A stretch of DNA of 64,000 bases from an uncultured Bartonella sp. (GTDB lineage: Bacteria; Pseudomonadota; Alphaproteobacteria; Rhizobiales; Rhizobiaceae). The position numbers and the translations under genes were made by a program. The stretch is from positions 35,619-99,618 of the forward strand of contig CAMLON010000004.1 in the NCBI GenBank assembly GCA_946481695.1, written 5' to 3'. Below the pieces are notes generated by a model. That model saw only the letters and a list, made by a program, of their open reading frames with translations, was not told the origin of the DNA and made no database searches. Shown here piece after piece: positions 1-64,000 of this stretch (the stretch's first letter is position 1; each line of letters opens with the position of its first letter).

Positions 1-903
1 ACTTGCCGGATCCGGTTTGTCAGCCGGTGTCGAATCGGCAAGTGCTATGGCCATAGCTTCGGCCGTATTTTTGGCATCCTGTCCTGTCGGGTTATCCGCA
101 CCCCCCAGTTCGGGGAATTCTTTAAAAGCAAGTTTCAAGGCGCTATCTGGATAAAGTTTGGTGTAGATCATGCCTTTATAGGCAGCGCGTGCAAAAGCTG
201 AAAGTTCATGCGGCTTTTCATCGAATATCTTCTGGCTTGTGACCATAGTAACGCTGAAAAGGCGGTTCATTTCTTCAGGGCGTTGCAAGAGATCGAATTC
301 GACACCGTTCTGACGCATAACGGTAAAACTGTCGGAATAACTGTCAACCGCGTCTATATCCTTCGCATTGAGCGCTGCTGCCGCACGTGCACCTGCACCA
401 ACGGGGACAATTGTAACGTCACTTTCTTTCAAGCCGGCAATTTTCAAATTCGCCCGTAAATCGGCATAAGAAGCCGAAGCCAGACTGATTACGCCCACCC
501 GTTTTCCTTTAAGATCAGCAATGGATTTTATAGTGGAGCCTTTCGGGACACCGATAAAATAAGGCCATCTAACCGTTATTCCGGCAAATGCTTTTAAAGG
601 CACACCTTTATCAACGGCAGCGGCAATATTGGCAGATGACGCATAGGCAATATCGGCAGAACCGGATGCAACTGCCTGAAGAGCTGCTGTGGAGCCATCC
701 GTATAAAGCAAGGACGGATTGATATTTTCTTCCTGAAAATAGCCGAGTTGTTTGGGAATGGCATAGGTAAATGTTTCTTCCGCCGGCGTTGTTGTGCTGC
801 GGGCGAGTGCCAGAACAAAATGCACTGGTTCGGCAAATCCGGATAGAGTGAAAAATAAAAACGCATTCAGTAGTACAACGGCATGGATGAAAACGGCTTT
901 CAT
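1..903 (-). CDS. ABC transporter substrate-binding protein, NMT1/SsuA-like (3' end cut by window)
   Basis: The reading frame is open from an ATG at 903 to the window edge (301 codons, no stop), so the C-terminus is missing. The start follows AAAGGAGAG at good spacing and begins a signal peptide (MKAVFIHAVVLLNAFLFF, then a small-residue cleavage region near residue 24). The mature part reads like the NMT1/THI5/SsuA periplasmic binding fold: an early segment with IPKQLGYFQEENI, then VASGSADIAYASSANIAAAV and LKGKRVGVISLASAS. These proteins deliver small organic solutes (sulfonates, pyrimidine precursors, nitrate-like anions) to an ABC permease. The ligand cannot be told from sequence, and the permease and ATPase would lie beyond the left edge. 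It sits directly downstream of hrcA on the same strand, where relatives often carry grpE. Confidence 0.85.
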   Translation of the reverse strand, partial: MKAVFIHAVVLLNAFLFFTLSGFAEPVHFVLALARSTTTPAEETFTYAIPKQLGYFQEENINPSLLYTDGSTAALQAVASGSADIAYASSANIAAAVDKGVPLKAFAGITVRWPYFIGVPKGSTIKSIADLKGKRVGVISLASASYADLRANLKIAGLKESDVTIVPVGAGARAAAALNAKDIDAVDSYSDSFTVMRQNGVEFDLLQRPEEMNRLFSVTMVTSQKIFDEKPHELSAFARAAYKGMIYTKLYPDSALKLAFKEFPELGGADNPTGQDAKNTAEAMAIALADSTPADKPDPAS

Positions 904-1073
904 GGGATGCTCTCCTTTGTACTTTCCGTAAAACAAATGCAGCCCATAAAACAGATGTGGCTTGCGGAAAGGGGCGGACAATGACAGGGCCTATCTGGAA
1001 AGTATCCCATCTCTAGCCGATAAGTGCAATAGAAGCGGAAGTTTTAATATATTTACCGGCGTTTGATTTACAT

Positions 1074-2147
1074 CTACTTGAGAAGTCGCGAGACAAGTTG
1101 GGCAGTATAATCGACCATCGGAACAATACGCGCATAATTCAAACGGGTTGGCCCGATAACGCCGAGAGCGCCAAGAACATGCTGGTTTGAATCGCAATAA
1201 GGCGCAACGATAAGAGAGGAGCCGGATAACGAAAACAATTTGTTTTCAGAACCGATAAAAATACGCACGCCTGAACCTTCCTCGGCAAGGTCAAGAAGCT
1301 GCATCATGCTTTCACGTGTTTCAAGATCGTCGAAAAGATGGCGCAAACGTTCAATATCTTCTGCGGCTTTGACATCTTCAAGAAGGTTGCCGCGCCCGCG
1401 CACAATAAGCTGGGTTTTGCGCCCCTGATCTTCACCCCCCCAAACCGCAAGCCCCTGATCGACGAGATGTTGCGACAATTCATCAAGAGCTGCCTTGGTT
1501 TCATCCTTTTGTCGTGAAATTTCAGCCTTGGCTTCGCTTAAAGTTCGTCCCTGAATATGGGCGTTCAGAAAATTGGTGGCTTCGCTTAATTGCGACAATG
1601 TTACCCCTTCGGGCAAATTGACAATACGATTTTCCACATCACCATTTTGGGTTACGAGAACTGCCATGGCGCGTGACGAATCGAGGCGCACAAATTCGAT
1701 ATGTTTGAGTGTTCCTTCGTTTTTCGTCGACAAAACCAGTCCGGCACCACGTGATAAACCGGATAGAATTTGGCTTGCACCGGTCAGGAATTGTTCGACC
1801 GATTGGCTATGACCGGCTTCTTCCACCTGTGTTTCTATGGCTTTGCGTTCGTCTTCCGGAAGGTCGCCAACTTCGATAAAAGCGTCGACAAAAAACCTCA
1901 AGCCCGATTGTGTCGGCATACGACCGGCAGAAATATGGGGCGAATAGATAAGGCCGAGATGTTCGAGATCGCTCATAATTGTGCGAATGGTCGCCGGAGA
2001 AAGGCTTTGTGGCAATTGTCGGGACAGATTGGCCGAACCGACCGGGTCTCCTTCGCTCAAATAGGTTTCGACAATTCGCCTGAAAATATCGCGGGATCTT
2101 TCGTCGAGACTTTTCAATTCATCCGGAATGGTGGCGTGTTTCATCAT
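1074..2147 (-). CDS. hrcA: Heat-inducible transcription repressor HrcA
   Basis: HrcA represses chaperone genes, classically groESL, by binding the CIRCE inverted repeat, and depends on GroEL for folding. The 357-residue product matches the usual length. The N-terminal winged helix-turn-helix (about residues 15-85) includes [20 protein letters not shown] and is followed by a GAF-like and dimerisation region with [19 protein letters not shown] near residue 300 and [19 protein letters not shown] near the end, both typical of HrcA. The start is one of two adjacent ATGs (2147 or 2144) after AAGGA. It is divergent from rph, as in related Hyphomicrobiales. I saw no CIRCE element in this window, so its targets here are unclear. 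Confidence 0.96.
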
Positions 2148-2175
2148 ATTCCTTCAATGACAGAATTTCTTTCCT

Positions 2176-2205
2176 TCTATATAAGTTTTGCCAAACACGG
2201 GTCAA
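2176..2205 (-). promoter_or_regulatory. Putative hrcA promoter
   Basis: On the minus strand, TTGACC (2205-2200) lies upstream of CTTATATAGA (2185-2176). Read as a housekeeping promoter this is TTGACC-N18-TATAGA. The second element also matches 9 of 10 positions of the alphaproteobacterial RpoH -10 consensus CyTATnTnnG, but the -35 spacing is one base shorter than in the dnaK and hslV promoters of this window. Either reading puts transcription start roughly 15-25 bases before the hrcA start codon. Confidence 0.5.
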
Positions 2206-2251
2206 ATGGTCTAAAGATGCTTCAAACAACGCTTCAGGGAAAGGAATATTT

Positions 2252-2971
2252 ATGCGCCCGTCCAATCGTGCCAGCAACGAGATGCGTGCCGTTTCGTTTG
2301 AACGTCATGTGAACAAACATGCCGAAGGGTCATGTCTGGTCAAGTTCGGTGATACCCATGTGTTATGTACAGCAAGCCTTGAAGAACGTGTCCCCAACTG
2401 GATGCGCAATTCCGGCAAAGGATGGGTTACCGCCGAATATGGTATGTTGCCCCGTTCAACCGGTGAAAGAATGCGCCGCGAGGCCGCTTCGGGCAAACAG
2501 GGTGGGCGCACCATGGAAATCCAGCGTCTGATCGGCCGCTCGTTGCGTTCGGTCGTTGATCTGAAAGCCTTGGGCGAAATGCAGATTACGATTGATTGTG
2601 ATGTCATTCAGGCTGATGGCGGAACCCGCACAGCATCAATCACCGGCGCATGGGTTGCCCTTTATGATTGTCTTGGCTTTATGGAAACGCGCCAGATGGT
2701 CTTGCGCAATAAGGTGCTGAAAGACCATGTTGCAGCAATTTCCTGCGGTATTTATCAGGGAACGCCGGTGCTCGATCTTGATTATGCAGAAGATTCCAAT
2801 GCCGAAACCGATGCCAATTTCGTGATGACCGGCAAAGGCGGAATTGTTGAAATACAGGGCACTGCAGAAGGCGATCCGTTCAGTGAAGAGCAGTTTTCAA
2901 CATTGATGTCTCTGGCTAAAAGCGGCATTCATGATTTGATTGAATTGCAGAAGAAAGTGATAGCTTCCTGA
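2252..2971 (+). CDS. rph: Ribonuclease PH
   Basis: RNase PH is a phosphate-dependent 3'-5' exoribonuclease that trims tRNA 3' ends, acting as a hexameric ring in the cytoplasm. The 239-residue protein has the normal length and hallmark motifs: [18 protein letters not shown] at the N-terminus, [15 protein letters not shown] near residue 65 and [19 protein letters not shown] near residues 116-134, which contributes to the phosphate and metal site. The start follows AAAGGAATATTT. It is the first gene of a rph-rdgB-hemW cluster (13-base gap to rdgB, then a TGATG overlap) that pairs RNA trimming with nucleotide-pool cleaning. Confidence 0.98.
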
Positions 2972-2984
2972 AAGGTGATTATCG

Positions 2985-3629
2985 ATGAGAAAGCTTGAAG
3001 GGAAAAAACTGGTTGTTGCAACGCATAATTCCGGCAAACTCAGGGAAATAGCCGATCTTATTGGCCCGTTCGGGTTTGAAACCACATCGGCGGACGAATT
3101 GGGATTGGAAGAACCGGAAGAAACCGGCACGAAATTTGAAGAAAACGCCTATATCAAGGCTTTTTTTGCTGCCAAATCGACAGGGCTGCCGGCATTGTCG
3201 GACGATTCAGGACTTGAGGCAGACGCTCTTGACAAGGCACCCGGCGTTTATACTGCCGATTGGGCGATAGAACCTGACGGACACCGCGATTTCGACAAAG
3301 CGATGAAAAAAGTTGAAGATGCATTGGAAAAGAAAGGTGCAACAACGCCTGATAAACGGCATGGCCGTTTTGTCTCGGTGCTTTGCCTTGCCTGGCCGGA
3401 TGGACATGCGGAATATTTTCGCGGTGAAATCGAAGGCACTTTGGTCTGGCCGCCGCGTGGCAAAAAGGGTTTCGGTTTTGATCCTATCTTCCAGCCGGAA
3501 GGCTATGACAAAACATTCGGTGAAATGACGGCAGAGGAAAAACATGGTTGGAAGCCGGGCGACGAACATGCTTTGTCCCACCGCGCACGGGCTTTCAAAC
3601 AATTTGCCGAAGCGTTACTGGAAAACTGA
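2985..3629 (+). CDS. rdgB: XTP/dITP diphosphatase (non-canonical purine NTP pyrophosphatase)
   Basis: This Ham1/RdgB family enzyme hydrolyses dITP, ITP and XTP to the monophosphates and keeps deaminated purines out of DNA and RNA. The 214-residue product has the conserved N-terminal [11 protein letters not shown], the central [12 protein letters not shown] (metal-binding Asp residues near 70), [12 protein letters not shown] near residue 155 and the C-terminal LSHRARAF. Start and spacing (AAAGGTGAT, then ATG) are ordinary. The stop codon overlaps the hemW start as TGATG, so translation is probably coupled. Confidence 0.98.
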
Positions 3630-4789
3630 TGGACGAGCCATTCGGTATTTACGTCCATTGGCCGTTTTGTGCCGCCAAATGTCCTTATTGCGACTTCAAT
3701 TCCTATGTCCGGTTAAAAGGTGTGGATGAAGACCGTTTTGCCAAAGCTTTTGCAAGAGAAATGGCAACAGTGCGTGAATGGACAGGAGCCCATAAGGCGA
3801 CGACTGTTTTTATCGGCGGTGGTACGCCATCGCTGATGTCGCCAAAAACAGTCGAATCACTGCTGAAAAGCATTGATCGCTATTGGCCGATTGTGGACAA
3901 TGCCGAAATTACAATGGAGGCCAATCCTTCAAGCGTCGAGGCCGGGCGTTTTCATGGTTATCGTTCAGCCGGTGTCAACCGGCTTTCCTTGGGCGTCCAA
4001 TCGTTAAACGATGACGAATTGAAGCGCTTGGGGCGCATTCATAATGTCGAACAGGCGCGTTTTGCTATTGGTCTTGCACGCGAGATTTTCCCAAGACTGT
4101 CCTTTGACCTTATTTATGCGCGCCCCAACCAGACATTGCATTCGTGGAAACATGAGCTGGAAGAAGCAATTGATCTCGCAGCCGACCATCTTTCGCTTTA
4201 TCAATTGACCATTGAGGAAGGCACGGGGTTTGACAGGCTCTATAAAGCCGGAAAACTTAAATTGCCGGAGGCGGATTTGAGTGCCGATCTTTATGATCTC
4301 ACACAGGAAATAACCGAAAGTCGCGGGCTTCCTGCTTATGAAATATCCAATCATGCAGCCGCCAATGCGCAGTCGCAACACAATCTCATTTATTGGCGCT
4401 ACCAGCAATATGTCGGTATTGGTCCGGGGGCGCATGGCAGGTTCCTTCCTATTTCAAATGGCGATTTTCCGGATCGGCGATTGGTAACGATCACTGAAAA
4501 AATCCCCGAACGCTGGTTGGAACTGGTTGAAAAACAAGGTCACGGTATTGTTGAAGAAGAACATTTGACAAAAAGTGAGCAGGCGGAAGAAATGGTCTTG
4601 ATGGGTCTGCGCCTCACCGAAGGGCTTGATCTTGCCCGCTACGAGAAACTGGCGATTCAAGGATTGAACCAGAAAAAAGTTGCCGATCTTCAACAACAAG
4701 GTCTTGTAGAAATGGTGGGCAATAGCCGCATCCGTGCAACCGGAAAAGGCCGCATGGTGCTGAATTATATTATCAGCGAACTGGCTTGA
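3629..4789 (+). CDS. hemW: Radical SAM heme chaperone HemW
   Basis: HemW (formerly annotated as oxygen-independent coproporphyrinogen III oxidase) is a radical SAM protein that binds heme and is thought to insert it into membrane enzymes. I place the start at the ATG overlapping the rdgB stop, giving 386 residues. The reading frame is open further upstream from 3548, but that stretch lies inside rdgB and encodes no HemW-like sequence. The 4Fe-4S motif CAAKCPYC (C14, C18, C21) follows YVHWPF. VFIGGGTPSLM, EANPSSVE and NRLSLGVQS are radical SAM core motifs, and a HemN-like C-terminal domain follows. HemW lacks the extra N-terminal residues that bind the second SAM in true HemN. Confidence 0.95.
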   Translation: MDEPFGIYVHWPFCAAKCPYCDFNSYVRLKGVDEDRFAKAFAREMATVREWTGAHKATTVFIGGGTPSLMSPKTVESLLKSIDRYWPIVDNAEITMEANPSSVEAGRFHGYRSAGVNRLSLGVQSLNDDELKRLGRIHNVEQARFAIGLAREIFPRLSFDLIYARPNQTLHSWKHELEEAIDLAADHLSLYQLTIEEGTGFDRLYKAGKLKLPEADLSADLYDLTQEITESRGLPAYEISNHAAANAQSQHNLIYWRYQQYVGIGPGAHGRFLPISNGDFPDRRLVTITEKIPERWLELVEKQGHGIVEEEHLTKSEQAEEMVLMGLRLTEGLDLARYEKLAIQGLNQKKVADLQQQGLVEMVGNSRIRATGKGRMVLNYIISELA

Positions 4790-5354
4790 GCTTTTTTATT
4801 CGCTTTTATTCGCGTTATTTATAGCTTGAGGGGCGTGACCGGAGCGGCTTGAAAAATTCAATATTGAATAGGGTTTAACTGGCTTTAACAGGTGATGAAA
4901 AATCCCCGATAAAGATCAAGCGAGCTGTGACGTGATGGTTATCAACCCATTTATTATGAAGTGACTATTATGAAATGACGATTATAACCCCCTGTCATAT
5001 TATAAAATGTTCGCCATTTCAGGCTTCTGTCAGAGTGATACCACTCCCGCCCGATATTACTGTTTTATATGTTTTTCTTCGTTTGATAGAAATGGTGTGG
5101 CAGTTGTCTCTTGCACAATTGATAGTGTGAAAAATCCTCTCTGTTAGAAAAAGTTCTTTCAAATCAACAATATCAATTATGTCTATAAAAAGCACAAAAT
5201 GAACAATAACCGCGCTTTAATTGCGCAAAATACGCATTTTTAAGCTTAATATTGGCATTTACAATTGACGAACTGCGCAAAATACGCAATTAATATCCTT
5301 GAAGAGTACGAATTGTCTCGATTTGTGGAGGCAAATTTCAGGGAGTGAATCGAA
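4790..5354. other. Intergenic region between hemW and kdgT
   Basis: This 565-base AT-rich spacer has no convincing gene. The first 400 bases hold only short repeats: CTTTTATTCG occurs twice near 4793-4815, and ATTATGAAGTGAC and ATTATGAAATGAC occur near 4952-4980. The last 140 bases carry the operator repeats and promoter of the kdgT operon, described separately. The kdgT ribosome binding site AGGGAG is at about 5340-5345. Confidence 0.6.
5222..5296 (+). promoter_or_regulatory. Promoter with two identical operator palindromes for the kdgT operon
   Basis: The 15-mer TGCGCAAAATACGCA occurs exactly twice, at 5222-5236 and 5274-5288, with start points 52 bases apart (about five helical turns). 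Each copy is a dyad, TGCG-N7-CGCA. The second copy lies between a TTGACG -35-like hexamer (5265-5270) and TAATAT (5291-5296), so a bound repressor would cover the promoter, and two sites on the same DNA face could support looping. The best candidate binder is the DeoR-family protein encoded at the end of this operon. That link is inference from position. Confidence 0.65.
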
Positions 5355-6341
5355 ATGCAAATACCTATAAAACGCGGGATTGAAAAAGTACCTGGAGGAA
5401 TGATGGTTGTTCCCCTCCTGATTGGTGCAGTGATAGCTACTTTTTTTCCTGAAGCGCCGGGGTTTTTCGGTTCATTCACCGGAGCGCTTTTTAAAGGTTC
5501 GTTGCCGATACTGGCAGTTTTTTATGTTTGTATGGGGGCAAGCATCAATTTTAAAGCAGCTCCCTACATTATTAAAAAAGGTGGAACATTATTTATCGTG
5601 AAGGTGGGCATAGCCATTCTGGTTGGTGTTATTGCCGGCAGGTTTTTAGGTGAGGCGCCAATTACTTCCGGTATTTTTGCGGGCGTTTCGACCTTGGCAC
5701 TGGTGGCAGCTCTGAACGATACAAATGGCGGTCTTTATATGGCATTGATGGGGCAATACGGGCGCCCGCGCGATGTCGGAGCCTATACGATCATGTGTTT
5801 GGAGTCAGGACCGTTTCTAACTATGATTACATTAGGAGTGGCGGGGCTTTCTGCCTTCCCATGGCAAGCATTGGTTGGCAGCATTTTACCACTGGTTGTC
5901 GGAATGATATTGGGTAATCTCGACAAGGAAATGCGTGAATTTCTTGGTAAAGCCAGCGGTGTGATGATTCCGTTTTTTGCTTTCGCCCTTGGAGGTTCAC
6001 TTGATCTTTCCAAGGTCTGGCAAGCCGGACTTCTAGGACTTGCCATGGGAGTGGGCGTGGTCATCATTACCGGAATTCCGCTGTTTTTTGCCGACAGGTT
6101 AACCGGCGGCACAGGTGTTGCTGGTGTAGCGGCTGCATCCACAGCCGGTAATGCTGCCGCCGTACCGGCAATTGTCGCTTCCGCCAATCCGGCTTATGCA
6201 GATGCAGCAATTCCGGCAACAATGCTTGTTGCGGCCTGCGTTGTGGTGACAACAGTATTAGTGCCATTCGTTACAGCCTGGGTTTCTAAAAAATACGGGA
6301 GACCGGTAGCAGAAGCCGGAGAAGAAAGCGGTTTGGAATAA
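5355..6341 (+). CDS. kdgT: 2-keto-3-deoxygluconate permease family transporter
   Basis: KdgT-family proteins are proton symporters of the inner membrane that import 2-keto-3-deoxygluconate and probably other sugar acids. The 328-residue product matches the family length and consists almost entirely of about ten hydrophobic segments. Family-typical stretches are [17 protein letters not shown] at the N-terminus, [17 protein letters not shown] near residue 48, [19 protein letters not shown] near 114 and [19 protein letters not shown] near 255. It is the first gene of the acid-sugar operon, 12 bases before the DUF1537 kinase. That context suggests the cargo here is a four-carbon acid sugar (threonate or erythronate) rather than KDG, since no KDG kinase or aldolase is nearby. 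The control region upstream has paired operators. Confidence 0.92.
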
Positions 6342-6353
6342 GGGAGTGGCATT

Positions 6354-7607
6354 ATGAAAAACTGGCTTATTCTGGCAGATGATCTCACCGGTGCAGCCGA
6401 TTGTGCAATCGCCTTTTGCCGTCAGGGAGCAACAGCGACCGTCGGCTGGAAGAATGCCTATCCTTCGCTGACAGATCGGGCACAAATATTTTCTTATAAT
6501 ATTGACGGTCGCGAATTGAATGTAAGCGAGAGTGTCCGTCTCCAGCGTCAAACATTGGAAAAACTCTGGTCGCCGCAAGCATTCCTGTTTTGTAAGATAG
6601 ATTCGACATTACGGGGGCAACCGGGAGCTGTCATTGCTGCAACGTCCGATTTTCTGAAACAGCATACAGGGCGTGCCGTGGGCGTTCTGGCACCGGCATT
6701 TCCTGCGACAGAGCGTACCACCAGAGGCGGAAAGATTTTTGTCAACAATATCGAGCTGGAAAATACCGAGCTTTGGGCGCGTGACCATACTTATCCGACA
6801 TCCGATCTAAAGCAGATTCTTCATGATGTCGGTTTGAAAGCTTTTGTTATAGATCTCGAAACCTTAAGGCAAGACGTCAATAGACTGTCTGCCTATATTG
6901 AGAATATCGAGCAGCAAAATAAAGATTTCGTTTTTATTTTTGATGCCGAAACGCCCGAAGATCTGCAACAGATTGCCAATGCTTTTTCCAAAGCGGATTC
7001 ATCACATTTCTTTATAGGAAGTGCAGGTCTTGCGCACGCTTTTGCTGCAAGATGCCCTGCAAGGCCGCGCAACGCCACAATAAATGTGAAAAATGAAGGT
7101 GGCATCATGATTGTGGTGGGGTCGTTGGCCAAAGCTTCCCGCCTGAGCGCAAAGAAGCTGTTGGATACCCGTTTGCTGCGGCATTTCCCTGTTGATCCGG
7201 ATGTTCTCTTAGAAGGAGGCGCAGGGATTGCCGGTTTTTCGCACGACGTGGCAGAGGCTTTGCGAAAGGGCAATGATATATTGGTTGAAATTACCGTGGG
7301 TAAGAATGTTGATATGTCACTTGGATCGCGGCTTGCTCTCGATCTTGCCGGAGCACTTCAATGTGTGGGGAATGATCTCGCCGGTTTTGCCGCAACCGGT
7401 GGTGAAACTGCAACTTATTTGATGGATGCATTAGGAGTGAACGGCATTACTTTGGAAGACGAGATTGAAGCAGGTGTTTGTCTCGGTGTAACGCGTGGAA
7501 AAATTGTCGTACCAATCGCCACGAAAGCGGGAGCCTTTGGTGATGAAAACAGTCTGGTGAAAATTTTCGACAGACTTTCCGACATAAGGAATAAAGGAAA
7601 ACTTTGA
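6354..7607 (+). CDS. dtnK: Four-carbon acid sugar kinase (DUF1537 family), likely D-threonate or D-erythronate kinase
   Basis: DUF1537 proteins phosphorylate four-carbon acid sugars at O4. The 417-residue product has the N-terminal SBD_N motif ILADDLTGAADCAIAF (residues 6-21), then SFDS-like KIDSTLRGQPGAVIAAT near 82, LAPAFPATERTTRGG near 112, and the C-terminal nucleotide-binding domain with IMIVVGSLAKASRLSA near 250, FAATGGETATYLMDALGV near 344 and PIATKAGAFGDENSLVKI near 382. Start is ATG after GGGAGTGG. In characterised systems a DUF1537 kinase next to pdxA2 handles D-threonate or D-erythronate, whereas aldolase neighbours mark the L-threonate and D-erythronate OtnK route. The neighbour here is pdxA2. 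The exact stereoisomer cannot be read from sequence. Confidence 0.88.
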   Translation: MKNWLILADDLTGAADCAIAFCRQGATATVGWKNAYPSLTDRAQIFSYNIDGRELNVSESVRLQRQTLEKLWSPQAFLFCKIDSTLRGQPGAVIAATSDFLKQHTGRAVGVLAPAFPATERTTRGGKIFVNNIELENTELWARDHTYPTSDLKQILHDVGLKAFVIDLETLRQDVNRLSAYIENIEQQNKDFVFIFDAETPEDLQQIANAFSKADSSHFFIGSAGLAHAFAARCPARPRNATINVKNEGGIMIVVGSLAKASRLSAKKLLDTRLLRHFPVDPDVLLEGGAGIAGFSHDVAEALRKGNDILVEITVGKNVDMSLGSRLALDLAGALQCVGNDLAGFAATGGETATYLMDALGVNGITLEDEIEAGVCLGVTRGKIVVPIATKAGAFGDENSLVKIFDRLSDIRNKGKL

Positions 7608-8602
7608 TGAATAAGCCGAAAATCGTAATTACAATGGGTGATCCATCCGGAATCGGGCCGGAAGTTATTATGAAAGCGCTAAAACATAAAGATGTTTATG
7701 ATATGTGCTCGCCTGTTGTCATTGGCGATGCATTGCGTCTGGAAGAAGCAGGTAAAATTGTTCACGCTGGCCTTGATGTCCGCTCGATAAACGATGTCGA
7801 GGAAGCAAAATGTGAATTTGGCACAGTCGATTGTCTTGATTTGAAATTGTTGAAAGCCAATCATCCATTCGGCGTTGTACTGAAAGAATCCGGCGAGGCC
7901 GCTTATCAATATATAAAAAAGGCGGCTGAAATTGTCATGGATAACAAGGCTGATGCTATTTGCACGGCTCCACTTTGCAAGGAAGCATTGCATAATGCAG
8001 GACACAATTTTCCCGGACATACAGAACTTCTGGCCCATCTCACCCATACGCCGGAAGTTTCCATGATGCTGGTCTCGCCCAAATTACGAGTCATCCATGT
8101 TACGACACATATCGGCTTGATTGACGCAATCGCGAAGATAGAACCCGGTCTTGTCGAAAGGGTAATTTCACGTGGGCATAATGTTCTTGTCAAGCGTGGC
8201 ATGAAAAACCCCAAGATTGCTGTTTGTGCAATCAACCCGCATGCCGGAGAAAATGGACTTTTCGGTTACGGCGAGGAAGAAAAGAAAATCGTTCCTGCTG
8301 TCAAGGCTTGTCAGGCAAAAGGCTGGAATGTTGTAGGGCCACTTCCTGCCGATACATTGTTCTATCTCGCCGGTCGGGGTGATTATGATATGGTTGTTGC
8401 CATGTATCACGATCAGGGACACATACCGATAAAAGTTCTAGGGCTTGAAAGCGGCGTCAATATTACGGTGGGTCTACCGGTTATTCGTACATCTGTCGAT
8501 CACGGTACAGCTTTCGATATTGCCGGAAAGGGAATTGCCGACGAGCAATCGATGGTCGAAGCATTGCGGCAGGCTGCCGAACTCGCACCACGAACGGAAT
8601 AG
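7607..8602 (+). CDS. pdxA2: 4-phospho-threonate/erythronate 3-dehydrogenase, PdxA2 subfamily
   Basis: PdxA-type NAD-dependent dehydrogenases oxidise and decarboxylate 4-phosphorylated four-carbon acids. PdxA makes the pyridoxal precursor, while PdxA2 converts D-threonate or D-erythronate 4-phosphate to DHAP. The 331-residue protein starts IVITMGDPSGIGPEVIMKAL, has PGHTELLAHL near residue 135 and MYHDQGHIPIKVLG near 265 (metal-binding histidines) and PVIRTSVDHGTAFDIAGKG near 290. The ATG at 7607 overlaps the kinase stop as TGATG with AAAGGAAA upstream. A TTG one codon earlier is open but less likely. Operon position beside a DUF1537 kinase argues for the catabolic PdxA2 role rather than vitamin B6 synthesis. 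Confidence 0.9.
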   Translation: MNKPKIVITMGDPSGIGPEVIMKALKHKDVYDMCSPVVIGDALRLEEAGKIVHAGLDVRSINDVEEAKCEFGTVDCLDLKLLKANHPFGVVLKESGEAAYQYIKKAAEIVMDNKADAICTAPLCKEALHNAGHNFPGHTELLAHLTHTPEVSMMLVSPKLRVIHVTTHIGLIDAIAKIEPGLVERVISRGHNVLVKRGMKNPKIAVCAINPHAGENGLFGYGEEEKKIVPAVKACQAKGWNVVGPLPADTLFYLAGRGDYDMVVAMYHDQGHIPIKVLGLESGVNITVGLPVIRTSVDHGTAFDIAGKGIADEQSMVEALRQAAELAPRTE

Positions 8603-8700
8603 TGTTTTTGTAGTTTTGTTTTGTGTCATCTGGTATAATAACCGGAATAGACGAACAGCAAGTTCTATTTGAAACGGATAGGACTTATGTTGCAAAATAA

Positions 8701-8746
8701 AGACGGAGAGTTCAGGAATATATATTCCTGAACTCAAAGTCTTTTT
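8701..8746 (+). terminator. Hairpin terminator between pdxA2 and the DeoR gene
   Basis: A perfect 26-base palindrome spans 8709-8734 (arms AGTTCAGGAATAT and ATATTCCTGAACT), flanked by outer AGAC (8701-8704) and GTCT (8739-8742) that extend the stem across a 4-base internal loop, then TTTTT. This has the form of a Rho-independent terminator closing the kdgT-kinase-pdxA2 transcript. Because the palindrome is exact and sits just before deoR, it could also act as a protein-binding site. Confidence 0.6.
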
Positions 8747-8765
8747 GTTGGAGAACAAAGCTGCT

Positions 8766-9533
8766 ATGACCCGCAAGGAACGACTCACATGCCTCATCCA
8801 CGCGATCAAGGTCGGCATTGTCAATGTCGAGGCAATGGCAGAAAAATTTGGTGTGTCTGCTTCAACAATCCGGCGTGATTTGCAACAACTTGAAAAAAAC
8901 GGCCATATTCAGCGAACCTATGGCGGTGCGGTGCTCAGTCAGGCTGTGCCGGAAACGTCTTTTGTCGAGCGTATGGCACGTCATAGCGATAGCAAACATA
9001 GTATTGCCAAGAAGGCCAATGAATTGGTTTCTGACGGCGACACCATTCTACTTGATGCCGGTTCGACAGTCTGCGCGTTAGGGCTTTTATTGAAAGAGCG
9101 TAAGCTTCACATTATTACAAATAACCTTATGCTGGTGCCGCTTTTTGAAGGAAAAACGAATCTGGAACTGACAATAATCGGCGGTAAATGCCGGAATACC
9201 AGTATGGGCATTTTCGGCGCTCTTGCGATCAAAAATCTTGAATCATTTACGGCAGACTATTTTTTCACGAGTGCTGACGGTGTCGTTCCGGGGTTGGGCT
9301 TATGTGAAGCAAGTCTGGAGCAGACTATTTTAAAAGAAGCAATGATGCAAAGGGCGCGTAACACAGTCGTAATGGCTGATGCTGATAAAATAAATCGGGC
9401 AGAACAGCATTGTTGGGCAAAGTGTCCTGCCAAATGGACATTGATTACCGACAAGAAAATGGACGAAGAAGAAAAAAGATTGTTTTCTATTGCCGGTGCA
9501 ACCGTTCTTGAGGCAGCCCCCCATTCGGTTTGA
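8766..9533 (+). CDS. DeoR/GlpR-family transcriptional regulator, probable repressor of the acid-sugar operon
   Basis: DeoR-family repressors sense phosphorylated sugars and usually control the adjacent catabolic operon. The 255-residue product has the DeoR N-terminal helix-turn-helix with FGVSASTIRRDLQQLEKNG (about residues 27-45) followed by IQRTYGGAV. The C-terminal DeoRC sensor domain has DTILLDAGSTVCALG near 96 and ITNNLMLVPLF near 117. I chose the ATG at 8766. A TTG at 8745 would add seven residues and is closer to the GGAG. A hairpin terminator separates it from pdxA2, so it may have its own promoter. The stop lies in the first unit of a short tandem duplication. Confidence 0.85.
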   Translation: MTRKERLTCLIHAIKVGIVNVEAMAEKFGVSASTIRRDLQQLEKNGHIQRTYGGAVLSQAVPETSFVERMARHSDSKHSIAKKANELVSDGDTILLDAGSTVCALGLLLKERKLHIITNNLMLVPLFEGKTNLELTIIGGKCRNTSMGIFGALAIKNLESFTADYFFTSADGVVPGLGLCEASLEQTILKEAMMQRARNTVVMADADKINRAEQHCWAKCPAKWTLITDKKMDEEEKRLFSIAGATVLEAAPHSV

Positions 9534-9563
9534 TAGATAGCCCCCATTCGGTTTGATAGATAG
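9517..9563. repeat. Tandem duplication of about 23 bases at the end of the DeoR gene
   Basis: The unit CCCCCATTCGGTTTGATAG plus ATAG occurs twice back to back, first at about 9518-9540 and again at 9541-9563. The first copy has six C bases and the second five. The first unit holds the last codons and stop of the DeoR gene, and the second repeats them in untranslated DNA. This looks like a recent slippage duplication. Confidence 0.85.
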
Positions 9564-9580
9564 CAAAGCGTTTTTCGTGC

Positions 9581-9988
9581 TTATTGCTCTTCTAATTCGA
9601 CCAATGTGCCATCAAAATTTTGCGGGTCAATAAACAATACCGGTTTGCCACGAGCACCCGGTTTCGGGTTCCCGTCACCCAGAATTGTAATTCCCTCTTC
9701 TATCAACTGGTCACGCATTTCTAAAATGTTTTCAACTTCAAAACAAATATGATGAAGGCCGCCAGAAGGGTTCTTTTCAAGAAAATCCGCAATTTCCGAA
9801 TGGTCGCCCAAAGGTGTCATAAGTTCCAGTCTGGTATTGGATAGTTCAACAAAAACAACCTTTACGCCGTATTCCGGCAATTCCTGTACAGTGGTGATAT
9901 TGCCATTGACCGAGCGATAAAGTTCTGCGGCTTGTTCAAGATCCGGTACGGCGATAGCTACATGATTTAAACGACCAAAGTGACGCAC
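9581..9988 (-). CDS. mce: Methylmalonyl-CoA epimerase
   Basis: The enzyme interconverts (2R)- and (2S)-methylmalonyl-CoA, joining propionyl-CoA carboxylase to methylmalonyl-CoA mutase. The 135-residue protein is a vicinal-oxygen-chelate fold with two beta-alpha-beta-beta-beta modules. Metal ligands are visible as His in LNHVAIAVPDLEQA, His in GGLHHICFEVENI and Glu in the C-terminal GTLVELEE, and PKPGARGKPVLFIDPQNFDG is characteristic of the family. The start is GTG with AAGGAG upstream, a normal arrangement. It stands alone here. The ScfR-type regulator about 800 bases away belongs to a family that controls propionyl-CoA genes, which suggests a shared role. Confidence 0.94.
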   Translation of the reverse strand: MRHFGRLNHVAIAVPDLEQAAELYRSVNGNITTVQELPEYGVKVVFVELSNTRLELMTPLGDHSEIADFLEKNPSGGLHHICFEVENILEMRDQLIEEGITILGDGNPKPGARGKPVLFIDPQNFDGTLVELEEQ

Positions 9989-10127
9989 AGATAAAACTCC
10001 TTAGTATAATGAAACCTCGAATAACCTCTCCGGTTGTTGTGTCTTTATCCTTCTTCCGGAGAGAAAATCGAGGTATTTGTTGTTGTAACATCTAAAATAA
10101 GTTGAAGATTGCAGCAACACTGTTTGT

Positions 10128-10179
10128 TTCTGAAAGTTGTCCCTGAAAGTTGTTTTTGAAAGTCATCCCCGAAAGTCAT
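10128..10179. repeat. Four tandem 13-base repeats
   Basis: Four consecutive units share the core TGAAAGT or CGAAAGT: 10128-10140 TTCTGAAAGTTGT, 10141-10153 CCCTGAAAGTTGT, 10154-10166 TTTTGAAAGTCAT and 10167-10179 CCCCGAAAGTCAT. The period is exactly 13 bases. They lie upstream of mce on the far side of its start, so a regulatory role is possible but unproven. Confidence 0.8.
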
Positions 10180-10611
10180 CGCTTTGCTATAGTTGTTGCC
10201 AACAAAGCGGCAGATTCCGGTTCTGCGGCTTTTGTTCGTTTTATAAGTTTTGCGGGAATAGAATTTCTTTGAAACATAGTTCTATGCAAATTGGCGTTGT
10301 TTAGCAGGAACCGGATTTTGGCAAGGTGAATGCCGGTTTTTCGAGCGAGATAGCCGGAAATAGAAATCGAGCGGGATTGCGACATTTTGTTTAAGTTGAA
10401 TTTATATGGCCGGTTATGGACGAAGTGTCTGCATAATGCATATTTCCGGTCGTTTTATGTAGAGTATCTGATGTTTATTTCTCATTCGGGGCTGTTCCGG
10501 ATGGACTGCGCTATGTTTTTCCCAGTAAAATAATCTATCCGTTATGACTCTCATGATTTTTAAAAAATTTTAAAGAGCAGATTTTACTGTTTTGTTGATG
10601 TTGTAGAGATA

Positions 10612-10667
10612 ACCAATAAAGGTAAAAAAAAAGAAAAGGCGCGCTCTCCCACGCTGCCTTTTCTTTT
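10612..10667 (-). terminator. Strong minus-strand Rho-independent terminator with no annotated gene upstream
   Basis: A perfect 12-base-pair stem joins 10629-10640 (AAAAGAAAAGGC) to 10656-10667 (GCCTTTTCTTTT) around a 15-base loop. Read on the minus strand the hairpin runs into an uninterrupted T tract (about 10633-10624). Nothing annotated is transcribed leftward into it, because the next gene to the right (10819) points the other way. It may end a short divergent RNA starting near 10770. Confidence 0.6.
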
Positions 10668-10818
10668 CCTCCCACATATATCCAATTCATAAAAGACAAA
10701 GCTTTTTTTTCCTCCGACAATCCAAGGCTAACACAGCGAAAAAAATAATAAAGCTTGATCGTGTGCGAATGCATAAGTTATAAAAATGCAAATTGTAAAT
10801 TGCGAAATTGTGAAAAAA

Positions 10819-12237
10819 ATGTCTATCGGAAAACTTTATATTGGAAGAAAAGTTCGTAAATTGCGGGAAGACCAGAAATTGACGCAGGCTCATTTTGCCG
10901 AGCGCATAGGTATTTCCACTTCATATCTCAATCAGATCGAAAACAATCAAAGGCCTGTATCGGCTGCGGTTCTGCTGTCTTTGGCTGAAAAATTTCATAT
11001 TGATATTTCTAGTCTTTCTTCGGGTGAGGACGACCGGCTGCTTTCCGCTCTGAGCGAAACTTTAACCGATCCTCTATTCAAGAATCACCGCGCAGCTATG
11101 CAGGAATTGCGGCTTATTACACAAAATGCCCCTGGCCTTGCGCGTGCTTTGATTACTTGCCATCAGGCCTACCGTCTGGCTTCCGAACAATTGGCAAGTA
11201 CAGACGGATGGTTGCAAGCGGGTGGGCTCACAGAAATTTTACCTTATGAAGAGGTGCGCGACTTTTTCCATTTTATGGATAATTATATTGATGACCTCGA
11301 CCGGAGTGCAGAAGATCTTGCGGGCGAAATCGGTATCGGGGAACGCGATAATCATTCGGCCATTATCGAACGGCTTGAAAAAAAATATCAGGTCAGTGTC
11401 AACTGGGGAACTGCTGACGATGGTATGGTACGCCGTTATGATCCGGTGAGCCGTATTTTGACTTTGAATCCTTATATAGCGCCGCAACAACGCACTTTTG
11501 AATTGGCTATCCAACTTGCACGATTTGAAGCGGATCCGCTTTGTGATGAAATCATCAAAAAAGCATCTTTCAAATCGGAGGAAGCTAATGAGATATGTCG
11601 CATCGGGCTTTACAACTATTTTGCCGGTGCGCTCATTCTTCCCTATAAACCTTTTATGCGTGCAGCCAGTGCGCTTCGTCATGATATAGAATTGCTTGCC
11701 GCCCGTTTCAGCGTTTCTTTGGAACAGGTTTGTCACCGGCTTTCAACTTTGCAACGGCCAGGCCTGAAGGGTGTGCCGATTTTCTTTGCGCGCATCGACC
11801 GTGCCGGAAATATAACCAAGCGTCATAGTGCTGTGAAATTGCAATTCGGCCGTTATGGCGCGGCCTGTCCGGTATGGAATGCACATCAGGCTTTTGAAAC
11901 GCCGGGCAATATCATCCGCCAACTTGCCGAAACGCCCGATGGTGTGCGCTATCTTTGTCTGGCTGTTCAGGTGGTGAAAAGAAATGGCGGTTACCATAGT
12001 CCGCATCCCCATTATGCCTTGGCATTCGGCTGTGAAATATCGAATGCGTCGCAATTTGTTTATGCCGATGGCCTTAATCTTGATAATAATGCAGCCTATG
12101 AACCGATCGGCATTTCGTGCAGGATTTGTCCGCGCACGCGGTGTCCGAACAGGGCAGCACCGCCGCTAAAACATCGTTTAACGGTCAATTATAACCAGCG
12201 TGATGCCTTGCCATATACGTTGGAACAAATTGGCTAG
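10819..12237 (+). CDS. XRE-family short-chain fatty acyl-CoA regulator (ScfR type)
   Basis: This is a large single-domain-HTH regulator of the ScfR group (PccR, MccR and RamB are members), which sense short-chain acyl-CoAs and control propionyl-CoA or acetyl-CoA assimilation. I use the ATG at 10819, because family members begin with a short stretch like MSIGKLYIGRKVRKLRE. An in-frame ATG exists at 10786. The Cro/C1 HTH covers about residues 5-60 with LTQAHFAERIGISTSYLNQI. The middle has an IrrE/DUF955-like domain, and the C-terminal ScfR domain (DUF2083) ends with the cysteine motif CRICPRTRCPNRAAPPL. Length of 472 residues is normal. Effector and targets are inferred from the family. The nearest related gene is mce. 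Confidence 0.85.
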   Translation: MSIGKLYIGRKVRKLREDQKLTQAHFAERIGISTSYLNQIENNQRPVSAAVLLSLAEKFHIDISSLSSGEDDRLLSALSETLTDPLFKNHRAAMQELRLITQNAPGLARALITCHQAYRLASEQLASTDGWLQAGGLTEILPYEEVRDFFHFMDNYIDDLDRSAEDLAGEIGIGERDNHSAIIERLEKKYQVSVNWGTADDGMVRRYDPVSRILTLNPYIAPQQRTFELAIQLARFEADPLCDEIIKKASFKSEEANEICRIGLYNYFAGALILPYKPFMRAASALRHDIELLAARFSVSLEQVCHRLSTLQRPGLKGVPIFFARIDRAGNITKRHSAVKLQFGRYGAACPVWNAHQAFETPGNIIRQLAETPDGVRYLCLAVQVVKRNGGYHSPHPHYALAFGCEISNASQFVYADGLNLDNNAAYEPIGISCRICPRTRCPNRAAPPLKHRLTVNYNQRDALPYTLEQIG

Positions 12238-12679
12238 GAAAGCTGCTGCAATCCGAAGCAACCGGCCGTTTGAAAATCCGGTTGATAATGAAAAATCAAT
12301 CGGACACCGGCGGAGATTCCGGCTGTCCAAACTTTCCTTGAATAGAAAACCGGATTCAAGAATTTGATAATCGAAGACGGTTTTTTACATTTCCCGGATG
12401 TCGGCATTTCTTTTATATAAGAGATGAATATATAAAAATGCGCAGACAAGAAACAGGCTGGCGTTGCATACCGGAAAATTTCCCGATTTTTAGGGGAGAA
12501 AACCTCTGGTGGCTGCTATGATTTCGATAAGTTGAAAAACTGTGCGCAATTACGCCATTTGATAATCGCGTTTCAGCCTGACAGGTAAAAGTGATTAAGT
12601 GTCTCATCTCACGGAATGAGATCTGCTCCGGCCTATAGACTTTAAGCCGGAGCAATCCTGTTGAAAAATCGGAAACCGG
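12238..12679. other. Spacer with two adjacent stem-loops
   Basis: The 442-base convergent spacer has no convincing gene. Just before the aldo/keto reductase end are two hairpins: TCTCAT (12602-12607) with ATGAGA (12616-12621), and GCTCCGGC (12625-12632) with GCCGGAGC (12646-12653). A weaker CAACCGG/CCGGTTG pair is at 12259-12284, just after the ScfR gene. None is followed by a clear T run, so they may be bidirectional termination or mRNA-stability elements. Confidence 0.5.
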
Positions 12680-13675
<996 letters not shown>

Positions 13676-13801
13676 TTCCTTTTTGTTATCTTTATGTTTT
13701 TACCGCTGTAACGAATCTAGAAGAATTATTACTGTTTGTTTATCCTGTTTAATTTGCTAAATGTGATCGAATAATTAGAACAATAGAAAAAAGTAAAAAT
13801 C

Positions 13802-14692
13802 ATGGATCGTCAACAGCTTTCCCATTTGTTGATTTTTGAAACAGTCGTTGAAGAAGGTAGTTTTCGTGCTGCCGCAAAAAGGCTGAATATTGCACCTTCT
13901 GCCGTATCTTACGCGATTGGAAAATTGGAAGAAAGTTTGGATGTACAGCTTTTTAACCGTACGACTCGCAGTCTGGGATTAAGCCCTGCCGGAAAAGTGC
14001 TCATTCGCCAAACGGCTTCCGCCTTGGGAATGATAGAAGACGGTTTTAACGCGGCAAAAGCAACGCATGACAATGTTTCCGGTCTTTTGCGGATCAATAC
14101 CGGCTATTCGGCAGCAAAATTTCTTATTTCTCCCTATCTTGGAGCATTCGCAGAAGCCTATCCCGATATTGTCCTTGATCTCGTGATTGATAACCGGTTT
14201 GTCGACATTGTAAAATCCGGTTATGACGCAGGCATACGCATTCACGAACATGTCGAAAAAGATATGATTGCTGCTAAAATTGGTGGCGATTTAAAAAGCG
14301 TTCTTGTCGCGACGCCAAAATATTTTGAAAACCATCCGGTTCCCTGCCACCCTGTCGATTTGAAAAACCATAGAGCAATTTTATATCGTTTCAACGAACA
14401 ACGCACTTATGTGTGGGAATTCGAGAAAGGCCGGAAAAAATTGACGGTTACTCCTCCCGAACAGCTCGTCGTCAATAGCCATCAATTGGTTATCGACGCA
14501 GTGCTTCAGCATACCGGATTGGCTTATATATTTGAAAATTATGTGAAAGACGAGATCAGTCAGGGCAAGCTCGTAAAAGTAATGGAAGATTGGACACCGC
14601 CATTTTCGGGGTTTTACATTTATTATCCGCAACAAAAAATGCGCGCAGCTCTTCGTGCTTTTATCGATTTCTTTATTGCCAAAAACCGCTAA
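13802..14692 (+). CDS. LysR-family transcriptional regulator, divergent from the aldo/keto reductase
   Basis: A 296-residue LysR-type regulator of normal length. The N-terminal winged helix-turn-helix (about residues 3-62) includes GSFRAAAKRLNIAPSAVSYA and LFNRTTRSLGLSPAGKVL, and the rest is the periplasmic-binding-protein-like effector domain, with PDIVLDLVIDNRFVDIVKSGYDAGIR near residues 121-146 typical of the CrgA/YafC-type subgroup. The ATG follows an AT-rich leader without a strong ribosome binding site. Position suggests it controls the divergent reductase gene. The inducer is unknown. Confidence 0.92.
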   Translation: MDRQQLSHLLIFETVVEEGSFRAAAKRLNIAPSAVSYAIGKLEESLDVQLFNRTTRSLGLSPAGKVLIRQTASALGMIEDGFNAAKATHDNVSGLLRINTGYSAAKFLISPYLGAFAEAYPDIVLDLVIDNRFVDIVKSGYDAGIRIHEHVEKDMIAAKIGGDLKSVLVATPKYFENHPVPCHPVDLKNHRAILYRFNEQRTYVWEFEKGRKKLTVTPPEQLVVNSHQLVIDAVLQHTGLAYIFENYVKDEISQGKLVKVMEDWTPPFSGFYIYYPQQKMRAALRAFIDFFIAKNR

Positions 14693-15089
14693 GAGAAACC
14701 GTTAAGTAAAAACGTTAAGTGAAACGGAAAAACCGGATAGCATTTATAGCCTTCAAGACCAAAATGATCGCCGTTTAAAATCTGTCACAGCCGCAACGTT
14801 AGCCTTATTACTCTATTTTTTCGCGGGTGCACCGCCCCTTGTTTATTCGGTTACAGAATTTTCGTTTTTTCCCGCTCGACCAATTTTTAAAGCATGACAA
14901 GCAAATTTATCTATTCAGAACCGGCGGGGTAAAAAATTCTGTCCAGTGTTAAATTGTATTGATAGAAAAATACCTCGCATTGCGATAACGTGATGGTAAT
15001 TACATGTATTAACGGTTTGAGACGGAAAAATTTCTTGATATGAAAATGTCGATTCAAATCTTTCCGTAACTCCGAGGAGGGCGATTTTA
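14693..15089. other. Intergenic region upstream of argB
   Basis: About 400 bases with no gene seen. CGTTAAGTAAAAA and CGTTAAGTGAAAC form a short direct repeat near 14699-14725. The final bases hold the argB ribosome binding site CGAGGAGGG. No convincing promoter hexamer pair was fixed by eye. Confidence 0.5.
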
Positions 15090-15995
15090 ATGGATGATTT
15101 AACGACCGACGCTGCCGATGTTGCTGAAAGACAGGCTGCGCTGCTTTCTGCAGCTTTGCCTTATATGCAGAAATACGAGAACAAGACAGTTGTGGTCAAA
15201 TATGGCGGTCATGCTATGGGAGACCCTGAACTGGGTCGTGCTTTTGCCCGCGATATTGCGCTTCTCAAGCAATCCGGTATCAACCCGATCGTGGTTCATG
15301 GCGGCGGCCCGCAAATTGCAAAACTCCTTGGAAAAATGGGAATTGAATCGAAGTTTGAAGGTGGACTTCGTGTAACCGACGCCAAAACTGTCGAAGTCGT
15401 CGAAATGGTTCTGGCCGGTTCGATCAACAAAGAAATTGTTGCAATGATTAATGCCGAAGGCGAATGGGCTATCGGCCTTTGTGGCAAAGATGGCAATATG
15501 GTTTTTGCCGAAAAAGCCCAGAAAAAAGTGATCGATCCCGATTCCAATATTGAGCGTATTCTTGATTTGGGTTTTGTCGGCGAACCGGTGGAAGTTGATC
15601 GCACACTTCTTGATCTGCTTGCCCGCTCCGAGATGATACCGGTCATTGCGCCGGTTGCACCGGGTAGGGATGGCAACACTTACAACATCAATGCCGATGT
15701 TTTTGCCGGTGCAATTGCCGGTGCGCTAAAAGCCAAGCGTCTGTTGTTCCTGACAGATGTTCCCGGTGTTCTCGACAAAAACGGTGTTCTTTATAAAGAA
15801 TTGACAGTCAAACAATGTGAAACGCTTATTCATGACGGCACTATATCGGGCGGCATGATACCGAAAGTTGAAACCTGCATACAGGCGATTGATCGTGGTG
15901 TTGAAGGCGTTGTTATTCTGAATGGCAAAACGGCCCATTCTGTTTTGCTTGAACTTTTCACCGAACGCGGCGCGGGTACGTTGATTGTGCCATGA
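15090..15995 (+). CDS. argB: Acetylglutamate kinase
   Basis: ArgB phosphorylates N-acetyl-L-glutamate in the second step of arginine (ornithine) synthesis and belongs to the amino acid kinase fold. The 301-residue protein carries [15 protein letters not shown] near residue 34, [17 protein letters not shown] near 70, [16 protein letters not shown] near 110 and, for ATP binding, [19 protein letters not shown] near 219 with [16 protein letters not shown] near 252. The strong site GAGGAGGG precedes the ATG. The stop overlaps the next start by four bases (ATGA-type), so argB and the HAD phosphatase gene are translated together. Feedback inhibition by arginine is usual in the family but cannot be judged here. 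Confidence 0.97.
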
Positions 15996-16678
15996 TGAAC
16001 GAACAAGCGGTTTCACGGCTAAAAGCCATCAATGTCTGGGTGTTTGATCTGGATGATACGCTTTACCCGCGTAATAGCGGGCTTTGGGCACAGATCGACA
16101 AACGTATCAGTGCCTATGTCAAAAAACAGTTGGAACTTGACGATGATGAAGAGGTCAAAAAATTTCGCCAATATTTCAGGCAAACTTATGGCGGCGCTCT
16201 ACGTGGAATGATCGAAGAATATTTCGTCGATGTAAAAGACTATTTGAGAGATGTTCATAATATCGACTATTCGCCGTTAAAAAAAGATCCGCAGCTTGCC
16301 GAAGATATTAAAAGTTTGCCCGGACGAAAATTCATTTTCACAAACGGTGACCGTGCTCACGCTGGCCGTGTTCTGGCACATCGTGGATTGGAAAACTGTT
16401 TTGACGGCATTTATGATGTGACATTTACCGATTTTCTGCCCAAGCCTTACCGGCAAGCCTATCACAGATTTTTAGGACATTTTTCAATCGATCCGGAAAA
16501 AACGGCAATGTTTGAAGACAATCTTGCCAATCTTTCAACCTGTAAAGAACTCGGCATGACGACAATTCTGGTTGGTCATAACGAGGATAAAGAAATTCCG
16601 GCTTTCGTCGATTTTGAAGCTGTTGAACTGGAAACTTTTCTCCATGATCTGGTAGGTCGCCTCAATGGGGCCTGCTGA
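15992..16678 (+). CDS. HAD-family pyrimidine 5'-nucleotidase
   Basis: A 228-residue haloacid-dehalogenase hydrolase of the SDT1/pyrimidine 5'-nucleotidase type. Motif I is [16 protein letters not shown] near residue 11 (nucleophile Asp), motif II is [15 protein letters not shown] near 112, and motif IV is [17 protein letters not shown] near 171. A small helical cap lies between motifs I and II. Members dephosphorylate UMP, CMP or related phosphates. The exact substrate here is unproven. The same gene follows argB in many Hyphomicrobiales, so the pairing is conserved but its logic is unclear. The start overlaps argB and the stop abuts the next ATG. Confidence 0.88.
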
Positions 16679-17590
16679 ATGACCGGAGACGGAACGAAGT
16701 CGATCTTTCTTCTGACGAGGCAAGAACTTGCCCTGATCGGCATTACCTTCCTTTGGGGAACGACTTTTCTTATCGTCCAGCTCGCTATGCGTTCAAGCGG
16801 GCCGCTGTTTTTCGTCGGATTCCGTTTCATTCTTGCCGGTCTGTTTGCCAGTGCCATTTTTTGGCGCAGCCTCAAAAACTTGACAATTCACGAGTTTTTC
16901 GCCGGTATCGTTATCGGTTTGCCGATATGCCTCGGCTACGGCTTACAAACAGCCGGATTAAAGACAATTGCAAGCAGTCAGTCGGCGTTTATTACCGCTG
17001 TTTATGTGCCTTTGGTCCCTTTGTTACAATGGGCGATTTTGCGCAAAAAACCGGGGCTCACGAGTTTTATCGGCATTGCTTTTGCTTTTATCGGTCTGCT
17101 TCTCGTATCCGGTCAGGGATTTCAAGGCTTGGCCTTTTCAAAAGGCGAATTTTTTACTCTTTTATCGGCATTTGCAATTGCTTCGGAAATTGTTCTTATC
17201 AGCCTTTTTGCGGGGCGGGTCGATAGTCGGCGTGTTACTGTTGTGCAGCTTTTTATTGCCGGTATTTTTTCTTTTGCTGCAATGCCGTTCAATGGCGAAA
17301 CTGTTCCTTCATTTTCATGGGGTTGGGTTTTGGCCGGTTCAGGTCTGGCTGCAATGAGTGCGCTGATACAGCTTACGATGAACTGGGCACAAAAATCGGT
17401 CTCGCCGACACGCGCCACCATCATCTACACTGGCGAGCCGATATGGGCCGGCCTGATGGGGCGAATCGCAGGCGAGCGTTTAGCCCAATCGGCACTATTT
17501 GGTGCGCTGTTGATTATTATCGGCATTCTGGTTTCCGAGTTGAAACCGAAAAAGCCGGAAAATGCAGCGGCAATAGATAAAGCAGGCTGA
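16679..17590 (+). CDS. DMT-superfamily (EamA) transporter
   Basis: A 303-residue inner-membrane protein with about ten hydrophobic helices arranged as two EamA repeats (about residues 13-143 and 155-287). Typical phrases are GITFLWGTTFLIVQLAMRSS, GLKTIASSQSAFITAVYVPL and SPTRATIIYTGEPIWAGL. EamA transporters export amino acids or other metabolites. The substrate cannot be assigned. The ATG begins immediately after the HAD stop (TGA ATG), with no independent promoter visible, so it is the third gene of the argB operon. In a short charged tail the protein ends with KPKKPENAAAIDKAG. Confidence 0.9.
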   Translation: MTGDGTKSIFLLTRQELALIGITFLWGTTFLIVQLAMRSSGPLFFVGFRFILAGLFASAIFWRSLKNLTIHEFFAGIVIGLPICLGYGLQTAGLKTIASSQSAFITAVYVPLVPLLQWAILRKKPGLTSFIGIAFAFIGLLLVSGQGFQGLAFSKGEFFTLLSAFAIASEIVLISLFAGRVDSRRVTVVQLFIAGIFSFAAMPFNGETVPSFSWGWVLAGSGLAAMSALIQLTMNWAQKSVSPTRATIIYTGEPIWAGLMGRIAGERLAQSALFGALLIIIGILVSELKPKKPENAAAIDKAG

Positions 17591-17961
17591 AAGCATAAAG
17601 GCCGGTTTTTCAAAAACTACCCGTATAGTGAGAATGATCTGCTTATAATTGACTGTGTTATTTGCTCGTAGTGGATTATTTGAAATGTGTGTAGCGTCGG
17701 CATTTCAAAATTGAACCGACTCTTTTGTTGGCATTGTTTTATGAGCATTGCCGCAGCAAAATGCCCCATAATGACGGGAAGTCACAAAGTCATATTGTGT
17801 TTTATCGTTTTCCCGAAATGAAAAACAGCGACAATATTCGAGGTAAAATTCGGGCGACGATTGGAACCACTTCTGTGGAAAGAAAAAGATTTCCATGAAC
17901 AAGCTTTTTAACGTTCATTTCGGCTTTGCGTTTCTTTGCGTTCCTTGCTAAATCGCATTTC
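17591..17961. other. Intergenic region upstream of lepA
   Basis: About 370 bases with no gene or clear hairpin seen. Just before lepA the sequence TTTGCGTTTC is followed by TTTGCGTTCC, a short direct repeat. No clear Shine-Dalgarno sequence precedes the lepA start. Confidence 0.45.
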
Positions 17962-19767
17962 ATGACAATAGATCGCGACCATATACGGAATTTTTCCATC
18001 GTGGCTCATATCGACCACGGAAAATCAACTTTGGCTGACCGGCTCATCCAGATGACAGGCGGTCTTGCCCAACGTGAAATGAAAGAACAGGTGCTCGATT
18101 CCATGGATATCGAGCGCGAACGCGGCATCACCATCAAAGCGCAAACGGTGCGGCTCCATTACAAAGCAAAAAATGGTGAAACCTACATTCTGAATCTGAT
18201 CGACACACCGGGTCATGTCGACTTTGCTTACGAAGTTTCACGCTCTCTAGCGGCCTGTGAAGGGTCGCTTCTGGTTGTTGACGCGTCTCAAGGTGTGGAA
18301 GCACAAACGCTTGCCAATGTCTATCAGGCAATCGACAATAATCATGAACTGGTCGTTGTCCTTAACAAGGTTGATTTGCCCGCCGCCGAACCGGAACGCG
18401 TCAAAGAACAGATAGAAGAAGTTATCGGCATAGATGCCAGTGATGCGATTGAAATTTCTGCCAAGACCGGTATGGGAGTCGATCAGGTTCTGGAAGCGAT
18501 TGTTCATAAATTGCCTGCACCGCGGGAGGGCGATCGCAATAAACCGCTGAAAGCAATGCTGGTCGATAGCTGGTATGATGCCTATCTCGGTGTCATTGTT
18601 CTTGTGCGTGTTATCGACGGCGTTTTGAAAAAAGGCCAGACAATTCGCATGATGGGAACCGATGCAAAATATCCGGTCGAGCGTGTCGGTGTTTTCACTC
18701 CCAAAATGGCCGCCATTGACGAACTTGGGCCGGGCGAATTGGGTTTTATTACCGCCTCTATCAAGGAAGTGGCCGATACCCGCGTTGGCGATACAATTAC
18801 CGAAGATCATCGCCCGTGCGACCATGCTTTGCCGGGCTTCAAACCTGCCCAGCCGGTGGTTTTCTGTGGCCTGTTTCCGGTTGATGCCGACGACTTTGCC
18901 GATCTTCGTGCGGCGATGGGGAAACTGCGCTTGAATGACGCAAGTTTTTCTTTTGAAATGGAAACGTCCGCAGCTTTGGGCTTCGGTTTCCGGTGCGGTT
19001 TTTTAGGGCTTTTGCATCTTGAAATCATTGAAGAAAGGCTCGAACGCGAGTTCAATCTCGACCTTATTGCTACGGCTCCTTCTGTTGTCTACCGCATTAA
19101 TATGACCGATGGATCAGTCAAAGAGCTGCATAATCCGGCCGACATGCCCGACATTGTGAAGATTGCTTCCATTGAAGAGCCGTGGATACGCGCCACGATT
19201 ATGTCGCCGGATGAATATCTCGGCGCAATTTTAAAACTTTGTCAGGATCGTCGCGGCGTTCAGGTTGACCTTTCCTATGTCGGCACTCGTGCGATGGTTA
19301 CCTATGATTTACCGCTAAACGAGGTGGTTTTCGATTTTTATGACCGTCTGAAGTCGATCTCGAAAGGCTACGCATCCTTCGATTATCATGTAACGGACTA
19401 TCGTGAAGGTGATCTCGTCAAAATGTCTATCCTTGTGAATGGAGAGCCGGTGGATGCACTTTCTGTTCTCGTGCACCGTTCTGCCGCTGAAAAACGTGGC
19501 CGGTCAATGTGTGAAAAATTGAAGGAACTCATTCCTCAACACATGTTCCAGATCCCGATACAGGCCGCCATTGGTGGCAAGATTATTGCTCGCGAGAATA
19601 TCCGCGCTTTGCGTAAAGATGTGACAGCCAAATGTTATGGTGGCGATGTCAGCCGCAAGCGTAAGCTTCTCGAAAAGCAGAAAGAAGGCAAAAAGCGTAT
19701 GCGCCAATTCGGTAAGGTTGAAATACCGCAAGAGGCGTTTATTCAAGCTTTGAAAATGAACGATTAA
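17962..19767 (+). CDS. lepA: Elongation factor 4 (LepA), ribosome-associated GTPase
   Basis: LepA is a translational GTPase related to EF-G that acts on ribosomes during stress and subunit assembly. The 601-residue length equals the family norm when the ATG at 17962 is used. An upstream TTG at 17926 would add twelve residues not found in relatives. The G domain shows [14 protein letters not shown] (G1), [10 protein letters not shown] (G2), [18 protein letters not shown] (G3) and [10 protein letters not shown] (G4). The LepA-specific C-terminal domain has [18 protein letters not shown]. It stands alone between two long spacers. Confidence 0.97.
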
Positions 19768-19861
19768 TCACTTTTTTATGGAATATGACCGTAATAGCCG
19801 TTTGTGAGCATTGAACGTTAAACTGCAATGCATGGGGCTGGTTACGTTGAATATCAATTTA

Positions 19862-19880
19862 AGATCATTAAAAATGATCT
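19862..19880. other. Hairpin downstream of lepA
   Basis: AGATCATT (19862-19869) and AATGATCT (19873-19880) form a perfect 8-base-pair stem with a three-base loop about 95 bases after the lepA stop. No T run follows, so it may be an mRNA 3'-end stabiliser or a weak terminator. Confidence 0.4.
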
Positions 19881-19914
19881 GCGTGATTTCAGGTTGAAAA
19901 ATATTCCGTCTTTT

Positions 19915-20072
19915 TTGAACACATCGGGTTGAACACATCGGGTTGAACACAGCGGAAATTTCGACAAAGCTGAACTTGATTTGAAAATCTGGCAAAAAAA
20001 CTGCCGGAAAGAAAACTTCCGGAAAGAAAACATGCCGGAAAAATACCCGAAAATGCCGGAAAAATCATTGCA
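19915..20072. repeat. Two short tandem repeat arrays in the lepA-dapD spacer
   Basis: The first array has three 14-base units: TTGAACACATCGGG at 19915-19928 and 19929-19942, and a diverged TTGAACACAGCGGA at 19943-19956. The second, at about 20001-20070, repeats CCGGAAAGAAAAC twice and CCGGAAAAAT twice, with CCCGAAAATG between. The long open frames on the minus strand here are products of the repeats and not genes. Confidence 0.75.
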
Positions 20073-20394
20073 ATGGAAAACAATTGACAGACTAATCAAC
20101 TGCCGCAGTGGAAGGACGTTTTGAATTTGCTAGTGCCAGACTATCCGCTACTATCAGACCTTGAAAAGGAACGTTTGAAAAACGGTTCTTATAAAAAACC
20201 ACAAAAAGCAACTGATTCGCATTCGAGGGCAAATTAATCGATTTAATTATCAATTTTCCCCGTTTTTGGATCTCCAAACCGGTTGAATCCAAAATAATGC
20301 AATCTACACTGCACGTGGAATAAAGGCTTCAATCATAAGATGCTGCGACGAGGGTTATTTCTCGCATTTTATCGCGTTTGGGTGTTGACGCAAA

Positions 20395-20423
20395 ATAATA
20401 AGCCGGTTAATAATTTGCCTCAT
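20395..20423 (+). promoter_or_regulatory. Promoter of a putative small RNA gene
   Basis: TTGACG (20395-20400), a 17-base spacer and TAATAA (20418-20423) make a good housekeeping promoter. Expected transcription start is near 20430. No protein gene follows. The transcript would instead cover three hairpins and a terminator. Confidence 0.6.
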
Positions 20424-20429
20424 AAATTT

Positions 20430-20622
20430 CAAAAAAGGTTTTGATATTCGGACCTTAGGGGGCTGATAACCAGTTGGGTTATGTCATTCTTATGACCATG
20501 ACCCGGCGCAGCAGAGTTACACCCCCGCATACTCTGCTGCACTTATTTGCCTGTAAAAAAACAGGTGCTTGAAATGGAAAACAGGTGAAGAGGCATTATG
20601 CTTTTTCACCTGTTTTTTGTTT
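20430..20622 (+). ncRNA. Putative small regulatory RNA with stacked hairpins
   Basis: Between a promoter and a Rho-independent terminator lie a hairpin 20476-20487/20492-20504 (GGGTTATGTCAT with ATGACCATGACCC, one bulged base, TCTT loop), a perfect 10-base-pair hairpin 20508-20517/20531-20540 (GCAGCAGAGT with ACTCTGCTGC) whose 13-base loop contains CCCCC, and a small CCTGT/ACAGG hairpin 20550-20565. A GGGGG run at about 20458-20462 could pair with that C-rich loop. No open reading frame with a ribosome binding site was seen. I could not match it to 6S RNA, SRP RNA or tmRNA from memory. The family is therefore left open. Confidence 0.6.
20578..20620 (+). terminator. Rho-independent terminator of the putative small RNA
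   Basis: AAAACAGGTGAA (20578-20589) pairs with TTCACCTGTTTT (20605-20616), a 12-base-pair stem leading into a T-rich tract. The next annotated gene, dapD, is on the opposite strand. Confidence 0.8.
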
Positions 20623-20690
20623 TGTTTGATTGCATAGATCGGTATGATTAAATCAACAAAATTTGAACGACTTCGATCAACAATTTAACA

Positions 20691-20712
20691 GAAACCGGTT
20701 TTGACCGGTTTC
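20691..20712. repeat. ACCGGT-type palindromic hairpin
   Basis: GAAACCGGT (20691-20699) and ACCGGTTTC (20704-20712) form a perfect 9-base-pair stem with a TTTG loop, just downstream of dapD. Similar ACCGGTTT stretches recur in nearby spacers (20743, 22543, 23095). Confidence 0.6.
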
Positions 20713-20752
20713 ACTGATGGTTCAGAAAAACAGATTCCGGAGAACCGGTTTT

Positions 20753-21601
20753 TTAATCGCGCAACAATTCGTTGACAGATGTTTTTGAGCGGGTTTTTTC
20801 GTCGACCCGTTTGACAATGACGGCGCAATAAAGATTGGGGCCAGGCTCGCCATTTGGAAGTGGTTTTCCCGGCATGGTTCCTGCAACAACAACCGAATAG
20901 GGTGGTACTTCGCCATAGAAAATTTCGCCGGTTGCGCGGTCGACAATTTTTGTCGATTTGCCGATGAAAACGCCCATACCGAGCACGGCTCCCTCACGGA
21001 CAATACAACCTTCTACAACTTCCGAACGCGCACCGATAAAGCAATTGTCCTCGATGATTGTGGGACCTGCCTGCAACGGCTCCAGAACGCCGCCAATTCC
21101 GGCTCCGCCAGAAAGGTGGACGTGTTTACCCACTTGCGCGCATGAGCCGACAGTAGCCCATGTATCGACCATTGTGCCTTCACCGACATAAGCCCCGATA
21201 TTGACGAATGACGGCATCAAAACGACGCTTGGAGCAATATAGGCAGACCGTCGCACAATAGCGTTCGGAACCGCGCGGAAACCGGCATTTTCAAAATTGT
21301 CGGCGTTCCAGCCGTCGAATTTCGATGGAACTTTATCCCACCACGAAGATTGATCGGGACCACCGGAAATCAGTCCCATGGCATTGAGCCGGAAAGATAA
21401 CAGAACCGCTTTTTTGAGCCATTGGTGAACTTTCCAGTTGCCGTTATTTTCACGTTCGGCGACGCGCAGTTTTCCCTTGTCGAGAAGGTCGAGCACATGG
21501 TCGACAGCCTCGCGTATTTCTCCCTTCGTCAGGATGTTGACTTTTTCGCGTTCATCAAACGCCTTTTCAATGATGGATTCCAGTTGGGACAGATTGGTCA
21601 T
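20753..21601 (-). CDS. dapD: 2,3,4,5-tetrahydropyridine-2,6-dicarboxylate N-succinyltransferase
   Basis: DapD transfers succinyl from succinyl-CoA to tetrahydrodipicolinate in the succinylase branch of lysine and meso-diaminopimelate synthesis. The 282-residue protein has an alpha-helical N-domain followed by a left-handed beta-helix of hexapeptide repeats (about residues 105-235), with [40 protein letters not shown] and [17 protein letters not shown]. The C-terminal part carries [20 protein letters not shown]. The substrate for the later step, succinyl-diaminopimelate, is handled by dapE at 27.6-28.8 kb in this window. Here the two genes are unlinked. Confidence 0.97.
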
Positions 21602-21699
21602 GGCATTAGGTCTCCGTTAAGTAAGTCGAAAGCATCAGCATTTATTCTCTCCGGCCTAATGCAAGAAACAATTGTGGTCAATGAAAAGGAAGATCCTGA

Positions 21700-22542
21700 A
21701 TGGCTAATGGCGAAAAAAACGGTTGGACACCTTTTCGGCACTCGAAAGAGGATGCCCGTAAAGTTCATGAAGTTCCCGATACGGCCCAAACGCGTTCACC
21801 AGCTTATCGCCTTGCCTATGTCGATGAAGATTTCATGATGCGGCGCGAATTGCGTGCTGTAAGAATCGGTCTGGAACTGATGAAACCGGAAGTCGGCTTT
21901 GTCGAACATGGTATCAAATCGACCGTTGTTCTGTTTGGCGGAGCCCGTATTCCCGAACCCGGTAAAGAAGCCCGATCGGCAAAAAATCCCGAACAAAAGC
22001 AAAATCTTGAAAAAGCCTCCCGTTATTATGACGAGGCGCGCAGATTCGCACAACTTTGCTCGCTTTATTCGGCCTCTACCGGCCATCATGAATTTGTCAT
22101 TATTACCGGCGGTGGTCCCGGTGTGATGGAAGCCGGTAACCGTGGCGCGGACGATGTCGGCGCTCCCAGTATCGGGCTTAATATTGTTTTACCCCATGAA
22201 CAGGCACCGAATGCTTATGTAACACCTGCCCTCTGTTTTGATTTCCATTATTTTGCGATGCGCAAGATGCATTTTTTGATGCGCGCAAAGGTGATTGCTA
22301 TTTTTCCGGGTGGATTCGGCACTCTTGACGAATTGTTTGAAGCGTTAACGCTTATTCAGACGGGTCGAATGAAACGTGTTCCCATATTGATGTTCGGGCG
22401 TGAATTCTGGAAAAATGTGCTGAATGTGAAATATCTTGCCGAACAGGGAACAATTTCGCCCGATGACGCGAAATTGATAACTTACGTCGAAAGTGCCGAC
22501 GAGGGTTGGGACATTATCCGCCAGTTTTACGATTTGAAATAG
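21700..22542 (+). CDS. LOG-family protein (TIGR00730), possible nucleotide 5'-monophosphate phosphoribohydrolase
   Basis: LOG-family enzymes release bases from nucleoside monophosphates, either as cytokinin-activating enzymes or as general nucleotide nucleosidases (PpnN-like). The 280-residue protein has the signature GGGPGVMEAGNRGADDVG near residue 136 and PGGFGTLDELFEALTLIQT near 203, where Arg and Glu residues form the active site. An N-terminal extension of about 60 residues precedes the core, as in the longer TIGR00730 members. It is divergent from dapD and monocistronic. No link with cytokinin is implied. Confidence 0.9.
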   Translation: MANGEKNGWTPFRHSKEDARKVHEVPDTAQTRSPAYRLAYVDEDFMMRRELRAVRIGLELMKPEVGFVEHGIKSTVVLFGGARIPEPGKEARSAKNPEQKQNLEKASRYYDEARRFAQLCSLYSASTGHHEFVIITGGGPGVMEAGNRGADDVGAPSIGLNIVLPHEQAPNAYVTPALCFDFHYFAMRKMHFLMRAKVIAIFPGGFGTLDELFEALTLIQTGRMKRVPILMFGREFWKNVLNVKYLAEQGTISPDDAKLITYVESADEGWDIIRQFYDLK

Positions 22543-23205
22543 ACCGGTTTTTCAAAACAACGATGGCAAATGAATAACAATGGCGAGCAAATCCGGTTGC
22601 ATCCGGTTTTTGTTTCATCCGAAAACGTGCCATTTGCATTTTATGTGAGTGGCACAATTGGCAGGGGCGTTTGTCATCATCACGCCGATCGTGACATTTG
22701 ATGAGCCTGCGCACTTTGCCGTTTTCAAAAGCGGGGCAAATGGGGGGAAAAAGGGGCAAAGGAGTAAAGGAGGGAGATTTTTTCCGCCGGATTTTCCCGC
22801 TGATTGCCCGCGATTCAAAGCAAAGCCACAATGTCAAAGCCGGTTAAAAGCTGGAAATTTTGTCCGGTTCGGCATTTCTGACGGTATTCGAGCCTAATGT
22901 TCGGTATTTTTGCCGGATGTCCCGCGAAATGTCGGAAGAAGATGAAATGGTGGAAAAAGAACAAGCCATATCCGCCGAACCGGCAAAATAAGAGCCGCAT
23001 AACCGGCAAAAAAGTTCAGCAAATTTTATGTAGTTTATGCGCCTATCAAGCGGCGGCGATGATGGTTTTTGTTGGCGGGCAAAGGTGCTTGAACCGGTTT
23101 TTTTGAATGCCTCGGCGCCGGTTTTAAAGTGGAAACCGAAGCGGGATTTGTCAGGCCAAACGGAATTGGCCGGAATGGTTTTGTTGAACCATGTGAAGGT
23201 GGATT
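22543..23205. other. Long spacer after the LOG-family gene
   Basis: About 660 bases without a supported gene. It is rich in CCGGTT-type words (22543, 22594, 22604, 23095, 23117) and runs of G or C, and gives several shadow frames lacking ribosome binding sites or recognisable domains. It may be decayed coding sequence. Confidence 0.4.
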
Positions 23206-23238
23206 AAAAAAGGCGGGTTAAACCCGCCTCGTTTTTTT
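23206..23238. terminator. Bidirectional terminator
   Basis: GGCGGGT (23212-23218) and ACCCGCC (23222-23228) form a 7-base-pair GC-rich stem with a TAA loop, flanked by A6 on the left and a T7 tract on the right. On the minus strand it ends the small secreted-protein gene. Confidence 0.8.
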
Positions 23239-23250
23239 AAAAAACTGCAA

Positions 23251-23556
23251 TTATTTTCTCGGTGTACCGTCGTCGGATTCACCTTTTTCGTCGTCCTGAA
23301 TCACAGTTTTATCCAACGGCGAATCTTTCTTTTCACCCGGAACATAGCTGTCTTCGCGCGAACCATCACCATCGTGACGACCGGCTTTGCCACCGTGATC
23401 GTGATGGACATTGCCTTCCGGTGCTTTTGCCTTTTGACCTTCTACATAGCTGTCTTCAACCGAACCGTCACCTGAAGCATTACGGGCTTCGGCGGCCAAT
23501 ACCATTGATCCTGCTGCCAATAGGCCAGCCAAAGAGACTGCGAGAATCTTTTTCAT
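23251..23556 (-). CDS. Small secreted hydrophilic protein with repeated GDGSxEDSYV motif
   Basis: Family not recognised. The start I use (ATG at 23556) follows CAGGAG with normal spacing and gives 101 residues. An upstream in-frame start at 23601 lacks a site. Residues 1-22 form a signal peptide (MKKILAVSLAGLLAAGSMVL then AAEA), so the protein is exported to the periplasm or outside. The mature part is very hydrophilic and probably disordered, with two copies of a motif: GDGSVEDSYVEGQK near residue 29 and GDGSREDSYVPGEKK near 62. Between them is a histidine-containing HHDHGGKAGRHDGD segment that could bind metal ions. The C-terminus is rich in acidic and basic residues. A terminator follows closely, supporting an independently transcribed gene. 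Confidence 0.75.
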   Translation of the reverse strand: MKKILAVSLAGLLAAGSMVLAAEARNASGDGSVEDSYVEGQKAKAPEGNVHHDHGGKAGRHDGDGSREDSYVPGEKKDSPLDKTVIQDDEKGESDDGTPRK

Positions 23557-23601
23557 TTTAATTTCTCCTGTTTTTGAAGCGTTGATGCTCCATGTCATCA
23601 C

Positions 23602-24099
23602 ACACTGCTTTTGTTAAAACTCTTTATTTTAGAACCATCAATAAAGAAATGTTCCAAACAGTGCTTTATTCAAGTCACGAAATTGCACGAGGACATTTGC
23701 TTTGTGACGCGGTCATAGAAACATAATCGGATTTTATTTGCAAATACAGAACGTTGTTTTTTATCTTGATAAGCTTTGAAAGCAGGATTGGACACGATTA
23801 TGAACAGCTTTACCGGCTTTTTTGAAAATTTGTGAGCGCCAAAGAAACAATAGTTTTGCCGGAAAAATGCATGATAAATGCCGTTCAATTGCATGAAAAA
23901 CCTTTAAAAAACCGCTTTATCAAATGAATCTTTTCAACATCTCTTGCACGTCTACAGGGGTGCCCTTATATACGCCTCAACGAGGTTCGTTATGGTTGCC
24001 GATTTTTGAGTGGCCATTACGGGCTTTTCATATGATAAGGAGCTGTCTGACAGGAATGCTCGCTAGAGGTCCCGACAGCTTGCTGAATGGAGAGTAGAA
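23602..24099. other. Spacer and leader upstream of dnaK
   Basis: No gene seen. The right half has the RpoH-type promoter and a roughly 120-base dnaK leader with AAGGAG at about 24038 and GAGAG before the start. Nothing notable was found in the left half. Confidence 0.5.
23943..23974 (+). promoter_or_regulatory. RpoH (sigma-32) heat-shock promoter of dnaK
   Basis: CTTGCA (23943-23948), a 16-base spacer and CTTATATACG (23965-23974). The second element fits the alphaproteobacterial RpoH -10 consensus CyTATnTnnG at every position. It gives a leader of about 115-120 bases before dnaK. Confidence 0.75.
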
Positions 24100-26022
24100 A
24101 TGGCAAAAGTAATCGGTATTGACTTAGGTACGACAAACTCTTGCGTAGCCGTCATGGATGGCAAAAACGCGAAAGTTATCGAAAATTCGGAAGGTGCCCG
24201 TACCACACCTTCTATTGTAGCATTTGCAGAGGGTGGCGAACGTCTTGTTGGACAGCCGGCGAAGCGTCAGGCTGTAACCAATCCTGAAGGCACTATTTTT
24301 GCGGTCAAGCGTTTGATTGGCCGTCGTTTCGACGACCCGATGGTTACCAAGGACAAAGAGCTTGTTCCTTATAAAATTGTCAAAGGGGAAAATGGTGACG
24401 CCTGGGTTGAAGTAGAAGGCAAGAAATATTCACCTTCCCAGGTTTCTGCAATGGTTTTGCAGAAAATGAAGGAAACGGCAGAATCCTATTTGGGCGAAAA
24501 AGTCGAGCAGGCAGTTATTACAGTTCCTGCTTATTTTAATGATGCCCAGCGTCAGGCAACCAAAGATGCCGGTAAAATTGCCGGTCTTGATGTTTTGCGT
24601 ATCATTAACGAGCCTACGGCAGCTGCTTTGGCTTATGGCCTTGACAAGAAAGACGGTAAAACAATTGCCGTTTATGACTTGGGCGGTGGTACGTTCGATA
24701 TTTCTGTTCTCGAAATCGGCGATGGCGTTTTTGAAGTTAAATCGACCAATGGTGATACATTCCTCGGCGGTGAAGACTTTGATATGCGTCTTGTCACTTA
24801 TCTTGCCGAAGAATTCGAAAAAGAAAACGGCATTGATCTGAGAAAAGACAAATTGGCTTTGCAGCGTTTGAAAGAAGCTTCCGAAAAAGCCAAAATCGAG
24901 CTTTCATCTTCGCAGCAAACGGAAATCAACTTGCCGTTCATCACTGCTGATGCAACTGGTCCTAAACACTTGACCATGAAGTTGACCCGCGCAAAATTCG
25001 AGTCATTGGTTGATGATCTGGTTCAACGGACGATTAATCCGTGTAAGGCTGCATTGAAGGATGCCGGTTTGAGCGCTGGCGATATTGACGAAGTCGTGCT
25101 CGTTGGCGGTATGACCCGTATGCCGAAGATTCAGGAAATTGTAAAAACCTTCTTTGGCAAGGATCCGCATAAAGGCGTCAACCCGGATGAAGTCGTTGCA
25201 ATGGGTGCTGCTATTCAGGGTGGCGTTTTGCAAGGCGATGTCAAAGATGTTCTGTTGCTTGATGTTACACCGCTATCTTTGGGTATCGAAACATTGGGTG
25301 GCGTGTTCACACGCTTGATCGAACGCAACACAACAATTCCGACCAAGAAGTCGCAAACCTTCTCGACTGCGGAAGACAATCAGAATGCTGTAACCATTCG
25401 TGTTTTCCAGGGTGAACGTGAAATGGCGGCTGATAACAAGTTGCTTGCCCAGTTTGACCTTGTCGGTATTCCGCCCGCACCGCGTGGCGTTCCTCAAATC
25501 GAAGTTACATTCGATATTGATGCCAACGGTATTGTCAGTGTTTCGGCAAAAGATAAAGGCACAGGAAAAGAACACCAGATCCGCATTCAGGCTTCTGGCG
25601 GTTTGAGCGATGCCGATATCGACAAGATGGTCAAGGATGCTGAAGCCCATGCTGCCGATGACAAGAAGCGGCGTGAAGGCGTTGAAGCCAAGAATCAGGC
25701 AGAGGCTCTTGTTCATACAACCGAGAAATCGCTTGCCGATTATGGTGACAAAGTCTCGGCTGAAGACAAGTCCGCAATTGAAGCTGCAATGGCTGATGTC
25801 AAGAAAGCTATCGAATCGGATGATGTTGATAGTCTTCCTGAGAAAACCAAGAAATTGTCCGAAGTCAGCATGAAGCTGGGCGAGGCAATGTATGCTGCTT
25901 CAAAAGCACAGGCTGAAGCCGACGCTGCACACGATGCGGCAAAAGAAGAACATAAGGACGATGATGTTGTCGATGCGGATTTTGAAGAGGTCGACGATAA
26001 CGATAAGAACAATAAGAAATAA
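24100..26022 (+). CDS. dnaK: Molecular chaperone DnaK (Hsp70)
   Basis: DnaK binds exposed hydrophobic segments of client proteins through an ATP-driven cycle with DnaJ and GrpE. The 640-residue protein is full length. The nucleotide-binding domain (1 to about 385) carries [52 protein letters not shown] and [15 protein letters not shown]. The linker is [19 protein letters not shown]. The substrate-binding domain continues to a lid and a disordered acidic tail ending [12 protein letters not shown]. It has its own heat-shock promoter and terminator, so the transcript appears monocistronic although dnaJ follows 200 bases on. In this window grpE was not found. Confidence 0.99.
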
Positions 26023-26050
26023 TTGCTCTTATGTCTCTGTAAATTGAAAA

Positions 26051-26088
26051 AAAGCCCGACCTTTTAATCAAAAGGGCGGGCTTTGTTA
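26051..26088 (+). terminator. Rho-independent terminator of dnaK
   Basis: A long stem pairs AAAGCCCGACCTTTT (26051-26065) with AAAAGGGCGGGCTTT (26070-26084) with one mismatch and an AATC loop. The T run after it is short, but the preceding A tract would also favour termination on the other strand. Confidence 0.8.
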
Positions 26089-26225
26089 TGGAACAACCAA
26101 TCCGTTCGCAATGGAAACCGGAACTATAATCTGTTTCAAAGAACCAATGACAACAGCCTGAGCGGAAACAAATATGGCAAATGTCGTCTCATCAGTGAAC
26201 GGCAGAAGAACTGCAGGAATAAGTG

Positions 26226-27389
26226 ATGAAAATTGACTATTATGAAACATTGGGCGTTTCACGGGAATGCGATGAAAAAACGCTCAAATCTGCTTTTCGT
26301 AAACTTGCCATGCGTTACCACCCCGACAGGAATCCGGGCGACAAAGAGGCGGAACAGAAATTCAAAGAAATCGGCGAAGCCTACGAGGTTTTAAAAGATC
26401 CGCAAAAGCGTGCCGCATATGACCGTTTCGGCCATGCCGCTTTTGAAAATGGTGGTGGCGGTGGTGGAAATCCGTTCGGACGCGGCGGGTTTGCTGCCGG
26501 TGGTTTTTCCGATATTTTTGAAGACTTCTTTGGCGAGATGATGGGCGGTGCACGGCGCAAACGCGCTGACGGGCGCGAACGTGGTGCCGATCTCAGCTAC
26601 AATATGGAAGTCACTCTGGAAGAGGCTTATCACGGTAAAACCGCACAAATCAGAGTGCCGGGTTCTATCACCTGTGATCTTTGTTCGGGAACGGGAGCCA
26701 AGAAAGGTTCAAAACCACAACCTTGTGCAACCTGTGGCGGAACAGGAAGGGTTCGTAGCGCTCAAGGTTTCTTCTCGATTGAAAGAACCTGCCCGACATG
26801 TCAGGGGCGCGGCGAAACGATCAAGGATCCTTGCCCGAAATGTCATGGACAGGGGCGCATAGAAGAAGAGCGTACATTGACTGTCAATATTCCGGCAGGA
26901 ATTGAAGATGGAACACGTATCCGTCTCGCAGGGGAAGGAGATGCCGGAAGCCATGGCGGACCGGCAGGCGATCTTTACATTTTCCTGTCTATTAAACCGC
27001 ATGAATTCTTCCAGCGTGACGGAGCCGATCTTTACTGCCGTGTGCCTATTTCCATGACAACAGCCGCACTCGGAGGCGAGTTTGAAGTTTCCACACTTGA
27101 TGGCATGAAAACACGTGTCAAAGTACCGGAAGGAACGCAAAATGGCCGGCAATTCCGGTTGAAAGGCAAAGGTATGCCGGTTTTGCGCCAACAGACAACC
27201 GGCGATCTTTATATTCAGGTGGCAATTGAAACGCCGCAAAAATTGAGTAAAAGGCAGCGCGAGTTGCTGGAAGAGTTCGACAAATTGTCAGTCGATGAAA
27301 ATTCGCCGCAGTCACACGGATTTTTTGCCCGTATGAAAGAATTTTTTGAAGGCATTGGCGGCAATAACGCCGATAACAGCAAAAACTGA
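26226..27389 (+). CDS. dnaJ: Chaperone protein DnaJ (Hsp40)
   Basis: DnaJ delivers clients to DnaK and stimulates its ATPase. The start is the ATG at 26226, since the preceding GTG adds only one residue. The 387-residue type I protein has a J domain (residues 1-70) with [10 protein letters not shown] holding the HPD motif. A Gly/Phe-rich linker (about 77-100) includes [14 protein letters not shown]. Four zinc-binding repeats follow, [24 protein letters not shown] and CPKCHGQG (about residues 147-210). Last is the C-terminal client-binding region. It is separated from dnaK by a terminator, so a separate promoter in the 26089-26222 gap is likely. Confidence 0.98.
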
Positions 27390-27454
27390 CAAGTTCTCCA
27401 TAGAAACGTCATGTTATGCATGGCCTTTTATGCATGACCTTTTTGGAAAAAAAG

Positions 27455-27481
27455 AAAGGCGGAAACATAGTCCGCCTTTTC
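27455..27481 (+). terminator. Rho-independent terminator of dnaJ
   Basis: AAAGGCGGA (27455-27463) pairs with TCCGCCTTT (27471-27479) around a seven-base loop, followed by T residues, about 65 bases after the dnaJ stop. Confidence 0.8.
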
Positions 27482-27586
27482 GGGCTTGTGTTCTGTTATT
27501 TGATTATTTGTTCCGTCTTTTTGATTATGGGCGCGAGTTTCATTTCCAATAAAAACCGGATATTGAATATCGGGCAATGCCGTTAT

Positions 27587-28774
27587 TTATTCATTGCTGT
27601 TATCGGCAAAGAAAAATTCCAGAAATTTTTCATATATTTCTGTGAGCTGTTCAAGATCTTTAATGGAAACACACTCATCGATCATATGCATGGTTTGCCC
27701 GACAAGCCCGAACTCTACAACAGGGCAATAATCTTTGATAAATCTTGCGTCGGATGTTCCGCCAGAGGTTGATAATTCCGGAGTACGGCCTGTCACAGCT
27801 TCAATTGCGGCGCTCAAACGACTGACCAGCCGTTCGTTTTTTGTCAAAAATACACCACCCGGACTTACCATCCAGTCAAGCTGGTAACTTGCCGAAGATG
27901 CATTGCCATGCTGCAATTTCACTTTAGCCAAACGGTTTTCAATTTCCTGTTTTAGCGTGTCGATATTCCAATTGTCATTATACCGGATGTTGAAACGGAT
28001 CGTGCTTTGTGCCGGAATAACATTGGTTGTCGGATTGCCCGTATCAATCGCGGTAATTTCAAGATTACTTGGTTGAAAATGACTTGAACCTTCATCAAGG
28101 GGTGTATTTTTCAGGGCTTCACACAGCTTGATCGTCAAATAAAGTGGATTGGCAGCACGTTCAGGATAGGCAACATGCCCTTGCTTTCCCTGCACTGTGA
28201 TAACCCCTGAAAGCGAACCGCGCCGACCCACTTTAATCATATCACCTAAATGGTTCGGGTTTGTCGGTTCGCCAACAATTGTTGCGTCCCACGTTTCGCC
28301 TTTGTCGGCTGCCCATTTCAAAAGCTTTATCGTGCCATTAATACCGGGGCCTTCTTCGTCATTTGTTATCAATAGGCTGAGCGAGCCTTCAAGCGGAGTT
28401 TTTTCCAAATAACGGGCAACCGCTGCAATAAAACAGGCAATTCCACCTTTCATATCAACGGCACCGCGGCCGTAAAGTTTATCGTCTTTTATCGCACCTT
28501 CAAATGGCGGAAAATTCCACGCTTTTTCGTCACCAACCGGTACAACATCGGTATGACCGGCAAAAGCAAGATGCGGCCCGTTCTTGCCGATACGCGCATA
28601 AAGATTTTCAATATCGGGTGTGTTTTTATCTGTAAAAATGGGTCGTTCAACAGAAAAACCAAGGCTTTTTGCCCATGTTTGAACTTGCGTTAATACACCG
28701 TTTTCATGCGGCGTAACAGATGGACAACGGATAAGTGCCTGCGCCAAAGCTACAGGATCCTTGAGTGTCATCAT
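27587..28774 (-). CDS. dapE: Succinyl-diaminopimelate desuccinylase
   Basis: DapE removes succinate from N-succinyl-LL-diaminopimelate in lysine and peptidoglycan precursor synthesis, using two zinc ions. I start at the double ATG (28774 or 28771) behind AAAGGACA. The frame is open to 28822 but the added residues are not DapE-like. The 395-residue M20 peptidase has [12 protein letters not shown] near residue 71, [20 protein letters not shown] near 104, the catalytic [12 protein letters not shown] near 136, [12 protein letters not shown] near 166 and, near the C-terminus, [12 protein letters not shown]. Its partner dapD lies 6 kb away. Confidence 0.95.
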
Positions 28775-28941
28775 TGCTATTGTCCTTTGTTTCAAACAGT
28801 ATCTACAATTATTATTCACCAATTTGATGATAATTAAGAAAATATATTGTTAATATTTTTATCCGGCTGCTAAAGAAATTGCGTGCCCGAATTTCGTCGA
28901 TCGGGTTAAATTGGTGGGGAAATTATCAAGGGATAACTATT

Positions 28942-30246
28942 ATGGCCGGATTGGTAGATACTCCTGACAATCATAAGGGGAATGTTGCCCTTACACCTGT
29001 CGGTAGTAAAACGAAATTGATTGTCGGAGCAGGTGTCGGCAATTTTCTCGAAATGTTCGATTTTACGGTTTATAGTTTTTTTGCCGCTATTATCGGGCAT
29101 GTCTTTTTTAATTCTGAAGATAAGCTGATTTCATTGCTGATATCAGTATCGGTTTTTGGCGTAGGCTTTGTCATGCGTCCATTAGGCAGTATTATTATCG
29201 GTGCCTATGCCGATCGCCATGGGCGTAAAGCCGCAATGTTACTGACAATTGTATTGATGGCCATTGGCAGTGCCTTGATAGGATTTGCACCACCTTATGA
29301 AGCAATCGGTATTTTTGCACCACTGTTGATTGTTTTGGGGCGTCTCTGTCAAGGATTTTCAGCTGGTGGAGAAGTTGGCGCGGCAACAACGCTTCTTATG
29401 GAATCGGCCGAACGTAACAAGCGCGGATTTTTCGTGAGCTGGCAGTTTTTCGGACAAGGCTTGAGTACTTTATCCGGTTCACTGCTCGCCGCCTTATTAA
29501 TGGGGTGTCTTTCCACGGAAGCCATGGAAAGCTGGGGTTGGCGCGTACCGTTTATCTTTTCACTCCTTATTATTCCTGTCGGGCTTTATATCCGCGCCCA
29601 TATCAAGGAAACATATAAGGCACCAACTGCTGAAGCACACACAATACATCCGTTCAAAGAGCTTATCAGCCAACATACAAAACAGACGATACTCGGTATT
29701 CTTATGGTTTTCCCGTCAACCGTCATGATGTATATTTTGGTGTTTTTTATGCCGAATTATCTGAAAACGGTCACGGAAATCGGAAACTCGCAATCGTTCC
29801 TTGTATCGAGTTATGCAAGTGTCATTGTTATCGTTGTAACTGTTTTTGCAGGCTTTTTTTGCGACCGGTTGGAGCGGCGTAAAGGCGCGGCTGTCACAGT
29901 TCTGGCGGTCACCTTTATCTCGTCCTATTTTGCATTCCACTTTGTGCAAAATATGCATGTTTTTCTTGCCTTTTACACCGTGTCAATGATTTGTATGGGG
30001 TTGATGCTAACTTTATCGGTTCTTTTCATTATAGAAGCATTCGAGAAAAGAATTCGCGCAACTGCAACGGCGGTTATCTATGCTTTTGGTGTTTCAATTT
30101 TTGGTGGTACAGCACAGATGATTGTAACATTTCTTCTTAAAATATCCGACCGCAATATTATGGCGCCATTCTGGTATCTTGGCGTTGCTATCGTCGTTGG
30201 TATGGCGGCATATCTGGCTTTCGATGAAAAGCGCCACGAGATTTAA
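28942..30246 (+). CDS. MFS transporter, metabolite:H+ symporter (MHS) type
   Basis: A 434-residue inner-membrane protein with 12 predicted helices of the MHS family, which takes up organic acids and amino-acid derivatives (citrate, alpha-ketoglutarate, proline/betaine, shikimate). I use the ATG at 28942 after AAGGGATA. Upstream frame extension is unlikely. Signature segments are GVGNFLEMFDFTVYSFFAAIIG near residue 32, FVMRPLGSIIIGAYADRHGRKAAM near 75-98 and RLCQGFSAGGEVGAATTLLME near 134-154. Three amidohydrolase genes follow on the same strand, the first within 38 bases. The likely cargo is therefore an N-acylated amino acid or similar amide that they hydrolyse. That is inference. Confidence 0.9.
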   Translation: MAGLVDTPDNHKGNVALTPVGSKTKLIVGAGVGNFLEMFDFTVYSFFAAIIGHVFFNSEDKLISLLISVSVFGVGFVMRPLGSIIIGAYADRHGRKAAMLLTIVLMAIGSALIGFAPPYEAIGIFAPLLIVLGRLCQGFSAGGEVGAATTLLMESAERNKRGFFVSWQFFGQGLSTLSGSLLAALLMGCLSTEAMESWGWRVPFIFSLLIIPVGLYIRAHIKETYKAPTAEAHTIHPFKELISQHTKQTILGILMVFPSTVMMYILVFFMPNYLKTVTEIGNSQSFLVSSYASVIVIVVTVFAGFFCDRLERRKGAAVTVLAVTFISSYFAFHFVQNMHVFLAFYTVSMICMGLMLTLSVLFIIEAFEKRIRATATAVIYAFGVSIFGGTAQMIVTFLLKISDRNIMAPFWYLGVAIVVGMAAYLAFDEKRHEI

Positions 30247-30283
30247 AGAATGAGATTTAATGATAGAAAACAGGGGAATTCCG

Positions 30284-31468
30284 ATGAGTAATGAACACCT
30301 TTCGCCAGACGCGAAAAAAATTCTTCAAACCATGGCATCCTATGTGCCGGAAATGGAAGCTGTGCGCCACGATTTGCATGCCCATCCAGAGACAGCTTAT
30401 GAAGAGCATAGAACGGCAAAAGTTATTGCCGATCTTTTGAAAAAATGGGGTTATGAAGTTACAACAGGCCTTGGCAAGACCGGTGTTGTCGGGCGCTTGA
30501 AAGTTGGCGATGGCAAAAAATCCATTGGTTTGCGTGCCGATTTTGATGCTTTGCCGATTACAGAAATGACCAATCTTGAATATTCCAGTTGTCATGAAGG
30601 CAAAATGCATGCTTGTGGTCATGACGGCCACACAACCATGTTGTTAACGGCCGCACGTTATTTTGCCGAAACGAAGAATTTCAACGGGACACTCAACCTC
30701 ATTTTCCAGCCGGCAGAAGAAGGTTTTGCCGGTGCAAAAGCAATGATCGACGATGGCCTTTTTGAAAAATTCCCGTGTGATGCCGTTTTTGGTATGCACA
30801 ACTGGCCGGGGTCTCCAACCGGCAAAATTTCTGTTAATACAGGGGCATTCATGCCTTCAAGCGACACTGTCAAAATCAAAGTGATTGGCAAGGGCGGCCA
30901 TGGTGCTGTTCCGGATAAGGCAATTGATCCGATAGCAGCAAGTGCTGCGATCATTTCAAGCCTGCAAACGATTGTCTCGCGAAATGTGCCACCGCTTGAA
31001 ACAGCCGTTGTCACTGTTGGCAGCTTTCATGCAGGGTTTGCCGCAAATGTTATTCCCGATAGTGCGGAAATGTTGCTGACCGTGCGTTGCTTTAGTCCGG
31101 ACGTAAGGGATTTACTGCAATCGCGTATCGAAAGTCTCGCCAAGTTACAGGCGGAAAGTTTTGGTGCAACCGCTGAAGTTGATTATCAACGTTCATATCC
31201 TGTTCTGGTCAACCACGAAGCAGAGACGGCATTTGCTGTTGATGTTGCGGCAAAAGTTTTCGGGCGCGACCATGTTGATGACAATATGACGAAACCATCG
31301 GGAAGTGAAGACTTTGCCTTTATGTTGGAAAAAGTGCCAGGGTCCTATGTTGTCATCGGAAATGGAGATAGTGCACCTTTGCATAGTCCCAATTACAATT
31401 TCAACGATGAATTGCTGCCTCTTGGTGGTTGTTATTGGGTTTCATTGGCTGAAACATATTTAAAATGA
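30284..31468 (+). CDS. M20-family amidohydrolase (hippurate hydrolase/N-acyl-L-amino acid hydrolase type), first of three
   Basis: An M20D metallo-amidohydrolase of 394 residues, of the group that cleaves N-acyl or benzoyl amides of amino acids. The start at 30284 follows AGGGGAA. The conserved metal-binding core is MHACGHDGHTTMLLTAARYF near residues 108-127 and FQPAEEGFAGAKAMIDDGLF near 142-161. The dimerisation insert has GKGGHGAVPDKAIDPIAASA near 204, and SGSEDFAFMLEKVPGSYVVIGNG lies near 350. There is no signal peptide, so it is cytoplasmic. It has an extra N-terminal stretch compared with the next two copies and is the most divergent of the three. Confidence 0.9.
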   Translation: MSNEHLSPDAKKILQTMASYVPEMEAVRHDLHAHPETAYEEHRTAKVIADLLKKWGYEVTTGLGKTGVVGRLKVGDGKKSIGLRADFDALPITEMTNLEYSSCHEGKMHACGHDGHTTMLLTAARYFAETKNFNGTLNLIFQPAEEGFAGAKAMIDDGLFEKFPCDAVFGMHNWPGSPTGKISVNTGAFMPSSDTVKIKVIGKGGHGAVPDKAIDPIAASAAIISSLQTIVSRNVPPLETAVVTVGSFHAGFAANVIPDSAEMLLTVRCFSPDVRDLLQSRIESLAKLQAESFGATAEVDYQRSYPVLVNHEAETAFAVDVAAKVFGRDHVDDNMTKPSGSEDFAFMLEKVPGSYVVIGNGDSAPLHSPNYNFNDELLPLGGCYWVSLAETYLK

Positions 31469-31517
31469 CTTTTGAAGGCTACATTCCCGAAAAATGTAGG
31501 ATATAGGACTTAAATCT

Positions 31518-32681
31518 ATGAAACATATTCGCGAACACATTGAGAAAACCATTGATGAAATGGTGGCAATCCGCCACCAAATTCACGAAAACCCTGAAAT
31601 GGGCTTTAACGAGCATAAAACCGGCGATAAAGTAGCGAGCCTGCTTGAAAGTTGGGGCTTTGACGTTGTGCGGGGTGTCGGTAAAACCGGCATTGTTGGC
31701 ACATTGAAAGTCGGTAATGGCAAAAAGGTCATCGGTATACGTGCCGACATGGACGCCCTTCCGATAGAAGAGGAAACGAATCTGCCTTATGCGAGTAAAA
31801 ATGCAGGTGTCATGCATGCTTGCGGTCATGACGGGCATACAACCATTCTTCTGACTGCCGCCCGTTATCTTGCCGAAACCAGGAATTTTGATGGCACAGT
31901 TCGCGTTATTTTCCAGCCGGCTGAAGAAAGTCTTGGCGGCGGCAAGAAAATGATTGATGACGGATTGTTTGAAAAATTTCCATGCGACCGGATTTACGGC
32001 CTGCATAACTGGCCGGGCTTTCCTGCCGGAACATTGCGTTTCACCAAGGGGCCGATGATGGCCTCTGTTGATACCGCTTATATTACAGTTCGCGGTAAAG
32101 GTGGTCACGGGGCACGGCCGGAAACAACAATTGATCCGATTGTTGCAGCTTCGTCTATCGTTATGGCCTTGCAAACCATCGTTTCCCGTAATGTCCCACC
32201 GCTTGAGGCCGCACTTATCACCGTCGGTATGTTCAAGGGTGGCAGTGTTTCCAATGTCATCCCAGAAGAAGTCAAGATGGAGCTGACGATCCGCGCATTT
32301 TCACCTGAAGTCAGAAAATTGTTACAGGATCGGATTTGTAAACTCGCCAAATCGCAGGCCGAAAGCTATGGTGCCGAAGCCATTATCAATTATGAACGTG
32401 GCTATCCTGTTACTGTGAATGATGCCGAATCGATCGATTTTGCGCTGGACGTCGCGAAACAGATTGTCGGCGATAAAAATGTCGTCGAAAATGCCGAGCC
32501 GCTAACTCCGAGTGAAGACTTTTCCTATATGCTGGAGAAAGTTCCGGGTGCTTATATCATTATGGGTAATGGCGACAGTACAGGCCTCCATACTCCCCAA
32601 TACAATTTCAACGATGATGGTATTGCTGTAGGAGCAACCCTGTGGGGTGCGCTGGTTGAAAAATATCTCGCCAAAGCTTGA
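31518..32681 (+). CDS. M20-family amidohydrolase, second of three
   Basis: A 387-residue M20D amidohydrolase paralogous to its neighbours. The metal site is MHACGHDGHTTILLTAARYL (about residues 97-116) and FQPAEESLGGGKKMIDDGLF follows. The lid insert reads GKGGHGARPETTIDPIVAAS, and TPSEDFSYMLEKVPGAYIIMGNG lies near the C-terminus. The sequence is closer to the third copy than to the first (for example both have LAETRNFDGTV and ARPET). It lies 49 bases after the first hydrolase, apparently in the same transcript, which ends at the hairpin at 32776-32821. Substrate is unknown. Confidence 0.9.
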   Translation: MKHIREHIEKTIDEMVAIRHQIHENPEMGFNEHKTGDKVASLLESWGFDVVRGVGKTGIVGTLKVGNGKKVIGIRADMDALPIEEETNLPYASKNAGVMHACGHDGHTTILLTAARYLAETRNFDGTVRVIFQPAEESLGGGKKMIDDGLFEKFPCDRIYGLHNWPGFPAGTLRFTKGPMMASVDTAYITVRGKGGHGARPETTIDPIVAASSIVMALQTIVSRNVPPLEAALITVGMFKGGSVSNVIPEEVKMELTIRAFSPEVRKLLQDRICKLAKSQAESYGAEAIINYERGYPVTVNDAESIDFALDVAKQIVGDKNVVENAEPLTPSEDFSYMLEKVPGAYIIMGNGDSTGLHTPQYNFNDDGIAVGATLWGALVEKYLAKA

Positions 32682-32775
32682 AAATTTGAAATTTCAAGTT
32701 GCTTTTTTGCGAACCGGATATTCAACAGATATTCGTTGTATCTAGCCGGAAAACCAACTTGTCATCTGCTACTTG

Positions 32776-32821
32776 CCCGCCTGTTTTTAAAAATCTGCTT
32801 ACAGGAAACAGGCGGGTTTTT
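32776..32821 (+). terminator. Rho-independent terminator after the second amidohydrolase
   Basis: CCCGCCTGTTT (32776-32786) pairs perfectly with AAACAGGCGGG (32806-32816), followed by TTTTTA. It splits the MHS transporter and first two hydrolase genes from the third, which must have its own promoter in the 32822-33024 gap. Confidence 0.85.
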
Positions 32822-33024
32822 ATTCGGAAAGACTATTTTTACGCAATTTATATGCAATTTATATGCAATCGCACCTCGCCAATTATTTAGAATAGCAACC
32901 CGGCGGGAAACATCGGGTAGCGAGAAAAAATATCCGGACAAAAAGAAAATTTGGTTGGTCATTTCTTGATAATCATCTTTTACACCATCCATAATAGGCA
33001 GGATTATCAACGGGGACGGGAAAG

Positions 33025-34194
33025 ATGACTGAAAAAACAATCGAAAATTTGATTCTCTCCTATTTGCCGGAAATGACAGCTTTTCGACATACTATTCATG
33101 AAAATCCGGAATTGTCGGGAAAGGAAACGGCAACATCGGCTCGTGTCGGAGAACTTCTCGAACAATATGGTTATAAAGTCACACGTCACGTCGGTGGGAA
33201 CGGTATTGTCGCGTCATTGAAAAATGGCAATGGGCGAAAGTCCATCGGCATCAGAGCCGATATGGACGCTTTGCCGATAAGGGAAGAAACAAACCTCGAA
33301 TATGCCAGCAAAAATGAAGGTGTGATGCATGCTTGTGGCCATGACGGGCATACAACGACACTTCTTACAGCCGCGCGCGCTTTAGCCGAAACAAGAAATT
33401 TTGACGGAACAGTGCATCTTATTTTTCAACCGGCCGAAGAAATCGGTGCCGGTGCAATGGCTATGATTAAAGACGGATTGTTTGAAAGATTTCCTTGTGA
33501 TGCGGTTTATGGGCTACATAATTGGCCGGGATTGGAGCAAGGGAAAATCCAATTTACCAAAAATGCAATGATGGCCTCTGTCGATTCCGTAACAATTGTC
33601 GTTTATGGAAAGGGTGGTCATGGAGCCCGCCCTGAAACTGCAATCGACCCGATCATTGTAGCGTCTTCAATCGTCATGGCATTGCAAACGATTGTTTCCC
33701 GAAATATTCCGCCACTCCAATCAGCCATTATATCGACCGGCTCGATACATGGTGGTGAAGCATTCAATATCATTCCGGATAGTGTGACAATTTCACTAAC
33801 GGTGCGAAGTTTCTCGGCAGATATTCAAAATCTTGTTGAAGACCGGATCAAAAAAATCGTTGAAGCGCAGGCGCAAAGTTTCGGAGCGCGCGCTTCTGTG
33901 CAATATGACCGGCTGGTTCCGGCGCTGGTTAATCATTCTGAATACAGCGATTTTGCTCTCGATGTCGCAAAACAGAGATTGGGAGCTGATAAAATCGTCC
34001 AGAATGAAATACCAACCACTGTAAGCGAGGATTTCGCCTTTATGCTACAAGCCCGTCCGGGAGCATTTTTCTTTCTCGGCAATGGCGACAGTGCAAGCCT
34101 TCATAGCCCTCACTATAATTTTGACGATCGCAATCTGGTGGATGGAGCAATTTTCTGGTGTGCACTTGTGGAAGCAGTTTTAAAACAGAATTAA
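33025..34194 (+). CDS. M20-family amidohydrolase, third of three
   Basis: A 389-residue M20D amidohydrolase, closest to the second copy. The metal site is MHACGHDGHTTTLLTAARAL and then FQPAEEIGAGAMAMIKDGLF. The lid region has YGKGGHGARPETAIDPIIVA, and TTVSEDFAFMLQARPGAFFFLGNG lies near the end. The GGGAAAG before the ATG is a good ribosome binding site. A terminator and about 200 bases separate it from the second copy, so regulation may differ. The three copies probably arose by tandem duplication and may now handle different acyl or amino-acid parts. Confidence 0.9.
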   Translation: MTEKTIENLILSYLPEMTAFRHTIHENPELSGKETATSARVGELLEQYGYKVTRHVGGNGIVASLKNGNGRKSIGIRADMDALPIREETNLEYASKNEGVMHACGHDGHTTTLLTAARALAETRNFDGTVHLIFQPAEEIGAGAMAMIKDGLFERFPCDAVYGLHNWPGLEQGKIQFTKNAMMASVDSVTIVVYGKGGHGARPETAIDPIIVASSIVMALQTIVSRNIPPLQSAIISTGSIHGGEAFNIIPDSVTISLTVRSFSADIQNLVEDRIKKIVEAQAQSFGARASVQYDRLVPALVNHSEYSDFALDVAKQRLGADKIVQNEIPTTVSEDFAFMLQARPGAFFFLGNGDSASLHSPHYNFDDRNLVDGAIFWCALVEAVLKQN

Positions 34195-34311
34195 CCAATC
34201 GGAAACCATCCTTATGCATTATCGCAAAAGTTGAATATTGGTTGAACGGAAATGATCGGAAATTGAATCCGTTCTGAATTGCAAATTTTTGAAGACGAGT
34301 TCAGGTATTTT

Positions 34312-35022
34312 ATGAAAAAATCATGCCCCTCTTTGACTCGCCGCACTTTCCTTGTCGGAAGCGGAACAGCTTTTATCGGGGTCTTGAGTGGCTGCACAAG
34401 CAGCGGAATTTTGGGAGATGGTTATAGTAATATGACCACCGGAGCAATCCCGCGCCCCCCGATCGGAATTGATAAAGGTTTTACAACGCCCGACAAAATG
34501 TATGCGGCCGTTCATGAAGGTCCTTATACGCTTGCCGCCATACCTTATGATAAAGTTCCAAAACAATTTCTACGGCAGATTGTACCCAATCCGACAGGCG
34601 AACCACCCGGTACAATTGTTGTGAGTCTGAAAGACCATTTTCTTTATTTCATCCAGCCTGACGGCGATGCTTTGCGCTATGGTGTCGGTATTGGTGCAGC
34701 CGGTTTCCAATGGTCGGGGCGTGCCAATGTCCAGTTTAAACGTGAATGGCCGCGCTGGACCCCGCCTGCTGAAATGATTGGTCGAAAACCCGAACTTGTC
34801 GAATATCGTAATGGTATGGAACCGGGGCCGACCAACCCGCTTGGTGCGCGCGCGCTTTATATTTATCAAAACGGGCGCGATACGGGATATAGAATCCATG
34901 GTTCACCGGAATGGTGGTCCATCGGGCAATCAATGTCATCCGGTTGTATCAGGCTGATGAATCAGGATATTATCGACCTCTACAATCGGGTTCCGGTTGG
35001 AACACCGATTGTAGTAGGTTAG
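34312..35022 (+). CDS. L,D-transpeptidase (YkuD domain), Tat-type lipoprotein
   Basis: YkuD enzymes form 3-3 peptidoglycan cross-links or attach proteins to peptidoglycan with a catalytic cysteine. The 236-residue protein starts at 34312. Earlier in-frame codons lack signal-like sequence. The N-terminus has twin arginines then a hydrophobic stretch and lipobox (LTRRTFLVGSGTAFIGVLSGC), so export as a Tat lipoprotein is plausible. The YkuD domain covers about residues 96-235 with IVVSLKDHFLYFI. The active-site block is YRIHGSPEWWSIGQ followed by SSGCIRLMNQDIIDLY, with catalytic His and Cys present. The structured RNA locus follows immediately. Confidence 0.93.
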   Translation: MKKSCPSLTRRTFLVGSGTAFIGVLSGCTSSGILGDGYSNMTTGAIPRPPIGIDKGFTTPDKMYAAVHEGPYTLAAIPYDKVPKQFLRQIVPNPTGEPPGTIVVSLKDHFLYFIQPDGDALRYGVGIGAAGFQWSGRANVQFKREWPRWTPPAEMIGRKPELVEYRNGMEPGPTNPLGARALYIYQNGRDTGYRIHGSPEWWSIGQSMSSGCIRLMNQDIIDLYNRVPVGTPIVVG

Positions 35023-35024
35023 TC

Positions 35025-35146
35025 CTCATTATATGGGAGGAGGCGTATAATGAGAAGAAAGGGGTGCCCGACTAGACAAGCGGGGGCAACTCTATCGGGC
35101 ACCTTGGGGGATACCAGGTTTCGTCCTGGTGCTCACTAAACGAGTG
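35025..35146 (+). ncRNA. Structured RNA locus of unknown family, four consecutive stem-loops
   Basis: Four hairpins lie in 122 bases between the YkuD gene and the MliC-like gene: CTCATTATA/TATAATGAG (35025-35033 with 35046-35054), GGTGCCCGA/TCGGGCACC (35063-35071 with 35095-35103), ACCAGG/CCTGGT (35113-35118 with 35125-35130) and CACT/AGTG (35134-35137 with 35143-35146). The first loop holds GGGAGGAGG, a near-perfect Shine-Dalgarno sequence. On the other strand that loop reads CCTCCTCCC, the anti-Shine-Dalgarno motif seen in alphaproteobacterial small RNA families such as cuckoo and alpha-r14. The active strand cannot be decided by eye. No T-run terminator was seen on either side. Confidence 0.55.
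35050..35139 (+). CDS. Possible small protein or leader peptide, 29 residues, with start codon inside a hairpin
   Basis: An ATG at 35050 lies six bases after GGGAGGAGG, so it has one of the strongest ribosome binding sites in the window. The frame gives 29 residues beginning MRRKGCPTRQAG and ending FRPGAH before TAA. It is basic and glycine-rich, without membrane segment or known domain. The ribosome binding site is in the loop and the ATG in the 3' arm of the first hairpin, so translation would depend on opening that stem. The same bases build the next two hairpins, so the coding reading may be fortuitous and the RNA structure the real feature. Confidence 0.35.
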   Translation: MRRKGCPTRQAGATLSGTLGDTRFRPGAH

Positions 35147-35198
35147 GCCGAATATAAAGTTCCAAAAAATTTTGATTTCATTCAAAAGGGCTTGAAGA

Positions 35199-35561
35199 AT
35201 GTTGAAAAAGACTTTCCTTATGACATTTATCCTGGCTGCTCTTTATGGCTTTGCGGCCAATGCACAAGCTTCTTCAGTGCGTAATCAAACCTATATTTGT
35301 GAACGTGGTGTGGCGTTGCAGGCGATTTTTATCAAAGATAAAGATGATTCTTATGCGGTTATTTTTGTTGATGGAAAATTGGTAGCAATGCATGAAGATG
35401 TCAAAGGGCCGGAAAGGCTTTTTATTGCTGTTGACGATCAGGATAATTATCGTTTCCATATAAAGGGGAACGACGCAAGTCTCACCTATAAAGATAACGA
35501 CCAGTCAAAGGCAGAAAAAGTCGTTTTACAGTCCTGTCAGGCCGATATAGCGGAGGATTAA
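35199..35561 (+). CDS. Secreted MliC/PliC-like protein, possible lysozyme inhibitor
   Basis: A 120-residue protein with a clean signal peptide (MLKKTFLMTFILAALYGFAA then NAQA, cleavage near residue 24). The mature part resembles the MliC domain: two cysteines (in TYICERG near 33 and LQSCQAD near 113) that would form a disulfide, YAVIFVDGKLVAM, and SLTYKDND. MliC/PliC proteins block C-type lysozymes of animal hosts in the periplasm. Assignment is from pattern and therefore moderate. The stop overlaps the tenA start by one base (TAATG), so the two are co-translated although one product is exported and the other cytoplasmic. Confidence 0.65.
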   Translation: MLKKTFLMTFILAALYGFAANAQASSVRNQTYICERGVALQAIFIKDKDDSYAVIFVDGKLVAMHEDVKGPERLFIAVDDQDNYRFHIKGNDASLTYKDNDQSKAEKVVLQSCQADIAED

Positions 35562-36238
35562 TGGAAAAACCCGATTTTGAACGAGGTCCTTTTGGAAAGT
35601 TGCGGATGAAGGCTGGCGAGCTGTGGCAGGCTTATGTTGGCCATTCTTTTGTCAATCAATTGGCAGCGGGAACACTGGCCGAGAAATGTTTCAGAAAATT
35701 TTTGACGCAGGACTATTTGTTTCTGGTTCATTTTTCCCGCGGTTATGCGCTTCTCGCGGCAAAATCGACAAATATTGCAGATATCAGGGAAGCACTTGAC
35801 GGTCTCAAATCCATTATTGAAGAAATGCCGCTTCATGTCGCTTATGCCAAAAAATGGGGAATTTCCGAACAGGAAATGAGTAGAGCAACCGAGGCATTGG
35901 AAACAATTGCCTATACGCGCTACGTTCTCGATGTCGGATATGCCGGCGACCGGCTTGATTTGATGGCCGCTCTATTGCCCTGCGTTGCCGGTTATGCCGA
36001 AGTCGGCTTGCGGCTTGCAGGTTCCAAAACCACTGTCTTTAATGGCAATCCCTATTCGGAATGGATTAAAAATTACGAAAGCGAAGAATATATCAAAGGG
36101 GTGATTGCCTTTATTGATAGTTTCAACAAGCTTGCGGAAAAATATGAAGGGGAAGTGCGTTTTCAACGTTTGAGCGAAATCTTCAACACGGCTACGCGTC
36201 TCGAAACCGAATTCTGGCAAATGGGGCTTGATGCGTAA
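35561..36238 (+). CDS. tenA: TenA-family protein (aminopyrimidine aminohydrolase/thiaminase II)
   Basis: TenA hydrolyses aminomethyl-pyrimidine (thiamin breakdown product) for thiamin salvage, and also has thiaminase II activity. The 225-residue all-helical protein has LWQAYVGHSFVNQLAAGTL near residue 20, FRKFLTQDYLFLVHFSRGYA near 44 with the substrate Asp, a cysteine in LLPCVAGYAEVG near 145 at the place of the catalytic nucleophile, and a Glu-containing ETEFWQMGL at the C-terminus, where the acid residue sits in TenA. No other thiamin gene lies here. It could instead serve a salvage role using imported pyrimidine. Confidence 0.88.
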   Translation: MEKPDFERGPFGKLRMKAGELWQAYVGHSFVNQLAAGTLAEKCFRKFLTQDYLFLVHFSRGYALLAAKSTNIADIREALDGLKSIIEEMPLHVAYAKKWGISEQEMSRATEALETIAYTRYVLDVGYAGDRLDLMAALLPCVAGYAEVGLRLAGSKTTVFNGNPYSEWIKNYESEEYIKGVIAFIDSFNKLAEKYEGEVRFQRLSEIFNTATRLETEFWQMGLDA

Positions 36239-36261
36239 TAATTGACGATCATTCAACCGAT

Positions 36262-37026
36262 CTATTTGAAGTCAATGGCGTGCAAGGCTTGTCCATTGCG
36301 TTTCAACCATGCTTTACATTCTTTCGTTCGCGGGCATAATTTTTCGCATAAAGCCCAGAATTTGGAACTGTGATTCATTTCAACAAGGTGGGAAGCCTCA
36401 TGGGCAACGAGATAGTCGATAACTCCCAAAGGAGCCATGACAATTCGCCATGAAAATGACAAATGCCCGTCAGCAGAACACGACCCCCAACGGCTTCTGG
36501 TGTCCTTATAGCGGACGGAAACCGGCTTCCGGCCTACGGTAGCGCAATGCTTTTCGACAAGCGGAGCAATAATATGAGCGGCCTGTTTTTTAAGTGCGTC
36601 TCCAATGTGCCTTGGTAAATAACGCTCGTCACCATAGACAATTATTTTCCCACCCTTACCATTATCATCGGCAATGATGGTGACTGTGCCCCGCCCTTCC
36701 CGATGTATGATTTCATAGGGATGGCCCAGAATAGGTATAGCAGCACCGGCTTTCAACATCGGCGTATTGCGAGGCGCTGGCAAACGGGAAATGCGGCTTT
36801 CTATCCAACCTTTATAACGTTCAATGAAGCTCGTAATCTCGTTTTCCGATGTTTTCGGAGGAACAGTGACACGAACGCCTTTTCCGCCGGCTTCTATGCG
36901 CAATGTCAGCCTTTTTGCGCGCGCAGTTTTCACGATTGTAAGCGGCAAGGAACGGTCTGACAATTGAAGTGTCAATTGCAGCTTTTCCGGTTTCAAATTA
37001 GGCGAGCGGGAGAGGCTAGAAAACAT
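36262..37026 (-). CDS. YgjP-like (DUF45/SprT-like fold) metallopeptidase
   Basis: A 254-residue protein of the M48-like YgjP family (PF01863). It contains the zinc-binding HExxH motif as VAHEASHLVEMNHSSKFWALCEKL, so a third ligand (His of NHSSKFW) is in place. SVRYKDTRSRWGSCSADGHLSFSWR precedes it at about residues 175-199. The N-terminal half is a beta-rich region with RAKRLTLRIEAGGKGVRVTVPP. There is no signal peptide, so it is cytoplasmic. Its substrate is unknown in the family. It is convergent with tenA, with stop codons 24 bases apart. Confidence 0.88.
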   Translation of the reverse strand: MFSSLSRSPNLKPEKLQLTLQLSDRSLPLTIVKTARAKRLTLRIEAGGKGVRVTVPPKTSENEITSFIERYKGWIESRISRLPAPRNTPMLKAGAAIPILGHPYEIIHREGRGTVTIIADDNGKGGKIIVYGDERYLPRHIGDALKKQAAHIIAPLVEKHCATVGRKPVSVRYKDTRSRWGSCSADGHLSFSWRIVMAPLGVIDYLVAHEASHLVEMNHSSKFWALCEKLCPRTKECKAWLKRNGQALHAIDFK

Positions 37027-37146
37027 GGGCCTTATTTAGGAAATGAAAGCGTTTTTTGAAGAGATTTAATCATATTATAGGAAAATTATTATCACAACGG
37101 ACTGAAACCATGTCACACCTACCGCAAACATATCGGCGGGTAGAGC

Positions 37147-37179
37147 CGGATTTCCTTATAAAAGGAAATCCGTTTTATT
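37147..37179 (+). terminator. Plus-strand terminator without an annotated upstream gene
   Basis: CGGATTTCCTT (37147-37157) pairs with AAGGAAATCCG (37162-37172) around an ATAA loop and runs into TTTTATT. A second, imperfect hairpin with CTACCGC and GCGGGTAG (about 37117-37142) precedes it. The flanking genes are both on the minus strand, so either a short plus-strand RNA starts near 37050-37090 or the hairpin stops readthrough. Confidence 0.6.
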
Positions 37180-37261
37180 CTCTTCCGTTTTTGCCTTTTA
37201 ATCAATTCGTCTAAAATGAAGAACCGGTTTATTTAATCCTTGGTATATCGATCAGGCATAT

Positions 37262-38035
37262 TCAACGCGCACCGTTTGCTATCAGCATCTCCAACGCGTT
37301 GAGGATGGCGGCAATATCTTGCGGACGGGAGAGATGGTGTTCGCCATCACGAATCAAAGTGAGTGTAACATTATCGAAAGGCAGATGTTCGACAAGTTCA
37401 AGCGTATGCTGATAAGGAACTTCATTGTCGGCCATTCCCTGAATGATATGAACCGGACAATGAATATCGATAAGGCCTTCCATAACCAGATTTTTATCAC
37501 CGTCATCAAGAAAGATTTTGGTAAAAGGAACCGGTTCCGGCTCGTTTTCATAAGGGACTTCAAAAAAGCCGCGTTCTTCCAGTTCTTGATTTTGTTTGCT
37601 TGTCATTTGCGGGCGAACAAGGTCACGGGTGAAATCGGGTGCAGGGGCGAGAAGCAACAAACCGGCAAGCGGAATGTGTTTCTTTGCCAATTCCTGCGCC
37701 ATACGAAGCGCTATCCATCCACCCATTGATGAACCTGCTATAATTTGCGGGCCGCGGCAAAATTTTTCAAAAAGCGTCAGGCTTTCCTCTAACCACAAGG
37801 AAATGCTTCCCTTATAAAAATCGCCCTCCGATTCGCCAGTGCCCGAATAATCGAAGCGCAAAAACGGATAGCCGTTTTTTTCTGCAAATGCATTCAATGC
37901 AACGGCTTTCCCCCCCATCATGTGCGAGCGGTAACCCGGTAGCCACATCAAACCGGGGTGTTTTGTTCCTTCAAGGGCACGTATTGCGAGTTTTTGATGG
38001 CCGACAGTTAAAAATTCAAGATCACCATTTTGCAT
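37262..38035 (-). CDS. Alpha/beta hydrolase, esterase/thioesterase-like
   Basis: A 257-residue alpha/beta hydrolase. The start at 38035 follows AAGGAG. The frame extends upstream without a site. The nucleophile elbow is IAGSSMGGWIALRM (Ser near residue 103, G-x-S-x-G type), preceded by FLRFDYSGTGESEGDFYKGS near 62-79 and the oxyanion region MWLPGYRSHMMGGK. The acid residue is probably in IQGMADNEVPY and the His in IRDGEHHLSRPQD near 237. The nearest characterised relatives are ABHD10-like palmitoyl esterases, and the bacterial substrate is unknown. It stands alone, upstream and divergent from infC. Confidence 0.88.
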   Translation of the reverse strand: MQNGDLEFLTVGHQKLAIRALEGTKHPGLMWLPGYRSHMMGGKAVALNAFAEKNGYPFLRFDYSGTGESEGDFYKGSISLWLEESLTLFEKFCRGPQIIAGSSMGGWIALRMAQELAKKHIPLAGLLLLAPAPDFTRDLVRPQMTSKQNQELEERGFFEVPYENEPEPVPFTKIFLDDGDKNLVMEGLIDIHCPVHIIQGMADNEVPYQHTLELVEHLPFDNVTLTLIRDGEHHLSRPQDIAAILNALEMLIANGAR

Positions 38036-38232
38036 GAAAAACTCCTTACATCGCCGGAACGATAACAAATATTATAGATAGACTTATTTTAGCCGGAAAA
38101 TCGCGAACATAAACCCTTAATGCCGCTTTAAAGCCGATATTCAATAAAAGCCTAGCATTTCGGTTGTTTTTGAACGTTAATTTGTATATGACGAAAAACA
38201 GATGAATTTATTCGACTGAAATAAAATATCCG

Positions 38233-38265
38233 GTGTGAAATCTTGGGTAAACCAAGTTATCACAC
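38233..38265 (+). promoter_or_regulatory. Hairpin in the infC leader
   Basis: Two-part stem: GTGTGA (38233-38238) with TCACAC (38260-38265) and inner CTTGG (38242-38246) with CCAAG (38252-38256), separated by a 3 by 3 internal loop. It lies about 64 bases before the infC start codon and may be an attenuation or autoregulatory element. Confidence 0.5.
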
Positions 38266-38328
38266 AGGTTTTAAAGGATAAATTGTATCTGAACTGGATA
38301 ATTGAAACTATTATAGGGAGAATCGACC

Positions 38329-38865
38329 ATTCGCCGACCGTTTAAAACAACGCCAACCCCAAAAGATGGGCCGCGTTCCAATCAGGATATCCGCATTCCT
38401 CGTATACAACTTATCGATCATGAGGGGCATAATCACGGGGTCGTTCCGACGCAAGATGCTTTAGCAATGGCTGAAGAGGCAGGTCTCGATCTTGTCGAGA
38501 TTGTTCCAAATGCCGAACCACCGGTTTGCAAAATCATTGATCTTGGAAAGCTGAAATATCAGAACCAGAAAAAGGCATCCGAGGCGCGCAAGAAACAGAA
38601 GACCGTGGAAATCAAAGAAATCAAGATGCGGCCGAACATTGATACCCACGATTACGGGGTAAAAATGAAGGCAATCGGAAAATTTCTTGAAGGTGGCGAC
38701 AAGGTCAAAATTACCCTTCGGTTCCGTGGCCGCGAAATGGCGCACCAGGAATTGGGCATGCAGCTTCTCGAACGTGTAAAATTGGATACAGCCGGTATTT
38801 CAAAAGTTGAAGCCGAGCCAAAACTTGAGGGGCGACAGATGATGATGGTTATTGCGCCCAAATAA
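38329..38865 (+). CDS. infC: Translation initiation factor IF-3, with AUU start codon
   Basis: IF-3 binds the 30S subunit, keeps it free from 50S and checks initiator tRNA and start codon. The reading frame begins upstream of the first ATG (38467) at ATT (38329-38331), eight bases after AGGGAG. This gives 178 residues starting [20 protein letters not shown], the usual alphaproteobacterial N-terminus. The rare AUU start underlies autoregulation in E. coli, because IF-3 rejects non-canonical starts of its own mRNA. Conserved parts are [32 protein letters not shown] and [15 protein letters not shown] leader hairpin and a clean terminator frame the gene. No rpmI or rplT follows, unlike E. coli. 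Confidence 0.95.
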
Positions 38866-38880
38866 TTTTGTGTATTTTTT

Positions 38881-38911
38881 AAAAAGCACCGTTGATAACG
38901 GTGCTTTTTTA
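38881..38911 (+). terminator. Rho-independent terminator of infC
   Basis: AAAAAGCACCGTT (38881-38893) pairs with AACGGTGCTTTTT (38897-38909) around a three-base loop, followed by T residues. Confidence 0.9.
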
Positions 38912-39085
38912 TTAACTTTTAGTTGCAAACCCTAACCGGCAAATGAAATAGTAAACATATCGTATTTTGTTTTTATGCTGTTCAAAGCATAGAAGTTGTG
39001 TTTCGAGTTTTATACCGCGAAGGGAAACATGTTTTTTTGAAATATAGAAAGCATGGTTATGCGGCAAGAGTAGGGATTATATGTA

Positions 39086-40537
39086 ATGTCAGGATGGCTT
39101 AGACGTAAACCGGTGATTGGGCAAACGTCACAAAGGGAACGAAAACTCATTCCGACATTAAGTTGGCCCCATCTTGTCGCGTTAGGTGTCGGTGGAATTG
39201 TCGGGACCGGTATTTATACCCTCATCGGTATTGGTGCCGACAGAGCAGGGCCATCCGTGCTGTTATCCTTTGTCATTGCCGGTGTTGTGTGTGCATGTGC
39301 CGCTTTTGCCTATGCGGAACTTGCAACTCTTATTCCGCTAGCAGGCGGAGCCTATACCTATTCCTATGCAGCATTAGGCGAGTTGATTGCCTGGATTGTC
39401 GGGTGGAGCCTTATTCTTGAATATTCACTTGTGGTCAGCACTGTGGCCGTTGGCTGGTCGGCTTACGCAACAGGATTTTTGCACGGCATCGGCGTTCATT
39501 TGCCGTTCTGGCTTTCGGCAGGTTACAACGCAGTAGATCCGGCAACCGGTGTGCACGGGTTTGTCAATCTTCCGGCTGTGTTTATTGTTTTTGTTATTGC
39601 CGGCATGTTGATGATTGGTACCAAAGCAAGTGCGACATTGAATTTGTTCCTTGTTGTTATCAAAATAGCAGCTTTGGTACTTTTTATTATTGTCACACTT
39701 CCCCATTTCAATCTTGAAAATCTTCATCCCTTCATGCCGAACGGATTTTCCAAAGTCATGTCACCGGATGGTGTAGAACGTGGTGTGATGGCTGCGGCCG
39801 CTATTATATTTTTCGCATTTTATGGTTTTGATACAATTGCAACCGCTGCCGAGGAAACCAAACAACCGCGTCGGGATCTTTCTATCGGTATCGTCGGTTC
39901 GCTGATTGCGTGTATCATCATTTATATTCTCGTCGGCCTTGGAGCAGTAGGTGCACTTCATTACACCAGTTTTGCGCATAGTGAAGAACCGCTTGCCCAT
40001 ATTTTGCGTACATTAGGCTCGAACCGCATTGCCGGTCTGATCGGCATTGCGGCTGTTATAGCATTGCCGACAGTGTTACTGGCATTCTTCTATGGCCAGA
40101 CACGTATATTTTTTGTTATGGGACGCGATGGAACCCTTCCCGGTTTCCTCTCGCGCGTCAACGCAAAAACCGGAACGCCGGTTGCAACGACGCTTTTTAC
40201 CGCCGTCATTATTGCCGCAATTGCCGGGCTTTTCCGACTTGATGAAATAGCTGCACTTGCCAATGCCGGAACGCTGGTTGCCTTCACTTCTGTTGGCATA
40301 TGCCTGATTGTTTTACGCAAAACAGCAGCCGATGTTCCCAGAAAATTCAAAACACCTTTGGTCTTTATTGTCGGCCCGCTCAGTGCAATAGGCTGCGTTT
40401 ATCTGTTTTTCAGCCTTCCATCGAAAACCCAATATTATTTTCTGTTGTGGAACCTTATTGGCATCGTACTCTATTTTTGTTACGGTTTCAGGAAAAGTAA
40501 CATAGCGCATCACATTTCCGTGAATGACCGCTCTTGA
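39086..40537 (+). CDS. APC-family amino acid permease (cationic amino acid transporter type)
   Basis: A 483-residue membrane protein with 12-13 helices of the APC superfamily, CAT/YfnA branch. The first helix has HLVALGVGGIVGTGIYTLIGIGA (residues 29-51), the unwound-helix substrate site. AFAYAELATLIPLAGGAYTYS near 72 and FFAFYGFDTIATAAEETKQPRRDL near 247 are family hallmarks. Members import or exchange amino acids (arginine, lysine or branched-chain). The exact substrate is not determined. It is monocistronic, with AT-rich spacer on both sides. The start has no strong ribosome binding site. The alternative would be a few codons downstream. Confidence 0.92.
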   Translation: MSGWLRRKPVIGQTSQRERKLIPTLSWPHLVALGVGGIVGTGIYTLIGIGADRAGPSVLLSFVIAGVVCACAAFAYAELATLIPLAGGAYTYSYAALGELIAWIVGWSLILEYSLVVSTVAVGWSAYATGFLHGIGVHLPFWLSAGYNAVDPATGVHGFVNLPAVFIVFVIAGMLMIGTKASATLNLFLVVIKIAALVLFIIVTLPHFNLENLHPFMPNGFSKVMSPDGVERGVMAAAAIIFFAFYGFDTIATAAEETKQPRRDLSIGIVGSLIACIIIYILVGLGAVGALHYTSFAHSEEPLAHILRTLGSNRIAGLIGIAAVIALPTVLLAFFYGQTRIFFVMGRDGTLPGFLSRVNAKTGTPVATTLFTAVIIAAIAGLFRLDEIAALANAGTLVAFTSVGICLIVLRKTAADVPRKFKTPLVFIVGPLSAIGCVYLFFSLPSKTQYYFLLWNLIGIVLYFCYGFRKSNIAHHISVNDRS

Positions 40538-40656
40538 TGGCATTTTATGATGAACGTTTTTTTCTGAAATGCGTTTATTTATTATATTATATTCACGAGT
40601 GTTGTTCGGACAGAATGTTACATTTAGATAGTTTGCCATGCTGGAGGTATGTTTAA

Positions 40657-41622
40657 GTGTATAAACCAATAAGTTTCTTTTCAGCTGTTATTGCTTTATG
40701 TCTGGCGCCGATGGCTGCGGAAGCGGCTGTATACCAGAAAGTTCCGGGAACAGCGGTCTATATTAGTGTGCCCGACAGCTTTACTCTGACAACCGATTTT
40801 AGCGGTTTTATAGACAAAAAGTCCGGTGCATCTATTATCGTTGCAACAATGCCGCCAGCCAGTGACAGTGTGAAAAAGTTATTTAACGACGAAAAAACAT
40901 TCATATCCGCTATGGATAATCATCATTATTCCATTACTTCACGTTCCCGCACGAAATCGCGTGATGGTAATGCTTTGCTTGTTTATCAGGGAAAGCAAAC
41001 TGCCGCCAATGGTGTTTTTGATAAATGGTCTTCAATGCTTTTTGCACAGAATGCTTCTTACGTGATTACCGTACAGGCTCCTGAAACAGAACATTTCGCA
41101 TTGGATGATGCGATGAAGATTTTCGCATCCGTTTCGCTTGCCCGTCATAATGATGAAGGCGATCAATTAAGCGCTCTTCCATTTACTTTTGGTGTTGAAC
41201 CGCCGTTTGAATTTGTTGGCTCCATTATGAACAGTTCGGCAATGTTGACCATTCCGGCTTATACAAAAGATAGTGCTGAAAGTCCCGATATTGTGGTGAC
41301 AAAGGGGCTTGAAACGGCTCAGGGTGCTCCTCTCGACAAGGTTGTCGATAATTATCTTAACTCTATCAAAGGGACCGTTAACAATGTCGCAGATCGCAAG
41401 ACCTCGCACACAAAGTTCGCTGGCCACCCCGGTTTGAGGTTGCAGGCGACAGCAGAGATGAAAGGCGATCCGGTAGATCTTGTTATTTATGCGGCTGTGG
41501 GCAATGACGGGCATCCGATTTTCATGCACGCAACCGGCGAGAAGGGAACATTGGCTGCCTATAGCGATGAAATTGAAAAGACAGCCGATAGCATACAACT
41601 GAGAAACGACGAGAAGAAGTAA
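40657..41622 (+). CDS. Secreted protein of unknown function
   Basis: Family not recognised. Start is GTG at 40657, nine bases after GGAGG. The signal peptide covers about 25 residues (YKPISFFSAVIALCLAPMAA then EAA), so the 321-residue protein is exported and soluble in the periplasm. It appears to have two similar halves of about 130 residues, each with a beta-rich start (VYISVPDSFTLTTDFSGF and PFEFVGSIMNSSAMLTIPA) and a motif around ASIIVATMPP and PDIVVTKGLE. This suggests an internal duplication of a domain like those in bacterial surface or stress proteins. No enzymatic motif, cysteine or lipobox is seen. A clear terminator follows the gene. Confidence 0.8.
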   Translation: MYKPISFFSAVIALCLAPMAAEAAVYQKVPGTAVYISVPDSFTLTTDFSGFIDKKSGASIIVATMPPASDSVKKLFNDEKTFISAMDNHHYSITSRSRTKSRDGNALLVYQGKQTAANGVFDKWSSMLFAQNASYVITVQAPETEHFALDDAMKIFASVSLARHNDEGDQLSALPFTFGVEPPFEFVGSIMNSSAMLTIPAYTKDSAESPDIVVTKGLETAQGAPLDKVVDNYLNSIKGTVNNVADRKTSHTKFAGHPGLRLQATAEMKGDPVDLVIYAAVGNDGHPIFMHATGEKGTLAAYSDEIEKTADSIQLRNDEKK

Positions 41623-41671
41623 CTCTCGACAGTGCCGGAAGTCGAAGGATAACCTTCCGTATCGCTTTTTG

Positions 41672-41724
41672 AGCTCCGATGAGCGGCTTTTGAGAGCCTG
41701 CCGTCGGGGCTATTTTATATTTTT
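41672..41724 (+). terminator. Rho-independent terminator after the secreted-protein gene
   Basis: AGCTCCGATG (41672-41681) pairs with CGTCGGGGCT (41702-41711), ten pairs including two G-U, followed by ATTTTATATTTTTT. A smaller dyad (GGAAG/CTTCC) lies just before. Confidence 0.7.
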
Positions 41725-42073
41725 TGGCAAAGCTGTATAAAATCCGGACATTTCAACCATATATCGAATCGCAATGACGGCAATTCGCAATCCGGTTCCC
41801 GTTTCAGGTCTAAGAGCTGAGTCGACATAACAACCGGTCGGACATAGGCGCTGGCCCGACATAAGAGCTTGCAGCCTATAAGGGCAGTTTTAAAAATAAT
41901 GAATCGGCGGATTTTTTTAAAAAGATGTGCACAAAATCAGGTGGCGGCTTTTTGACAGGCAGGAAAAGCCACAGGCGTCCGGCATCTGTGCACTTTTGAG
42001 ATAATGTACTGATCAAAATGACATAAACGCGTAATATTGCACATAACCGTCGGTTCCATTAAACTTGAAACAT
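41725..42073. other. Spacer upstream of the ABC exporter
   Basis: About 350 bases in which no gene, repeat or clear promoter was identified by eye. ACATAA and CGACATAA words recur three times near 41824-41870. Confidence 0.4.
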
Positions 42074-42187
42074 ATGGCAGAGTGGATGGAATTCTTGCAT
42101 CTCGATCTTCAACAGGATAGGAACAAGCTACCAGTAGTGCTCGTTGATGATGCTTCTACTTATCTGTTACTAGAGGCAGTCATTTAA
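42074..42187 (+). CDS. Possible 37-residue leader peptide or small protein upstream of the ABC exporter
   Basis: An ATG at 42074 opens 37 codons (MAEWMEFLHLDLQQDRNK at the start, then a mostly hydrophobic C-terminus with PVVLVDDASTYLLLEAVI) ending 16 bases before the ABC gene start. Only a weak purine stretch precedes it. It could be a leader peptide coupled to the exporter, or chance. I recognise no family. Confidence 0.3.
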   Translation: MAEWMEFLHLDLQQDRNKLPVVLVDDASTYLLLEAVI

Positions 42188-42203
42188 AAAGGTTCGGCTA
42201 TTT

Positions 42204-44027
42204 ATGGCTAAAAAGAAACAGTTATCATCATTTGATAAAAGACTGATTGTTCGTTTGCTGCATGATAATTTCCGCAAACATGCATTCTGGTATATTTGCG
42301 CAATCATATCAATGCTCGTCATATCTGCTACGACCGGCGCAAGTGCCTGGATTATGCGTGATGTGGTCAATCACATCATCGAAGCGAATGATTTCAAGGT
42401 CATTGCGATGGTTTCGACCGGAGTGGCGGTTATCTTTATTATCAAAGGATTTTCCACTTTTGCGCAGACCTATTTTTTGAGTAAGGCAGGAAACAGTATC
42501 GTTGCAGAACAACAGCGCCGTATTTATTCGCGCCTTATGCAACAAGGCGTTGCTTTCTATCAGAATACGTCTTCATCCGATCTGCTTGTGCGTGTAACGC
42601 AAAATGCAAATGCTGCTCGCAACATTATCGATACGATTGTAACCACGTTTGTACGTGATCTTTTTTCGGTTATCAGCCTTCTTGCAGTGATGCTCTATCA
42701 GAATTTTCTACTCAGCATTGTCGCTTTAGCGGTTGGCCCTATCGCTTTTATCGGGGTCCGTCAGGTTTTGAAGCGCGTTCGCGGGTTAATGGAAAAGGAA
42801 CTCTCTTCCATTGCTGAAATCATTAAAGTTATGCAGGAAACAACAATCGGCATTCGTGTCATTAAAGCTTTCTCGCTCGAAGAGCTGATGAAACGGCGCA
42901 TGAATAAGGCGATTACCGATGTCGAAGTACGTTCAAACGGCATTGCCAAGCTGGAAGCTGCAACCAGTCCGATTATGGAAACTCTTGCCGGTATTGCAAT
43001 TGCTGTTGTTATTTGTTTTTCCGGTTATATGGCGACGCAAAGAGTTGGCGTTCAAGGCGAGCTGATGTCATTTATTGTCGCACTCCTTCTGGCCTATGAA
43101 CCGGCAAAGCGGGTTGCCAATGTGCGTGTCAAAATCGAATCAGGCATGATCGGTGTGCGTATGATGTTTGAAATTCTCGATCATCCGCTTACCCTTATGG
43201 AAAAAGAAAATCCGGTTGATCTTGACCGCTCGAAGGGCGATGTCCGGCTTGAACATGTCGGCTTTTCCTATGTGAAGGATCACATGGTTCTGCATGACAT
43301 CACTCTTGATATTCCGGCAGGAAAGATGACGGCATTGGTCGGGCCTTCCGGATCGGGTAAATCGACAATGATTAACCTTATCATGCGCCTGTATGATCCG
43401 CAGGAAGGCCGCATTCTGATTGATGGTCAGGATATTCGTGATGCCAGTTTCAAATCATTGCGCGAATTGATGTCTTATGTCGGGCAAGATACGTTTCTTT
43501 TCCAAGGCACTGTCCGCTATAACATCGGGTTAGGGCGCGAAGGGGCGACCGAAGAAGAAATAGAGGAAGTTGCCAAGCTTGCCAATGCACATGATTTTAT
43601 TATGGAACTGCCAGATGGTTACGACACCGATGTTGGTGATAATGGCGGCAATCTTTCGGGTGGTCAAAAACAGCGTATTGCTATCGCACGCGCTATGTTG
43701 CGCAATAGTGAAATTCTGATACTGGACGAGGCGACAAGTGCTCTCGACTCGGAATCCGAATCGTTAATCAAGGAAGCTTTGGCACGTTTGACCACCAACC
43801 GCACAACCATTGTCATAGCCCACAGGCTTTCGACAATTTCGCGTGCCGACAAAATTGTTGTTATGAAAAATGGCAGGATCGTCGAACAGGGAACCCAGCA
43901 TCAATTGTTGAAGATTGAAGGCGGCCTTTATAAGCACCTCCATGATTTACAGTTCAAAGATCCCGATTTCGACGATATTGATCATTTAGAGGATTCATCA
44001 CAAGATCAGAAAAAAATTGCCAAATAA
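42204..44027 (+). CDS. ABC exporter, fused membrane and ATPase domains (MsbA-like)
   Basis: A 607-residue half-transporter that would work as a homodimer. The membrane domain with six helices covers residues about 20-320, and the nucleotide-binding domain covers 345-590. ATPase motifs are Walker A GPSGSGKSTMINLIMRLYDP near 390, Q-loop VGQDTFLF, ABC signature NLSGGQKQRIAIARAML near 490, Walker B ILILDEATSALDSESE and the switch His in VIAHRLSTIS. The arrangement fits lipid, lipid-A or drug export (MsbA/ABCB type). MsbA is essential in many Gram-negatives, but this gene cannot be told from other paralogs without comparison. No adjacent lipid-A gene supports that role here. Confidence 0.9.
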   Translation: MAKKKQLSSFDKRLIVRLLHDNFRKHAFWYICAIISMLVISATTGASAWIMRDVVNHIIEANDFKVIAMVSTGVAVIFIIKGFSTFAQTYFLSKAGNSIVAEQQRRIYSRLMQQGVAFYQNTSSSDLLVRVTQNANAARNIIDTIVTTFVRDLFSVISLLAVMLYQNFLLSIVALAVGPIAFIGVRQVLKRVRGLMEKELSSIAEIIKVMQETTIGIRVIKAFSLEELMKRRMNKAITDVEVRSNGIAKLEAATSPIMETLAGIAIAVVICFSGYMATQRVGVQGELMSFIVALLLAYEPAKRVANVRVKIESGMIGVRMMFEILDHPLTLMEKENPVDLDRSKGDVRLEHVGFSYVKDHMVLHDITLDIPAGKMTALVGPSGSGKSTMINLIMRLYDPQEGRILIDGQDIRDASFKSLRELMSYVGQDTFLFQGTVRYNIGLGREGATEEEIEEVAKLANAHDFIMELPDGYDTDVGDNGGNLSGGQKQRIAIARAMLRNSEILILDEATSALDSESESLIKEALARLTTNRTTIVIAHRLSTISRADKIVVMKNGRIVEQGTQHQLLKIEGGLYKHLHDLQFKDPDFDDIDHLEDSSQDQKKIAK

Positions 44028-44147
44028 TTCGGGTTCTTTTGAAATTCCGGTTCTATTTGGCATTGTTCATCTCTATCAGATGCAAAATAATGCGATCACT
44101 GATTTGTCAGGTTGAATTGGCTTTCTTTCAAAAATACTCTAAATTGG

Positions 44148-44178
44148 TAGGGTAGGAGAGCAATTGGCTCCTACCCTA
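44148..44178. other. Perfect 11-base-pair hairpin between the ABC exporter and the oxidoreductase gene
   Basis: TAGGGTAGGAG (44148-44158) and CTCCTACCCTA (44168-44178) form a perfect stem with a nine-base loop. A weak T-rich tract (CATTTTATAG) follows, so this may end the exporter transcript. The arm contains GGAG-like purine runs. Confidence 0.55.
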
Positions 44179-44225
44179 GCCATTTTATAGATGTTTTAAA
44201 TGTTTCTCGCCAAAGGAAAACCATT

Positions 44226-45239
44226 ATGAAAGCCGTCGGATATTTCGAGAATTTGCCGATTACTGATGATCGGTCCTTGCAGGATTTCGATTTGGAAATG
44301 CCGGAAATCGGCGATTACGACCTTCTGGTTGCGGTGAAGGCTGTTTCGGTCAATCCGATTGATGTGAAAACGCGCCAGACCGGTAAACCATTTGACGGTA
44401 ACCCACGAATTTTAGGGTTTGATGCGTCCGGCATTGTGCAAAAACTTGGTAAAAATGTTACCGGTTTTCACGAGGGAGATGAAGTTTTTTATGCCGGTGC
44501 TATCAACCGGCAAGGTTCAAACAGTGAATTTCAAGCTATTGATAGCCGTCTGGTAGCGTTAAAGCCGAAAAGTCTTGATTTCAAGACAGCCGCTGCTATG
44601 CCGCTCACATCGCTTACCGCTTACGAAATGTTGTTTGACCGCATTGATATTTTGAAACCGGTTCACAATGGCAAAAATGCCCTTTTGATGATTGCCGGTG
44701 CTGGCGGAGTGGGGTCAATAGCCATTCAATTGGCTCGCCAACTCTCCGATGTTGAAATTATTGCAACCGCTTCCCGCCCGCAATCACAGGAATGGGCGTT
44801 GAAGATGGGAGCGCATCACGTCATTGACCACACAAAAGATTTTGCTCCACAACTTGAAAAGATCGGCTTCCCCAATCCGTCATTCATTTTTTCGACAGCA
44901 AATTCCGACGGTTATTTACCTCAATATGTCAATATTATCGCCCCCGAAGGACGACTTGGTCTTATTGATGGACCGAAAACATTTGATATTAACCCGCTAA
45001 AGATGAAAAGCGTTTCGGTTCATTGGGAATCAATGTTTACCCGTTCCATGTTCGTGACAGACGATATTGCGCGCCAAGGACAAATTCTGCATCATGTCGC
45101 GCAATTGATCGACGAGAAAAAGCTTGTTCCCACGCTTTCAAAGGTTTTGTCGCCAATCAATGCTGCCAATTTGAGAGAAGCCCACCGTTTGATCGAAACG
45201 CACCGCTCGGTCGGCAAACTTGTCGTTGAAGGTTTTTAA
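44226..45239 (+). CDS. Zinc-type alcohol dehydrogenase-like protein (quinone oxidoreductase family)
   Basis: A 337-residue medium-chain dehydrogenase/reductase. Visible are the N-terminal GroES-like domain (VKAVSVNPIDVKTRQTGKPF near residue 39, ILGFDASGIVQKLGKNVTGF near 61) and the Rossmann dinucleotide site MIAGAGGVGSIAIQLARQL near 158. Cysteine ligands for structural or catalytic zinc are absent, placing it in the zinc-independent quinone reductase/enoyl reductase group (ZADH type). It probably uses NADPH to reduce small quinones or enones. Substrate unknown. Its own promoter region follows the hairpin. It is convergent with the aspartoacylase-like gene. Confidence 0.9.
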   Translation: MKAVGYFENLPITDDRSLQDFDLEMPEIGDYDLLVAVKAVSVNPIDVKTRQTGKPFDGNPRILGFDASGIVQKLGKNVTGFHEGDEVFYAGAINRQGSNSEFQAIDSRLVALKPKSLDFKTAAAMPLTSLTAYEMLFDRIDILKPVHNGKNALLMIAGAGGVGSIAIQLARQLSDVEIIATASRPQSQEWALKMGAHHVIDHTKDFAPQLEKIGFPNPSFIFSTANSDGYLPQYVNIIAPEGRLGLIDGPKTFDINPLKMKSVSVHWESMFTRSMFVTDDIARQGQILHHVAQLIDEKKLVPTLSKVLSPINAANLREAHRLIETHRSVGKLVVEGF

Positions 45240-45284
45240 TCGAATGGCGGGAAAAAACCGCCATTCAAATTTATATTCCGGATT

Positions 45285-46247
45285 TTATTCAACGAGCCTT
45301 CCCAGACGTACTGCCGTGTTACCTTTGCGGGCATGGCGCATTGACGGTTGAACGAGAATGCAATTGTCGTAAGGCGTTTTGATCTCTTCGTCACCATCAT
45401 AGGCTATGATAGTGCCAGCTTTGCCGATCAGTTGCATGCCTTTAAAATTGTCGGAAAAACGGAAGTTATCTGTTTTGATTGTAACAGCTTCGGTAATATC
45501 AACCAGTTTCTGTTGTTGTGGAGCTGTTGGCAGGAGGTAATGTTCAACGGTTTTTCTATCAGCAATACCGGCAACCATCAAAAATCGCGCAGCAACATCG
45601 AGAGCTGCGGGGTAGGCCTGTTTTTCAAAATGTTGACCCGATTCAAATAAAATTGCAGCCTTGGGACTTTGCGGATTGCCGAAATCACCGTAATCACGCA
45701 GCCGTTTTCCTGCTTTATGGCCTTTGTCCATCACAATATATTCAGGAACACCGACTTGGCGGGCGAGATCTTCCCCTTTTTTAAGGTAACCCCCCATCAT
45801 GATTGCCGGATCGGATTCATGCATAGAATGAAGATCCAGCAACAGATCAACCTGATCGACAACGGGGCGTAACGCACGCGCCCGACGCAATTCCAGACTG
45901 TCACGGGATCCATCAAGGGCTTCTTCGCTCCAGACGCGGTTCATATCTTCGTCAAGAAATCGTGTAGCATCGGGTGCATCGGGAGAAAATGCTTCATAGG
46001 CGGCAACATTGGCAAAACCCAAAGTAAGTGTACCACGTTCGGGTTTGAATTTGTCGCGCAAGAGCTTGTCAACAACCAATGCGCCGCTGATTTCGTTGCC
46101 ATGGATGAGCGACATAATCATAGCGTGTTTACCGGGATGCCCCGACTTGAACTGATAAATATAATCGACCCCGCAATTACCTTGTTTCCACGCCGACAGG
46201 TCGGGGAACGGCAATTCGATCGGATATTGTTCGAGATTGGTATTCAT
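45285..46247 (-). CDS. Succinylglutamate desuccinylase/aspartoacylase-family deacylase
   Basis: A 320-residue AstE/AspA-family zinc carboxypeptidase-like enzyme, which removes acyl groups from N-acyl amino acids. The zinc ligands are His and Glu in SLIHGNEISGALVVDKLL (H-x2-E, near residues 49-52) and His in VDLLLDLHSMHESDPAIMMGG near 139. The C-terminal part is beta-rich, with KGMQLIGKAGTIIAYDGDEE, as in AstE-like proteins. It lies four bases after the MHS transporter stop on the same strand, so the two are an operon: uptake of an N-acyl amino acid followed by deacylation. That pairing is inference. Confidence 0.88.
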   Translation of the reverse strand: MNTNLEQYPIELPFPDLSAWKQGNCGVDYIYQFKSGHPGKHAMIMSLIHGNEISGALVVDKLLRDKFKPERGTLTLGFANVAAYEAFSPDAPDATRFLDEDMNRVWSEEALDGSRDSLELRRARALRPVVDQVDLLLDLHSMHESDPAIMMGGYLKKGEDLARQVGVPEYIVMDKGHKAGKRLRDYGDFGNPQSPKAAILFESGQHFEKQAYPAALDVAARFLMVAGIADRKTVEHYLLPTAPQQQKLVDITEAVTIKTDNFRFSDNFKGMQLIGKAGTIIAYDGDEEIKTPYDNCILVQPSMRHARKGNTAVRLGRLVE

Positions 46248-46251
46248 GATT

Positions 46252-47574
46252 TTAACCGAAATCCTTGTTTTTATCTGTCGCTTTATGGCGACGAGCCAAT
46301 AGGAGGATTGATATCAGGCTCAGAAGAACCGTGGACATGACGTAAAAGCTCGGCGACATGTTGTTATGCGTAGTCTGAATAAGCCAGGTTGCTATCAGCG
46401 GTGCAAAACCGCCGAAAATAGTGACGGACAGATTGTAACTGACTGCAAGACCGGTACTTCTCACATTGGTCGGGAAAATCTCGGCAATAAGTGCAGGTAT
46501 TGCCGCAAGGCCGCACGCCAGAAGAAAACCGACAAAAGCCTGTACCGCAAAGAGTACCGCAGGTGTAGGCATTGCGTTAAGAATATAGAATAGCGGCCAG
46601 GATGTAACACCAAGAAATACGAATGAAATAGCGACGATCCGGATACGTCCGAACCGGTCGGAAATCGTGCCGACCATCGGCGAGACGATTAACAGCATAA
46701 ATCCGGTAATCACTGCTCCGATGAAAGAAAAAGTTTCGGGTAAATGCAATTGTTTGATCGCATAGGTTGGCATGTAAATTTTATGTACGTAATTGAATGC
46801 TGTTGCCGCCGCTACAACTCCAATGCAAAGCAGAATATCATGCCAATTATATTTGAAGAGATCGTGTAGAGGCGTATTTTTCGGGCGATTGGATTTGACA
46901 GTCTCGAAATCGGCTGTTTCGGCAACACCGCGGCGTATATAAAAGCCGATCGGACCGATTAACAAACCAAAGGCAAAGGCAAGACGCCAACCCCATGAAT
47001 TAAGCTGTTCGGGAGAAAGAAGAGCAAATAGCAGGGCACTGAAACCGGCTGCAAAAACGGTTGCCAGCCCTTGTGTCGACATCTGGAAACTGGCAAAAAA
47101 TCCACGTTTGTCAATTCCGGCATGTTCTACCATAAAAGCAACAGACGAACCGAATTCCCCGCCGGTTGAAAATCCTTGTAACATACGCGCTATGATGATG
47201 ATAAGCGGGGCCAGAATTCCGATGGTTTCATAAGTAGGACAAAAGGTTATCATTGCAGTGCCGATAACCATCAGCGAGATGGAAAGAGACATAGATGCTT
47301 TCCGTCCGGCTTTATCGGCATAGCTTCCCAATACGATCGAGCCGAGTGGGCGGGTGATAAATGATATACCGAATGTTCCGACAGCAATCAGCAATGATAC
47401 GGCACTGTCCTTATTCGGGAAGAATAAATTCCCGATTGTAATCGCAAAATAACCATAGATCAGAATATCATAGAATTCCAATGCATTACCGGCACTTGCG
47501 GCAGCAAATTCGCGCCAGTGTTCCTTGATGCTTTGCCGGATTGACCGGTTACCTTCGCTAGCTTGATGCCCCAT
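46252..47574 (-). CDS. MFS transporter, metabolite:H+ symporter (MHS) type, coupled to the deacylase
   Basis: A 440-residue MHS-family membrane protein with 12 helices. Start is ATG at 47574 (MGHQASEGN) after GAGGGGG. The frame continues upstream without a site. Hallmarks are AASAGNALEFYDILIYGYFA near residue 24, SFITRPLGSIVLGSYADKAGRKASM near 69-93 and IARMLQGFSTGGEFGSSVAFMVE. It is similar in type to the MHS transporter at 28.9 kb, which also precedes amide-hydrolysing enzymes. Substrate unknown. A decayed LysR-type gene lies immediately upstream on the same strand, possibly its former regulator. Confidence 0.9.
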   Translation of the reverse strand: MGHQASEGNRSIRQSIKEHWREFAAASAGNALEFYDILIYGYFAITIGNLFFPNKDSAVSLLIAVGTFGISFITRPLGSIVLGSYADKAGRKASMSLSISLMVIGTAMITFCPTYETIGILAPLIIIIARMLQGFSTGGEFGSSVAFMVEHAGIDKRGFFASFQMSTQGLATVFAAGFSALLFALLSPEQLNSWGWRLAFAFGLLIGPIGFYIRRGVAETADFETVKSNRPKNTPLHDLFKYNWHDILLCIGVVAAATAFNYVHKIYMPTYAIKQLHLPETFSFIGAVITGFMLLIVSPMVGTISDRFGRIRIVAISFVFLGVTSWPLFYILNAMPTPAVLFAVQAFVGFLLACGLAAIPALIAEIFPTNVRSTGLAVSYNLSVTIFGGFAPLIATWLIQTTHNNMSPSFYVMSTVLLSLISILLLARRHKATDKNKDFG

Positions 47575-47751
47575 TTTCCCCCTCGCCGGTTTCAGGTTTT
47601 TCAAAAATTCGTCCAAGCCGAATACAGTCAAGACCGCCTTTATATTATTTAAACGGATATTTCACGCAATAAAACGTGTATATGACCGGTTTTTAACAAC
47701 CAGTTTTATCAATTTCCAAACCGGAATGAGGTAAATATACTTGTGCTTATT

Positions 47752-48633
47752 TTAAACGGTCGTCGACATAATAAGCCCATATTTTATCAACGATCGGATG
47801 GTTTGAAAATTTTTTACGATAAAGAGCAATGTCCCCTGCGGCATAAGCCATGCAAAATTTTCAATTTCCACGATCAGCCCGCTATCTATTGCCGGTTTAC
47901 ATAGTTGATAGGGTAGAAAGGCCATACCAGTAACGGTAGCTTTTAGCCCGACCAAGGAACTGAAAGAGTGGGTTTCATGCACGCCATGCAGATTCGGCTT
48001 TTCATCCAAGCTTGCGATATGACGGGCAATAATCGTTTTCAAGGTTGGCGGTAAAAAAACAAAAAATGGATCAGGCTGTTCTGTCATTCCGGTCAATATC
48101 GGGCTTTCCATTTTTATCAACAACACTGACGGGAACCAGTGTTTCATGTGCAATTGTCAATCAATTGAATTTCGCCGGATTGGCGTGCAGTCTCGTATGA
48201 TAACCGGAATAGGCCAATAAAAGATCTGTTTCATTATTTGCAAGCAAAAGAATTGCGCTTCCATTACTTCCGGCAATGACACGGGTATGAAAAGTACCGG
48301 CTTTTTCATTTATTTCTTTATACCATTGCGGAAAAAACGTTATCGATAATGCTACACTTGTCGCTATTCCCGAATCCGGTCGGACATCATCTTTTTCGCG
48401 CGGCCACCCGTTTGAGAAGCTGGTGGATTGTTCCCGATATATCGCCGCTTCCATCATAATGACACCGTCGGGTGTCAATTCGACCGGTTTTTCCATTCAA
48501 CGAGCCGAACTCCCACCCATTCTTCCGGAAGTTTTATGCCTCGCCCGAAAGTCGGACTGGTAATATGACGGCTTTCGGCAGCTTTGGTGAAACCACAGGT
48601 GCGGGCGGGTTCAGGAAAATCTGTGAGCCACAT
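47752..48633 (-). pseudogene. Degraded LysR-family regulator gene (at least two frameshifts)
   Basis: Three pieces in different minus-strand frames together form a LysR-type protein. The first, from an ATG at 48633, encodes an HTH-like MWLTDFPEPARTCGFTKAAES and ITSPTFGRGIKLPEEWVGVR. The second, 48496-48161, continues with VELTPDGVIM, the wing after the HTH, and an effector-domain start, LLLANNETDLLLAYSGYHTR. The third, about 48153-47752, carries the effector-domain end with HETHSFSSLVGLKATVTGM and LPYQLCKPAIDSGLIVEIEN. The frames shift near 48500 and near 48157. Several HTH residues also differ from active relatives. It stands beside the MHS-deacylase operon and probably regulated it. Sequencing error alone is unlikely to cause both breaks. 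Confidence 0.75.
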
Positions 48634-48655
48634 CACCGGTATGATAATTTTTTCT

Positions 48656-49510
48656 TTAATCCGGACGGCGATAACAAGTCGGTCGGGCGTGATGAAGGGC
48701 TATGCGTGCAATAGCTTGATCGAGGGGCTCTGTTTTCACATCCATTGATGCGCCATTGGCATGAATAATTGTTCCGGAATCAATCATAATGGCTACATGA
48801 CCTTTCCAGAAGACGAGATCGCCGCGTTTGAGGCCGTCATCCGGCGAAATATTTTTTCCGATTGTTGCCTGCTGCATATCGGTATCACGCAAGACTGTTC
48901 GCCCCGTCATCATCATCGCAAGTTGCACAAGGCCTGAACAATCAATTCCCAAACCACTTTTGCCCCCCCAAAGATAGGGCGTGTGAATGAAAGACTCTGC
49001 TATTGTTACATAATCATCTGCCACCGTGGTGACAGGCATGATATGGTTGAAAACAACAAAACCTCCGTTATCAAGCCTAGCATAACGGGTGTCGCGTGTT
49101 TCGGCCTCTGCAACCACGCTGATGCGGCTTCCCATGGATAAAGGGCTAATCATGGGGCTGCGCAAGTCCGCATCACGATATTGGAAAGTGCGTGGCACGT
49201 TCACCCGATGGGTGGGTTGATTACCAATAGAACCGATTTTTGATTGTTCTACGTAACCGACATAGCCATCTTGTTGGGCTTGAACCCAGCAAAAGCCGTT
49301 TTTTTCTTCAAAGACTTTTACATTCTCGCCGAAGAGACATTCGCTTTGGCGTTCTGAGAGCGCGTCCGGAATTTTGTAAAGAGCAGCAACAGGTGCGACA
49401 ATGCGCTTCAAAGAACCGGCTACAAATCGGGATGCTTCTACTTTGCCACGCAAAGCTTCGTCGGCAAGGTCGGGGCGATAGGCATGAAGACGCGGGTCAA
49501 GTTTATCCAT
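48656..49510 (-). CDS. NlpC/P60-family cell-wall peptidase with SH3-like domain
   Basis: A 284-residue cysteine peptidase that would cut peptidoglycan stem peptides, likely between D-Glu and diaminopimelate. Residues about 40-165 form bacterial SH3-like modules (LFGENVKVFEEKNGFCWVQA and YVGYVEQSKIG), then the NlpC/P60 domain about 172-280. The catalytic Cys is in LGIDCSGLVQLAMMMTG, the His is in GDLVFWKGHVAIMID and a polar residue in IIHANGASM. No signal peptide is visible, so export route is unclear. The start overlaps the aminopeptidase stop as TGATG, indicating coupling. An identical pairing with leucyl aminopeptidase is common in Hyphomicrobiales and may process recycled or imported peptides. 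Confidence 0.9.
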   Translation of the reverse strand: MDKLDPRLHAYRPDLADEALRGKVEASRFVAGSLKRIVAPVAALYKIPDALSERQSECLFGENVKVFEEKNGFCWVQAQQDGYVGYVEQSKIGSIGNQPTHRVNVPRTFQYRDADLRSPMISPLSMGSRISVVAEAETRDTRYARLDNGGFVVFNHIMPVTTVADDYVTIAESFIHTPYLWGGKSGLGIDCSGLVQLAMMMTGRTVLRDTDMQQATIGKNISPDDGLKRGDLVFWKGHVAIMIDSGTIIHANGASMDVKTEPLDQAIARIALHHARPTCYRRPD

Positions 49511-50901
49511 CAAAGACCTTTCAGAATTGTATAAAGAGCACGAATCCCTTGGGCTTCACCACCAATCGGGAAAGCGGGCTTTTCGGCCGGTGTCCAGCCA
49601 TAAATATCAAAATGTGCCCAGTTTGCCGCCTGATCGACGAATTTCTGTAAAAATAAAGCAGCCGTAATAGAGCCGGCAAATCCATCCGTTGTTACATTAT
49701 TGAGATCGGCAATGCGGGAGGCAAGTTTTTTCTGATAAGGTTTCCAGAGTGGCAATTGCCATAACGGATCCTGAATTTCCATTGAAATGCGGGAGATTTT
49801 TTGACCGAGATTTTCATTGTTGCAATAAAAGGGCGGGATATCCGGTCCCAATGCGACACGTGCCGCACCGGTCAAGGTTGCCATGTCGAAAAGATAATCC
49901 GGTTTTTCCTCGTCGCCAAAGGCGAGCGCATCCGCCAGAATAAGTCGCCCTTCAGCATCGGTATTGCCGATTTCGACAGTCAATCCCTTTCTGCTTTTTA
50001 AAACATCTCCGGGCCGAAAAGCATTTCCGGAAATCGAATTTTCAACAGCGGGAACGATAAGTCGCAACCGGATGGGGAGTTTTGCATCCATAATAAGGCG
50101 GGCAAGCCCCATGACATTGGCAGCTCCGCCCATATCTTTTTTCATCAATAACATGCCATTTGCTGATTTTATATCGAGGCCACCACTATCGAATGCCACT
50201 CCTTTTCCCACCAATGTCACTTTTGGATGGTTCTCGTCTCCCCAGCGGAGGTCGATAATACGCGGGGCTACCGAGCCGGCACGCCCGACGGCGTGAACCA
50301 TCGGGAAATTCTGTTTGAGAAGATCATCTCCCCAAATACTTGTAACAGTCGCGCCGTAAGTTCTTCCCAATTGGCGTATTGCTTCCTCGATTGTGTCGGG
50401 CTCCATGTCATTGGTCGGTGTATTGATGAGATCGCGAACAAGAAATGTTGTTTCAGTAAGACGTTTCAGTTCATCTTTATCAATATTGTCAGGAAGGGTG
50501 ATTTTAAGTTTTTTATGTGTTTTTGTCTGGAGATAGCGGCGGAATTTATAACTTCCTAACCCAAGTCCCAGAAAAAGATTAAGCGGGTTTTCCGGCAAAT
50601 TTTCAAAATGCCATTCACCTTCCGGCAATTGTTTGAACAAATTTCCGGTTATAAAGGCATCGCTACCGTCGCCCGCTCCGAGGTAGGCTCTGGAAGCTAT
50701 CCCGTCATTATCAGGAACCACCAATATGTCACCGCTTTTGCCGGTGAAGTGATTGGCTTTTGCCCACGAGCCTGCAACAGTGTCTTCGGAAGCAAAGGAG
50801 AAATCATTTTCTGCGACCAGAATGATCGGGTGGCTGTGTTCGGATTGTTCTGTTGTAAATTCAATCGGGCAAGATGTTATCGGAGCCAATATTCGCGACA
50901 T
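49510..50901 (-). CDS. Leucyl aminopeptidase family protein (M17)
   Basis: M17 aminopeptidases remove N-terminal residues using two zinc or manganese ions in a cytoplasmic hexamer. The 463-residue protein is somewhat shorter than PepA and has the M17 catalytic core in its C-terminal two thirds: VTLVGKGVAFDSGGLDIKSA near residue 228 (Lys and Asp ligands), MLLMKKDMGGAANVMGLARL near 249 and EIGNTDAEGRLILADALAF near 307 (the NTDAEGRL signature). A variable N-domain occupies about 1-150. It overlaps the NlpC/P60 gene and follows coaA by only seven bases on the same strand. Confidence 0.93.
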   Translation of the reverse strand: MSRILAPITSCPIEFTTEQSEHSHPIILVAENDFSFASEDTVAGSWAKANHFTGKSGDILVVPDNDGIASRAYLGAGDGSDAFITGNLFKQLPEGEWHFENLPENPLNLFLGLGLGSYKFRRYLQTKTHKKLKITLPDNIDKDELKRLTETTFLVRDLINTPTNDMEPDTIEEAIRQLGRTYGATVTSIWGDDLLKQNFPMVHAVGRAGSVAPRIIDLRWGDENHPKVTLVGKGVAFDSGGLDIKSANGMLLMKKDMGGAANVMGLARLIMDAKLPIRLRLIVPAVENSISGNAFRPGDVLKSRKGLTVEIGNTDAEGRLILADALAFGDEEKPDYLFDMATLTGAARVALGPDIPPFYCNNENLGQKISRISMEIQDPLWQLPLWKPYQKKLASRIADLNNVTTDGFAGSITAALFLQKFVDQAANWAHFDIYGWTPAEKPAFPIGGEAQGIRALYTILKGL

Positions 50902-50908
50902 AATTCAC

Positions 50909-51904
50909 CTATAATTTTCTAAGCGCAACATATTCCACCAGATGATCGCTACCCTTGTGCAAGATAAGATCGGCACGTGGCCGTGTTGGTAAAATATTTT
51001 CTTCAAGATTTTTCAGATTGATTGTGTTCCACAAATTTTCGGCAACCGCCATCGCTTCCTGTTCGGTCATTTTTGAATAACGATGGAAAAATGACTGGGG
51101 ATTTTGGAAAGCTGTGAGCCGGAAACGGCGGAACCGCTCCATATACCAGTGGCGGATAATTTCGGTTTTTGCGTCAATATAAATAGAAAAATCGAAAAAG
51201 TCGGAAACGAATGGCACGGCTTTTCCATCACGCGGCAAATCCCTGACCTGAAGCACGTTAATACCTTCGACAATAAGAATATCCGGCCGGTCGACAACGA
51301 TCTGCTCGTTTGGCAAAACATCATAGGCCGCGTGGGAGTAAAGCGGTGCTACAACGTCACCCATGCCTGCTTTGATTGCGGAAAGGAAACGTAAAAGTTT
51401 GCCGACATCATAGGAATCAGGAAAGCCTTTTCTATCCATCCTGTTTTCTGCTCGTAAAACCGCATTCGGGTAAAGAAAACCGTCTGTTGTTATCAGGTCA
51501 ACCTTGGGGCTGGATGGCCAACGTTTGAGGAGTTCTTGCAAAATGCGGGCGGTGGTTGATTTACCAACCGCAACCGAACCCGCAATACCTATGATGAACG
51601 GTGTTTTAGCTGTGTCTTGTGTGCGCAAGAAACGTTTGCGTTTTTGAAACAGCATCTGGATTGCTTCGACATGGGTCGAAAGCAGGCGGGAAAGGGAAAG
51701 ATAAATGCGTTGCACTTCATGAAGATCAATCGGATCACCGATGGAACGCAATCGCTTGACCTCGTCAAAGGTCAGGGTCAGTGGCGTATCGGCACGAAAG
51801 ACAGACCATTCATAGGCAGTAAAAATGCTATAGGGCGAATAACGGCCGAAAACAAAATCACCGAGGTCGCCGGATTGGTGAGTAGGCTCTGGTGTATCAA
51901 CCAT
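50909..51904 (-). CDS. coaA: Type I pantothenate kinase
   Basis: CoaA phosphorylates pantothenate in the first step of coenzyme A synthesis and is inhibited by CoA in E. coli. The start at 51904 ([13 protein letters not shown]) overlaps the hisE stop by eight bases, giving 331 residues. An upstream ATG at 51976 would extend well into hisE. Conserved features are [20 protein letters not shown] with the P-loop near residue 105, [14 protein letters not shown] near 135, [19 protein letters not shown] near 154, and [12 protein letters not shown] near 209. The N-terminal [12 protein letters not shown] is typical. Location after hisE is shared with related genomes. Confidence 0.96.
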
Positions 51905-52220
51905 TCTTTCGGGATGCCTTTTCCTCAAGTCCGGATTGAGCTGTGCGCCTTGCAAGTTCTTTGATAACGTCATCAAGCTTTATTCCGCGTATATGCCACA
52001 TAACCAGCAAATGATAGATCAGGTCGGCGCTCTCGCTGATGAAATGTTTGTCATCTTCATCAATCGAGGCGATAACAGTTTCAACCGCTTCCTCACCCAT
52101 TTTTTTGGCAGCACGTCCCATTCCCTTTTGTACGAGGCTTGCCGTATAGGAACTGCCATCGTCAACTTTTGCACGTTCGGCAATCGTATGTTCAAGGGTA
52201 TGCAAACTAAAATCAGTCAT
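51897..52220 (-). CDS. hisE: Phosphoribosyl-ATP diphosphatase
   Basis: HisE hydrolyses phosphoribosyl-ATP to phosphoribosyl-AMP in step two of histidine synthesis. The 107-residue all-helical MazG-like protein has [20 protein letters not shown] near residue 21, [18 protein letters not shown] with the metal-binding acidic residues near 40 and [19 protein letters not shown] near 58. It overlaps hisF by four bases and coaA by eight, so it is tightly coupled inside the cluster. The partner hisI is not in the window. Confidence 0.97.
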
Positions 52221-53011
52221 TCACCTTCTCCGAATTCATCCAGACGTACCGGAATGCCGGCTTTTGCCATATAATGTTTTGCTTCACCGATACTATAGGT
52301 TCCGAAATGGAAAATTGAAGCGGCAAGCACCGCCGTTGCATGTCCGTCACGGATACCGGCAACAAGATGGTCGAGTGTTCCAACGCCGCCTGATGCAATA
52401 ACAGGAATATCCACTGCATCGGCAAGGGTGCGGGTCAATGTAATATCATAGCCTTCTTTTGTCCCGTCACGGTCCATAGAGGTGAGCAGAATTTCACCGG
52501 CACCTTTTTTTTCAACAAGGCGGGCAAATTCGATAGCATCAATACCGGTCGGGTTTCTGCCGCCATGGGTAAAAATTTCCCAACGCCGGTTTTTACCGTT
52601 GCCTGCGACCTCTTTGGCATCAATGGCAACCACAATACATTGATTGCCGAATTTGTCGGCGGCTTCGGCAACAAAATCGGGGTTTTTAACAGCGGCTGTG
52701 TTTATCGACACCTTGTCGGCACCGGCAAGCAGAAGTTTGCGTATGTCGTTTACAGTGCGCACACCTCCGCCAACCGTGACAGGCATGAAACATTGGTCGG
52801 CCGTGCGGGCAACAACATCGAACAATGTTTCGCGATTGTCGCTACTTGCCGTGATATCGAGAAAACACAATTCATCGGCACCGGCGCTGTCATAGGCTTT
52901 TGCGACTTCAACCGGATCACCGGCATCAATAAGATCAACAAAGTTGACCCCTTTGACCACACGTCCGTCTTTGACATCAAGACAAGGGATAATACGCGCT
53001 TTGAGTGTCAT
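52217..53011 (-). CDS. hisF: Imidazole glycerol phosphate synthase, cyclase subunit
   Basis: HisF takes ammonia produced by HisH and the substrate PRFAR to make imidazole glycerol phosphate and AICAR. The 264-residue TIM barrel begins [20 protein letters not shown], with the catalytic Asp at residue 12. [20 protein letters not shown] is near 44, and [13 protein letters not shown] and [16 protein letters not shown] carry phosphate-binding and second catalytic regions (Asp near 131 in VAIDAKEV). Four-base overlaps on both sides (hisA and hisE) show an operon. Confidence 0.98.
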
Positions 53012-53766
53012 GATTGCCCACTCCTTCCGGCTTTTTTATTTGCCTCGTCAATCAATGCCAATGCTTCTTTCGCATCAATATGCCCGTCATAAAGAGCGCG
53101 TCCCGAAATTGCGCCGTTCAATATGGCAGCTTCGGGTGAACAAAGCCGTTTTATATCCTCCATCGAGGCAAGACCGCCGGAAGCAATAACCGGTATTGTC
53201 ACAGAACGGGCAAGCTCAAGGGTTGAATTCCAGTTGATACCGGTGAGGATGCCATCGCGATCAATATCGGTATAGATAATGGCGGAAACCCCTGCGCCTT
53301 CAAAACGTTTTGCCAGTTCAAGGGCGGAAAGTTCGGACTCTTCAGCCCACCCTTCAACGGCAACTTTGCCGCCGCGGGCATCAATACCAACGGCTATTTT
53401 TCCCGGAAAAAGTTTGCAAGCTTCACGAACCAGTTGAGGATTTCTGACAGCAACAGTGCCGAGAATTACGCGGGCGAGCCCCTTTTTCAGCCAGTTTTCG
53501 ATATGGGCAAGGGTTCTGATACCGCCACCAAGCTGGACAGGATTGGTTGTTGCCTCTAATATTGCATCAACGGCCGAACCGTTGACTGTAACACCTTCAA
53601 ATGCACCGTTGAGATCAACAACGTGAAGCCATTTGAAACCTTCCGACTGGAAGTGGTGGGCTTGTGCGGCAGGATCAGCACTATAAACAGTTGCCTTATT
53701 CATATCGCCGAGCTTCAGGCGGACGCAAAACCCGTCTTTGAGATCAATAGCAGGATAAAGAATCAT
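53008..53766 (-). CDS. hisA: Phosphoribosylformimino-5-aminoimidazole carboxamide ribotide isomerase
   Basis: HisA carries out the Amadori rearrangement of ProFAR to PRFAR. The second ATG (53766) overlaps the hisH stop as ATGA and gives 252 residues. The ATG at 53775 adds three residues. The TIM barrel starts [20 protein letters not shown] with the catalytic Asp near residue 8, and contains [30 protein letters not shown] (second catalytic Asp near 129) and [13 protein letters not shown]. As a paralog of hisF it shares the half-barrel repeat. Confidence 0.97.
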
Positions 53767-54413
53767 GGTTTCCATTCCAGAAAATTGGCAATGAGTTGAA
53801 GGCCGAGACGCTGGCTTTTTTCCGGATGAAACTGCGTCCCGAACATATTATCGCGGATAACTGCTGCTGTGACCGGTCCGCCATAATCGGTTACCGCCAA
53901 TAATTCATCAGGATTTTGACAATCAAGTTGATAGGAATGGACAAAATAGGCATGAAGCCCCTGTTCACCGGTGCGGATGCCGGAAAATAGTGGGTGGCTC
54001 CGTTTCAGTTCGAGGGTGTTCCAGCCGATCTGGGGCACTTTCAAAGCATCGTCTTGAGGCTTTATCAAAGTGACATCACCTTTAATCCAGTTAAGACCGT
54101 TGGTGATTGTTTTTTCCATTCCGCAGGAAGCCATGAGCTGCATACCAACGCAAATCCCCATGAAGGGATGGCCGCCCTTCAGCACCCTTTCGTTCAAAGC
54201 TTCAACCATTCCCTGAACGGCATCAAGTCCGGTACGACAATCGGCATAGGCACCGACACCTGGCAAAACCACGCGGTCGGCTTTCATAACATCTTCTGCC
54301 CGATTGGTGAGGATAATATTTGCGTTTATGCCATGGTCATGGCTTGCGCGCTCGAAAGCTTTTGTGGCCGAGCGTAAATTGCCGGAGCCGTAGTCGATAA
54401 TTGCGACCTGCAT
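53763..54413 (-). CDS. hisH: Imidazole glycerol phosphate synthase, glutamine amidotransferase subunit
   Basis: HisH hydrolyses glutamine and passes ammonia to HisF. The 216-residue class I amidotransferase has [19 protein letters not shown] at the N-terminus, the catalytic Cys in [17 protein letters not shown] near residue 87, and the His-Glu pair in [19 protein letters not shown] near 193. It lies four bases after hisB and overlaps hisA by four. Confidence 0.98.
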
Positions 54414-54417
54414 TTTA

Positions 54418-55014
54418 TCAACCTTTCAACGTGCCCTTGGTCGAGGGCACGGCGTTTTTCTGGCGCGGGTCTTCCTCAATTGCAGCACGTAAAACGCGGG
54501 CTACCGATTTGAATGCGGTCTCGGCTATATGGTGGCTATTCAAACCATAATGATTGACAATATGAAGCGTAATTCCGGCGTGCTGGGAAAAAGCCTGAAA
54601 AAACTCTCTGACCAATTCGGTATCGAACGAGCCGATTTTTTGTGTCGGAAATTCGACCTTGAAAATAAGAAACGGGCGCCCTGATACATCAATGGCCGCT
54701 CTCGTACAGGTTTCATCCATAGCGAGATCAAGCGAAGCATAACGGCGAATGCCGCGCCGCTCCCCCAAAGCCTGTTTGATAGCTTCACCCAATGCGATTC
54801 CGCAATCTTCCACTGTGTGATGATCGTCTATATAGGTGTCACCGACAGCCTTGATTTTCATATCGATCAATGAATGGCGGGAAAGTTGTTCCAACATATG
54901 ATTGAAAAACCCTACGCCGGTATCAATTTCAAATATTCCCGTACCGTCAAGATTGACCGAAACCGAAATATCGGTTTCATTGGTTTTGCGTTTTATAGTT
55001 GCTGTGCGCGTCAT
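54418..55014 (-). CDS. hisB: Imidazoleglycerol-phosphate dehydratase
   Basis: HisB dehydrates imidazole glycerol phosphate to imidazole acetol phosphate. The 198-residue monofunctional protein lacks the phosphatase half found in enteric HisB. Metal-binding histidine motifs are [20 protein letters not shown] near residue 34, [20 protein letters not shown] near 59 and [19 protein letters not shown] near 152. It is the first gene of the hisB-hisH-hisA-hisF-hisE-coaA cluster. A 200-base upstream gap should carry the promoter. I could not identify a leader peptide or histidine attenuator there. Confidence 0.97.
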
Positions 55015-55214
55015 GTTGTTCCCGTTCCAAGAAGCTTCAAAGGTGCTTCACCCGTTATTATTTTCAAAACCTGACGATGAGCACAAGGCTTAATGAAGCG
55101 GTATTATTTATAAGCTTTATCAGCGTCACTTTTGAAGTAAAATATGTTAAATCATTCGTGTAAAATATCCAATTGCTTTCACGTTTTTTTCATTGGCGAA
55201 CCGCTTTTGTGACT

Positions 55215-56228
55215 TCAAACGGTTTTTACTGTCTCACCGATTTGCCAGTGACCCCATTCTTTTTCAATTTTCTCTTTATCATGACCGGCTGAAAGAAGAG
55301 CCCATAATAACAGCCTCGCTTTTAAGGGGGAAAGCCAACCGCCCATCAGCACGCCGCCTTTCATCAGATCAATTTCCGAGCCTTTATAGCCATAGGTTCT
55401 TTCACTCGTTGGCCCGCTATAGGCCCGTGTTGCTACAATAACCGGCAGAGTACCCGCATAATTTTTAATAATGTCGGCTTCCTCGAAACTGACATGGCCT
55501 GATCCGAAACCGGCAACGACAACGCCCTGATAAATGCCGCTTGAAAATACGAGTTCAAGATGATCTCCGCCTGAAGAAAGACAGGCTTCGACAAGGGCAA
55601 CTTTTTTATCAAGCGTTTTCGGCAGGCTTAGCGGTTTTGGTCGTCTATCGATAGAGTGGAAGAATACCGGTTTTGCCTCGACAATCACGCCAAGCGGGCC
55701 GACTAAACCTGATTTGAATGTTTCAACTTTAAGCGAATGACTTTTTCTCACAAAATAGGCGGAATGGATTTCGTCATTCATCACCACCATAGCGCCGCGG
55801 CCCACGCTTTGTTCATCTATTGCCACGAGTAACGAGGATAAAAGATTGGCCGGCCCGTCGGCACCGGCTGCCATCGGTGCGCGCATAGCACCGGTTATAA
55901 TGAGCGGCTGGGGTTTTTGCCAATAAAGTGAAAGGAGAAATGCTGATTCTTCAAGTGTATCGGTGCCTTGCGTCAGGATGACAGCTTTTGCACCTTTATC
56001 AATCTGGTTATTTGCCCAATCAAGAGCATCAAACAACACTTTGAAGGAGAGTGAACCGCTTGGTAATTTCGCCAATGTTTCGGCATCTATTGTAGCCAAT
56101 CCCGAAATTCCGGGAACCGATCGGGTGAGTTGTTCTGCCGAAAGTTCAGGCTCCACACCACCGGACTCCCCGGAGACCATGGCAATTGTGCCGCCCAATG
56201 CACCTATAGCAACCCTCGGCAATGGCAT
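55215..56228 (-). CDS. Asparaginase family protein
   Basis: A 337-residue L-asparaginase-type amidohydrolase (bacterial type I/II family). The first catalytic threonine is in IGALGGTIAMVSGESGG near residue 12, the second motif is VILTQGTDTLEESAFLLSLY near 83, and ITGAMRAPMAAGADGPANLL near 109 fits the Lys/Asp loop region, with Arg instead of Lys next to the Met. No signal peptide is seen, so it acts in the cytoplasm. It releases aspartate and ammonia. Glutaminase side activity cannot be excluded. It lies alone between the his cluster and divergent hslVU. Confidence 0.9.
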   Translation of the reverse strand: MPLPRVAIGALGGTIAMVSGESGGVEPELSAEQLTRSVPGISGLATIDAETLAKLPSGSLSFKVLFDALDWANNQIDKGAKAVILTQGTDTLEESAFLLSLYWQKPQPLIITGAMRAPMAAGADGPANLLSSLLVAIDEQSVGRGAMVVMNDEIHSAYFVRKSHSLKVETFKSGLVGPLGVIVEAKPVFFHSIDRRPKPLSLPKTLDKKVALVEACLSSGGDHLELVFSSGIYQGVVVAGFGSGHVSFEEADIIKNYAGTLPVIVATRAYSGPTSERTYGYKGSEIDLMKGGVLMGGWLSPLKARLLLWALLSAGHDKEKIEKEWGHWQIGETVKTV

Positions 56229-56389
56229 TTTCTGTTTTCCTTTGAATGTTCATACCGGCCAACCCTTAGCAGGATTTCTTCACACCAACAATGAGCATTC
56301 ATTGCAAGTCATCATTGAATGGGGGTTCCGGAATGACCGAAGCGTTTTTTAAAAAGTAAGAAGGTTTTTAAAATGTCTTCGTCAATATG

Positions 56390-56421
56390 GTTGAGTTTTA
56401 ATGTGCGAGTTCCTAAATATG
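56390..56421 (+). promoter_or_regulatory. Putative RpoH heat-shock promoter of hslVU
   Basis: GTTGAG (56390-56395), a 16-base spacer and CCTAAATATG (56412-56421). The second element fits CyTATnTnnG at nine of ten positions and the spacing equals that of the dnaK promoter (23943-23974). The -35 box begins GTTG in place of CTTG. Confidence 0.6.
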
Positions 56422-56488
56422 CACTCTATATAGCCGCTTTTCATTGCTTTTAACGAGGATGGAGCGTGTGGATAAAAGGAGTTTACTT

Positions 56489-57046
56489 GTGACAGAACAT
56501 AAGCCCGATACAATGTATGGCACGACCATCATTACAGTTCGTAAAGGCAATAAGGTTGTCATTGCCGGCGATGGACAGGTGACATTAGGGCAGACAATCA
56601 TGAAGGGTAATGCAAGAAAGGTACGCCGTATTGGCAAGAATGGATCGGTTATTGCCGGTTTTGCCGGTGCAACAGCCGATGCATTTACCTTGCTTGAACG
56701 GCTTGAAACCAAGCTTGAACAATATCCCGACCAATTGATGCGCGCCTGTGTTGAACTTGCCAAGGATTGGCGCACCGATCGTTATTTGCGTAAACTGGAA
56801 GCAATGATGCTGGTGGCCGATAAAAATGTGACGCTGGCTTTGACAGGGCTTGGCGATGTGCTTGAACCTGAAGATGGCATTATGGCAATCGGTTCGGGCG
56901 GCAACTTTGCTCTTTCGGCAGCGCGTGCACTGATCGACACCGATATGGATGCCGAAACAATTGCCCGCAAAGCCATGAAGATCGCTTCCGATATTTGCGT
57001 TTACACCAATAGCAATTTTATTGTTGAAACGCTTGATGCCGAATAA
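56489..57046 (+). CDS. hslV: ATP-dependent protease subunit HslV
   Basis: HslV is the proteolytic chamber of the HslUV (ClpQY) protease, a dodecamer with an N-terminal threonine nucleophile. I use the GTG at 56489 ([17 protein letters not shown]), which has AAAGGAG seven bases before it. Longer starts from 56444 have no such site. The 185-residue precursor is cleaved before Thr of [10 protein letters not shown]. Other conserved parts are [20 protein letters not shown] and [16 protein letters not shown]. The operon with hslU follows after 79 bases, and a heat-shock-type promoter lies upstream. Confidence 0.96.
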
Positions 57047-57125
57047 TGATTGAATGTTTCCATGTCACTTCTTGTCAGTCATGCGTAAAACCTGACAAGA
57101 CGTGTGAAAGAGAGAGCACTTTTAG

Positions 57126-58436
57126 ATGAGTTCTGTATTTTCCCCCCGCGAAATAGTTTCCGAGCTTGATCGCTTTATTATCGGACAAAAAGATGCCAAG
57201 CGTGCTGTTGCTATTGCATTGCGCAACCGGTGGCGGCGGCAACAACTTCAAGGCGAGATGCGCGAAGAAGTAATGCCGAAAAATATTCTGATGATCGGGC
57301 CGACCGGTGTCGGCAAGACCGAAATTGCCCGCCGCCTTGCAAAACTGGCAGGGTCTCCTTTTGTCAAGGTTGAAGCCACCAAATTTACAGAGGTCGGCTA
57401 TGTCGGCCGTGATGTCGAGCAGATTATTCGCGACCTTGTTGAAGTGGCAATCAATCTTGTCCGTGAGAAAAAACGTGAAGAGGTGAAAGCCAAAGCCCAC
57501 ATCAACGCTGAAGAACGTGTTCTGGATGCGCTGGTCGGCAAAACTGCAAGTCCCGCAACCCGCGACAGTTTTCGCAAAAAATTGCGTGAGGGCGAGCTTG
57601 ATGACAATGAAGTTGAAATAGAGATTGCCGATAACAGCCCGAATAATGCCCCCACCTTCGATATTCCGGGTATGCCGGGCGCGCAAATGGGCATTATGAA
57701 TTTGTCCGATATTTTCGGTAAAATGGGCGGACGCACGAAGACGCGGAAAACAACGGTCAAAAATGCATTCAAACCATTGATCGAAGACGAGTCCGACAAG
57801 CTTCTCGATCAGGACCAGATCGTTCAGGAAGCGCTTCGTTCCACTGAAAATGACGGTATTGTCTTTATCGACGAAATCGACAAGATCGCCGCCCGTGAAG
57901 GCGGCCTCGGTGCCGGTGTTTCGCGTGAAGGTGTGCAGCGCGATCTGTTACCTTTAATCGAGGGAACAACAGTTGCCACCAAATATGGTCAGGTTAAAAC
58001 CGATCATATTCTGTTTATCGCGTCCGGTGCGTTTCACGTATCGAAACCTTCGGATCTGTTGCCGGAACTTCAGGGACGTTTGCCAATCAGGGTCGAGCTT
58101 AATGCGCTCACGCGGGAAGATTTTCGCCGCATTCTGACCGAAACGGAAGTCAGTCTTATCAAGCAATATATTGCTTTGATGGCGACCGAAAATGTGACGC
58201 TCGAAATTACCGATGATGCCATTGATGCTCTGGCCGATATAGCAGTAGATTTGAACTCTACTGTAGAAAATATCGGTGCCCGCCGTCTGCAAACAGTGAT
58301 GGAACGCGTTCTTGACGAAATTTCTTTCACAGCACCGGATAAATCGGGCACAACCTTCAAGGTCGATGCGGCTTATGTCAAGAAAGCCGTTGGTGACCTT
58401 GCCGCCAATGCAGATTTGTCACGTTTTATTCTGTAG
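57126..58436 (+). CDS. hslU: ATP-dependent protease ATPase subunit HslU
   Basis: HslU unfolds substrates and feeds them to HslV. The 436-residue AAA+ protein has [20 protein letters not shown] at the N-terminus, Walker [21 protein letters not shown] near residue 56 and the intermediate domain (about 110-240, with [18 protein letters not shown]). Walker B is [15 protein letters not shown] near 246, and [17 protein letters not shown] and [15 protein letters not shown] are conserved AAA+ motifs. The C-terminal DLSRFIL tail is used to activate HslV. The hairpin terminator follows at 58471. Confidence 0.98.
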
Positions 58437-58470
58437 TTTTAAAATAAACAGATTGCATATATTCTGTCAG

Positions 58471-58499
58471 AAACAGCCCTTCGGGGCTGTTTTATTTTG
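58471..58499 (+). terminator. Rho-independent terminator of hslVU
   Basis: AAACAGCCC (58471-58479), TTCG loop, GGGCTGTTT (58484-58492) and ATTTT. The UUCG-type loop is especially stable. Confidence 0.9.
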
Positions 58500-58531
58500 G
58501 ATATAGCGGCCTTTTAGGCACTTCCGACTTC

Positions 58532-59548
58532 TTATGACAATTGAAGAAGCGAGATCATTGTCAGGCTTGCGGTCGCCAGAATGATGATGGATATGAAAGC
58601 TGTCAGGACAACCCGCGGTCCGGATTTTTTCAAAGCCTTTATATCAACGCCCAGTCCTAAAGCAGCCATTGAAATAACAGTCAGGATTTTTGCCACAAAA
58701 GCCATGGTATCGAGTGCCAATTGGGGAATAATATTACAGGAATTGGCAAGCAAAAGAATGACGAAGCCGATAATGAACCACGGCACCATTTTGCCGAATT
58801 TGAGTTTGGTGTTGGCGCCGAGGCCGTAAATGAGGCCGATCACAAATATCACCGGCCCAAGCATCAACACACGGACAAGTTTGACAAGTGTCGCTGTCTG
58901 GACACTGATAAGTGAAACAGGTGCTGCCGCAGCCAAAACTTGCGGCACAGCATAAACAGTCATACCGGCAAGAACGCCGTATTGTGTAAAGCTTAAGGCC
59001 GCTAGCGGGACAGCAAGTGGCAAGACCAGAATAACAACAATACCGAGTGCTGCTGTAAAAGCAATTGATGAAGCCACATCCGAGCCTTCTGCTTTGATGA
59101 CAGGTGCAACAGCGGCAATCGCCGAATTTCCACAAATCGAATTGCCACAAGCTACAAGCAAGGCGAGACGGGGGCCAAGGCCCAAAAGTCTGCCAATTGC
59201 GTAAGTTACGGCAATCACACAGGCCACAATGACGATAATACCGACAAGCAATCCGAAACCGGCAGCGACGACCGCGCTCACACTGATACTTGCCCCCAAG
59301 AGCACAACCGCGCATTCAAGAAGAATTTTTGCCGAAAATCCGACTCCTTCCGCATATTGGGATGGAATGCCTTTGACTGTCCGGATGATTGCGCCAATCA
59401 GGATGGCAAGAACCAGACTTTCAAGCCAGGCCTCGCCGAAGATGAGTTTTTCAAGCTTTTCCAGAACAATGGCCACAGCCGAAATAACCGCGCATAATAT
59501 GATGCCCGGTGCAAAACGAAAAAAAATTGCCTGAACTCGGCTTGTCAT
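58532..59548 (-). CDS. YeiH/UPF0324-family putative sulfate exporter
   Basis: A 338-residue membrane protein with about ten hydrophobic segments of the Cons_hypoth698 family (PF03601), annotated as putative sulfate exporter. Conserved stretches are AILIGAIIRTVKGIP near residue 47, AKILLECAVVLLGASISVSAV near 71 and LVACGNSICGNSAIAAVAPVIKAEG near 132 with its two cysteines and asparagines. The gene is divergent from a LysR-type regulator (YeiE-like layout), with a palindromic operator candidate next to that regulator. In enterics YeiE controls yeiH and sulfite tolerance. Whether this pair does so here is inference. Confidence 0.88.
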   Translation of the reverse strand: MTSRVQAIFFRFAPGIILCAVISAVAIVLEKLEKLIFGEAWLESLVLAILIGAIIRTVKGIPSQYAEGVGFSAKILLECAVVLLGASISVSAVVAAGFGLLVGIIVIVACVIAVTYAIGRLLGLGPRLALLVACGNSICGNSAIAAVAPVIKAEGSDVASSIAFTAALGIVVILVLPLAVPLAALSFTQYGVLAGMTVYAVPQVLAAAAPVSLISVQTATLVKLVRVLMLGPVIFVIGLIYGLGANTKLKFGKMVPWFIIGFVILLLANSCNIIPQLALDTMAFVAKILTVISMAALGLGVDIKALKKSGPRVVLTAFISIIILATASLTMISLLQLS

Positions 59549-59621
59549 ATTGAAATATCCTTTTTTTTAAATTTGCTAGCGCGGTTTAACCATGTAATCA
59601 ATTTTCAAATATGTTATGAAT

Positions 59622-59640
59622 TGTTCGATTTGATCGAACA
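59622..59640. promoter_or_regulatory. LysR-type operator candidate (inverted repeat)
   Basis: TGTTCGAT (59622-59629) and ATCGAACA (59633-59640) form a perfect dyad with a three-base centre, 12 bases before the LysR start and inside the divergent promoter region. Its length and symmetry suit an autoregulatory LysR binding site for the yeiH/LysR pair. Confidence 0.6.
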
Positions 59641-59651
59641 TTGGCACGGCA

Positions 59652-60533
59652 ATGATTACATTTGAACAGATGCGGATATTTCTGGCTGTCGCCGAACGCG
59701 AGCATTTGACCGAAGCGGCCAAAGCTCTTTTGTTGACACCTTCAGCCGTTTCCAGTGCCATCCACATGATTGAAGAACATTATCAGGTGCGCCTTTTTAA
59801 TCGCATTGGACGGCGTATCCAGTTGAGTGATGCGGGTTCTGTCTTCGTTGAGGATTGCCGCCACACATTGGCGCAAGTCAAACTTGCCGAAACAACTTTG
59901 CGTGAATTTAGCGGGCTTAAACGTGGAGCACTCGGTCTCTATGCGAGCCAGACAATCGCCAATTATTTTTTGCCACCGGTCATTGCAAAGTTTCGCAATT
60001 TATATCCGGCAATAACGGTCAAAATGTCGATCGGCAACACCGAACAGGTTGAAAATGCTGTTCTATCAGGCCTAACAGACATCGGTTTTGCTGAAGGAAC
60101 TATCAAAAATGAAAGCCTTCATCGTCAAAAAGTGGCTGATGACGAATTGTTCATTATTGCCGCAAAAAACCATCCTCTTACAACTAAACCGTCGGTGAAG
60201 TTTCAAGATATTTCGACTTTTCCGTGGATTTTGCGTGAAAATGGCTCAGGAACACGGGCAATTTTCGAGCAGGCACTTGCAAACCATGGCTATGACTTCA
60301 CCGATCTTGAGGTGATGCAGACTTTCCCGTCGAATGAAGCGGTGCTTTCGGCAGTAGCTGCGTCAAATGCTCTGACTGCCATTTCAAAACGTGCGGTTTC
60401 GGCTTTGCTTGCCGCAGGGCTTGTTGAAAGGTTGAATTTTTTATCCGTAAAACGTGATTTTTTACTGTTACTCAACCCGCAACGCTTCAAAACCAAAGCA
60501 GTTGGTGCTTTTATTGGTTTGCTTGAAAGTTGA
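59652..60533 (+). CDS. LysR-family transcriptional regulator (YeiE/CysB-like layout)
   Basis: A 293-residue LysR regulator. The HTH (about residues 2-60) contains EREHLTEAAKALLLTPSAVS, HMIEEHYQVRLFNRIGRRI and LSDAGSVFVED. The effector domain continues with LYASQTIANYFLPPVIAKFR near 99, HPLTTKPSVKFQDISTFPW and GSGTRAIFEQALANHGYDF. These match YeiE, CysL and similar proteins. Divergent yeiH is the likely target. The downstream pheC-like gene is also close on the same strand (70 bases) and could be cotranscribed. Ligand unknown. Confidence 0.9.
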   Translation: MITFEQMRIFLAVAEREHLTEAAKALLLTPSAVSSAIHMIEEHYQVRLFNRIGRRIQLSDAGSVFVEDCRHTLAQVKLAETTLREFSGLKRGALGLYASQTIANYFLPPVIAKFRNLYPAITVKMSIGNTEQVENAVLSGLTDIGFAEGTIKNESLHRQKVADDELFIIAAKNHPLTTKPSVKFQDISTFPWILRENGSGTRAIFEQALANHGYDFTDLEVMQTFPSNEAVLSAVAASNALTAISKRAVSALLAAGLVERLNFLSVKRDFLLLLNPQRFKTKAVGAFIGLLES

Positions 60534-60603
60534 GTGGCCAAATTTAGAAGAGCTATAATTCAAATCTACGGGGATAAAACAAAAACACATATTAAATTGC
60601 CGG

Positions 60604-61437
60604 ATGGGAATGATGATGAAGAAAACTCTGATGATGCTTTTTTGGGGGTGTTCGTTTTTAACGCTGACAGACGCAGATGCGTCGAAACTCGATGATGTCC
60701 TCGACATCAAAACATTACGCGTTTGCACCACCGGCGACTATAAACCTTATAGTTTTTTGAAAACGGATGGTACTTACGAAGGCATCGACATTTCCATGGC
60801 GCATTCTTTGGCCAAATCTCTTGGTGTGGTGGTTGAATTTGTGCCGACAAGCTGGAAAACGCTGATGGCCGATTTTCTTGACGATAAATGTGATATTGCA
60901 ATGGGTGGGATTTCCATTTCGCTTCCCCGCCAACAAAAGGTTTATATGTCTGAACCACTTGGAGTGGACGGTAAAATTCCGTTTGTCCGTTGTGAAGACG
61001 CAAGAAAATATAACACGTTAAATGCACTTAACCAAAAGAGTGTTCGCGCAATCGAGCCGGCAGGCGGAACCAATGAGGCATTTGTCAGAAAATATATGCC
61101 GAATGCCAAACTCGAACTTTTTCATGACAATACAACAATTTTTAAAAATCTTGTCGACAAAAAAGCCGATGTCATGATTACCGATGCATCCGAAGCACTT
61201 TATCAAAAACGGTATTATCCGACTTTATGCGCCGTCAATCCCGATAAGCCTTTGGAGTTTTTCGAGAAGGGCTACATGCTCCCGAAAGGCGACATCAGTT
61301 GGAAACTTTATGTCGACCAATGGCTGCATTTGATGCAGAAAAACGGCGAATATAATGCAATCTCCGCCCATTGGCTGAAAGCAGGTGATGTTGGACATCA
61401 TGATAAAAAACATTCTGGAGCCAAACATGCCAACTAA
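60604..61437 (+). CDS. Cyclohexadienyl dehydratase-like periplasmic protein (PheC family)
   Basis: A 277-residue exported protein of the solute-binding fold. Three adjacent ATGs (60604, 60610 and 60613) precede a signal peptide (KKTLMMLFWGCSFLTLTDA) cut near residue 27. Conserved residues match PheC rather than a generic amino-acid binder: LRVCTTGDYKPYSFLK near 38, DISMAHSLAKSLGV, DKCDIAMGGISISLPRQQKV near 93, EPAGGTNEAFVRKYMPNAKL near 150 and VMITDASEALYQKRYYP near 186. PheC makes phenylpyruvate or phenylalanine from prephenate or arogenate in the periplasm. A plain amino-acid binding protein is the alternative. No permease gene is adjacent, which favours the enzyme. Confidence 0.78.
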   Translation: MGMMMKKTLMMLFWGCSFLTLTDADASKLDDVLDIKTLRVCTTGDYKPYSFLKTDGTYEGIDISMAHSLAKSLGVVVEFVPTSWKTLMADFLDDKCDIAMGGISISLPRQQKVYMSEPLGVDGKIPFVRCEDARKYNTLNALNQKSVRAIEPAGGTNEAFVRKYMPNAKLELFHDNTTIFKNLVDKKADVMITDASEALYQKRYYPTLCAVNPDKPLEFFEKGYMLPKGDISWKLYVDQWLHLMQKNGEYNAISAHWLKAGDVGHHDKKHSGAKHAN

Positions 61438-61610
61438 ATTAAGCTTATCTGGCTTAAACAGGGGTAAACTGCAAAAATAAGATACCCCGTTCATTCACCA
61501 ACACGGTCTCATGTCGTCTGGCGGGTTTTTAAAAAATTTGTCAATAAATCAAGTGCGTTAGCCGTTTTTGGATGCGGCGGATGAGCGAATTTCAAATAAC
61601 TCTGGAAACA

Positions 61611-61643
61611 AAAAACGGAAGCATTTTACGACTTCCGTTTTTG
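61611..61643. terminator. Bidirectional terminator between convergent genes
   Basis: AAAAACGGAAG (61611-61621) pairs with CTTCCGTTTTT (61632-61642) around a ten-base loop. The A and T runs on both sides serve the pheC-like gene from the left and the OlsB-like gene from the right. Confidence 0.85.
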
Positions 61644-61692
61644 AACTTTGGTTTGGTGGCAAAAAACACTTCTGCTTTTCATGCGTATTGTT

Positions 61693-62436
61693 TCAGCCGA
61701 TAATTTTTTTGGCAGGAAATAACAAAAATATGCGGGTTTCATTGCTTGCGCGGTCAACAACCACATTGTCGGCAACTTTGGCTCCAACACGCAAGCAATA
61801 GCGTAGCATGGGCGGAAGCGAAGAAAATACCTCATCGGGCTTGATTGCTTCTTCTGGCATAATATCCATTGTCACACCATGGGCGGCGCGCAAATGAACC
61901 CCTGATTGCGAGCGGCAAAAATGGTAGAGATAGGAAAGTTCCAATGCATGTGCGGCAGGGTAGCGGCTGTTGAATGCCAGACTTCCAATCACGTAATCGA
62001 CATTCTGGAGAAGGCAGAAGCGGGAAATTGCCTGCCACAAAAGCCCTTGGGCACGATGGGCTTTCGCTTTGTCGAAACATTTAAACGGTGAAATTGTCAA
62101 AAAAACCGAGGCATTCCGGCCGCTTTCAACCTCGAAACTGTCGCCGAGGCTTGTCGCTTCAAGATTTTGATTGGCACCTAACACGTTTGTCAGTGTCATG
62201 CAGCAGCTTGCAAGAAGATTTTGCGGGTCTTCAATATCATTGACAGTCATCAACCATTGGTCGCCATCATCGGATATATGGCCTTTTGTTGACGCCGGAA
62301 CTTTTGGCATAAGGTCATGTGATAATCTCCGCAAACGGGCTTCCAAAGAACCGAATGTTGCAAGTACAAGTGTATCGCTCGTATCGCAATTTTGATGATC
62401 CGGTTGTTCGAGAACTGTCCTTGCATAAGCTACCAT
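61693..62436 (-). CDS. GNAT acyltransferase resembling ornithine lipid synthase OlsB
   Basis: OlsB adds a 3-hydroxy fatty acid from acyl-ACP to the amino group of ornithine in the first step of ornithine-lipid synthesis. I place the start at 62436 (MVAYARTVLEQPDH) after AGGAG, giving 247 residues. Earlier residues up to 62556 lack such a site. The core resembles OlsB/hemolysin-like acyltransferases: TLVLATFGSLEARLRRLSHD near residue 20, LLWQAISRFCLLQNVDYVIG near 149, RYPAAHALELSYLYHFCRSQ near 175, and SSLPPMLRYCLRVGAKVADN near 214. Similarity is partial and the protein seems divergent. No OlsA partner is next to it. Autoinducer synthase-like function is a less likely alternative. Confidence 0.6.
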   Translation of the reverse strand: MVAYARTVLEQPDHQNCDTSDTLVLATFGSLEARLRRLSHDLMPKVPASTKGHISDDGDQWLMTVNDIEDPQNLLASCCMTLTNVLGANQNLEATSLGDSFEVESGRNASVFLTISPFKCFDKAKAHRAQGLLWQAISRFCLLQNVDYVIGSLAFNSRYPAAHALELSYLYHFCRSQSGVHLRAAHGVTMDIMPEEAIKPDEVFSSLPPMLRYCLRVGAKVADNVVVDRASNETRIFLLFPAKKIIG

Positions 62437-62953
62437 TTCAATGCTCCTATTGAAGCGCTGTCGATCAAAAGCAATCAACAACATGTCATGTTGTCGATTT
62501 AGAACTCTCTTGTTGCATGACAATGACGGGAAAGTGATTTTTTCAAGGCAATGCACATTCCGCCCGAAATATAGTAAATAACAAGTAAATGATTATTCTT
62601 TTTTATTGTTATCAATCGCTTGCTTATAGTTTTCCGACGAAAAGAAACGGTTTTCATTCTGTCAAAAAAATGGCATCGGGCTTTATCGGGCTCGCAATGT
62701 GTCAAAAACGGATATGTCTTTCCGGTCTTTTTTGTCTTTTTGCGTTGCAAACGGATCAATAAAAAATCGAGATTGTCGCGGTTCTGCGGCTTTATAAAAT
62801 GACCGGTTTAAAAGCGGAATTTTAGCTATTTTATAAAAATTTGAAAAGCGGTCAAAACTAGCCAGCCGACTTGTTGCAAGACCACTTTTTGACAATCGTA
62901 TATTTTATGAAAATGGAAAAGCTCGTTCATCTGCGCGATGATTATTGAAAAAC
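62437..62953. other. Intergenic region between the OlsB-like gene and lspA
   Basis: About 520 AT-rich bases. No gene, terminator hairpin or strong repeat was found. Open frames there (for example 62620-62802) are short, lack a ribosome binding site and look like noise. Confidence 0.4.
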
Positions 62954-63442
62954 CTATTTAGTTTTTTGCTTTTCCCGTTTCCAATGGAGCAATTCGTCAA
63001 CCACTATGAGGACGGCGCCGACCGTTATGAAACTGTCAGCAAGGTTGAAAATGGCAAAGGAGAAAACATCGTCGATATGGAAAGAAATGTAATCAATGAC
63101 ATAATGAAAACGTATGCGGTCTATCAGATTTCCGATGGCTCCACCGATCACCAGCAGGAAGCCAAATCGCGATAGTGATTTTTCCGGACCGGCGTTTTTC
63201 CATAACCAGATAACGAAGCAGATAATGCAAAATGTCAATGCGATAAGCCCCCAATCGGAGACGGATGACAACATTGAAAAAGCAATTCCGGGGTTGCGGG
63301 CATGATAAAGTGAAAGAAACGGCAAAAGGTCGATTTCTTCCCCGACTGCCAATGTATTGACCACCCAATATTTGATTAATTGGTCAAGCCCGACAGTGAT
63401 GATAAGCCCCGCTATAAGTGTGATGAGGGATTTTGCCTTCAT
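62954..63442 (-). CDS. lspA: Lipoprotein signal peptidase (signal peptidase II)
   Basis: LspA cleaves the signal peptide of prolipoproteins after lipidation at the cysteine. The 162-residue inner-membrane protein has four hydrophobic helices. Catalytic aspartates are in VIGGAIGNLIDRIRFHYVID near residue 100 and AIFNLADSFITVGAVLIVVD near 129, and YHARNPGIAFSMLSSV carries the conserved Asn region. Its start overlaps the trmH-type gene stop by four bases (ATGA). Confidence 0.97.
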   Translation of the reverse strand: MKAKSLITLIAGLIITVGLDQLIKYWVVNTLAVGEEIDLLPFLSLYHARNPGIAFSMLSSVSDWGLIALTFCIICFVIWLWKNAGPEKSLSRFGFLLVIGGAIGNLIDRIRFHYVIDYISFHIDDVFSFAIFNLADSFITVGAVLIVVDELLHWKREKQKTK

Positions 63443-64000
63443 GAACGAGCCTCGCGTGGATCAAGTGTCAGGTTATGACGGCGGATTTCATAAAGCATGA
63501 CACCGGTTGCCACAGCAAGATTGAGTGAATCAGCACGTCCTGCCTGCGGAATACGCGCAAGCTGATCGCAGCTATCGGCAAGATTATCCGGCAGGCCTTG
63601 TTGCTCGTTGCCCATAAAAAGAATGATAGGCCCCTTGTTATAGTCGATTGTGCGGTAATCGACGGAACCTTTTAAATGTGTACCAATGATTTGACCATGA
63701 AATCCGGTGCGCCATTTTAAAAACTCGTCGGCACTTATTTTAAAAAGCGGAAGGGCAAAAATCGACCCCATGGTTGCACGTACAGTCTCAAGCGAATAGG
63801 GGTCGGTTGTATCGCCGACAAGGATAAGTCCCTTTGCACCTACTGCATCGGCTGTGCGGATAATGGTTCCAAGATTGCCGGGATCGCGGATGCGGTCAAG
63901 TGCAACATAGACATCTTCTCCCTTTGCGTTGAAGGTAGACATGTCACGCCAGCGTTGTTCAAAAACACCAACCACCATTTGCGGATTGTCGCGCCTTGTT
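63439..64000 (-). CDS. TrmH-family RNA 2'-O-methyltransferase (5' end cut by window)
   Basis: A SpoU/TrmH-type SAM-dependent methyltransferase with trefoil knot, modifying ribose in rRNA or tRNA. The frame is open to the window edge at 64000, with residues TRRDNPQMVVGVFEQRW upstream of the first internal ATG, so the N-terminus lies outside. Conserved motifs are ALDRIRDPGNLGTIIRTADA, GDTTDPYSLETVRATMGSIF, ILFMGNEQQGLPDNLADSC and IPQAGRADSLNLAVATGVML, which form SAM-binding knot motifs. An N-terminal substrate-binding domain would be expected further right. Which RNA base it modifies cannot be told. Confidence 0.93.
   Translation of the reverse strand, partial: TRRDNPQMVVGVFEQRWRDMSTFNAKGEDVYVALDRIRDPGNLGTIIRTADAVGAKGLILVGDTTDPYSLETVRATMGSIFALPLFKISADEFLKWRTGFHGQIIGTHLKGSVDYRTIDYNKGPIILFMGNEQQGLPDNLADSCDQLARIPQAGRADSLNLAVATGVMLYEIRRHNLTLDPREARS

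Follow-up and report, generated by a model that had tools for sequence, protein, structure and literature searches.

The spacer at positions 35025 to 35146 of the Bartonella window (the whole 64,000-nucleotide stretch of DNA that was analyzed) probably contains the gene for a trans-acting small RNA (sRNA) on the minus strand, which would be under sigma-EcfG control, would resemble GsrN and ReC64 in its logic, and would carry an added, clade-specific hairpin of the cuckoo type. The spacer is bounded by an L,D-transpeptidase (LDT; YkuD) gene convergent with the sRNA (34312 to 35022, plus strand; PF03734, E 2.5e-25) and by an MliC-like gene that points away from the putative promoter of the sRNA (35199 to 35561, plus strand; PF09864, 21.9 bits, just under the cut-off of 22), which is followed by a gene of the TenA family (35561 to 36238, plus strand; PF03070, E 5.3e-50). 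An initial annotation had offered several readings of this spacer, including a translational switch, a leader for the downstream genes, a small peptide gene, and, as its third option, an sRNA on the opposite strand that presents CCTCCTCCC in a loop. Comparison with relatives supports the sRNA and disfavors the switch, the leader, and the peptide, as well as the family to which the RNA had been likened.

The spacer folds strongly on the plus strand (z -6.4) and on the minus strand (z -6.0), and none of 200 dinucleotide shuffles folded as well in either case; a strong fold on both strands is expected for strong inverted repeats. Read along the minus strand, the locus begins with a short 5' hairpin (ACCAGG/CCTGGT, 35113 to 35130), which is followed by a second, terminator-like hairpin (GGTGCCCGA/TCGGGCACC, 35063 to 35103) and by a third, clade-specific hairpin of 11 pairs (35025 to 35054) with CCTCCTCCC in its loop (35035 to 35043), which we infer to belong to the same RNA. 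The loop of the second hairpin holds a core, TGCCCCCGCTTG (35077 to 35088, minus strand), that is invariant in all 12 aligned rows and is the likely recognition element. Four consecutive stems had been claimed for the spacer. Three of them are sound, whereas the fourth (CACTAAACGAGTG, about 35134 to 35146) is missing from the plus-strand optimum, forms 4 pairs on the minus strand, and, judged by eye, is not kept among the aligned relatives; the AACG within it is complementary to CGTT, a conserved element of the putative promoter. The minus-strand tail after the second hairpin is TTTTTTCTTTT or TTTTTTATTTT in three loci (L037, L038, and L086) and the weaker CCTTTCTTCT in the window, and no comparable U-run follows this hairpin on the plus strand. 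Terminator scans, whose loop limit of 3 to 8 excludes hairpin 2, listed nothing at the hairpins.

Compensatory changes in relatives indicate that the 5' and second hairpins, counted as the third and second stems in the plus-strand numbering of the initial annotation, are real. The alignment used for covariation comprised 10 rows, the window and nine other loci, with near-identical loci (L035, L053, and others) omitted and B. tamiae used for the second hairpin only. All 144 cells of the two main helices were paired on the minus strand, both sides had changed in 5 of the 15 pairs, and there were 14 double-change cells versus 4.6 in shuffles. None of 500 shuffles matched the percentage paired, the number of double-change cells, or the covariation score, and pairing was destroyed when the helix partners were slid. 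Two measures were less favorable: the count of pairs with double changes was reached by 17 of the 500 shuffles, and the number of pair types was reached by all 500. Nine cells among the 15 counted pairs were G-U; read on the plus strand, each of them would be an A-C mismatch. Excluded from the count were the inner pairs of hairpin 2, which are partly broken, with several cells unpaired; four of their cells are G-U on the minus strand, and one is C-A, for which the plus strand would give G-U. Taken together, the wobble cells and the U-run in L037, L038, and L086 make the minus strand the most likely RNA strand.

Ahead of the 5' hairpin, the minus strand carries a putative sigma-EcfG promoter (35139 to 35163) composed of GGAAC (35159 to 35163), a 16-base spacer, and CGTT (35139 to 35142). 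This GGAAC-N16-CGTT arrangement precedes the 5' hairpin exactly in 11 of the 12 aligned rows, with CATT in B. tamiae. Across the 12 rows, eight of the nine core bases never vary and the ninth differs in a single row, versus 2 invariant bases among the 16 of the promoter spacer, where 4 are the same in at least 11 rows (Fisher p 3.4e-4 for core versus spacer invariance). The C-rich loop of the second hairpin lies 50 to 53 bases from CGTT, versus 80 bases in B. tamiae, in which the 5' part of the locus deviates. The motif corresponds to that published for EcfG1 of Rhizobium etli (PMC3892343). It is not enriched genome-wide, since each of the five genomes searched held fewer matches to it than to its backwards control (35 versus 95 in genome G001), and the window contains 2 matches versus about 0.9 expected. 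Taken by itself, the pattern is no proof; only its conservation and position argue for a promoter here. The gene for NepR was present in all eight genomes tested, and EcfG- and PhyR-like frames, recognized by eye, lie beside it in G001 and G004. General-stress regulation in Bartonella is discussed in PMC5387305. Beyond the nepR/ecfG/phyR region of G001, another perfect GGAAC-N16-CGTT (L171 8045; G001:C1:2622044) precedes a small, secreted-looking frame of 118 amino acids, and a similar frame occurs in B. tamiae (L172 7039 to 7365).

Covariance model R1, built on this RNA, found a match at one place each in 14 of 71 Bartonella genomes, with E values from 4e-15 to 2e-7. Most of the 14 supplied R1 rows or are near-identical to those that did, and the count shows the distribution of the RNA rather than its independent discovery. 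The matched genomes are those of B. choladocola, B. apis, B. apihabitans, Bartonella sp. M0177, uncultured Bartonella assemblies, G008, G085, and B. tamiae. The exact loop core (UGCCCCCGCUUG) is present in all 14, and the loop-core 12-mer is also found in two more genomes that have no R1 match. B. choladocola is a bee-gut symbiont, and strain BBC0122 (L031) has a spacer identical to that of the window; G001 shares 60% of the window's sampled 31-letter words and is 100% identical over 183 bases around the spacer. Strict filters were used for both the genus-wide and the order-wide R1 searches. The latter, covering 297 genomes, returned no convincing relative in the 296 besides G001, and its weak matches (8 places in 7 genomes besides G001, E 0.06 to 0.33) had no EcfG-like promoter. 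No close orthologue of the LDT gene was found in 14 Bartonella genomes tested that lack the RNA, in which the LDT is only 48 to 54% identical, and no such RNA was seen by eye within 200 bases past the LDT gene in the loci outside Bartonella among L040 to L090, which included Brucella, Ochrobactrum, and Phyllobacterium. Exact 17-base matches to the query (positions 66 to 82) in many genomes were rejected as coincidence; in the five loci inspected (L016, L018, L020, L022, and L030) they fall in what we take to be the variable arm of a tRNA-Ser gene.

On the minus strand, the loop of the third hairpin is CCUCCUCCC, an anti-SD motif known from the hairpin loops of the ar14/cuckoo RNAs (PMC3927594). 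An exact 26-base match to this hairpin occurs in 9 of the 71 genomes, all of them among the 14 R1-positive ones. The finding that the initial annotation had named as a refutation, relatives lacking the stems and the GGAGGAGG loop, was thus half borne out: 5 of the 14 lack the exact third hairpin, but the same 5 keep the other two. Where seven rows could be compared, 34 of 35 columns of the third hairpin are identical, and the third codon positions of the neighboring LDT gene show 66 to 70% identity to the window in five rows. The hairpin varies too little for its strand to be read from substitutions. It is possible, though somewhat unlikely, that hairpin 3 is separate from the two-hairpin sRNA and serves as a stabilizer of the 3' end of the LDT mRNA, as a promoter, or as a palindrome acting at the DNA level (an operator). 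Its start 2 bases past the LDT stop codon, its patchy exact presence among the sRNA genomes, the absence of a terminal U-run, and a sigma-70-like match on the minus strand of one arm (10/12, with 0.7 expected in the region) are all compatible with such a role; however, its loop is conserved as fully as its stem, which a stabilizer would not need, and the loop carries the anti-SD motif of the ar14/CcsR RNAs, which these same genomes also encode.

The presence of that motif raises the question of whether the sRNA itself belongs, as a genuine member that has diverged, to the ar14/cuckoo/CcsR group, a stress-linked sRNA family (PMC3927594), as the initial annotation had suggested. Like the members of this family (RF02344 and RF02791), the locus has the CCUCCUCCC anti-SD motif in a hairpin loop, on a stem unlike others, as is described for the family. 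Membership is nevertheless quite unlikely. Rfam 15 at the gathering score gave no match in the 64-kb window; neither RF02344 (ar14) nor RF02791 (CcsR1) matched the locus at the gathering score or at E 5, and the only matches at E 5, to two human lncRNAs, were dismissed as chance. The method does detect ar14 elsewhere: the positive control scored 87.2 bits at G001 234637, and ar14 passes its cut-off away from this locus in 14 of the 71 genomes, the same 14 that match R1. Moreover, there is one CCUCCUCCC-type hairpin here, versus several in ar14/cuckoo, it is exact in 9 of the 14 genomes, and the conserved core of the sRNA is a different loop. The third hairpin is therefore a single cuckoo-like module rather than a member of the ar14 family. 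The clear ar14/cuckoo RNA of G001 (L190 1481 to 1598; G001:C1:234637-234754, plus strand) is followed, about 0.7 kb downstream, by another LDT-like frame (L190 2302 to 2922, named by eye), and a second ar14 match, under the cut-off, is located at G001:C1:2800501-2800610.

The sRNA with its EcfG-type promoter has closer parallels, by description rather than by sequence, among the RNAs of the alphaproteobacterial general stress response (GSR). GsrN of Caulobacter crescentus is driven by the EcfG-type sigma factor of that response and uses an exposed C-rich loop to pair with the G-rich leader of katG, and the account of its conservation reports BLASTn matches in Caulobacteraceae only (PMC5869019). 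The locus described here likewise combines a putative EcfG-type promoter with a C-rich loop, but this loop is in the second, terminator-like hairpin and not at the 5' end. A typical GsrN gene adjoins the GSR locus, although not in C. crescentus, whereas in G001 the sRNA is found at 0.08 Mb and nepR at 2.62 Mb. ReC64 of Rhizobium etli is an 88-nt RNA with an EcfG1 consensus promoter, a mapped 5' end, and EcfG1-dependent expression (PMC3892343). The predicted short RNA, with its putative EcfG-type promoter, resembles ReC64 and other rhizobial GsrN-like RNAs but is set apart from ReC64 by position, since ReC64 lies beside phyR-tcrY and the sRNA lies between the LDT and MliC/TenA genes. The Brt RNAs of Bartonella henselae are also restricted to Bartonella, but they are described as multicopy RNAs of 194 to 203 nt located upstream of trp regulator genes (PMC5387305), in contrast to the single R1 match per genome at a different location. 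Searches of the open-access literature found no described stress sRNA of bee-associated Bartonella.

The alternative that the hairpins form a plus-strand leader or translational switch for the MliC-like and tenA genes is very unlikely. The hairpins do lie upstream of the MliC-like gene and fold on the plus strand too, and the order LDT, RNA, MliC, TenA is kept in 9 of the 12 loci examined (the duplicates L174 and L177, which repeat the genomes of L037 and L038, were omitted). However, tblastn found no MliC-like gene between the RNA and TenA in L037, L038, and L086, all of which keep the sRNA promoter and hairpins, and a leader would hardly outlive its gene. The nine counted wobble cells favor the minus strand, and the U-run and the promoter motif point the opposite way from a leader. 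On the other side of the LDT gene, the window contains three tandem paralogous genes between 30260 and 34194 (30260 to 31468, 31518 to 32681, and 33025 to 34194), whose 300-base blocks are 70 to 74% identical; the third, the only member scanned, is an M20-family peptidase.

A sequestered ribosome binding site and start codon had also been proposed, and the elements exist on the plus strand, with GGGAGGAGG at 35035 to 35043 (1 match in the window versus 0.18 expected) and an ATG at 35050, but they are accounted for by the palindrome, since the complement of an anti-SD loop is necessarily an SD sequence and the palindromic arm supplies the ATG. A 29-codon peptide gene at 35050 to 35139 on the plus strand, with its ribosome site held in the hairpin loop, can therefore be set aside as extremely improbable: AGGAGG stands at a good distance from the ATG and 29 codons are open as claimed, but 6 of the 16 rows lack the ATG site (among the 16, L175 and L177 come from the same genomes as L034 and L038), and the rows that have it encode 29, 46, 18, or 28 codons with residues that differ after the first few.

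Under the preferred reading of a sigma-EcfG-controlled sRNA, the PhyR-NepR-EcfG general stress response would release the sigma factor, and an RNA of about 75 to 115 nt would be transcribed from the minus strand, with its 5' end a few bases beyond the promoter at 35139 to 35163. Comparison establishes that the locus is conserved, that its helices covary, that the wobble pairs fit the minus strand, and that the promoter-like bases and the loop core are kept; from this we infer transcription, its EcfG dependence, its start and end, and the pairing with targets. The short hairpin would come first in this RNA and the terminator-like hairpin, with UGCCCCCGCUUG exposed, second; B. apis, B. choladocola, and B. 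apihabitans form a group in which a third hairpin exposing CCUCCUCCC would follow. Where the third hairpin is present, the U-run after the second is weak, and read-through followed by processing of the 3' end is assumed. Most likely, the C-rich loops would pair with G-rich stretches of target mRNAs, including Shine-Dalgarno regions, and would thereby alter how these mRNAs are translated or how stable they are under stress. The precedents suggest that recognition is the likely role of the invariant UGCCCCCGCUUG loop and that CCUCCUCCC is an anti-SD loop added to it. A tentative evolutionary scenario, which we regard as doubtful but worth stating, is that this is a new family of GSR sRNAs in B. 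tamiae and the bee lineage and that the B. apis group weakened the terminator and gained a cuckoo-type anti-SD hairpin by read-through, a case of module capture. If so, one stress-induced RNA would combine two loops, a C-rich one for specific recognition and one that blocks ribosome sites broadly. Genomes with and without the anti-SD hairpin offer a natural comparison for studying the possible gain of a pairing module by an sRNA. Because the RNA is compact and conserved and comes with a clear promoter hypothesis, posttranscriptional control in the general stress response of these bee symbionts becomes directly testable.

Candidate targets of the loop core were sought as exact copies of its complement, GCGGGGGC, near start codons in three genomes. 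The complement occurred at 94 places (96 readings, some repeated in overlapping loci), with 58 occurrences versus 68 for the control in G001, in which it is not enriched, 19 versus 15 in G007, and 17 versus 8 in G004. One near-start site, some 50 bases inside an open frame, was common to G001 and G007; the gene is O-succinylhomoserine sulfhydrylase-like (NCBIfam TIGR01325). It was dropped as a conserved target because only 7 of the 14 RNA-bearing genomes have the site in exact form, and no conserved target of the loop core was found among the exact GCGGGGGC sites. The sulfhydrylase-like gene itself (L308 to L321) was detected at E 1e-60 in all 14 RNA-bearing Bartonella genomes, and a test of 11 that lack the RNA found it in none, a co-occurrence that probably reflects shared ancestry or gene loss and not a functional link. 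Several intergenic GCGGGGGC matches look like tRNA genes or, on the other strand, like cobalamin riboswitches. Blocks of ACAGTTGCGGGGGCAGC between genes are shared by three Bartonella genomes (near the middle of L250, L251, L252, L266, L268, and L305), and their other strand resembles the core of a cobalamin riboswitch.
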